From an uncultured Gammaproteobacteria bacterium (GTDB lineage Bacteria > Pseudomonadota > Gammaproteobacteria > Arenicellales > JAANXG01), in the NCBI GenBank assembly GCA_947259395.1, contig CAMYMN010000022.1:1-32494 (forward strand): 32,494 nt of DNA, read 5' to 3'. Within the stretch, counting starts at the first letter, position 1. Every line of letters starts with the position of its first letter. The translations under genes and the position numbers were made by a program. Below the pieces are notes generated by a model. The model ran no database searches. It was not told the origin of the DNA and was given only the letters and a program-made list of their open reading frames with translations. Shown piece after piece: positions 1 through 32,494 of the stretch.

Positions 1-1
1 T

Positions 2-769
2 GCCGACGTCGACCCGGATAGTGAACTATTCGAAAAATACAGCTTTATCAGCGCCGATGATTTACCGGGTTTCGCGAATCTGCTCGCGCGTGCCGAGGAA
101 AGTGGTGTGACAGGATTGGATGAGGGAGAACGGGTACGTCTACTGTCGCTGACTTTCAAACTTGTACCTTCGCAGCATCGCCTGGGCCTGATCGATGAGC
201 AGCTGCAGTCTCGCCTCATCGATGCGCGTCGTGCCCTGGCCGAGCGACTGACGAAGATGGAAACTGCAGTAGCGGGATTCGATGCGGAACGATTTAATGC
301 GGCGCTGTCACTGCAGGATAATGTCCTATTTGGCAGGCCGAATCCGGAGCAGGCGCGCGCCCAGACGCGGATCGGTGAGCTCATTGCGGAGACGGTCGAG
401 GAATTGGATTTACATCAGGCGATCACCAAGGTTGGCCTCGATTATGAAGTCGGGATTGGCGGTTCCCGGTTGAGCCTCGCGCTGCGCCAGAAACTGGCGA
501 TCGCGCGTTGCCTGCTCAAGAACCCGGATGTATTGATTGTCAATCAGGCCACCGGCGCATTGGATCCTGGGGCCGAGCTTCAGCTGGTGAAACAATTGAT
601 CGAGCACCGCAAGGGCACATCCTTGATCTGGGTGTCCGACCGGGCGGAGTTGGCCCGCTATTTTGATCGCGTGATGGTGCTGGACAGCGGGAAGATCCGT
701 GAACAAGGTACGTTTGACGAACTTTCGAGCCAAGGGGCCGTGTTCCCGCAGCTGGTAGGCGCTGTCTAG
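2..769 (+). CDS. Degenerate ABC-type ATP-binding protein, 3' part only
   Basis: This reading frame is open from the first complete codon of the window, so the gene starts upstream and only its last 255 residues are visible. The C-terminal half has the layout of an ABC nucleotide-binding domain: a segment like the post-Q-loop region (DNVLFGRP), a signature/Walker B block and a D-loop (ALDP). The key motifs are altered. The signature reads LSLALRQ instead of LSGGQ, Walker B reads VLIVNQ instead of hhhhDE (both acidic residues replaced by amides), and the H-loop position reads VSDR instead of AHR. About 90 helical, charged residues precede the Q-loop-like part, which is longer than usual. Walker A would lie outside the window. 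I infer a pseudo-ATPase or regulatory half of a larger exporter-type protein; the substrate cannot be inferred. It is probably co-transcribed with the next gene, 10 bp downstream. Confidence 0.75.
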   Translation, partial: ADVDPDSELFEKYSFISADDLPGFANLLARAEESGVTGLDEGERVRLLSLTFKLVPSQHRLGLIDEQLQSRLIDARRALAERLTKMETAVAGFDAERFNAALSLQDNVLFGRPNPEQARAQTRIGELIAETVEELDLHQAITKVGLDYEVGIGGSRLSLALRQKLAIARCLLKNPDVLIVNQATGALDPGAELQLVKQLIEHRKGTSLIWVSDRAELARYFDRVMVLDSGKIREQGTFDELSSQGAVFPQLVGAV

Positions 770-779
770 AGGCAATCGG

Positions 780-1316
780 GTGGTCGGGGACGATAGCGGC
801 TCTGTGCGTGACGACACCAGCCTGTTGGAGCGCATGATCGAACGCCTGGTGACCCAGCGCGCGTGTCTTGACCAAGCGGCTGATCTCGTTGCGCGGCTTA
901 CTGGTCCGGTGGTCGAGCTCGGCTTGGGTAAGGGACGCACCTATGATCATCTTCGCCGGCTACTGCCTCATCGGGAGATCCTGGTATTCGATCGACAGAT
1001 CCATGCGCCGAAGGCCTATCTGCCGGATCGTGCAGATCTGTATCTTGGCGATTTCCGGGACACCGTGCGCGCAGCGATCGAACGGTTGCGCGGTAAGGTG
1101 GTGTTGTTACATGCGGATATTGGATCCACTGACCGCGAACGTGATCGGGAATTGGTAGACGAAATCGCGCCGCTGATCGATGAGCTGATGTGTGACCACG
1201 GTATCGTTGTGACCGATCGCGACATGCGGCGAACACATTGGGAGAGCTTGCCGCTGCCCTCAGCGGCAGGCAATTGGACCTATTTTATGTATCGAGTCAA
1301 AAAAGCGGATGGCTAA
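780..1316 (+). CDS. Small class I SAM-dependent methyltransferase-like protein
   Basis: A 178-residue protein starting with GTG 10 bp after the ABC gene stops, so the two are probably one operon. Residues around 46-55 (VVELGLGKGRTY) fit motif I of Rossmann-fold methyltransferases (hhExGxGxG), followed by an acidic strand end (ILVFDRQ) that would bind the SAM ribose, and a later GDF and VVLLHADIG strand. The domain is short and has no recognisable substrate-binding appendage, so the methyl acceptor cannot be named. No signal peptide or membrane segment is seen, so it should be cytoplasmic. It converges on the ABC permease gene with only 8 bp between stop codons and no obvious terminator. Assignment to the fold is fairly secure; methyltransferase activity is inferred. 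Confidence 0.65.
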   Translation: MVGDDSGSVRDDTSLLERMIERLVTQRACLDQAADLVARLTGPVVELGLGKGRTYDHLRRLLPHREILVFDRQIHAPKAYLPDRADLYLGDFRDTVRAAIERLRGKVVLLHADIGSTDRERDRELVDEIAPLIDELMCDHGIVVTDRDMRRTHWESLPLPSAAGNWTYFMYRVKKADG

Positions 1317-1324
1317 GCGTGCCA

Positions 1325-2503
1325 TTACTTATATGGATCGGCGGCGTCCCGTAATCCGTCGCCAAAGAAGTTGAATGCCAGAATCACGACAATGACCGGT
1401 ATCACCGGTAGCATCAACCAGGGATACAGTGCGACGACATTGATGTTCTGCGCCTCGTTGAGCAACACGCCCCAACTCGTAATCGGTGGCCGCAGCCCCA
1501 ATCCCAGGAAGCTGAGCGCAGTCTCGCCGAGTATCATCGACGGAATCGAGAGCGTCGCGGAGGCGATTAGATGACTCAAAAAACCGGGCAACAGATGACG
1601 ACCGATGATTCGTCGCGGGCGGGCGCCCATGAGTTGTGCCGCGGTACAGTAATCCTCCTCTCGCAACGCCAATAATTTAGAACGAACCGCGCGTGCGAGA
1701 CCGGTCCAGTCCAACAGCGCGAGGATGACGGTGATGCCGAAAAACACCAAGATCGGGCTCCAGTTGACCGGTAAGATTGCAGACAAAGCCATCCACAGCG
1801 GCAGTTCTGGAAACGAACGAATAATCTCGATAAGACGTTGAATAACATTATCCACCCAGCCGCCGTAGTAACCAGCAAGTCCGCCGATGACGATTCCCAA
1901 TGCAAAACTGATGATGATGCCCAATAGACCAATCGTCAGCGAAATGCGTGCACCGTAGATTATGCGTGACAGCATATCGCGCCCGAGGCGGTCGGTGCCG
2001 AGAAGATATAAAGTGCCGTCTCGATCCGGACAAACGAGATGAAAGTGCGACTCGAATAATCCCCAGAACTGGTGCCCGTCACCACGGCAGAAAAACCGCA
2101 ATCTTTGCACACGCTGTTGGTCTTCCGTGTACTCACGTTTGAGATTGGTCATGTTCAGTTGATACTTCAAGCCGTAAACGAAGGGTCCAACAAAGTTACC
2201 GTCATGAAACCAGCGCACGGTCTGCGGTGGGGCATAGATGAAATCCGTGTGCCGTGTCTGCAGATTGTAGGGAGCGACTACTTCCGCAAACAGTGCTGCG
2301 ATGTAGAACACCAAAAGTACGATGCCCGAGAATACCGCGAGCCGGTGGCGCTTGAGTTTCCACCACATGAGCTGCCACTGAGAGGCAAGGTAGTAGCGTT
2401 CCTGTTCCGGTTTCAGCGCCTCGATGGAATAGGGATCGAAGGGCGCCTTCGATACAAAGTGTCCAGCACCGGATGTGTTCATGTCGTCGGATGGCGGTGT
2501 CAT
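1325..2503 (-). CDS. Peptide-type ABC transporter permease (OppC/DppC/YejE-like)
   Basis: A 392-residue inner-membrane permease, last gene of a four-gene importer operon. The N-terminus has the OppC-type cytoplasmic stretch and a first membrane helix (LAVFSGIVLLVFYIAALFAE), then a roughly 100-residue periplasmic segment containing the family motif GTDRLGRDMLSRIIYGAR. Five further hydrophobic helices follow, with the EAA loop (AAQLMGARPRRIIGRHLLP) that contacts the ATPase. The long periplasmic insert resembles the YejE branch of the dipeptide/oligopeptide family. Its ATG overlaps the stop of the upstream permease (ATGA), indicating translational coupling. Substrate is unknown; oligopeptides or modified peptides are typical for the family. 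Confidence 0.9.
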   Translation of the reverse strand: MTPPSDDMNTSGAGHFVSKAPFDPYSIEALKPEQERYYLASQWQLMWWKLKRHRLAVFSGIVLLVFYIAALFAEVVAPYNLQTRHTDFIYAPPQTVRWFHDGNFVGPFVYGLKYQLNMTNLKREYTEDQQRVQRLRFFCRGDGHQFWGLFESHFHLVCPDRDGTLYLLGTDRLGRDMLSRIIYGARISLTIGLLGIIISFALGIVIGGLAGYYGGWVDNVIQRLIEIIRSFPELPLWMALSAILPVNWSPILVFFGITVILALLDWTGLARAVRSKLLALREEDYCTAAQLMGARPRRIIGRHLLPGFLSHLIASATLSIPSMILGETALSFLGLGLRPPITSWGVLLNEAQNINVVALYPWLMLPVIPVIVVILAFNFFGDGLRDAADPYK

Positions 2504-3498
2504 CGGGTGACACCCCCTTGAAGCCGTATGCGGGGATCCAAAGCAGCGAGCGCGAGATCTGAAAGAAGTACACCGACGACGGTAAGAGATGCGAGAAACA
2601 TCAGAAACGAACCGGCAAGGTACATGTCTTGACTTTGCAATGCGCTCAACATCATCGGTCCGGTAGTCGGCAACGACAACACCACTGCTACCACCTCGGC
2701 GCCGGAGATAACACTTGGCAGGATACTGCCGATGTCGGAGATGAAAAAATTCAGTGCCATCCGCAAGGGATATTTCGTTAGCAGTTTGAAACGCGGCAAC
2801 CCTTTAGCACGTCCGGTGACCACGTACTGCTTTTGTAGTTCATCGAGCAGATTGGCACGCAGGCGGCGAATCATTCCCGCCGTGCCGGAGGTGCCTATGA
2901 CCACTACCGGTATCCACAAGTGTTCCAGCACCGACATGAGCTTGTCCCAACTCCACGGTTGATCGATGTATTCGGGGTCCATCAATCCGCCGATGGAGGT
3001 TCCAAAATACACGTTGGCTAGATAAAGCATTACCAGGGCAAGCAAAAAGTTGGGCGTGGCTAGACCGATGAACCCGAGGAACGTCAACCCGTAATCGCCC
3101 CAACTGTATTGGTGGGTGGCGGAATAGATCCCGATCGGAAAGGCGACAATCCAAGTGAATACGATGGTAATGAATGACACCAGGACGGTAAGCACCAAGC
3201 GGTCTCCGACAACCTCTGTTACCGGCAGGTCATATTCAAAGGAATATCCAAAATCTCCTTGGAACATGCCGGTTAGCCAGAAAAAGTATTGTTCATGTAA
3301 CGGCTTGTCGAGTCCGTAGTGCTGGCGTAAAAAGGCGATTTTTTCTGGATCAACGGATTCGCCTTGACTTTGCAATTCGGCGATATAACTTTCGAGGTAA
3401 TCACCCGGCGGGAGCTGAATAATGACGAACACGATGAGACTGATGATCAACAACGTTGGGATCATCATTAACAACCGGTGCAGTACGTAGCGCAGCAT
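2500..3498 (-). CDS. Peptide-type ABC transporter permease (OppB/DppB/YejB-like)
   Basis: A 332-residue inner-membrane permease. It opens with the OppB-family first helix (MLRYVLHRLLMMIPTLLI) and the periplasmic region holding LRQHYGLDKPLHEQYFFW and GDFGYSFEYDLPV, both typical of the family. About five more transmembrane helices follow, and an EAA-like loop around VVTGRAKGLPRFKLLTKYPLR that docks on the ATPase. It pairs with the downstream OppC-type permease, whose start codon overlaps its stop. The solute-binding protein gene lies 18 bp upstream. Family assignment is firm; the transported compound is not visible from the sequence. Confidence 0.9.
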   Translation of the reverse strand: MLRYVLHRLLMMIPTLLIISLIVFVIIQLPPGDYLESYIAELQSQGESVDPEKIAFLRQHYGLDKPLHEQYFFWLTGMFQGDFGYSFEYDLPVTEVVGDRLVLTVLVSFITIVFTWIVAFPIGIYSATHQYSWGDYGLTFLGFIGLATPNFLLALVMLYLANVYFGTSIGGLMDPEYIDQPWSWDKLMSVLEHLWIPVVVIGTSGTAGMIRRLRANLLDELQKQYVVTGRAKGLPRFKLLTKYPLRMALNFFISDIGSILPSVISGAEVVAVVLSLPTTGPMMLSALQSQDMYLAGSFLMFLASLTVVGVLLSDLALAALDPRIRLQGGVTR

Positions 3499-3516
3499 GG
3501 TTATTTTTTCTTCGCG

Positions 3517-5430
3517 CTACTCCTGGGCAAACCAGAATGTGTCGGGCCGATAGATCCCAAAGTAAGACCCGGGCTCCCAGTTGTAGATCCCTTCCTCCGG
3601 TATGTTCCGCAGGCGATTGTTGACTACCACCGGTTGCGGCACCCCACATACGGTGCCGATGGTGAACTGCTGATCCGCATGGGTCTTGAGCATGGTGTGC
3701 CAGATCCGTTCGCGTTCCTCGCGAGTCGCCGCGAATCGCCATTGTTCGTTGAGCTTTGACAGTTGTTCGACGCTATCTATGATGGGTGATTGGCCGCTCC
3801 GCCCGCGTGTTTCGACATATTGTCCCCATTTGGGCCACTGTAGTTGTTGCTGCGATGTTGGCGCGAGTTCTTCTGGACTCATATCCGCGGTCGCGATGCC
3901 ATTAGAAAGTCCCGCCCACACCGCCATGATCGTGTCACCAGCGAATGTACGGTTGCGGAATACCTCTCGTTGCGAGGGCCGGGTGTAAAGCTTGACGCCC
4001 GCCTGCAGCCAGCTGTCATGGATCAACTCGAGTACATCGGTCTCCTCGGTGCTCTCACCGGCGGTCTGAACGATGATCTCCAGCGGGCGTCCATCCGGCA
4101 GCAAGCGGACGCCGCGATCGTCATATTCGGTTAACCCTATGTCGTCGAGCAGTGCATTTGCCTGCTGCAGATCAAAATCGGCCCAGGATTGCTGGAACTC
4201 GGGTCGGAACAACGGACTTTGCGGCAGCACCGTGTTGTTACTTTCGAGTACCAGACCGAAATAGATCACCTGGTTGATTTCATGGCGGTGAATGGCCAAC
4301 GACAGGGCGCGGCGAAAGCGGATGTCGTGCAGTAGTTCCCGCCACACCAGATCGTTGGCGTTTAGATTGGGATAAAGAGCCATCTGCGATCCCTTTGCCG
4401 TACGCCACAGGCGGACCGAGTAGTTGTTGCGTTGCTCGCCCGCCTTGAGGAAGGTGTAGTTATCCAAGCGCAGATAGCGCGCCTGCAGATCCGACTCTCC
4501 GGCGCCGGTCTTGGCCGGTACCAGGCTGCTGCTGGCGATATTGACGATGACGCGGTCAATATACGGCAGCTGTTTGCCGTTGCTATCGACGCGGTGGTAG
4601 TAGGGGTTGCGCTTGAAAATAAAACGTTCCGATGGTGGACGTGTGGTATTTACCCATGGGTGCAAGGTGGGTAAATCCGGATTGTCGGACTTGTACATGC
4701 GGGCCATGCGGTGATGTAAACCTGCCCAGTTGCGGGTGCCGGCCTGGGCTACTTTTTTCTCCACTTCAGTGGCTTTCGTGTACCGCGGATGGAATTGCTT
4801 CAGGTAGTGAGCGGGAAGATAAATGAACATCGGCCTGGGCCCGGCGATGCCTGGAAGGAAGAACGGATTGGGTTTGTGCCAGCGGTAGCGAATGGTAGTT
4901 TCGTTGATGATTTCAACTTCCGGCGGTTTGCCGTCTATCAGCAGCGCCTGGGTGGGACCGAATGGTGACAAGTCTTTATTGTTGGCGACGTCTTCCCAAT
5001 AGTATCGAAAGTCCTCGGTAGTAAACGGATGGCCGTCCGACCATCGATGACCGCGCCGTAAATAAAAAGTAAACACCCGATTATCCTCGACCTCATACCG
5101 TTCCAGCAGATCCGCAAACAGCTCGAATTGCTGGTCATACGCGACCAGCCGAGCGTAGCCGTATACCACCATCATACGGATATCGCGAGCCTTACCCATG
5201 AGCAGGCGCAGTTCGCCGCCGTAGCGTCCAGGAGAATTCTCGGTGCCTTGAAAACCGACCACGGCGGGTGTTTTAGGGACACGTTGCTGGACGGGAGGCA
5301 GTTGGCCGCTACGAACCGCATCCAACAAACTTGGTACTTCAGTAAGGCCTTGTGATTGTGCAAGCACCGAGAGGCTGAATATACCCGCCGTGACCACCAT
5401 CATAAACCTACACCAACGAATCACTTTCAT
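3517..5430 (-). CDS. Extracellular solute-binding protein, family 5 (peptide ABC importer)
   Basis: A 637-residue periplasmic receptor of the SBP_bac_5 (DppA/OppA) type. I chose the ATG at 5430 because it begins a clear Sec signal peptide (basic MKVIRWCRF, a hydrophobic core, cleavage near VLA-QS) and overlaps the stop of the upstream ATPase gene as ATGA; a longer in-frame start would put 37 charged residues before the signal. Family landmarks include YGGELRLL, the segment VFTFYLRRGHRWSDGHPFT with the usual WSDG, and FRRALSLAIHRHEI. It is longer than classical DppA (about 500 residues) and nearer in size to YejA-like receptors. Its gene sits between the ATPase and the permeases. The ligand is unknown; peptides are the default for the family. 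Confidence 0.9.
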   Translation of the reverse strand: MKVIRWCRFMMVVTAGIFSLSVLAQSQGLTEVPSLLDAVRSGQLPPVQQRVPKTPAVVGFQGTENSPGRYGGELRLLMGKARDIRMMVVYGYARLVAYDQQFELFADLLERYEVEDNRVFTFYLRRGHRWSDGHPFTTEDFRYYWEDVANNKDLSPFGPTQALLIDGKPPEVEIINETTIRYRWHKPNPFFLPGIAGPRPMFIYLPAHYLKQFHPRYTKATEVEKKVAQAGTRNWAGLHHRMARMYKSDNPDLPTLHPWVNTTRPPSERFIFKRNPYYHRVDSNGKQLPYIDRVIVNIASSSLVPAKTGAGESDLQARYLRLDNYTFLKAGEQRNNYSVRLWRTAKGSQMALYPNLNANDLVWRELLHDIRFRRALSLAIHRHEINQVIYFGLVLESNNTVLPQSPLFRPEFQQSWADFDLQQANALLDDIGLTEYDDRGVRLLPDGRPLEIIVQTAGESTEETDVLELIHDSWLQAGVKLYTRPSQREVFRNRTFAGDTIMAVWAGLSNGIATADMSPEELAPTSQQQLQWPKWGQYVETRGRSGQSPIIDSVEQLSKLNEQWRFAATREERERIWHTMLKTHADQQFTIGTVCGVPQPVVVNNRLRNIPEEGIYNWEPGSYFGIYRPDTFWFAQE

Positions 5431-7313
5431 GTCCTCAACTCGTTCACGCCTGTGCCAACCGCAGTCCGCACCAGATGTTCGCGATTGACTTTCATCAATG
5501 TTGTTTGCGTCTGGTTGTTCACCGTAAACGGCGGCGACCATGCGGCTGGATCTGACGCCCTCCCCTCCATTAATACCGCCAAGTCCAACTGGCGACTAAG
5601 ATCTGGATACGGTACCGCTGCGAGAAGCGCTTGGGTATAGGGATGGACCGGATCGCGAAACAATATTTCTCGTGGCGCAATCTCCACCAACCGCGCCTGA
5701 CACATCACCGCGATGCGGTCAGCGACATAATCCACCACTGCTAGATTGTGAGACACAAACAAATACGTCAACCCAAGTTCTTGTTGGAGCTCTTTTAATA
5801 AATTGAGGATCTGTGCCTGTATAGAGACGTCTAGCGCAGATACCGGTTCGTCGCAAATCAACAAATCCGGTCGCAGGGCCAATGCGCGCGCGATTCCGAT
5901 ACGCTGTCGTTGGCCGCCGGAAAAACTATGCGGGTAGCGGTTCAGGAACCGGGGATCCAGTCCGACCAGGCGCAACAATTCCTTGACCATTTCCGCCTGG
6001 TACTCGTGACCGCCAAGCTTGTGAATGACCAAGGGCTCGCGAAGGATATCGAACACGGTCATGCGCGGGTTCAGGGAACTGAAGGGATCTTGAAAGATCA
6101 GCTGCATCTTACGGCGTGCGACGAGCCCTTGTTCTCCCTCAAGGGCCAATAAGTCAGTCAAGGTGCCGCGGTCGTTATAGATGACTTCACCGGCGTCGGG
6201 ACGTATCGCGCGCATGATGATCTTACTGAGCGTGGTCTTGCCGCATCCGCTTTCGCCCACCAGTCCCAGGCATTCACCCCTCTGGATATCGAAACTGACG
6301 TCCTGCACCGCGTTAATAACCTGTTCCTCCTTGTGACCCAACCAGCCGCCCTTGCGTATACGAAACGTTTTAGTCAAATTTCGTACTGAAAGATGTGCCC
6401 CGGCTGTTTCGGCTCCGGGAGGCCAGGGCTTTTTGTCACTGAGTAATGGGCCGGTTTCGTGCTCCACCTCACGCACCGGCTGCAGCCGCTCTCCGGGCTT
6501 CATATCAAAGTGTGGGACGGCCTTGAGCAGGGCCTGCAGATAGGGATGACCGGGACGGTTAAAGATGTCAACGGCCGTGCCGCGCTCCATCACCTCCCCG
6601 TGATACACGACGACGACACGCTCGGCGACATTGGCGACAACACCGAGATCATGGGTGATGATCAATACCGCCATCCCAAGTTCGGCTTGAAGATCCTTTA
6701 TTAAGCTGAGGATTAGCGCCTGAATGGTGACATCCAGCGCCGTGGTTGGTTCGTCGGCGATTAACAACGCTGGGTGGCAGATCAGCGCCATTGCGATCAT
6801 CGCACGTTGTCTTAGGCCACCGGACAGCTCGAATGGATAAGTATTCATAGCCTGATCGGGGTTCGGAAATCCCACCAGCCGTAACATATCCTGAGTAATT
6901 TCCAGCCCTTCTTGTTTGTCCATCTGACGGTGAAGGAATAAAGCCTCGCTCACTTGATCGCCGATCGTGTGCAACGGTGAAAGAGACACCATTGGTTCCT
7001 GAAAGATTATCGATATACGCCCACCGCGGATGCTGCGCATCGCGGCGCTCTTGGGAGATAACTTCGCGATATCGACAATCTCGCCCGAACGGGGTTCGGT
7101 GAACAGAATCTCGCCGGCACTAATTCGCCCGATGTCCGGAAGGATACCCATGATGGATTGAGCGATCACGGATTTACCGGAACCCGACTCACCCACCAGG
7201 GCCACGGTGGTACCGGGGGCGACATCAAAAGAGACGCCCCGCACCGCATGAACTACGGTGTTGTGTACGCTAAACTCGACTTCCAGATTCCGTATATTCA
7301 GCAAATCCGGCAT
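5427..7313 (-). CDS. Fused double ATP-binding subunit of peptide ABC importer (YejF-like)
   Basis: A 628-residue cytoplasmic protein with two complete ABC ATPase domains, equivalent to OppD and OppF joined together as in YejF/GsiA. Domain 1 has Walker A GESGSGKS, signature LSGGLRQR and Walker B LLIADEP with TTALD. Domain 2 has [17 protein letters not shown] and LLICDEP with VSALD. Each domain ends with the short oligopeptide-type extension ([30 protein letters not shown]). The ATG at 7313 is chosen because it starts the conserved first strand ([14 protein letters not shown]) and has AAAGGTG upstream; 57 further in-frame upstream residues have no family resemblance. It is the first gene of the importer operon and its stop overlaps the receptor start. 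Confidence 0.92.
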
Positions 7314-7686
7314 GGTGCACCTTTGTCCGCATCGACCATACGAAGGGACCGATGTCATAAGATATACAGCTACGGCGCATTGGCCAGCATGTATCATGCT
7401 TCCGCGGCCATTGTAACGTCTTAATCTGATAACGCACTGCAGTTCAGGCTGGCGCGGCCATACCCCGTGAATATCTGCGAGCACGATAACTGTACTGAGG
7501 TATGACAGCCCACCGCTTTTGACATAGTTTCACGATGTGATTCTATGTTCAAGCGAGGCCGCGGGCAGATCCGGCCGCGGGTCGCGACTGGCGTCGTATC
7601 GAGTGCTGGAGCGGTGATCGGCCGAACTCCAGTTGATTCAGCAGATACTATGGTTATGACAGCACGCAGCCAGAAAGGAGAAATCA
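7314..7686. other. Intergenic region between divergent ABC importer operon and PEP mutase-like gene
   Basis: This 373-bp stretch lies between two divergent starts and should hold both promoters. On the plus strand a perfect -35 hexamer TTGACA occurs at 7519-7524, but the -10 at 17-bp spacing (TCTATG) is poor. A strong ribosome-binding site (AAAGGAG) precedes the plus-strand gene. I could not settle a promoter for the minus-strand operon. An open frame here on the minus strand (7421-7687) has no recognisable protein features and I regard it as non-coding. Confidence 0.5.
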
Positions 7687-8595
7687 ATGAGTGAGAAAAG
7701 CGTTTTATTGCGCGGACAGATTCAAAAACGGCGGGCGTTGATTATGCCGGGTTGCCACGATGCATTGAGTGCCAAGGTCATCCAGCGTTGTGGCTTCGAG
7801 GCAGTGCAGATCTCCGGGTTCGGGATTGCCGGTTGTTTGTTGGGTAAACCGGATGTTGGCCTAGTGAGTACCAAAGACGTATTGGATTTGACCTGGAATG
7901 TGGTCCAGGCAGTGGAAATCCCGGTCATGGCGGATATCGGTACTGGTGCGGAAAGCGTCGTCAATGCTGCTTGGATAGTCGAGCGATTAATCAACATGGG
8001 TGCCGGCGGGATGAATATTGGGGATCAGTTGTTACCAATACGCTGTGGACATCCATCTGGAAAACAAGTCATTTCTGCCGAAGAAATGATTGGTAAGGTG
8101 CGCGCCTGTGCCGATGTGCGTAATCGACAGGATGCTGACTTCGTTATCAGTGCCTGCACCGGTAGCCGTGCTGGTTTTGGACTTGAAAAAATGATCCGGC
8201 GATGTAATCTCTACTTGGATGCGGGCGCCGATTTGGTTTCTATTAATGCAATCGGCGACCGTGATGATATCGAGCGTGCGGTGAATGCCGTCGAAGGTCC
8301 GTTGTCCGTCAACCTTATGGACGGCGTTACCGGGGTGAATACCGAATTGGTGTCGATACCAGAACTTGCGGCAATGGGAATCGCTCAGGTGTCGATACGC
8401 GTAGCGTCAATCATGGCTGCTCATCGCGCGTTGACCAATTTTTTCAACGCCTTGAAGGTTTCTCCGACCGGAGTATTACCAGGAGAGACAAATTGGTTGA
8501 CCGACTATAAAGAGTTTACAGATTTTGTGGGCCTGGACGAACACCGGGCGATGCAAGAAAAATATTTTGCCAACGAATCCAACCTCATGGATTGA
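7687..8595 (+). CDS. Isocitrate lyase/PEP mutase-family protein with altered metal site
   Basis: A 302-residue TIM-barrel protein of the isocitrate lyase/phosphoenolpyruvate mutase superfamily (2-methylisocitrate lyase, oxaloacetate decarboxylase and carboxyPEP mutase are relatives). The start is fixed by AAAGGAG a few bases upstream. Conserved parts include GCHDALSAKV near residue 22, the SGFGIAG loop, KPDVGLV, and the loop RCGH at 119-122 that carries the catalytic Cys in lyases. However, the ADxDTG motif reads ADIGTG (Gly85 for Asp), the ED-Q motif reads IGDQ (Gly112 for Glu), and the ARTDA motif reads ACTGS (Cys157 and Gly159 for Arg and Asp). These positions normally hold or support the Mg ion, so ordinary lyase chemistry is doubtful. 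It appears to be a single-gene unit; its substrate is unknown. Confidence 0.85.
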   Translation: MSEKSVLLRGQIQKRRALIMPGCHDALSAKVIQRCGFEAVQISGFGIAGCLLGKPDVGLVSTKDVLDLTWNVVQAVEIPVMADIGTGAESVVNAAWIVERLINMGAGGMNIGDQLLPIRCGHPSGKQVISAEEMIGKVRACADVRNRQDADFVISACTGSRAGFGLEKMIRRCNLYLDAGADLVSINAIGDRDDIERAVNAVEGPLSVNLMDGVTGVNTELVSIPELAAMGIAQVSIRVASIMAAHRALTNFFNALKVSPTGVLPGETNWLTDYKEFTDFVGLDEHRAMQEKYFANESNLMD

Positions 8596-9019
8596 TGCGG
8601 GTTGGTGTCAACGTTGTGTGCCGTCGTAAACTCTATTGCGGCGTAGGTCATACAAACCACGTGTTAGTTAGCATCTGCTCTGTGAAACAATAGGGTGTTA
8701 CTTTTTGTTACCGTTTGTTTGTATTTCTAAACAAGGAAATCAACGAGTTACTAAGCTAACACCGAATGGATATAGTTTATTTAGAATGATGTCGGCGCTG
8801 TACGCGTGGGTCTTTATGCTATTATATGACCGTCTAAACCATCGCGTTCTCGTCCCCGTATTCCTTCCCATAGACCCGAGCGCATGTGGTTTGCGTAGCT
8901 TGGGTTAACCGATCTTCTTTCGGGTCCGATCCTTTAGCTCACCATGCGCTTGGACGTGGCGCCACTTTGTAACAGATAAATGGTGGTTTGTTGATAACTG
9001 TGCACGCGAAGGCATTTGT
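8596..9019. other. 424-bp AT-rich intergenic region, no gene recognised
   Basis: The region is visibly more AT-rich than its neighbours. A short open frame at 8705-8908 has no ribosome-binding site and no recognisable motif, so I do not call it. An imperfect hairpin (ACCCGAGC at 8874-8881 with GCTTGGGT at 8898-8905, one G-T pair) and a 10-bp palindrome GTGGCGCCAC at 8956-8965 are present, neither followed by a T-run. The promoter of the FKBP gene should lie in the right half. I see no tRNA or known riboswitch. Confidence 0.4.
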
Positions 9020-9532
9020 ATGAAAACATCTCGGACATCGGGCCTGTGGTCCATATGGCTTGCATCGGTGTTGCTGACACTCAGTCATGCTGTTTACGCT
9101 GAGGAGCAGACCGTGATAGAAAACGGACGAGCCGTTTCTATTGAATATGTGTTGACCCTCGATGATGGTTCGGTGGCGTCAACTAATGTCGGGCAGACAC
9201 CGCTGAATTTTACGCACGGTGAGGGACAGATATTACCTGGACTGGAAGCTGCTTTAAACGGGATGAAAAGCGGAGACAAAAAAGCCGTTTCCTTGTCCGC
9301 AGACGAAGGTTATGGTGCCGTAAACCCAGACGCATTTGTAAATGTTCCCATCGATCTCATACCGGAAGATGCCCGTGAGGCGGGCACAATGCTGGTCGGC
9401 CGCGATCCTTCCGGCAACGAAAGGTATGTCCGCGTTCATGAAGTGCAAAAAGATGAGATTGTGATCGATCAAAACCATCCATTGGCCGGCCAAACACTTC
9501 ATTTTAAGATTACGGTAATTTCAGTTGAATAG
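9020..9532 (+). CDS. Exported SlyD-like FKBP-type peptidyl-prolyl isomerase
   Basis: A 170-residue cis-trans prolyl isomerase. The first 27 residues form a Sec signal peptide (basic start, hydrophobic WSIWLASVLLTLSHAVYA, cleavage near VYA-EEQ), so it acts in the periplasm. The mature part is a SlyD/FkpB-type FKBP: VSIEYVLTLDDGSV at the start of the fold, GEGQILPGLEAALNGMKSGDKK, then an insert-in-flap chaperone domain in the middle, and the diagnostic ending NHPLAGQTLHFKITVISVE. It lacks the His/Cys-rich metal-binding tail of Escherichia coli SlyD. AAGG lies 7 bp before the ATG. Its stop is overlapped or closely followed by the RRM gene, so the two are probably co-transcribed. SlyD-type proteins are usually cytoplasmic, so the export signal is notable. 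Confidence 0.9.
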   Translation: MKTSRTSGLWSIWLASVLLTLSHAVYAEEQTVIENGRAVSIEYVLTLDDGSVASTNVGQTPLNFTHGEGQILPGLEAALNGMKSGDKKAVSLSADEGYGAVNPDAFVNVPIDLIPEDAREAGTMLVGRDPSGNERYVRVHEVQKDEIVIDQNHPLAGQTLHFKITVISVE

Positions 9533-9543
9533 TGTCGAATGTC

Positions 9544-9825
9544 ATGCAGCAAAGAAAGCTTTATGTTGGAAATCTGCCATTTTCGGTATCCGAGGCGGAC
9601 ATAGAGCAGACCTTTTTGGCCTGTGGCGAGATTGAAAACGTAAAACTCATTACCGATCGAGAGACCGGTCGCTCCCGAGGTTTTGCGTTCGTAACGTTCT
9701 TGACACAACAGGGTGCGGATCAAGCGCTATCCAAAAATGGTGAGGAGATGCAAGGGCGGAAGATAGTAGTGAGTGTGGCCAAAGAGAGGGACGGCGTCCA
9801 CGGCAGGCGGCCCCCCCGCCGATGA
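9544..9825 (+). CDS. Small RNA-binding protein with one RRM domain
   Basis: A 93-residue single-RRM protein like the glycine-rich or cold-induced RNA-binding proteins found in many proteobacteria. RNP2 (KLYVGNLPF) and RNP1 (RGFAFVTF) are both intact, with the expected spacing and a short basic tail (GRRPPRR). I chose the ATG at 9544, which puts RNP2 five residues from the start as in relatives; a GTG at 9532 overlapping the stop of the FKBP gene (TAGTG) is an equally possible coupled start. The last codons contain a run of seven C, a possible slippage or sequencing-error site; a one-base shift there would add about 57 residues. It is cytoplasmic and likely binds single-stranded RNA. Confidence 0.9.
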   Translation: MQQRKLYVGNLPFSVSEADIEQTFLACGEIENVKLITDRETGRSRGFAFVTFLTQQGADQALSKNGEEMQGRKIVVSVAKERDGVHGRRPPRR

Positions 9826-9918
9826 CATTCCACGCACCATTGCGCACATCTCGGGCATCATAAATAACCTCGCGCGTGAGAATGCTGTTCGTTGCCGCAT
9901 TGGTTTCCGACCGGTGAT

Positions 9919-9941
9919 GGCGACCGGGTTATACGGTCGCC
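9919..9941 (+). other. Perfect 8-bp stem-loop between RRM and FAD oxidoreductase genes
   Basis: GGCGACCG and CGGTCGCC pair perfectly around a 7-base loop. The stem is followed by GCAAGAAAC rather than a T-run, so it is not a classic intrinsic terminator. It may protect the 3' end of the upstream mRNA or regulate the next gene, whose start is 63 bp away. Confidence 0.45.
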
Positions 9942-9962
9942 GCAAGAAACAGGAGGCCAACC

Positions 9963-10028
9963 TTGTTAATCGCTCTGGAAATCTATGATGTGAGGCTGCC
10001 GGCATGGCTGTTCACAATGAATCGATAG
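9963..10028 (+). other. Possible 21-codon leader reading frame ahead of the FAD oxidoreductase
   Basis: A TTG codon stands 6 bases after AGGAGG, the best ribosome-binding site in this gap. It opens a 21-residue frame ending at TAG, inside the first codons of the FAD oxidoreductase but in another frame. The downstream gene has only a weak GAGG of its own, so translational coupling through this small frame is conceivable. No known leader peptide is recognised; this is a speculative call based on position only. Confidence 0.2.
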
Positions 10029-11389
10029 CCCTGCAAGGGCGCCTAACCGCCATTTTGGGTGATCGGGTCACGACCAACGTTAATATTCGGGATCAACACG
10101 GACATGACGAGGGTTACCGGCTCGGCCAGTCACCCGATATCGTCGTTTTCCCGGACACCACAAACGAGGTGTCCGCGGTGGTAACAGCATGCGCTGACCT
10201 AGCGGTGCCAATGATTCCCTACGGCGTGGGAACCTCGCTGGAGGGCCAGGTGATGGCCCCCAACGGTGGCGTGTGTATAGACCTCTCACGTATGAACGAG
10301 GTTTTGCAAGTGAATCAAAAGGATCTCGATTGCACAGTTCAAGCTGGCGTGACGCGTCGGCAACTCGATCAATATCTCCGCGACCAAGGGGTGTTTTTTC
10401 CAGTGGATCCGGGCGCCGACGCAACGTTGGGCGGTATGGCAGCTACCAGGGCTTCCGGAACCAACGCCGTCCGGTACGGCACGATGCGGGAAAATGTATT
10501 GGGTCTGACCGTAGTGTTGGCCGATGGTCGTGTGGTTAAAACCGGGGGTCGGGCACGCAAATCTTCGGCTGGTTATGATTTGACGAACCTGTTCGTGGGA
10601 TCTGAGGGAACACTCGGGATCATCACCGAACTGACGCTGCGATTGTATGGCCGTCTGGAGGCGATCTCCTCGGCAGTTTGCAGTTTTGGCGTTCTTTCCG
10701 CGGCAGTCGATACTGTGATTGAGACCATACAACTCGGTATACCGGTAGCGCGAATAGAATTGTTGGACGAAGTGCAGATGGATGCGGTGAATCGTTACTC
10801 CGGTTTGCGTTATCCGGTCGCGCCGACGTTGTTTCTTGAATTTCACGGTACCCGGTCAGCGGTAGCGGAACAGGCTGAATTGGTCGGTAGTATCGCGGCC
10901 GAGCATGGCGGGAGCAATTTCCAATGGGCTCGTGACGAGCAAGATAGAAACGCGTTATGGCGGGCGCGCCACGACGCCGCCTATGCGTGTAAGGCGTTAC
11001 GGCCCGGTTGTGAGATGTGGCCTACCGATGTATGCGTGCCAATATCTCGTCTTGCCGAGTGCATCAATCAAACCCGAAAAGATATCGACCAATCGGATCT
11101 GGTGGCACCGATCGTGGGGCACGTGGGTGATGGCAACTTTCACGTCGTGATCGTGCTGGATACCGATGATCGCGACGAGATCCAGCGCGCCAACGAGCTC
11201 AATGAACGGCTGATTGAGCGCGCACTGTCGATGGGAGGCACCTGTACCGGCGAACACGGCATTGGTTTGGGCAAGCGAGAACATCTCGTTCACGAACACG
11301 GCGATGCAGTGGATGTCATGGCGACAATCAAACAATCCCTGGACCCGAAAAACTTGATGAATCCAGGTAAGATTTTTATGGACTCTTGA
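10004..11389 (+). CDS. GlcD-type FAD-linked oxidoreductase (glycolate or D-lactate dehydrogenase)
   Basis: A 461-residue flavoprotein of the vanillyl-alcohol oxidase superfamily, 2-hydroxyacid branch. The N-terminal PCMH FAD-binding domain shows IPYGVGTSLEGQ, the block DPGADATLGGMAATRASGTNA and GSEGTLGIITELTLRLY. The C-terminal FAD-oxidase domain shows GHVGDGNFH and the GTCTGEHGIGLGK block with conserved His that takes part in substrate oxidation. The protein resembles glycolate oxidase subunit GlcD and cytochrome-linked D-lactate dehydrogenase. No GlcE or GlcF gene follows, which favours a single-subunit dehydrogenase for D-lactate or a related 2-hydroxyacid. No membrane segments are seen. 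Which acid it oxidises cannot be told from sequence alone. Confidence 0.88.
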   Translation: MAVHNESIALQGRLTAILGDRVTTNVNIRDQHGHDEGYRLGQSPDIVVFPDTTNEVSAVVTACADLAVPMIPYGVGTSLEGQVMAPNGGVCIDLSRMNEVLQVNQKDLDCTVQAGVTRRQLDQYLRDQGVFFPVDPGADATLGGMAATRASGTNAVRYGTMRENVLGLTVVLADGRVVKTGGRARKSSAGYDLTNLFVGSEGTLGIITELTLRLYGRLEAISSAVCSFGVLSAAVDTVIETIQLGIPVARIELLDEVQMDAVNRYSGLRYPVAPTLFLEFHGTRSAVAEQAELVGSIAAEHGGSNFQWARDEQDRNALWRARHDAAYACKALRPGCEMWPTDVCVPISRLAECINQTRKDIDQSDLVAPIVGHVGDGNFHVVIVLDTDDRDEIQRANELNERLIERALSMGGTCTGEHGIGLGKREHLVHEHGDAVDVMATIKQSLDPKNLMNPGKIFMDS

Positions 11390-11408
11390 GGCTACGCCTC
11401 ATTTGTCT
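11387..11408 (+). terminator. Weak stem-loop at the end of the FAD oxidoreductase gene
   Basis: TGAGGC and GCCTCA form a 6-bp stem with a TAC loop, beginning at the stop codon and followed by the T-rich TTTGTCT. It is a weak candidate intrinsic terminator between two convergent genes; a second small hairpin (TTACC-GCC-GGTAA, 11439-11451) lies nearby without a T-run. Confidence 0.35.
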
Positions 11409-11466
11409 AGGGCGCCTGCGCTTGGTGCGCGGAACACCTTACCGCCGGTAAATCAAGCGTGTCTCG

Positions 11467-12846
11467 CTATTCCTTGGTATTTCCCCACAGCCACGACCAA
11501 CCGCGGCTCTGTTTGTGCTCCCTGACGTCCACGGTGGCAAACTTGCGTTCCTGTTCGCCGATGTAGATCTGGCGCGGCCGGCCGATCTGCGGCTGACCTT
11601 CCGACATCATCTCTTTCCAGTGTGCGATCCACCCCACGGTTCGGGCGATGGCAAAGATCACTGTGAACATATTGGTTGGGAAACCCATTGCCTTGAGAAT
11701 GATCCCGGAATAAAAGTCCACATTCGGATAAAGTTTGCGCTCAATGAAGTATTCATCTTCCACCGCGATTCGTTCGAGTTCCAAGGCAAGTTCCAATCGC
11801 GGATCCTCGATGCCCAGCTCGTTGAGCACATCGTGACAACTCTTACGCATCACCTTGGCGCGCGGATCATAGTTCTTGTACACGCGATGACCGAAGCCCA
11901 TGAGGCGGTAGCTATCGTTAGGATCCTTGGCTCGATTTACAAACTCTGGAATCCGGTCTTTGCTTCCGATTTCGCTCAGCATCCTCAAGACGGCTTCGTT
12001 GGCACCGCCGTGCGCGGGTCCCCACAACGAGGCAATCCCAGCTGCGATACACGCAAACGGATTCGCCCCTGAAGAACCCGCTAGACGTACGGTGGACGTG
12101 GAGGCGTTCTGTTCGTGATCTGCATGCAGTATCAGTATGCGGTCCAACGCCTTGGCCAGCACCGGATTGACTTCGAAATCATTGGCCGGGACCGAGAACA
12201 TCATCTTTAGAAGATTTTCCGAATAACTCAGATCATTACTCGGGTACATGAACGGCAATCCCATTGAATACTTATAAGCATAGGAGCCGATCGTGGGCAT
12301 CTTGGCGATCAATCGGTGTGATGCCACCATGCGTTGTTGCGGATCCGCGACGTCGGTGCTGTCGTGATAAAAAGAAGACAACGCGCCGACTACACCGACC
12401 ATGATCGCCATGGGATGCGCATCCCGGCGAAAGCCGCGATAAAAGTTCATCAACTGCTCATGCAGCATTGTATGGTGCGTGATGTGGTGGTCGAATTCTT
12501 TCTTTTCTTCCGGCGACGGCAACTCGCCATGCAATAGTAAATAACAAACATCCAGATAATCGCTGTTCTCCGCCAAATCTTCGATGGCATAACCCCGATG
12601 TCTCAATATGCCGCTCTCACCGTCAATGTACGTGATCGCAGACGAACACGATGCTGTCGATGTGAAACCCGGGTCATAGGCGAACATGCCAGTCCGCTGG
12701 TAGAGATCGCGAATGTCGATTGTCGATGGCCCCTCGGAACCATCGAGGACGGGTAGGTCGTAGGACTTGCCGGACACGTTGTCGCGAAGGGTGAACGTGT
12801 TCTGTTGCGGCGGAATTTCCGCCGTCTTCGCTTCACTCTTGCTCAC
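11467..12846 (-). CDS. gltA: Citrate synthase, type II
   Basis: A 459-residue citrate synthase, condensing acetyl-CoA with oxaloacetate in the TCA cycle. The N-terminal beta-rich segment ([19 protein letters not shown]) and the TASC-S-ITYIDG block are those of the hexameric, NADH-sensitive gammaproteobacterial type. The catalytic triad is intact: His279 in GPAHGGAN, His320 in GFGHRVYK and Asp377 in PNVDFYSG. It carries about 15 extra N-terminal residues relative to E. coli GltA, and a basic/aromatic C-terminal tail. The GTG start at 12846 is supported by GGAGGA 6 bases upstream. It converges on the GlcD-type gene. The AT-rich 141 bp upstream, after the DapA-like gene, probably carries its own promoter. 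Confidence 0.97.
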
Positions 12847-12987
12847 TGTTTATCCTCCATTCTATATGTCTCAATGGACATCTAATTAAAGTCGCCTGTA
12901 TACGAATTCCTCGCTATCGTGCCCATATCTATATTTTCCCATAATTGGTGTGATAGTTGAAAAATCCAGCAATCTGCTATAAATTCA

Positions 12988-13920
12988 TTACACTGCAACG
13001 CACGCCGAGTTGCTGTCCATGCTGAATTCCAAAGCGGCAATCCCGCTCATCAACGCCTGTCTTTGGGTGTTATCCAAGCATAGCAAAGGGGGACGCACAG
13101 TCAGCCATCTTGGATCATCATAGAAATTGCTAACGATCGTCTTGAGGGCGGGAATCATCGGATAGGATTGGATTACGCTGCGGATTTCGGTGATCCGCGC
13201 TTGCAGCGTATCGGCTTGCGGACGTTCCCATTGTTCGTACAGCTTACGGATGCCGCCCGGATTCACATTGCCCGTTGCCGTGATGCAGCCGGCGCCACCA
13301 TTGCGCAGGGTATCGAGCAGAAACACTTCGGATCCCGCGAATGTGATGAATCCTGGAAACCGTTGCAACACGGATAGGGTGTTATTCCACTTACCGGAGC
13401 TATCCTTGAGTCCCACGACCACATCTGGATACGCGGTAATCAGCCGTTCGATCAAATTGAGCGAAATCGACACTTGGGATACCGGCGGTATGTGGTATAG
13501 ATAAACCCGCAGCCGGGGATCGCCCACGCGTTCGATTACTTCCGAGAACCCAGCACACAGTCCCTCATCAGATACATCTTTATAATAAAACGGCGGGAGC
13601 ATCAACACACCGCTGCAACCGATCTTGGCTGCATGGGTGGTCAGCCGAACGGAGTCCGTTAACGCGCACATGCCGGTCCCGGGCATCAGCCTGTTTGCAG
13701 GTACGCCACCTTCAATTAACGCATCCAGCAAATCAATTTTCTCTTCGACTGACAATGAATTCGCCTCACCCGTGGTTCCAAATATCGCCAGGCCGTCGGC
13801 GCCCTGATTGAGCAGCCAACGGCAATGAGCGATAAATCCCGCTGAATCGGGCGTCAAATCTGAGCCGAATGGAGTCAGAACCGGAACCAATACGCCACTG
13901 AACTGCATGCCTGTAGTCAT
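12988..13920 (-). CDS. DapA/NanA-superfamily aldolase or lyase
   Basis: A 310-residue TIM-barrel class I aldolase of the dihydrodipicolinate synthase/N-acetylneuraminate lyase superfamily. I start it at the ATG at 13920, which directly precedes the first barrel strand (FSGVLVPVLTPF); a longer in-frame start adds 41 unrelated residues. Landmarks are GTTGE at 48-52 (binds the pyruvate carboxylate), Tyr142 in YLYHIPP, and Lys172 in VVGLKDSSG, the Schiff-base lysine. YHIPP in place of YNVPGR argues against true DapA, and dapA normally lies elsewhere. It may act on a sugar acid or another 2-keto acid. It lies in the same orientation between the hydrolase-OsmC gene and gltA, with gaps over 100 bp, so co-transcription is uncertain. 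Confidence 0.88.
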   Translation of the reverse strand: MTTGMQFSGVLVPVLTPFGSDLTPDSAGFIAHCRWLLNQGADGLAIFGTTGEANSLSVEEKIDLLDALIEGGVPANRLMPGTGMCALTDSVRLTTHAAKIGCSGVLMLPPFYYKDVSDEGLCAGFSEVIERVGDPRLRVYLYHIPPVSQVSISLNLIERLITAYPDVVVGLKDSSGKWNNTLSVLQRFPGFITFAGSEVFLLDTLRNGGAGCITATGNVNPGGIRKLYEQWERPQADTLQARITEIRSVIQSYPMIPALKTIVSNFYDDPRWLTVRPPLLCLDNTQRQALMSGIAALEFSMDSNSACVAV

Positions 13921-14137
13921 CGATATTGTCGTGACCTCGTCTGCGGGACGCGATAATGTAACGGTTCTTCGACCGATGCGCCAGACAGAAAAGCGTAGCT
14001 GCATCAACGAACAGAAGTTTTGGTATCGCCGCAGGACATCCACTTACTGGCAACAAATCTTGTTAGCGCAGTCGACGGGATGAACAAGCTGTGGATTACA
14101 ACCAATAATCGTGACTTGTATTTACACTATCGACTGC

Positions 14138-15352
14138 TCATTCACCTGCAAACGTAAGCACCATGACTTCAGAGTGTAAGGTTTGATGTACAGGGCATCT
14201 ATCGGCGATTTCCAAGAGCCGCTTGCGTTGAACGTCACTCAGCTTCCCGTTGATTCTTACACGCCGATCGATGCGATCGATTTTCCCTGTTTTGGTTTCG
14301 CAACTGCCGCAATCCCTGGCGTGGATCTTTCGATGCGACAATTCTACTTCCACATGATCAAGGGGAAGTTGTTTATGCCGTGCATACATGCGCAGCGTCA
14401 TGGAAGTGCAAGCGCCGAGCGATGCCAGTAACAAATCGTAGGGAGAGGGTCCGGCATCATCCCCACCGTAGGAGATCGGTTCATCGCTGTGCAGGTGATG
14501 GGGGCCAATGAATATGTTTTGTGCAAACGCACCCTGGCCAGCCTCAGAAACTAGAACCACCCTGGGTTCTTGGTCGGAAATTGTGTTTTCCTCGATCGGG
14601 GCAAGATAACGCATTACCCAGGCGTTCACTAACGATGCGACGTAGTCGGCGTCTTGTTTGCGAGTGAGCAAATGATCTGCACCATCAAGGGAAATAAAAC
14701 TCTTGGGGTGTAAAGCCGATTCGTAAATTGCACGGGCATGTTCAATATTAACGGTTTCGTCCTGTGGGCTGTGCAAGATCAGTAGTGCGCGATTCAGTCT
14801 ATGTATATTGTCGGACAACTGGTGCTCAGCAATATCATCCAGAAACTGCTTGCGGATCAGAAACCGGCGGCCTGCCAACGTTACCTCTTGTTCACCATGG
14901 GCGACCGCATCACCGACACCGGCGGCAAACAGATTCTGCACATGGCGCGGATCACTCGGGGCACCGATGGTCACCACCGCCCGCGCTTCGGGTATCTCAG
15001 CAGCCGCACGTAAAACCGCCGCGCCGCCAAGACTATGACCAATGAGAAGACTCGGGGCGCGAGCTGACTCGCGCAGGTAATCTGCCGCATTTACCAGGTC
15101 CTGAACGTTAGAGCTGAAATTTGTGTTCGCGAACTCTCCCTCACTTCCGCCGAGGCCGGTAAAGTCAAAACGAAGTACGGCAATTCCGTGTTCGGCCAAG
15201 GCTCGCGAAATCCGCGACGTGGCGACCGAATCTTTGGTGCAGGTAAAACAATGTGCGAATAGCGCATAGGCGACCGGTGTAATACCCGGCGAGTCGAGAC
15301 GGGCATCCAGCATTCCGCCGGTCCCCGGAAAACTTATGCGTCGTGTTGGCAT
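14138..15352 (-). CDS. Fused alpha/beta hydrolase-OsmC family protein
   Basis: A 404-residue two-domain protein. Residues 1-250 form an alpha/beta hydrolase with nucleophile Ser107 in GHSLGG, Asp198 in HSPQDE and His227 in GADHLL, a complete triad. Residues 260-404 form an OsmC/Ohr-type domain with Cys315 in [13 protein letters not shown] and Cys386 in [10 protein letters not shown], the pair used to reduce organic hydroperoxides; an additional CGSC lies at 348-351. The fusion is a recurrent arrangement in proteobacteria, and suggests that esterified or lipid hydroperoxides are both reduced and hydrolysed, though this is inference. AAGGAG lies 9 bases before the ATG. No signal peptide is present, so it is cytoplasmic. 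Confidence 0.92.
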
Positions 15353-15526
15353 GAACGCACTCCTTCTTTCGTTTGTCTTTGCATGCTCACGTTAGCAACT
15401 ATGTTTCAATAAGCCAATGCTGGGGTGCTCATGCTCGCTACGACGCGGAAGTTAACGATGGACCAATCCGATTTTTGCAGACCAAATAAACTCGACATGT
15501 TCTCTCATGGTAAGTTGCAGATAATT

Positions 15527-15559
15527 ACTCATTTATGCGGTCTAACTCATTTATCGCGG
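15527..15559 (+). repeat. Two tandem near-identical 14/15-bp repeats upstream of the TRAP operon
   Basis: ACTCATTTATGCGG (15527-15540) recurs as ACTCATTTATCGCGG (15545-15559), 18 bp apart start to start, with a one-base insertion. The second copy covers the -35 region of the putative TRAP promoter. The spacing and position suit a pair of binding sites for a regulator, but the protein is unknown. Confidence 0.5.
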
Positions 15560-15564
15560 AGCGG

Positions 15565-15573
15565 TGTTATACT
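15565..15573 (+). promoter_or_regulatory. Putative extended -10 promoter of the TRAP operon
   Basis: TGTTATACT matches an extended -10 element (TG-N-TATACT). No good -35 hexamer lies 17 bp upstream; the overlapping repeats may be activator or repressor sites. The start codon of the first TRAP gene lies about 100 bp downstream. Confidence 0.4.
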
Positions 15574-15673
15574 CTAACGACTACCACTTTTAGAAAATTA
15601 GCGCGCCTTGGTGACAGCTACGGCCTACGTCTTTCAACTGAGCGCGTGACCTGCAAGTAAAAAAAGGAATGTC

Positions 15674-16690
15674 GTGAATCCCAATGTGACAACACAGGCC
15701 CAGGATCGGGTCCCGCCCCTGCCTGCCAAACAGTCCCCGATATTAAAGTCGGACGTCGCCCGGCGTCATCATTGTCACGACCACGCTCGAGTCTTTATTA
15801 CGGTGGCGATCGCCATCGTGCTCGGAGCCGGGTGTTCCATCAAGCGCTTTACGGTAAACAGCATTGGCGATCTGTTGGCCTCGGGAGATTCCGTTTACGA
15901 GCGTGACGACGATCTCATTCTCGTAGGGGATGCCCTACCATTCAGTTTAAAGCTCGTCGAGAGCTTGCTGACTCAGTCCCCACAGCATTACGGATTGCTA
16001 CTCACCGCAAGTCGTGGATTTGTTCTCTACTCTTATGCTTATGTCCATTTCGAGGCTGATCGAACGGCAAACGATGACCTCGACCGGGCGTTGGAACTTC
16101 GTCACCGGGCACGCAGGTTATATCTTCGTGCACTCGATTATGGGTTGCGCGCGTTAGAGTTGTCATACCCTGGTTTCGCGAGGCGACTTGTTGAGGACCC
16201 ACAGCAAGCGGTACATGAAGTGTCACCGCAGGATGCAGCGCGGGTGGTGCCGTTGCTCTATTGGACCGCGGCGGCGTTGGGTCTGGCGATCTCGGTATCG
16301 CGGCATGACGCCGCATTGTTGGCGCGGTTGCCGGAAGTCGATGCGCTGCTCGCCCGCGCCCTGGAGTTGGACGAGGGCTGGAATGCAGGCACACTGCATG
16401 AGTTTCAAGTGACCCTGGCGGCGGCCGGCCGTATGCACGCCGACAACGATGTGATCCGCAGGCACTATCAACGGGCGCTGCAGCTCTCGCATGGCAGGCG
16501 GGCGAGTTTATATGTCGCCTATGCCGAGGCGGCATCGATACCGAACCAGAACCGGGAGGAATTCAGCGAGCTGCTGGATAAGGCCCTGAGTGTAGACATC
16601 GACGACGAACCGGAACATCGGCTTATCAACGCCCTCGCGCAACGCCGGGCGAAGTGGCTCAGAGGCAGAATCGATGAGTTCTTTCTGTAA
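15674..16690 (+). CDS. TatT-type TRAP transporter-associated lipoprotein
   Basis: A 338-residue helical protein of the TRAP transporter TatT component family, known in Treponema as a periplasmic TPR-like partner of the TRAP receptor. After an unusually long His/Arg-rich n-region of about 38 residues comes a hydrophobic helix (VFITVAIAIVLGAGC) ending in a lipobox-like LGAGC, so the mature protein is probably a lipoprotein in the periplasm. The rest is alpha-helical, with repeated A-L-x-L and R-A-L-x-L patterns (YLRALDYGLRALELS; LLARALELDEG; HYQRALQLS) as in tetratricopeptide repeats. The GTG start is supported by AAAAAGGA just upstream. Gly at lipobox position -3 is atypical. The receptor gene overlaps its 3' end by 17 bp, implying tight co-expression. 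Confidence 0.85.
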   Translation: MNPNVTTQAQDRVPPLPAKQSPILKSDVARRHHCHDHARVFITVAIAIVLGAGCSIKRFTVNSIGDLLASGDSVYERDDDLILVGDALPFSLKLVESLLTQSPQHYGLLLTASRGFVLYSYAYVHFEADRTANDDLDRALELRHRARRLYLRALDYGLRALELSYPGFARRLVEDPQQAVHEVSPQDAARVVPLLYWTAAALGLAISVSRHDAALLARLPEVDALLARALELDEGWNAGTLHEFQVTLAAAGRMHADNDVIRRHYQRALQLSHGRRASLYVAYAEAASIPNQNREEFSELLDKALSVDIDDEPEHRLINALAQRRAKWLRGRIDEFFL

Positions 16691-17753
16691 CCATCAGGGT
16701 TGGGGCAGGTCAGATACGGCGAGTTGCAGGGCGTTGCGTGTATCGACACTGTATTTGCTCATGCTGTTTTGCGGTTTGGTGTCGCTACCTGCATCTGCCA
16801 AAGTCGTCATCAAGTTGGGAACAATCGCTCCGGAGGGCTCGGCATGGCACGATGCGCTGTTGCGCGTTCGACAACAGTGGCACGATGAGTCCGATGGCGG
16901 CGTTGAGTTACGGATCTATGCCGGAGGCGTGCTCGGCGGCGAGACGGAAATGGTGCGCAAGATGCAACGTCGCGGGCTGGATGCGGTTGCCATCTCTGGT
17001 GCCGGACTGCCACAGATCGACAGCAGCGTCGATTGCCTGAATATGCCCTTGCTATTCGAGTCTTATGAAGAACTCGACTACGTTCGATCCGCAATTCAAG
17101 TCGATCTCGAAAAACAGCTGACGGCCAGACAGGTCAAGATCCTTAATTGGGCAGAGGCCGGTTGGGTATATTTCTTTGCTAGTCAACCCGTGAAAACACC
17201 GGATGATCTTAAGAAACTGCGACTTTGGACCGCGGCCGGTCATCCAGAATCAGAGCGACTGTTCAAACATTTCGGGTTTCGCGTAGTGCCACTCGACGAG
17301 ACCGATATGCTTACTGCATTGCGGACCGGACTGATCGAAGCCATAGATGTGCCGCCGTTATTCGCCTTGCTGGATCGAAGCTACCAGAAGGCTAGCTATA
17401 TGACCGATCTGCGATGGGCTCCGTTGAACGCGGCTACGGTAATTCACCTCGATGCCTGGGAACGAATACCTGAAAAGTTACGTTCGCCTCTGATTGACGC
17501 TGCGCGGAGTATTGGCGAACGGCTACGTGACCAGATACGCAAATCAGAGCAAGATGCGATCCGCGAAATGCAGACACGTGGACTGGAGATCGTTAAGCTT
17601 AATGATGCCGCCAGTGAACTGTGGCGGACCGGTGTTAAAGAGGCTTACCCGCTACTACAGTGCGCGAAGCAGCATCCGCAATTGTTCGCTAAGATCATGC
17701 GCCTGCACGAGCAGTACAAGAGTTCAGACAAGACCCCGCAAAACGGTCAATAA
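16674..17753 (+). CDS. TRAP transporter substrate-binding protein, DctP family
   Basis: A 359-residue periplasmic receptor of a TRAP transporter. A signal peptide with a 20-residue n-region and hydrophobic STLYLLMLFCGLVSLPASA is cleaved near residue 42. The mature start KVVIKLGTIAPEGSAWHDAL is the typical first strand of the DctP family, followed by GGVLGGETEMVRKMQRRGLDA, LPLLFE-like NMPLLFESYEEL, and the helix-9 segment with GLIEAIDVPP. The usual substrate-binding Arg (in the classic family inside LRxP) is not seen in its common context; LKKLRLWTAAGHPE occupies that place, so the ligand may not be a simple C4-dicarboxylate. The start overlaps the TatT gene, and the permease gene lies 56 bp downstream, so the three genes form one transporter. 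Confidence 0.9.
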   Translation: MSSFCNHQGWGRSDTASCRALRVSTLYLLMLFCGLVSLPASAKVVIKLGTIAPEGSAWHDALLRVRQQWHDESDGGVELRIYAGGVLGGETEMVRKMQRRGLDAVAISGAGLPQIDSSVDCLNMPLLFESYEELDYVRSAIQVDLEKQLTARQVKILNWAEAGWVYFFASQPVKTPDDLKKLRLWTAAGHPESERLFKHFGFRVVPLDETDMLTALRTGLIEAIDVPPLFALLDRSYQKASYMTDLRWAPLNAATVIHLDAWERIPEKLRSPLIDAARSIGERLRDQIRKSEQDAIREMQTRGLEIVKLNDAASELWRTGVKEAYPLLQCAKQHPQLFAKIMRLHEQYKSSDKTPQNGQ

Positions 17754-17809
17754 GAAATAAGGCCAAACTGGCAACACAGTAACCAAGCACAATAAGCCCA
17801 AAGATTTTC

Positions 17810-19621
17810 ATGGGAGTACCTCAACTAACGGCGGTGCTACGCCGTACGGAAGATATAGCTTCCGTTATTGTGTTGACGGTCATGTCGTTGTTGCCGCTTG
17901 CCGAGTTCAACGCCCGGGAGTTTGTGGGTGGCGGTATCCCGGGTTCTATCTCGCTGGTGCAGCATTTGACACTTTGGATTACGTTTCTCGGTGCGGCTCT
18001 GGCGGCGCGATCAGACCGCTTGCTGGCGTTGTCCACCGGCGAATTTCTTCCACCGCCCTGGCAGCGGCGTGCGCGGGTGCTAACTTCGATCCTTGGTGTT
18101 GGCGTAACCGGTTGTCTCTTGTTGGCAAGCATTCAACTGGTTGGGGTTGATTATAGATATGGAGACATAGTCTCGTGGGGGATACCAGTTTGGATATTTT
18201 CTATGATTATGCCCCTAGGTTTCTCCCTGATCGTCGCCCGTTTGATCTGGCACGCGGCGGCGGATTCGCGAGGCCGTATACTCGCCGCCCTCGGTTTGGT
18301 CTTCCCTTTGGCGCTAGGGTTTCTCGTCGATGCACCGGGTCCCGCGATGATGTGGGGTATTGGGTTAACGCTATTGCTTGGAATGGCACTGGGTATGCCC
18401 ATCTATGCGGTCATTGGTGGCGCGGCGTTGTTGTTGTTCTGGCAGGAAGGCACGCCGATTTCGGCGGTTCCAGGAGAGACCTATCGTTTGAGCACCGAGG
18501 CGATGTTGCCGGCCATTCCCCTGTTCACCGTCGCAGGTTACGTGTTGGCCGAGGGTGGGTCCAGTAAGCGGCTGTTGCGTTTATTCTCTGCACTGGTCGG
18601 CTGGATGCCGGGTGGTCTTGCAATCGTCACCACGCTGGTGTTGGCTTTCTTCACGCCGCTTACCGGAGCGTCGGGTATCACAATCCTGGCAATGGGCGGG
18701 TTATTGCTGCCGATGCTCGTCAGAGCACGCTACAAAGAACAGGAATCAATCGGACTGGTGACGGTTTCTGGATCCATCGGTGTTCTGTTACCACCCAGTC
18801 TACCTGTGATCCTATACGCCTATTATGCCGAACTCGATCTGGAACGGCTATTTGTTGGCGGATTGCTGCCGGGAATTCTACTCATTCTGGTAGTTGCCGG
18901 CTGGGGCGCTTGGTGTGGCTGGAGGGGTGACGCAACCCGAACACCATTTCGCCCCCGTGAGCTTTATATCGCATTGCGGGAAGCGAAGTGGGAAATCATG
19001 CTGCCGTTGGTGATTCTAATCGGCATCTTCGGCGGATTCGCGACGCTCGTGGAAGCTGCTGCGTTGACCGTGTTCTACGCGATTCTCATTGCCTGCGTCA
19101 TTCACCGCGAGGTCAGTTTCACCCGGGATCTCACCCGTGTGATGGTGGAGAGTGCGACGATGGTGGGCGGTTTCATGATCATCCTTGGTGTTGCTCTGGG
19201 TTTTACGAACTATCTTGTCATCGCCCAGATACCCATGCATGCCCTGGACTGGATCCAACAATACATTCAGTCGCCATATCTATTTTTATTAGTAGTCAAT
19301 GTCGTACTCATCATCGCCGGTGCTTTTATGGATATCTATTCGGCGATTATCGTTATCGTTCCGCTAATCGCTCCGATGGCGGCTGCTTATGCGGTGGATC
19401 CCGTGCACTTGGGAATTATCTTCCTGGCCAACTTACAGTTGGGATACCTCACGCCACCGGTGGGTGTTAATCTGTTTCTCTCCGCGTACCGTTTCAAGCA
19501 GCCGTTGGCGCGCATATATCGTTCCACGTTTCCGTACCTGATCCTTCTGCTGATGACAGCGTTGTTGATCACCTATGTGCCGGCACTCACCCTGTGGTTA
19601 CCGACTCTGCTATTGGATTAG
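17810..19621 (+). CDS. TRAP transporter fused small and large permease (DctQM)
   Basis: A 603-residue inner-membrane protein. Residues 1 to about 165 match the four-helix DctQ small subunit (LPLAEFNAREFVGGGIPGS in the first loop, then LWITFLGAALAARSDRLLAL). From about residue 185 the protein is a DctM large permease of 10-12 helices with FFTPLTGASGITILAMGGLLLPML, SGSIGVLLPPSLPVILYA, GAFMDIYSAIIVIVPLIAPM and NLQLGYLTPPVGVNLFLSAYRF, the hallmark ion-coupling and hairpin regions. The DctQ-DctM fusion is known in the TRAP family. Uptake is probably driven by Na+ or H+. There is no strong ribosome-binding site before the ATG. The gene ends 9 bp before the left end of the MITE-like element. Confidence 0.92.
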   Translation: MGVPQLTAVLRRTEDIASVIVLTVMSLLPLAEFNAREFVGGGIPGSISLVQHLTLWITFLGAALAARSDRLLALSTGEFLPPPWQRRARVLTSILGVGVTGCLLLASIQLVGVDYRYGDIVSWGIPVWIFSMIMPLGFSLIVARLIWHAAADSRGRILAALGLVFPLALGFLVDAPGPAMMWGIGLTLLLGMALGMPIYAVIGGAALLLFWQEGTPISAVPGETYRLSTEAMLPAIPLFTVAGYVLAEGGSSKRLLRLFSALVGWMPGGLAIVTTLVLAFFTPLTGASGITILAMGGLLLPMLVRARYKEQESIGLVTVSGSIGVLLPPSLPVILYAYYAELDLERLFVGGLLPGILLILVVAGWGAWCGWRGDATRTPFRPRELYIALREAKWEIMLPLVILIGIFGGFATLVEAAALTVFYAILIACVIHREVSFTRDLTRVMVESATMVGGFMIILGVALGFTNYLVIAQIPMHALDWIQQYIQSPYLFLLVVNVVLIIAGAFMDIYSAIIVIVPLIAPMAAAYAVDPVHLGIIFLANLQLGYLTPPVGVNLFLSAYRFKQPLARIYRSTFPYLILLLMTALLITYVPALTLWLPTLLLD

Positions 19622-19629
19622 GTAGAAAA

Positions 19630-19877
19630 ACTAGCCCGGATATTGCACCGAGGACCCCGGATGCTGCCGCAGAGATCGGGCGGCTGGACGTGGCGCTGGA
19701 ACGAAACCCATAGCGAGCTATGGGTTGAGTGAAGCGCAAGTCTAGGCGTTCGAGATCGAGCCGCGTTAGGCGTTTACCCGGGTACAAAGTGTCACCTACG
19801 CCGCCATACGAATTGCTGATGTCAATATAAGTCGATAGCGTATTATTTCGCCGCCTTGGTGCAATATTCGGGCTAGT
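19630..19877. mobile_element. MITE-like non-coding element with 24-bp terminal inverted repeats
   Basis: The left end (19630-19653, beginning ACTAGCCCG) and the right end (19854-19877, ending CGGGCTAGT) are reverse complements at 22 of 24 positions. Between them are about 200 bp without a credible gene. Both ends contain CTAG at the outside edge, which can be read either as part of the repeat or as a 4-bp target duplication of a CTAG-preferring transposase. The interior holds a strong stem-loop. It sits in the gap between the TRAP operon and the terminator of the oppositely oriented hydrogenase operon, a typical safe landing site. No transposase is present, so it would have to be mobilised in trans. 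The inverted repeats are seen directly; mobility is inferred. Confidence 0.75.
19693..19737 (+). repeat. Two-tier stem-loop inside the MITE-like element
   Basis: AACCCATAG (19705-19713) and CTATGGGTT (19718-19726) pair perfectly around CGAG. Outside a small internal loop GCGCT (19693-19697) pairs with AGCGC (19733-19737). The total is 14 bp of stem. Such a structure is typical of small dispersed elements and could fold in RNA or in single-stranded DNA. Confidence 0.6.
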
Positions 19878-19898
19878 GTCGATATCACAAGCCGCAGC

Positions 19899-19921
19899 AA
19901 AAAAACCGGTATCGCGACCGG
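19899..19921 (-). terminator. Rho-independent terminator of the hydrogenase operon
   Basis: Read on the minus strand, CCGGT and ACCGG form a 5-bp GC-rich stem around CGCGAT, directly followed by seven T. It lies about 25 bp after the cytochrome c stop codon, so it should end the hyb-hyp transcript. Confidence 0.75.
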
Positions 19922-19946
19922 CCGATCCGACTGCGATATTTGCGCG

Positions 19947-20372
19947 TTAGTCGCGAAGGGTCTTGAGAAAATCGATGAGTTCGGTACGTTGTCCCGCGTC
20001 CGCTATGCCGATCAGGGTCTTTTTAGTACCGGGAAGGAACTTGTCCGGGTCGGTCAAGTACTCGTCCAGATCTTTTTCACTCCACTTGCCTTCTGCTTTG
20101 GCGAGTGCCGTTGAATAACCATACCATTTGAATCTAGCTTTGTCGGCACCGACAATTCCCCACAGGGTGGGTGCGACACGAAGCGGTCCGTCTTTTTCCA
20201 GGCTGTGACACACGACACATCCGCTTGCGGGACCATCATGGCCCCGAGGTTGGGCGGCGTACCGGTATTGCCCCTCGGTGCGTACGCTACGCGACGGGGT
20301 GTCCGTTGAGCAACTCCATAACAGGCTCAACATCATGGGCAATGCTATAGCCATGCGTGTTTTCGTGTTCAT
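19947..20372 (-). CDS. Monoheme c-type cytochrome lipoprotein lacking the usual Met ligand
   Basis: A 141-residue class I-like cytochrome c. I start it at the ATG at 20372, with GGGAG 8 bases upstream; it opens a lipoprotein signal with lipobox LLWSC (Cys21). CVVCH at residues 52-56 binds one heme. Around it are class I features: PTLWGIVG (the usual PxLxGxxG) and YGYSTALAKAEGKWSEKDLDEYLTDPDKFLPGTKK, then IDFLKTLRD as last helix. In relatives PGTKM supplies the sixth heme ligand; here residue 118 is Lys (PGTKK), and no Met remains in the mature protein. It is anchored in a membrane facing the periplasm, where it could take electrons from or near the hydrogenase. It is the last gene of the hydrogenase operon. 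Confidence 0.88.
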   Translation of the reverse strand: MNTKTRMAIALPMMLSLLWSCSTDTPSRSVRTEGQYRYAAQPRGHDGPASGCVVCHSLEKDGPLRVAPTLWGIVGADKARFKWYGYSTALAKAEGKWSEKDLDEYLTDPDKFLPGTKKTLIGIADAGQRTELIDFLKTLRD

Positions 20373-20507
20373 GAATCTAACTCCCACACGTCCAAAATTT
20401 GTAACTGGCAATAAATCAATCTACGCATCGCCGGTGGGATGTGTGCACTGGCCGCGTCGGCTTCGGCCGCTGAATGACAATCGCCATTACCACTCCAGTA
20501 CGTACAG

Positions 20508-20759
20508 TCAACGACGGCGTCCTGTTAACCAATCGCGAAACGTGTTGCCGCGCGTGGTTGTCCCGCGCCAATATCGAAGCAAGGCTGCGATCAGCAGGCC
20601 TGCAACGATGACCGGTAGCAAATGATGCATGCCCCAGAAAAAATGCTCAGGGGCGGCGATCGGTGCACCGCTCAGCACATGCCCGGGGTGCGCAAACGTT
20701 GGCGCGTTAAGCGATGAGATGAGCAAGCCCATGCCGATGAATTGACTAAGCCGTTTCAT
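20508..20759 (-). CDS. Small exported His-rich single-helix membrane protein, HupE-like start
   Basis: An 83-residue protein of unknown function. Its ATG at 20759 is preceded by AAGGA. Residues 1-23 form a signal peptide (cleavage near TFA-H), giving a mature N-terminus HPGH. Then comes a short loop with Glu38, His39, His45 and His46 (EHFFWGMHHLL), one transmembrane helix (about residues 47-61) and a basic tail of 22 residues with eight Arg. The sequence HPGH plus a HxLL start of a membrane helix resembles the beginning of HupE/UreJ nickel permeases, which are however about 200 residues with six or more helices. It lies between hypB and the cytochrome gene in the same operon. A role in nickel handling or in anchoring the cytochrome is a guess. 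Confidence 0.7.
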   Translation of the reverse strand: MKRLSQFIGMGLLISSLNAPTFAHPGHVLSGAPIAAPEHFFWGMHHLLPVIVAGLLIAALLRYWRGTTTRGNTFRDWLTGRRR

Positions 20760-20800
20760 GGTTGATTCCTTCGTGTTTTTGTTTCGTCGATTGATAGAGT

Positions 20801-21622
20801 TCACGCGGTCTGATCGCCGGCCGCCGCATTGCGGGCCGCCCGTGTGGTGTCGAGTCCGGAGCTGAGCCAGTCCGACCACGCATCACAACCGTCGCCGCTG
20901 AGGGCGGATAGTTGCAGGATTTCAATCTTAGGATTCACCCGTCGCGCGTAATCGATACAGAGATGGGTGTCAAAATTCAGATGTGGTAGCAGATCGATTT
21001 TATTGAGCAACATCAAATCCGATACCGCAAACATGTCGGGATATTTGACAGGTTTATCCTCGCCCTCGGTAACTGACATGACCACCACCTTACGGGTCTC
21101 GCCTAAGTCAAACGCAGCGGGACAAACCAGGTTGCCCACATTCTCAATAAACAGCACGCTTTCATTCTCGACTGGGAGCTGCTCCAGGGCGTGGCCGACC
21201 ATGTGTGCATCCAGATGGCAGCCCTTTCCGGTGTTGATTTGCACACCCGGAACCCCGGCGGATCGTATGCGCTCGGCGTCTTGGCTGGTTTGCTGGTCGC
21301 CCTCGATGACGGCGATGGGATAACGCTTTTTTAGCGAACGCACGGTATTCACCAACAGCGTCGTTTTTCCCGAACCCGGACTCGACATGAGGTTGACGGC
21401 GAATACGCCGCGCTGTGAGAAAAAATGGCGATTCGCGGCGGCATAGCTGTTGTTCTTGCTCAACAGGTCCTGTTCAACCTGCAACAGGCGCGTCTCGGCG
21501 CCATGGGCGTGTAAGTGATGACCGTCATGATGGTGATGATGAGCGTGGGTGTGGGCGTGCTGGGGCTGTTGGCCGCTGGTGATCTTGACCTCGTCGGTGC
21601 CGCATCCACAGGTGGTACACAT
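20801..21622 (-). CDS. hypB: Hydrogenase nickel incorporation GTPase HypB
   Basis: A 273-residue GTPase that, with HypA, delivers nickel to the hydrogenase large subunit. The ATG at 21622 starts MCTTCGCG, the N-terminal CxxCGC nickel-binding motif. A His-rich stretch near residues 21-40 carries 12 His and could store nickel. The G domain has P-loop SSPGSGKTT, the [13 protein letters not shown] metal-site region, and NKIDLLPH for guanine recognition. The conserved GKGCHLD motif supplies the Cys/His of the interdomain Ni/Zn site. The start codon overlaps the hypA stop (TAATG), so they are translationally coupled. Length is normal for His-rich HypB proteins. Confidence 0.97.
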
Positions 21623-21963
21623 TATGCTACCTCCAACTCTTTTATCTTCATTTCGTCTCCGGTCCGCATCTGCATTTGGTACCCGGAACAGTCCGGGCAA
21701 GGATCGCCGTGCCGCTCAATGTCAACGACCCGCGAACAGCTCCAGCACCAAGCGTGGCCAGGGACCTTGGTGATGTCCAGCGTTGCCCCCTCGGCAACCG
21801 TGCCCCGGGTGACGCTATCGAAACAAAATCCCAACGCCTCCGGCTCGACGCAAGACAACGTGCCGATTTCAAGGCGCACAACTTTGACGCTTCGAAAACC
21901 ATCTATAGCCGCTTGCTCTTGAATAATCTCCAACATGCTCTGACTAAGACTCATCTCGTGCAT
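21622..21963 (-). CDS. hypA: Hydrogenase nickel metallochaperone HypA
   Basis: A 113-residue protein that binds nickel with its N-terminal [10 protein letters not shown] (His2 is the essential ligand) and zinc with two CxxC pairs (CWSC and CPDC) in the C-terminal half. I chose the ATG at 21963 because it gives exactly this N-terminus, which cannot be preceded by other residues if His2 is to bind nickel. It lies 2 bp after hupK and overlaps hypB. Size is standard for the family. Confidence 0.97.
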
Positions 21964-21965
21964 CG

Positions 21966-23162
21966 CTAGTGCTCCACGATGTTCAGCTCGTAGCCGACGC
22001 ATGGGTCCAAGGCGTTGATCAGCAACCCGGCGTTTTTGTCCAGTGTCTCACCCACATGGGCGTTGGCACCTTGCAAGCCCTGAATCAACGGACCGCGGGG
22101 ATGAAAATTCCATTCCGTGGGCGCCAGGATCCGGTAACGATCGACGATGTTGTCCGCGATTTCTACCCAATGCACCAACACTCCCCGCGCGGTGTCAATC
22201 ACACTGATGCCTTGGCCGCTGGCGTGATGGGCCGACGTGCCCGGATCATCGGACAGGTCGCCCACCCAGGACCGCATCTTGGAGATCAGGTCGTCGGTCT
22301 CAACGAGTCTTGCCCCCAGGCGGGTGAGCAGTCCGTTACCATGCCGGTCCCGCAATCTGCTGACCAGTGGATGGTCCACCAAGCGCGGCAACGCGCCGGT
22401 TTCAGAGATGCTGCCGTGGTAGTGTGGACGGGCGCAAAACGACCAATCCACATCGTTGGCTAACTGTTGCGCAAAGAAGCCGGTATCGGGTCGCGTCGGC
22501 AAAAAATCCACCTGGCTGTGGCCAAACGCTGCGAGTCCTTGGTCACGCACATAATCCAACGCCGCGGGCCCAGGTCGATGCTGCCGGCCGAGCCAACGAT
22601 CGAAGGACTCGTGGTTATCTAGTCGCGGTGCGGCGTCGCCGAAAACGATCCACGCCGCTTGTTGCGCGACCACATCGATGATCTTGACGAGCTCGACTGG
22701 ATCGGGCAGCAGATGACTACCGCCGATTCGGTTCCACGGCGTAGCGTTGAACATAGACGTCTCGAGGCCGCGGAGTAGCCGCCGCAGATCGCGTATCCCG
22801 GCCACATCGGGCCGCATGCCTAGGCAGGTCGGCCAATCCACAGCAATGCGCCAGACGGTCTGTTCCAGGGCCTCAGCAGCTACCAGCATCTGGCGCGCGG
22901 CGGTCTGCGGTGGAGTAAGTGAGATCGCTAGTGCGCGTTCCACCGCCATCAGGCCGGCGGTTGTTTGGGCGACACCACACAGGCTGAATATCCGCGGCAA
23001 CAGGTCCAAGGCGTCCTCGACCGGGCGGCCCTCCAGCAATGCGCCGCTGTCCACTGGGCGTCGCGAACAGACCTGGACATTGCTCACCACACCGGCATCG
23101 ATCTTGACCTCGATACGCAGGCTGCCCTCGATGCCGCCGCTCTTTCCTTGTGTGTCACGCAT
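21966..23162 (-). CDS. hupK: HupK-type hydrogenase maturation protein (degenerate large-subunit homologue)
   Basis: A 398-residue protein related to the large subunit of [NiFe] hydrogenases but not itself an enzyme. The N-terminal part holds FSLCGVAQTTAG, where the catalytic subunit has RxCGxC; one Cys is kept. The C-terminus reads LDPCVGYELNIVEH, corresponding to DPCxxCxxH with the second Cys lost. PTEWNFHPRGPL matches the PTTWN segment of large subunits. HupK/HoxV proteins are thought to serve as a scaffold for the Fe(CN)2CO unit. It begins immediately after the hybE stop. Its presence is typical of aerobic or oxygen-exposed uptake hydrogenases. Function is from family knowledge. Confidence 0.88.
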   Translation of the reverse strand: MRDTQGKSGGIEGSLRIEVKIDAGVVSNVQVCSRRPVDSGALLEGRPVEDALDLLPRIFSLCGVAQTTAGLMAVERALAISLTPPQTAARQMLVAAEALEQTVWRIAVDWPTCLGMRPDVAGIRDLRRLLRGLETSMFNATPWNRIGGSHLLPDPVELVKIIDVVAQQAAWIVFGDAAPRLDNHESFDRWLGRQHRPGPAALDYVRDQGLAAFGHSQVDFLPTRPDTGFFAQQLANDVDWSFCARPHYHGSISETGALPRLVDHPLVSRLRDRHGNGLLTRLGARLVETDDLISKMRSWVGDLSDDPGTSAHHASGQGISVIDTARGVLVHWVEIADNIVDRYRILAPTEWNFHPRGPLIQGLQGANAHVGETLDKNAGLLINALDPCVGYELNIVEH

Positions 23163-23663
23163 TTAGCCGTTCACTTGGCCCCGCAAAAAAGCACGTCGAC
23201 TGCCATTCGCCGGAGCCTGTTGCTGCGTAACATCCTCGGTTACTGCCGCGGGCGGCGTCAGCAACGAGTTTAGACGCCGTTTAGCCTCCACCCTTGCAAG
23301 TTCCTGTGTGTTGAAGGCGAACATTGGCGAGTGTAATGACAAGCTTTTGTACAGTCCCATCACGTCATCGCCACCAAACATGAACTGCCATGTCCCGGCG
23401 GGTAGAGTTTCATCGGTGGGCGATGCGACTAACGTATAGTCCATCGTCGCTTTGTCTTGCGGCAGCAGGATAACGTTCATGAACCACGGGGTGATCAGAA
23501 CGCCAAGATAATTGTCGCCATAGGAGTGAAATCCGATTGCCTCCACCTTGAGGTTTTCATTGTAAACAGGCAGGTCCCGCATATTGAGTTCACCGATTTT
23601 GTCAAAACGCTCAACCATCTCAGCCACGCGAGGAGCTAGGTTTGATTGTTCTTGGTCGGTCAT
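23163..23663 (-). CDS. hybE: HybE/HupJ-family hydrogenase assembly chaperone
   Basis: A 166-residue cytoplasmic protein of the HybE family, which binds hydrogenase precursors and helps prevent early export. The landmark is YGDNYLGVLITPWFMNVILLP, then LPAGTWQF and MFAFNTQELARVEAKRRL. I prefer the ATG at 23663, one base after the hypC stop and 9 bases after GAGG, over one five codons upstream. The last residues are SRRAFLRG near the C-terminus (23181-23201 encodes SRRAFLR), a perfect-looking twin-arginine consensus in an unusual place. The gene lies between hypC and hupK with no gaps. Role in large- or small-subunit quality control is inferred from the family. Confidence 0.9.
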   Translation of the reverse strand: MTDQEQSNLAPRVAEMVERFDKIGELNMRDLPVYNENLKVEAIGFHSYGDNYLGVLITPWFMNVILLPQDKATMDYTLVASPTDETLPAGTWQFMFGGDDVMGLYKSLSLHSPMFAFNTQELARVEAKRRLNSLLTPPAAVTEDVTQQQAPANGSRRAFLRGQVNG

Positions 23664-23664
23664 A

Positions 23665-23928
23665 TCAGGGTGCCTCATGGTTTGATTTGAACTCGATATC
23701 GTCAGCTAGTCGTTCGGCGAGCTCGTTGAAAAGCAACAACGCCTCCCGTGCTGCCTGCGGATCCATTTTAGCGACTACATGGGTGCGGGCCCGCAGTACC
23801 ACATAGTCTCCCACCGTCAAGGGTTCGGACATCAACCCGGTATTCACCTCGAGGCGTTCCCCGTAACGCTCGACGATCACTCGATCGTCGTTAATTTCCA
23901 CGACTTTGGATGGAATCGCCAGGCACAT
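23665..23928 (-). CDS. hypC: Hydrogenase maturation chaperone HypC
   Basis: An 87-residue protein starting MCLAIPSKVV. Cys2, exposed after Met removal, binds the iron during Fe(CN)2CO assembly with HypD and then escorts the large-subunit precursor. The beta-barrel part VGDYVVLRARTHVVAKMD and the helical end AREALLLFNELAERL fit the family. It starts 3 bp after hybD. HypD, its partner, is not within the window. Confidence 0.96.
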   Translation of the reverse strand: MCLAIPSKVVEINDDRVIVERYGERLEVNTGLMSEPLTVGDYVVLRARTHVVAKMDPQAAREALLLFNELAERLADDIEFKSNHEAP

Positions 23929-23931
23929 GGC

Positions 23932-24432
23932 TCAAGCGACCTCCGTGGCTGTTAATGATTGTTGTCCGGCATCGATCCCTACCGCGGCCAACTGTTTTAT
24001 GATTATGGTCAGCGCGTGATCAACGGCGCCGGCGGCGGTGGGAGAAAGTTCGGTTCCTAAGCTCAGGTCTGCGGGTACGACGCCAACGATGCTGACCAGC
24101 GGGGGAAGTTCGTCCAACAGCTTCAACGTAGCGAGCACGTCGGATAATCCCACTTGATGGGGCGAGAGCTTGGTTTGAAAAAACGCAGGTACGTCATCAC
24201 CGTTGATTTGAATGACGGTCCCGGGCGACGCGTCGGATTTGATTGCGTCGCACACAATCAGAACGTCGCGACCGGAGATGGTGTACAACAGATCCATGCC
24301 CGAGGTTCCGCCGTCGAGGACCTCGACATCCGCTGGCAGGGTATAGCGCTTGGCCAATGACTCGATGACGCGAACGCCGACGCCCTCATCACGAAGCAAG
24401 ATGTTTCCGATGCCCAGCACCAACACGTTCAT
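23932..24432 (-). CDS. hybD: HybD-type hydrogenase maturation endopeptidase
   Basis: A 166-residue protease that removes the C-terminal peptide of the large subunit after nickel insertion. The ATG at 24432 gives the family start MNVLVLGIGNILLRDEGVGV. The nickel-sensing ligands are Glu16 in RDEGVG, the Asp in LDGGTSG near residue 62, and the His in LSPHQVGL near residue 93. Its gene follows its substrate hybC by 19 bp. A longer frame upstream overlaps hybC and lacks any family feature, so I reject it. Confidence 0.95.
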   Translation of the reverse strand: MNVLVLGIGNILLRDEGVGVRVIESLAKRYTLPADVEVLDGGTSGMDLLYTISGRDVLIVCDAIKSDASPGTVIQINGDDVPAFFQTKLSPHQVGLSDVLATLKLLDELPPLVSIVGVVPADLSLGTELSPTAAGAVDHALTIIIKQLAAVGIDAGQQSLTATEVA

Positions 24433-24451
24433 GCGCTTGCCCCCGCCTCGG

Positions 24452-26158
24452 TTACGCTGCCTTGACACGAACAATTGGCCGGTTCTTGGTGTCAACCATA
24501 TGTATGGCGCAAGCCAGGCACGGATCGAATGAGTGCACGGTGCGCAACACCTCCAAGGGCAACTCGGCGTCGGCCACCGGGTTGTCCAGCAGGGACGCCT
24601 CATAGGGTCCCAACTGTTCGTTGTCGTCCCGTGGTCCGGCATTCCATGTGGTGGGCACTACCGCCTGGTAATTGGCAATCTTGCCGTTGTTGATTACCGT
24701 CCAGTGCGAGAGGGTGCCCCGTGGCGCTTCGTGAAAACCAAATCCACGTACTTCGCCCTTGGGAAACACCGGTCGGTTGAAGGTATCGAAGTCCCCTTTG
24801 GTAATATTGTCCATCAACAGTTGCCATTGATTTTGCAGTGACTCGTACAACACTGCAGCGCGCACCGCCCTCGCCGCCACGCGGCCGAGCGTTGAATGCA
24901 CCGCAGCGAGTGGAATCTCCGAACCCGCGACGGTGCTCGCGATCGACAATAAACGGGTGAGATGGCGTTTTGTGGGTTCGTGGCCGGCGGCGTACATCGC
25001 GAGCACATTGGCAAGCGGCCCGACCTGGGCTCGCTGGTCGTAAAATGTCGGCGCCTTGACCCAGGAATATTTGCCGTCGTCTTGGAAGTCGGTGTATTTG
25101 GGATTGGTTTGACCGTCATAGGGATGCAGCGCGCGGTCGCCGCCCTGATATTCATACCAGGCGTGCTTGACACTCTCTTTGACGCCGTCGCGAAAGTATT
25201 GGTCCTGGTATCCGGCGATCTCCTTGAACTTCGCGACGTCGCCATCCTCGATATAGCCGCCAGGCAGTTCAAACTGGGTACCCTTGGTGTCGAGCGGCAT
25301 ATCCGGCACCGAGAGATAATTGGTGACACCGGCGCCGTACTGCGCCCACTCTGCGTACAGCGCGCCGACCGCGCCGACATCGGGTATCAACGCCTCGTTC
25401 ACGAACTCGCCGAGCTTGTCGATCTCCGCCTTAATCGCAAACAAGCGCTCTAAGGTGAGCGTGGACTGGCTGTTGGGATTGATCGGATTGGCAACGCCAC
25501 CCACCGCTAGATTCTGAATATGCGGTGTCTTGGAACCGAGAATGGTCACGATCTTGTTCGCCGCCCGCTGATACTCCAGGGCCTGCAGATAGTGCGCCGC
25601 GGCCAACAAATTGACCTCCGGCGGCAAGCGCATCGCCGGGTGGCCCCAATAACCGCTCGCGAACACCCCCAGCTGGCCGCTATTTACGAATGCCGTCAGC
25701 TTCTCCTGGACCTTGCGAATCTCCGGCACGCCGTTGTGTGGATAATCCGACAAACTCGCGCCGAGCTTGGCAGTTGCTACCGGATCCGCCTTGAGCGCGG
25801 AGACGATGTCCACCCAGTCCAGACCAGTGAGGTGATAGAAATGCACGATGTGGTCGTGAACGCCATGGGCAGCCATGATCATGTTGCGGATGTACTGCGC
25901 ATTCAACGGGACCCCGAGGTCGAGGGCGTTCTCCACCGCACGTACCGAGGTGATGGCGTGCACCGTGGTACACACCCCGCAGATGCGTTGCGTAAAGATC
26001 CACGCATCGCGCGGGTCGCGGCCCTGCAGGATGAGCTCTATGCCTCGCCACATCTGGCCCGATGCCCAGGCATTGGTGACCTTGCCATTTTCGACTTCAC
26101 AGTCGATTCGTAAGTGACCCTCGATACGGGTGATGGGATCTATGGTAATACGCGTCAC
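24452..26158 (-). CDS. hybC: [NiFe]-hydrogenase large subunit HybC
   Basis: The 568-residue catalytic subunit of a membrane-bound uptake hydrogenase, carrying the NiFe(CN)2CO centre in the periplasm. L1 motif RICGVC with Cys60, Cys63 and His67 and L2 motif DPCLACAIH with Cys547, Cys550 and His553 supply the four metal-binding Cys. HybD should cut after His553, releasing a 15-residue tail. The start MTRITIDPITRIEGHLRI is the family N-terminus; GTG at 26158 is preceded by GGGAGG. It has no signal peptide and is exported with HybO. The match is to the group 1 H2-uptake type that uses HybA and HybB as electron partners. Confidence 0.97.
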   Translation of the reverse strand: MTRITIDPITRIEGHLRIDCEVENGKVTNAWASGQMWRGIELILQGRDPRDAWIFTQRICGVCTTVHAITSVRAVENALDLGVPLNAQYIRNMIMAAHGVHDHIVHFYHLTGLDWVDIVSALKADPVATAKLGASLSDYPHNGVPEIRKVQEKLTAFVNSGQLGVFASGYWGHPAMRLPPEVNLLAAAHYLQALEYQRAANKIVTILGSKTPHIQNLAVGGVANPINPNSQSTLTLERLFAIKAEIDKLGEFVNEALIPDVGAVGALYAEWAQYGAGVTNYLSVPDMPLDTKGTQFELPGGYIEDGDVAKFKEIAGYQDQYFRDGVKESVKHAWYEYQGGDRALHPYDGQTNPKYTDFQDDGKYSWVKAPTFYDQRAQVGPLANVLAMYAAGHEPTKRHLTRLLSIASTVAGSEIPLAAVHSTLGRVAARAVRAAVLYESLQNQWQLLMDNITKGDFDTFNRPVFPKGEVRGFGFHEAPRGTLSHWTVINNGKIANYQAVVPTTWNAGPRDDNEQLGPYEASLLDNPVADAELPLEVLRTVHSFDPCLACAIHMVDTKNRPIVRVKAA

Positions 26159-26173
26159 GGTTGCCTCCCTTGA

Positions 26174-27316
26174 TTAGGCGGGCCGGGTGCCATGCAACAC
26201 CGGAAGTTTTTTCACAAAGACCAGGTAAAGCATGATCTCGAGGGCGATCACACCGATTGTGACCATGAGTTCCGGCGCCGACGGAAAATAGCTCCACCCG
26301 TTGCCGGGAGCGTACGCCACCAGAAAGGCGTTGATGCGGTACAGTGACCCAGCACCCAACAGCAGCAGCGCGGCGAGAAACATCTGGCGCTGGTCGATGC
26401 GCCGCACCGGAGAGATCAATATGACCGTCGGTATCACAAACATGAGAATCTCTATCCAGAACATGAGTGCGTTCATATCTGCGGCAAACATCGGTGCGAC
26501 CTGTCCGCGTGCCAGCAGGTCTAGGAATCGTAACACTAGGAATGCGGCTAGCAGCCAGCCGACAATCGGTGACAGCTTTCTCAAAATACGTTGCTCGGAG
26601 GACAGCTTGAAGGCGTTGGTGACCAACGTCGATTCCAGGATGACGATGCCGTAACCCATGGCGATGGCGGTGAGCAGAAACCACAGCGGCAGCCATACGG
26701 TGTACCACAGCGGCGACAACTGCGACCCCATTACTAGCAACAGCGAGCCCAGCGAGGACTGATGCAAAGTCGGCAACAAGACACCCAGTGCAATGATGAT
26801 GTACAAGAAGCGTTTCAGTTTTCGTTTGGCGTTGGTGAGACCGAAACGTTCGAGAAACGCGGGTGAGAATTCGATCCACAGCACCAATATGTAGGCCATG
26901 ACGCACAATGCCACTTCGAACATCACCGAGCTGGGTTGTGCATACCAGGGCAACAACAGGTTGTAAAAATTCCAATAACGCCCAAGATCGAATATCACCG
27001 CCATGCCGCCCAGGGTGTAACCGAACAACCCACCGAGCAGGGCGGGGCGCATCAACGGATGGTATTCGCCCTTGTTGAAGATGTAGACCAGCAGCGCCAT
27101 GGCGAATCCGCCACAGCCAAACGCGGTGCCGATTATCACGTCGACGACCACCCAAATTCCCCAGGGATAGCCGCCGTTGAGATGGGTCACCGAACCCAGA
27201 CCGAATATGAAACGGGTGACGAGAAAGTACACCGCTATAGCGAACAACAGCCCTAAAAACAGGAATGGTTTGGTCAGCAACTCACCGCCGAGGGGTTGAT
27301 GCGTGTCTTGTGCCAT
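26174..27316 (-). CDS. hybB: HybB, NrfD-family membrane subunit of hydrogenase
   Basis: A 380-residue integral inner-membrane protein with about ten transmembrane helices, family NrfD/PsrC. It starts MAQDTHQPLGGELLTKPFLFLG and contains GGYPWGIWVVVDVIIGTAFGC-type first loops (shown here in part) that are typical of HybB. NrfD proteins lack cofactors and pass electrons between an iron-sulfur subunit and quinone. Here it would connect HybA to the quinone pool. It lies 5 bp after hybA and 15 bp before hybC. No cytochrome b subunit gene (hupC type) is present, in agreement with a HybB-based system. Confidence 0.95.
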   Translation of the reverse strand: MAQDTHQPLGGELLTKPFLFLGLLFAIAVYFLVTRFIFGLGSVTHLNGGYPWGIWVVVDVIIGTAFGCGGFAMALLVYIFNKGEYHPLMRPALLGGLFGYTLGGMAVIFDLGRYWNFYNLLLPWYAQPSSVMFEVALCVMAYILVLWIEFSPAFLERFGLTNAKRKLKRFLYIIIALGVLLPTLHQSSLGSLLLVMGSQLSPLWYTVWLPLWFLLTAIAMGYGIVILESTLVTNAFKLSSEQRILRKLSPIVGWLLAAFLVLRFLDLLARGQVAPMFAADMNALMFWIEILMFVIPTVILISPVRRIDQRQMFLAALLLLGAGSLYRINAFLVAYAPGNGWSYFPSAPELMVTIGVIALEIMLYLVFVKKLPVLHGTRPA

Positions 27317-27321
27317 CGTGC

Positions 27322-28308
27322 TTACTCTTCGTCCTCGTGTTGCTTGGTACTGCGGCGAGCGAGGTAGATCAGTCCGCCCAGGAGCGCCAACGGCGCGATC
27401 ATCCCCTTGTACAGGGTGTGCTGGACGCCTTCGGACAACGCGGCATAGGACTCATCGGGCAGTTTGGGCAGACCCAGCTTTTCGTGGGGAATGCCGGTCA
27501 GATACCGGATCTGCGTACCCCCAGCTTCTTTGACGCCATAAATATGCGACTCATATTCGGGAATCGCGGCCTCGTGAGTCGGGCGATCATCGCCCAGGCG
27601 ACCGCGCGGAAAGTCGTAGCGATCGCCGGGCTGCTTGGCCAGACGCTGTTCCGCCTCTTTTTGCAGATCGTCAACCCGCCCGAACAAAGACGCCCCCGTG
27701 GGGCAGACGTCGCAGCAGGCCGGAATCTCGTCCTGTTTCTGCAAGTGTTCGCAGAACTGGCATTTCGCGATCTTGCCGAAGGGCTCGTCAAACTGGAACT
27801 GCGGTACGCCGAACGGGCATCCGTAGACACAGTAACGGCATCCGATGCAGGCGTCCGGATTGTGGGTGACAATGCCGGTATCACCGTCCTTGAGCATCGC
27901 GCTCACTGGACACACCGATACGCAGGAGGGATCCACACAGTGCAGGCAGTGACGTTTTACAAAGGCGTAGCCGTTTTCCGCGTGATCCTTGTGCTCCTTG
28001 GTGCCGTGGGTGAACACGCGGATCGAGTTCAGGGTCTTGCCGGAGATGTCTTCCCCTGAGTCCCACACGCCCACATTCCAGTCGCGCAAGTGAGCGGGTT
28101 GCTCCACCGGCACATCGTTGGCGTCCTTGCACGCGGTGACGCAGGCGCGGCAGCCGATACACAGTGTGGAGTCATACAACATGCCCAAGGCATTCGGAGG
28201 CAGTTGTTTATTCTCACGGCGCAGGGCTTTAGCCGATTCCATCGGCGCAACCGCGCCGGCGATGGCGCCCGCCGCGCCTTGGATAAAACGCCTGCGGCTC
28301 TTATCCAT
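27322..28308 (-). CDS. hybA: HybA, ferredoxin-like periplasmic electron-transfer subunit
   Basis: A 328-residue protein with a Tat signal (KSRRRFIQG near residues 3-11, then an Ala/Gly hydrophobic stretch), so it is exported folded. Four Cys clusters for [4Fe-4S] centres are visible: CIGCRACVTAC, HCLHCVDPSCVSVCP, CIGCRYCVYGCPFG, and CQFCEHL with a later CCDVCPTGA. The C-terminus holds one membrane helix (IAPLALLGGLIYLA) that anchors it. It links HybO to HybB. GGAGGA precedes the ATG. Length and motif order match HybA. Confidence 0.95.
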   Translation of the reverse strand: MDKSRRRFIQGAAGAIAGAVAPMESAKALRRENKQLPPNALGMLYDSTLCIGCRACVTACKDANDVPVEQPAHLRDWNVGVWDSGEDISGKTLNSIRVFTHGTKEHKDHAENGYAFVKRHCLHCVDPSCVSVCPVSAMLKDGDTGIVTHNPDACIGCRYCVYGCPFGVPQFQFDEPFGKIAKCQFCEHLQKQDEIPACCDVCPTGASLFGRVDDLQKEAEQRLAKQPGDRYDFPRGRLGDDRPTHEAAIPEYESHIYGVKEAGGTQIRYLTGIPHEKLGLPKLPDESYAALSEGVQHTLYKGMIAPLALLGGLIYLARRSTKQHEDEE

Positions 28309-28319
28309 CTCGTTTCCTC

Positions 28320-29492
28320 CTACGCGTCTTGATTATCGGGCGCATCGCGGTCATCCGCGGAGCGGCCCATGTTGCGCATGGCGGTGGTGGCGGCGCCCAC
28401 CACCAGGCCGCCAACACCGGCGGCAACCGCTGCTGCCGCTGGTGTCATTCCCTGACCTTTATCCGCGTCCACGGCGGGGAACGCGGTGGGCGGCGAGAAG
28501 GTCTTGACATCGGCGAGGGCATGCAGTGGCTTGTTGAAGCCGGTCTCCTTCATCGTACAGCCGAAGCAGGGGTGCCCGGTGCCGATGGGCCATGCGCCGA
28601 AGCCGAGGTCGCCGAATCCGATGGACGGGCAGTTCGCGTAGGTCTCGGGTCCCTTGCAGCCGAGCTTATACAGGCAGAAGCCCTGCCGGTGGCCGTAATC
28701 GCCGAACTCGAGGGCGAAGCGTCCGGCATCGAAGTGCGGTCGGCGTTCACAGTTTTCGTGAATCAGACGCCCATAGGCGAATTTCGGACGGTTCTCCTGG
28801 TCCAGCTCGGGGGGCTTGGCGAAGGTCAACAGATACATCACCGTGGACAGAAAGTTGTAGGGATTGGGCGGACAGCCGGGGATGTTGATGACGGTCTTGC
28901 CGGGCAACACCTCATAGGTGGCCTTGGCCCCGGTGGGATTCGGGTGCGCTGCTTGGATTCCGCCCCACGAGGCGCACGAACCGATGGCGATGATCGCAGC
29001 CGCGCCCTCGGCCGCCTCGCGCACGTGTTCTACGTGGGGTTTACCGCCTACTTTGCAGTAGATGCCGCCGTCCTTGGTCGGGGTTCCGCCTTCGGTAACC
29101 AGTACGTATTTGCCGTGGAATTCCTCCATGACCTTGCGCTTGTGCGCTTCTGCCTGTTTACCCGCACCCACGCACAGGGTCTCGTGGTAATCCAGCGAGA
29201 TGATGTCGAGGATCAGCGCCTCGAGGGTCGGATGATACGACCGTAGCATCGATTCGGTGCATCCGGTGCATTCCTGGCCATGCAGCCAAATTACCGGCGG
29301 ACGGGTCTTGGTAATCGCCGCTTCCGCGATGCGTAGACCGGCGGTCATCGGCAGCCCCATGGTGGCGGCGATACCGGTACAGTATTTCAAGAACTCCCGG
29401 CGGGTCAGACCACCCAACGCCCCCTCATAACTGTCGAGCTCTTGTTTGGTAATGCTGGCAAAGTCAATGCCGGCGTCGTTGATCGTGTCCAT
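28320..29492 (-). CDS. hybO: [NiFe]-hydrogenase small subunit HybO
   Basis: A 390-residue small subunit with three iron-sulfur clusters. The Tat signal has LTRREFLKYC at residues 29-38 after an N-terminal extension and leads both HybO and HybC across the membrane. The proximal cluster motif GQECTGCTES follows, then IPGCPPNP, and Cys-rich segments GCKGPETYANCPS and GHPCFGCTMKE for the other clusters. The C-terminus has a hydrophobic Ala/Gly helix (AAAAVAAGVGGLVVGAA) for membrane anchoring. I prefer the ATG at 29492, 7 bases after GAGG, to the TTG one codon earlier. It is the first gene of the operon, 119 bp after the regulator gene. Confidence 0.96.
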   Translation of the reverse strand: MDTINDAGIDFASITKQELDSYEGALGGLTRREFLKYCTGIAATMGLPMTAGLRIAEAAITKTRPPVIWLHGQECTGCTESMLRSYHPTLEALILDIISLDYHETLCVGAGKQAEAHKRKVMEEFHGKYVLVTEGGTPTKDGGIYCKVGGKPHVEHVREAAEGAAAIIAIGSCASWGGIQAAHPNPTGAKATYEVLPGKTVINIPGCPPNPYNFLSTVMYLLTFAKPPELDQENRPKFAYGRLIHENCERRPHFDAGRFALEFGDYGHRQGFCLYKLGCKGPETYANCPSIGFGDLGFGAWPIGTGHPCFGCTMKETGFNKPLHALADVKTFSPPTAFPAVDADKGQGMTPAAAAVAAGVGGLVVGAATTAMRNMGRSADDRDAPDNQDA

Positions 29493-29528
29493 CAACGTGC
29501 CTCTTCCGAATTGTTTGCTGGTCGCGCA

Positions 29529-29534
29529 AATCTA
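29529..29534 (-). promoter_or_regulatory. hybO: Putative -10 element of the hyb operon
   Basis: TAGATT (minus strand) matches 4 of 6 bases of the -10 consensus. A start at about 29522 would put the centre of the Fnr-type box at -41.5, the standard class II activator position, and give a 5' leader of about 30 bases. The placement is inferred from geometry. Confidence 0.4.
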
Positions 29535-29556
29535 CGAACACGCCTCCTGGGGCGCA

Positions 29557-29570
29557 TTGACCAACGTCAA
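29557..29570 (-). promoter_or_regulatory. Fnr-type palindromic operator upstream of hybO
   Basis: TTGAC-CAAC-GTCAA is a perfect inverted repeat with the 5+4+5 layout of Fnr/Crp-family sites (Fnr consensus TTGAT-N4-ATCAA). It is centred 71 bp upstream of the hybO start codon. The adjacent regulator gene encodes the E-T-V-S-R recognition helix that reads TTGA half-sites in Fnr. The site is seen; its use by this regulator is inferred. Confidence 0.7.
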
Positions 29571-29598
29571 ATTTTGTTGAACAGAAAAGGAGTTTTAT

Positions 29599-29618
29599 GG
29601 GCTGATGGTGATCAGCCC
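29599..29618 (-). terminator. Stem-loop at the stop codon of the Crp/Fnr regulator gene
   Basis: GGGCTGAT and ATCAGCCC form a perfect 8-bp stem with a 4-base loop, containing the TGA stop codon. On the minus strand it is followed by ATAAAACTCCTTTT, a poor T-run, so it may be a partial terminator or an mRNA 3' end stabiliser separating the regulator from hybO. Confidence 0.5.
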
Positions 29619-30343
29619 ACGAGTTGCGGTCGAATTTCCTCGACCAAGGCGTTGACTTGCGGGATGCGCACCGAGCGGCCGGAGAAGTAGGCGATGCCAT
29701 CGGTCTCGAAGCGGCCGATGATTCGTGACACCGTTTCGTGCCGGGCGCCGATCATCGACGCCAGATCGCGGCGTGACACCGGCAGGTGCAAGGTGCTGGT
29801 GCCGTCCGCGGTGTGGCGGCCGTAGCGGTCCATGAGGATGAGTAGCAGGTGCGCCAGTTTGGCGCGATTGGAAAGAGTAGCGTGATGCACCAGTTTATCC
29901 TGCGCATCGTCCAGGCTCGCCGCAGTCCGGCGCAGGAACTGCAGCCCGAGGTTTGGATTATTGTCGAGTAACGCCTTAACGGTCTTAGTTGTTATGTGAC
30001 ACACGTTGGCTGGACCCAACGCCTCGGCGTTGCAGCGATGCGGTTCACCGGTCAGCACCGCTTCGTAGCCCAATGTGTCGCCGGGGTAGGCGAGTTGGAG
30101 CAACACCGAGTTGCCCTCGGCGTCCAGTCTGCGGATAGCCACTGTTCCTGAACACACGCAGTAGACGCCTACGCCGGCCTCACCCATCGAATATACCGAT
30201 TCACCTGCGCTGTAGCTGTAGCTCGATTGGCCGCCGGCGAGCAATGCGACCTCGTCACGTCCTAACACGCTCCAGTCACTGCGATGGCGCATGATGCAGG
30301 TGACACAATCAAAATTTGAATCGCGAGAGCGAGACTTCACCAT
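29612..30343 (-). CDS. Crp/Fnr-family transcriptional regulator, likely controlling hydrogenase
   Basis: A 243-residue regulator: N-terminal cyclic-nucleotide-binding-like beta barrel (residues 25-145), a long dimer helix, and a C-terminal winged helix-turn-helix (from about 189, VSRRDLASMIGARHETVSRIIGRF). Glu203, Ser206 and Arg207 occupy the positions of Fnr Glu209, Ser212 and Arg213, which read TTGA half-sites. Six Cys are present: 13 and 16 (CVTC), 62 and 64 (CVC), 104 and 115. The N-terminal CxxC resembles Fnr, but the third N-terminal ligand is missing, so a standard [4Fe-4S] sensor is unproven. The cAMP-binding Arg/Ser signature of Crp is not obvious. It is divergent from the hemerythrin gene and directly upstream of hybO. 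Confidence 0.92.
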   Translation of the reverse strand: MVKSRSRDSNFDCVTCIMRHRSDWSVLGRDEVALLAGGQSSYSYSAGESVYSMGEAGVGVYCVCSGTVAIRRLDAEGNSVLLQLAYPGDTLGYEAVLTGEPHRCNAEALGPANVCHITTKTVKALLDNNPNLGLQFLRRTAASLDDAQDKLVHHATLSNRAKLAHLLLILMDRYGRHTADGTSTLHLPVSRRDLASMIGARHETVSRIIGRFETDGIAYFSGRSVRIPQVNALVEEIRPQLVG

Positions 30344-30500
30344 CGATTGATTAGCCTTGATATGTCAAAGTCACACCTTAGCCCCCTGATTCGAGAAGCA
30401 GCATACTTCATCCGTGTGTAAAGCGGGAGTGAAATCCAGACCAGCAACGTGTTTGACGCGCGACGTCGGTAAATACCTTACCGAGCGTGTTAGAATTGGC

Positions 30501-30506
30501 TATACT
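30501..30506 (+). promoter_or_regulatory. Putative -10 element for the hemerythrin-hypF unit
   Basis: TATACT, 5 of 6 to consensus, lies 30 bp before the hemerythrin ATG. A weak -35 (TTACCG, 30478-30483) lies 17 bp upstream. Confidence 0.35.
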
Positions 30507-30536
30507 GCCAGATTACCGAACAGCCAAGCAACCCCA

Positions 30537-30950
30537 ATGTCGTCAAAAACCGCTGATTCGTCACCGGTCGATGATCTGTACGTCATGAAGGCCGAGCACG
30601 ACGTACAGATCAAGCTGCTGAGTGCGTTCGGCGATGCCGTGAGCCGGCAGCAATTCAAGGTAGAACTCGAAGGGATTCTCAAGCAGTTGATGGACTACAC
30701 CAGTGTGCACTTTCTGTCGGAACAGCTGCTGATGCGCATGTATGCCTACCCGCACTACGAGCAACATGAACAACGGCACACGCAGCTCATGGAACGGATT
30801 GGCACGCTGCAGGAATCGCTTGCGGAGGGCGACCGCGAGCGTATGTTGACGATGGTGCAACACTTGCGAGATGGCATACTGGGACATATCGAGCAAGACG
30901 ATGCTGCGCTCGCTCACTATTTACAAGAGGCCCTGGCAACCCACCGTTGA
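30537..30950 (+). CDS. Bacteriohemerythrin-like oxygen-binding protein
   Basis: A 137-residue four-helix protein with the hemerythrin ligands for a di-iron site: His in AEHDVQ (helix A), HFLSEQ with His and Glu (helix B), YPHYEQHEQRHTQL with two His (helix C), and GHIEQDDAAL with His and Asp (helix D). I chose the ATG at 30537, since the domain begins about 15 residues later and a promoter-like TATACT lies upstream; a longer in-frame start adds 41 residues without family resemblance. No strong ribosome-binding site is seen. The protein is soluble and cytoplasmic. It is 61 bp before hypF and divergent from the Crp/Fnr gene, so a role in O2 sensing, O2 supply or O2 scavenging near the hydrogenase system is plausible. 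Confidence 0.9.
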   Translation: MSSKTADSSPVDDLYVMKAEHDVQIKLLSAFGDAVSRQQFKVELEGILKQLMDYTSVHFLSEQLLMRMYAYPHYEQHEQRHTQLMERIGTLQESLAEGDRERMLTMVQHLRDGILGHIEQDDAALAHYLQEALATHR

Positions 30951-31011
30951 AGATATTACGGGGGTGCGACAATCTGCGGCTGATTAACCTGGCATTGTAA
31001 TCGAATACACC

Positions 31012-32494
31012 GTGACTCTAGTGGACTCCAAGCTGGTAGCAAATTTAGATCTACCCAAGCGTTGGCGGATCCGGGTCCGCGGCGCGGTGCAGGGGGTCGG
31101 TTTTCGTCCGTTCGTGTACCGCCTGGCCGCGCATTTCGATCTGACTGGTTGGGTACGCAACGACGGCGACGGCGTGGTGATCGATGCACAAGGTCACTAT
31201 CTGGAGGCGTTTGTGGATGCGTTACGCGGTGAATGTCCGCGGCTCGCCAGGATCGACGACATCGAGCGCAGCGATCTCGCCGCAACCGGGTATTCGCGTT
31301 TTGTCGTCGTTCCCAGCGGCCAGGGAAAAGTCACCACGATAATCACCGCCGACTATCCGGTATGCGATGATTGTCTGCACGAGCTTTTCGATGCAAACGA
31401 CCGACGTTATCTCTACCCATTCATCAACTGCACGAACTGCGGTCCGCGCTATACGCTGACCCACAAACTGCCATACGATCGCGTCAATACGTCGATGGCG
31501 CGGTTTACGATGTGTCGGAATTGCGCCGGCGAATATCAGGATCCAGCCGATCGACGTTTCCACGCAGAGCCCATCGCCTGCCCAAGCTGCGGTCCACTGC
31601 TCGACACCGACATTGCGCAAATCGTGTCGCGGCTCGGCGCCGGCGAGATCGTTGCGGTCAAGGGTGTGGGCGGGTTTCACCTGGCCTGCGATGCGCGCAA
31701 CGAAACCGCCGTCAACCGGCTGCGCCAACGCAAACAACGGGATAATAAGCCGTTCGCGGTCATGCTCGCCGGTCTCGCCTCGGCGCGGCGCCTGGTGGAG
31801 TTGAATGATTGCGCGGCAGCGCTTCTGCAACACCCGGCCCGTCCCATCGTCCTCGCGCGTCGGCGCGGCGCGCAATTGCCGGCGGCGGTGGCGCCCGACG
31901 TGCCGTGGCTGGGTATCATGCTGCCGTATACGCCGTTACACCACCTTCTCTTTCACCATGCCGCCGGTTGTCCCGGTGATATCGATGGGTTCACCGCAGC
32001 GCAGGAGCTGGCGCTGGTCATGACCAGCGCCAATCCCGGTGGTGAGCCCCTGGTCATCGGCAATGACGAGGCTCGCCAACGGCTGGCTGATATCGCCGAT
32101 CACATCGTTACCCACAATCGGGACATCGTCATTCGCGCCGACGACTCGGTGATGCGGGTCATCGACGGCGCTCCCGCATTCGTGCGTCGCGCGCGCGGAT
32201 TCGTACCCGAGCCCATCCAGCTCACGCGGCCGGTGCCGTCGATACTCGCCGTGGGCGCATATCTCAAAAATACCGTCTGCGTGACCCGTGGCCGCGAGGC
32301 GTTCGTGTCCCAGCATATCGGCGACTTGGACAACGCCCCGGCGATCCAATTTTTCGAGGAGGCCATACACCATCTGCTGAATATTCTCGAAGTTGAGCCC
32401 TGCGCCGTGGCGCATGATCTGCATCCCGATTTCCCCAGTACCCGGTTCGCCCTGGACCTGGGGATAACCACCGTTGCCGTGCAACATCATCATG
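31012..32494 (+). CDS. hypF: Carbamoyltransferase HypF, 5' part (cut by window end)
   Basis: At least 494 codons of HypF, which makes the thiocarbamate on HypE that becomes the CN ligands of the NiFe site. The frame is open to the last base. Domains in order: acylphosphatase (WRIRVRGAVQGVGFRPFVYRLA), two C4 zinc fingers (CDDC with CTNC; CRNC with CPSC), a YrdC-like domain (VAVKGVGGFHLACDA, RQRKQRDNKPFAVML, RPIVLARR, MTSANPGGEPL), and the start of the Kae1-like domain (AVGAYLKNTVC, HIGDL, AHDLHPDFPST, AVQHHH). The GTG at 31012 is provisional; GTG at 31021 is possible and neither has a good ribosome-binding site. In-frame TAA at 30985 sets the upper limit. It probably shares a transcript with the hemerythrin gene; hypD and hypE may follow. 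Confidence 0.96.
   Translation, partial: MTLVDSKLVANLDLPKRWRIRVRGAVQGVGFRPFVYRLAAHFDLTGWVRNDGDGVVIDAQGHYLEAFVDALRGECPRLARIDDIERSDLAATGYSRFVVVPSGQGKVTTIITADYPVCDDCLHELFDANDRRYLYPFINCTNCGPRYTLTHKLPYDRVNTSMARFTMCRNCAGEYQDPADRRFHAEPIACPSCGPLLDTDIAQIVSRLGAGEIVAVKGVGGFHLACDARNETAVNRLRQRKQRDNKPFAVMLAGLASARRLVELNDCAAALLQHPARPIVLARRRGAQLPAAVAPDVPWLGIMLPYTPLHHLLFHHAAGCPGDIDGFTAAQELALVMTSANPGGEPLVIGNDEARQRLADIADHIVTHNRDIVIRADDSVMRVIDGAPAFVRRARGFVPEPIQLTRPVPSILAVGAYLKNTVCVTRGREAFVSQHIGDLDNAPAIQFFEEAIHHLLNILEVEPCAVAHDLHPDFPSTRFALDLGITTVAVQHHH

Follow-up and report, generated by a model that had tools for sequence, protein, structure and literature searches.

A many-copy miniature element of Gammaproteobacteria with IS1380-type ends and a hairpin core kept by compensatory changes

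We describe a 238-bp element in a 32,494-nt stretch of DNA from an uncultured gammaproteobacterium (hereafter, the window), which is very probably a non-autonomous type II miniature inverted-repeat transposable element (MITE) moved in trans by DDE transposases of the IS1380 family, with only its ends in common with its partner. Copies of the element contain an interior hairpin that has been kept by compensatory changes and that is common to both end types of these elements and to other families of the class. Elements of the MITE kind are known; we found no description of IS1380 as the partner of one, and the core is unusual in its conservation. The common view of bacterial MITEs is that they are insertion sequences (IS) in decay, with inconsequential interiors.

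The outer arms of the element (19630-19653 and 19854-19877) are 24 nt each, are complementary at 22 of 24 positions (92%), and form the sole inverted repeat listed in 19500-20000 by a search with a seed of 9 and a minimum of 12. The sequence-only reading had proposed a 248-bp element with 24-bp ends and CTAG edges. CTAG is indeed present at both edges (19631-19634 and 19873-19876), but it is the target, and the outermost A/T pair of the arms is flanking DNA; the element proper spans 19635-19872 (238 bp), with end repeats of 19 bp that are complementary at 17 of 19 positions. From left to right, the locus consists of the left copy of the duplicated CTAG (19631..19634), assigned from the sequence, the empty site in two relatives (G005 and G002) and a direct-repeat tally; the left terminal inverted repeat CCCGGATATTGCACCGAGG (19635..19653, + strand), found by the inverted-repeat search, with its first 15 bases resembling the IS1380 ends of loci L129, L229 and L255; module A (19635..19764, + strand), i.e., the end repeat plus the conserved hairpin; module B (19765..19853), a variable interior recognized by copy comparison, where other copies have unrelated sequence; the right terminal inverted repeat (19854..19872, − strand), which comes from the same search and is CCCGAATATTGCACCAAGG read inwards; and the right copy of CTAG (19873..19876), assigned on the same grounds as the left. 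Module A was matched over its full length by covariance model R1 (E-value of 1.2e-29), although this match holds by construction, as the window row is among the 21 sequences used to build R1. Its imperfect hairpin (19665..19763, + strand), defined by covariation in an alignment of 21 copies (A2), has the apical stem CCCATAGC/GCTATGGG, and its unpaired bases at 19699, 19727-19728, 19731-19732, 19738-19739, 19754 and 19759 are invariant in the 21 copies.

The element folded to −117.3 kcal/mol on the (+) strand (shuffle mean −84.3; z = −6.58; 0 of 200 shuffles equally low) and to −102 on the opposite strand (shuffles −77; z = −5.43). Just one ORF of ≥60 aa reaches into it (19587-19787, minus strand, 66 aa), which we did not take for a gene. 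The repeat search, the folds and the ORF list thus agree with the earlier description of inverted ends matching at 22 of 24 positions, CTAG edges, a stem-loop interior and no credible gene. The element lies between two converging genes, a dctQ-dctM fusion gene (17810-19621, + strand) encoding a TRAP transporter (DctQ-DctM) and an ORF on the (−) strand (19947-20411), which has no Pfam match and resembles cytochrome c weakly (42 bits; cut-off, 240). A search of Rfam returned nothing inside the element and a single sub-threshold match outside it (E-value of 2.7). Farther along the window (21966-27316, minus strand), [NiFe]-hydrogenase genes (two large-subunit matches, HybE and an NrfD-like gene) adjoin a TRAP transporter operon. 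By eye, a box reading ACAAAGTGTCAC or ACAAAGTGTACC recurs in module B across families, e.g., in the window (19765-19853) and in L324 (1805-2048).

The element is present in many copies, as had been anticipated. Specifically, the end pattern with ≤2 mismatches matched the draft source genome (G000) 165 times (81 forward and 84 reverse), vs 0 matches for the reversed-pattern control, and a BLAST search of the element against the same genome gave at least 71 match pieces at E-values up to 1 among the best 40 of 128 first-look candidates scored. With one mismatch, the pattern occurred in 21 of the 100 genomes of the relatives search (own genome counted), with three or more ends in 14 genomes and a single end in 7; the latter may be due to chance, because the reversed pattern also gave single matches in 3 genomes. 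Ends were found in all six genomes of the genus, including 186 in G002 and 181 in G005 (one mismatch), and 107 ends were found in G221, a complete genome in a single contig. One exact 19-base form of the end occurred in at least 112 stretches of named genomes, and the 80 matches listed for it were all from Gammaproteobacteria or Proteobacteria. They include Halomonas lysinitropha, the cultured Luminiphilus syltensis NOR5-1B, with at least one end, and MAGs of Halieaceae, Arenicellales and Thiohalobacter. In a class-wide sample, the exact end was found in 7 of 229 genomes (own one counted), and plasmid records had no match to the element. Several contigs of related genomes (L071, L073, L074, L077, L078, L080 and L081) end ~80 bp inside a copy starting with CACCAGTCGGCCACCGGCC, a sign of near-identical copies; the family thus fragments draft genomes.

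Two genomes of the same genus align through the window site without the element when the window flanks, joined at one CTAG, are used as the query. The G005 allele is identical at 602 of 657 positions (92%), has a single CTAG and reads AAAAACTAGTGTC, while the G002 allele is identical at 573 of 657 positions (87%), has CTGG at the site and reads AAAAACTGGTGCC; each alignment contains one gap, ~20 bases off the junction. Therefore, the element is most simply an insertion on the lineage of the window. For L086, a second copy that lies in G002, locus L174 of a relative provides a clean empty site (140 of 153 positions identical). This pair came from a scan of 93 copies that returned 15 junction-crossing rows, five of which were read: one clean (L086/L174), one with a 6-base gap nearby (L029/L220) and three unusable. 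Empty-site alleles, which had been named as a check on the sequence-only reading, were therefore found for both the window copy and L086. In the same intergenic gap (window 19600-19640; L248 and L249), different members of the family are seen in three genomes of the genus: besides the window copy, those of G004 and G001 lie at the dctM stop codon. The G001 member is of a second type, with TCTCACC ends, and the right end of the G004 member was not recognized.

We tallied the edges of 190 copies in 175 flank clusters. CTAG was found at 115 left and 109 right edges; 85 clusters had equal palindromic edges, 58 had CTAG on one side only and 23 had other combinations, and the edges were unequal in 81 of the 175. 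Among non-palindromic pairs, nine were direct-equal (TTAG in five, CTAA in four) and none was inverted-equal; therefore, CTAG is a 4-bp target duplication, in line with the CTAG/YTAR duplication suggested earlier. No duplication stood out beyond these 4 bp in 93 copies. The best reading is that the target is a duplicated 4-bp YTAR site with a strong preference for CTAG, often mutated later. These data demonstrate past mobility and target duplication of the family: the element is short, lacks a transposase gene, has terminal inverted repeats, is multi-copy, and has a target-site duplication and empty-site alleles, as expected of a MITE.

Full-length IS with the same kind of ends, also looked for as a check, were found in L129, L229 and L255. 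L129, from Halomonas lysinitropha, is a 1,564-bp element (TAG to TAG) that was found from its ends alone; its transposase is broken, and the pieces match PF13701. Among seven IS1380-type loci examined, such ends were recognized in three (L229, L230 and L231) and were lacking in four (L232, L234, L235 and L238); L257 and L260, two further loci of this type, showed none either, so these ends are not general among IS1380-type loci. L229, from the same-genus genome G001, contains an intact 437-aa ORF between the ends CCCGGATATTGCACG and CCTGGATATTGCACG, and both G001 and G004, another genome of the genus, have an IS1380-type transposase with such ends. L255, which came from a class-wide protein search (11 of 274 genomes matching at E-values up to 1e-20), has an intact ORF 72% identical to that of L229 and CCCGCATATTGCAYC ends. 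The ATATTGCAC end type is thus represented by L129 (broken), L229 and L255 (intact ORFs) in three genera, and the TCTCACC end type by L230, L231 and L256, whose transposases are 45-48% identical to that of L229; L266, a further transposase branch, has CCCGGATTATTCATGAA. In a tree of seven rows (one partial), the two end types fall in two transposase clades, with support of 81/82 for the first and full support (100/100) for the second (TCTCACC), and both end types also occur on miniatures. L229, L230 and L231 score 403-409 bits for the NCBIfam IS1380 model (NF033539; cut-off, 180). The edges of the IS themselves are equal in L129 and L230 and unequal in L229, L231 and L255. The sequence-only reading had offered IS701 as an example of a family with such targets; the transposase genes found between these ends are of the IS1380 family instead, mostly found via an IS1380 protein search.

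A PF13701 search of 12 genus and family genomes gave matches above the cut-off in four. The source genome (86.6% complete) had only a sub-threshold match, which leaves absence of the gene uncertain, and seven of the 11 other genomes, including G002 and G005 (none), had no match above the cut-off. Likewise, five of six further carrier genomes had no PF13701 match, and the sixth, G221, had sub-threshold matches only. Where the partner is absent, it is likely that an IS arrives, moves the miniatures and is then lost; undetected transposases in draft genomes are possible. Fifteen long end pairs (700-3,500 bp) occur in the loci examined, those in L129, L229, L230, L231, L255 and L262/L270 holding IS1380-type genes or pieces and that in L264 a fragment. 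The pairs in L068, L069, L070, L184 and L322 were rejected as autonomous elements, having no transposase by eye in the ORFs between their ends. In L322 (1726-3390, from G221), a 1,665-bp segment with CTAG and these ends on both sides holds a 184-aa ORF without an NCBIfam match, which we take to be YaeQ-like; the segment is possibly a gene captured between two ends.

Other explanations of these observations can be weighed against movement by an IS1380 transposase. An ordinary bidirectional terminator, or a fixed hairpin between converging genes, would have a strong fold and converging ORFs on both sides, as seen here, and a pattern scan gave 3 terminator-like sites in 19500-20000 vs 0.5 in shuffles, one of them (19652-19635, minus strand, five pairs) made by the left end. 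However, G005 and G002 retain both flanks without the element, which refutes this as its origin, the element is multi-copy, and the terminator-like stem of seven pairs that has a T run (19923-19904, minus strand) lies outside it, its sequence being largely kept in the G005 empty allele, making this explanation highly improbable. We give just as little credence to the idea that the edges belong to the inverted repeat (CTAGCC...), with no target duplication: the excess of direct-equal over inverted-equal non-palindromic edges (nine vs none) and the one CTAG of the G005 empty allele both argue against it, even though palindromic CTAG leaves most copies uninformative and ends starting with CCTAG are known for other IS1380 members. 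It is also unlikely, if less extremely so, that another transposase family with similar ends (e.g., an IS701-like or unrecognized one) moves the element. IS701 uses a similar target, several genomes rich in copies gave no above-cut-off match to an IS1380 transposase, and the sample of partners is biased, given that only L129 was found via its ends and the others via IS1380-directed protein searches. Yet L129 did come from ends alone, the end search had turned up the left end of L229 ahead of the protein search, the transposases that accompany the ATATTGCAC type in L129, L229 and L255, from three genera, are related, and the two end types track two transposase clades. Moreover, the element has CC..GG termini and a 4-bp duplication, which is how IS1380 is described in the accessible part of PMC10045372.

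The interior of the element proved to be conserved in structure. Module A, ~130 bp from one end, was aligned over 21 chosen copies (A2), four of them with TCTCACC ends, and RNAalifold predicted 32 pairs, 13 of which are changed on both sides. In A2, 94.2% of pairing cells were filled by pairs; shuffles gave 85.8%, and slid controls did not exceed 37.2%. The covariation score was 0.280, compared with 0.133 in shuffles, with 0 of 500 shuffles reaching it. With E-values of 0.001 or lower, the R1 model had at least 65-146 matches per genome in eight genomes of the family (at least 88 in G000), in a scan that scored the best 150 candidates at most per genome and gave rough E-values; the same scan of G249 gave 0 matches, despite an IS1380 with the same ends. 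Module A was found in 104 of 128 copies, among them 12 of 15 TCTCACC-type miniatures; this proportion is not a family frequency, since resemblance to module A was what brought many of the loci into the sample. Elements from other families (in G221, G309, G166, G189 and G245) have different stem sequences. In a 21-row alignment that combined 10 copies of the kind first aligned with seven G221 copies and four others, the consensus had 14 apical pairs, 10 of them changed on both sides, and a covariation score of 0.539 vs 0.193 in shuffles, again reached by 0 of 500; further pair types were no higher than in shuffles in this several-family alignment (17 vs 18.0), and the outer stem was not recovered in it. 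The hairpin is thus real in the sense of covariation; any function of it is presumptive, and its conservation is most likely due to the folded module A strand mattering to the element.

Compensatory changes could also arise in a hairpin without function, if arm-to-arm template switching in replication mended the mismatches of a quasi-palindrome. We consider this less likely than not, but a serious alternative. Consistent with it, stem sequences differ blockwise between lineages, copies contain complementary short inserts at two places in the core, and in single folds L324, L313 and L310 were about equally stable on both strands, while L312, L308 and L064 folded better on the module strand (five of the six form one long hairpin; that of L313 is shorter). 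The ratio of G-U to A-C pairs, counted over all pairs, was also alike on the two strands (50:13 on the module strand and 51:19 on the other). On the other hand, mismatched internal loops persist, and 9 of the 33 invariant A2 columns beyond column 30 are unpaired (24 are paired). The A2 consensus energy favors the module strand (−41.5 vs −26.1), as do the wobble counts when mostly-wobble pairs are excluded (33:13 vs 13:19), the latter weakly, since the rows are related and the structures were fitted per strand. A strand-specific role of the hairpin is therefore possible. More tentatively still, selection may act on the hairpin core as its unit. The core would be a structured module that persisted while its transposases changed, having been combined with two or more IS1380 end types, and would act, in RNA form or as a single strand that folds, either by bringing the ends together or on the transcripts of the genes at whose stop codons it lies. 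If so, the element would not be a decayed IS but a structured parasite of long standing, borrowing whichever transposases come past. With an interior model that matches eight genomes and a core found on two sets of ends, the role of a MITE core becomes directly testable.

In 33 of 96 copies, the edge of the element doubles as the stop codon for an ORF of ≥100 aa, where ORFs are open frames rather than gene annotations. Counted by cluster, this was so in 42 of 119 in the first set, 22 of 56 in a new set and 64 of 175 pooled. The new set was collected after a plan naming six genomes; its 80 regions also took in a single one each from G000 and G004, and 62 new copies passed, giving the 56 new clusters. 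As controls, we used non-coding sites without repeats, excluding those <400 bp from an end, <330 bp from a locus end or inside ORFs of ≥100 aa. In the larger control (loci of ≥1,400 bases), a stop codon was present at 25 of 142 CTAG sites (pooled p = 0.0002; new set, 0.0026) and 121 of 816 YTAR sites (pooled, 4e-10; new set, 2e-5); in the smaller one (loci up to L228), at 19 of 90 CTAG sites (pooled, 0.012; new set, 0.023) and 91 of 593 YTAR sites (pooled, 6e-9; new set, 5e-5). A first non-coding control (106 of 749 YTAR and 25 of 129 CTAG sites) was dropped because overlapping loci had been counted repeatedly. Insertions are thus in excess at stop codons. Tolerance is the presumed cause, and no targeting need be invoked, since purifying selection on insertions elsewhere can account for the excess. 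Module A was antisense rather than sense to the stop-codon gene in 28:6 cases in the first set (p = 2e-4) and 15:9 in the new set (p = 0.31; pooled, 43:15), so that an orientation bias, not replicated by the new set alone, is unproven. For genes facing the element with their 3′ end, the corresponding counts were 51 and 38 (p = 0.20), and ORFs in the same direction on both sides gave counts of 25 antisense and 11 sense. Where module-A clusters had ORFs of ≥150 aa on both sides (62 clusters), 18 pairs converge, 36 run in the same direction and 8 diverge; the suggestion of safe placement between converging transcripts therefore suits the window copy but is not a rule of the family.

We infer that an IS1380 transposase acts on the element, by cut and paste. 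In this mechanism, the transposase would recognize the ends CCYGNATATTGCACC, and that of the sister clade CCYGNATTTCTCACC; it would excise the element and insert it at a 4-bp YTAR site, mostly CTAG, duplicating the site. As YTAR holds TAG or TAA, an insertion at the last codon would leave the stop codon intact, and such insertions would be tolerated and hence accumulate; a target containing TAG or TAA would offer a simple way of entering the ends of genes while leaving them unbroken. The folded module A strand may matter to the element by bringing both ends together or by acting as RNA.

Like the element, IS1380-family IS (PF13701, NF033539) of the genus and elsewhere have matching ends and targets, but the element is without a transposase gene and only the ends are seen in common. 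In the accessible part of PMC10045372, IS1380 has CC..GG termini and a 4-bp duplication and is a distant relative of piggyBac, which likewise has both; the part of PMC3281130 at hand adds that some members, such as IS1247, make a 5-bp duplication. The available text on eukaryotic piggyBac (PMC10813416) describes a 4-bp palindromic target as well, but this is TTAA, whereas our family prefers CTAG. Type II bacterial MITEs, as far as the available text of the review PMC10969869 describes them, are small and multi-copy, with inverted ends, target duplication and IS similarity limited to the ends, as here; the contrast is an interior structure conserved across end types and genera. The name IS1380 has 0 occurrences in that review. 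According to the portions at hand, MITEPye1 (PMC11578231) also has ends in common with an IS and a predicted long stem, but is tied to IS1182, has 1-3 chromosomal copies and comes with no test for covariation in the portions at hand, and the Tn3-derived TIMEs (PMC4133298) are likewise miniature, with predicted folded transcripts and mobilization in trans, but have Tn3 ends, 5-6-bp duplications and usually 1 copy per genome. We found no MITE tied to IS1380 in the accessible parts of the open-licence literature, including PMC4133298, PMC3542288, PMC10813416, PMC10969869, PMC11578231, PMC9330008, PMC10045372 and PMC3281130.

Finally, units of 22-24 bp (CTTGTGCTGCGCGTAGTCGCAGT and relatives starting with CTTGT) are seen at recurrent places of the core in many copies, e.g., L011 (1372-1708), L012 (1418-1710), L017 (1349-1729), L019 (1216-1645), L030 (1320-1652) and others, sometimes as complementary pairs and with some nested within others. 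In this they are reminiscent of the small dispersed repeats known from cyanobacteria. Six query units, with overlapping matches, occurred 90 times inside elements and 32 times outside paired ends, several of the latter beside single ends.
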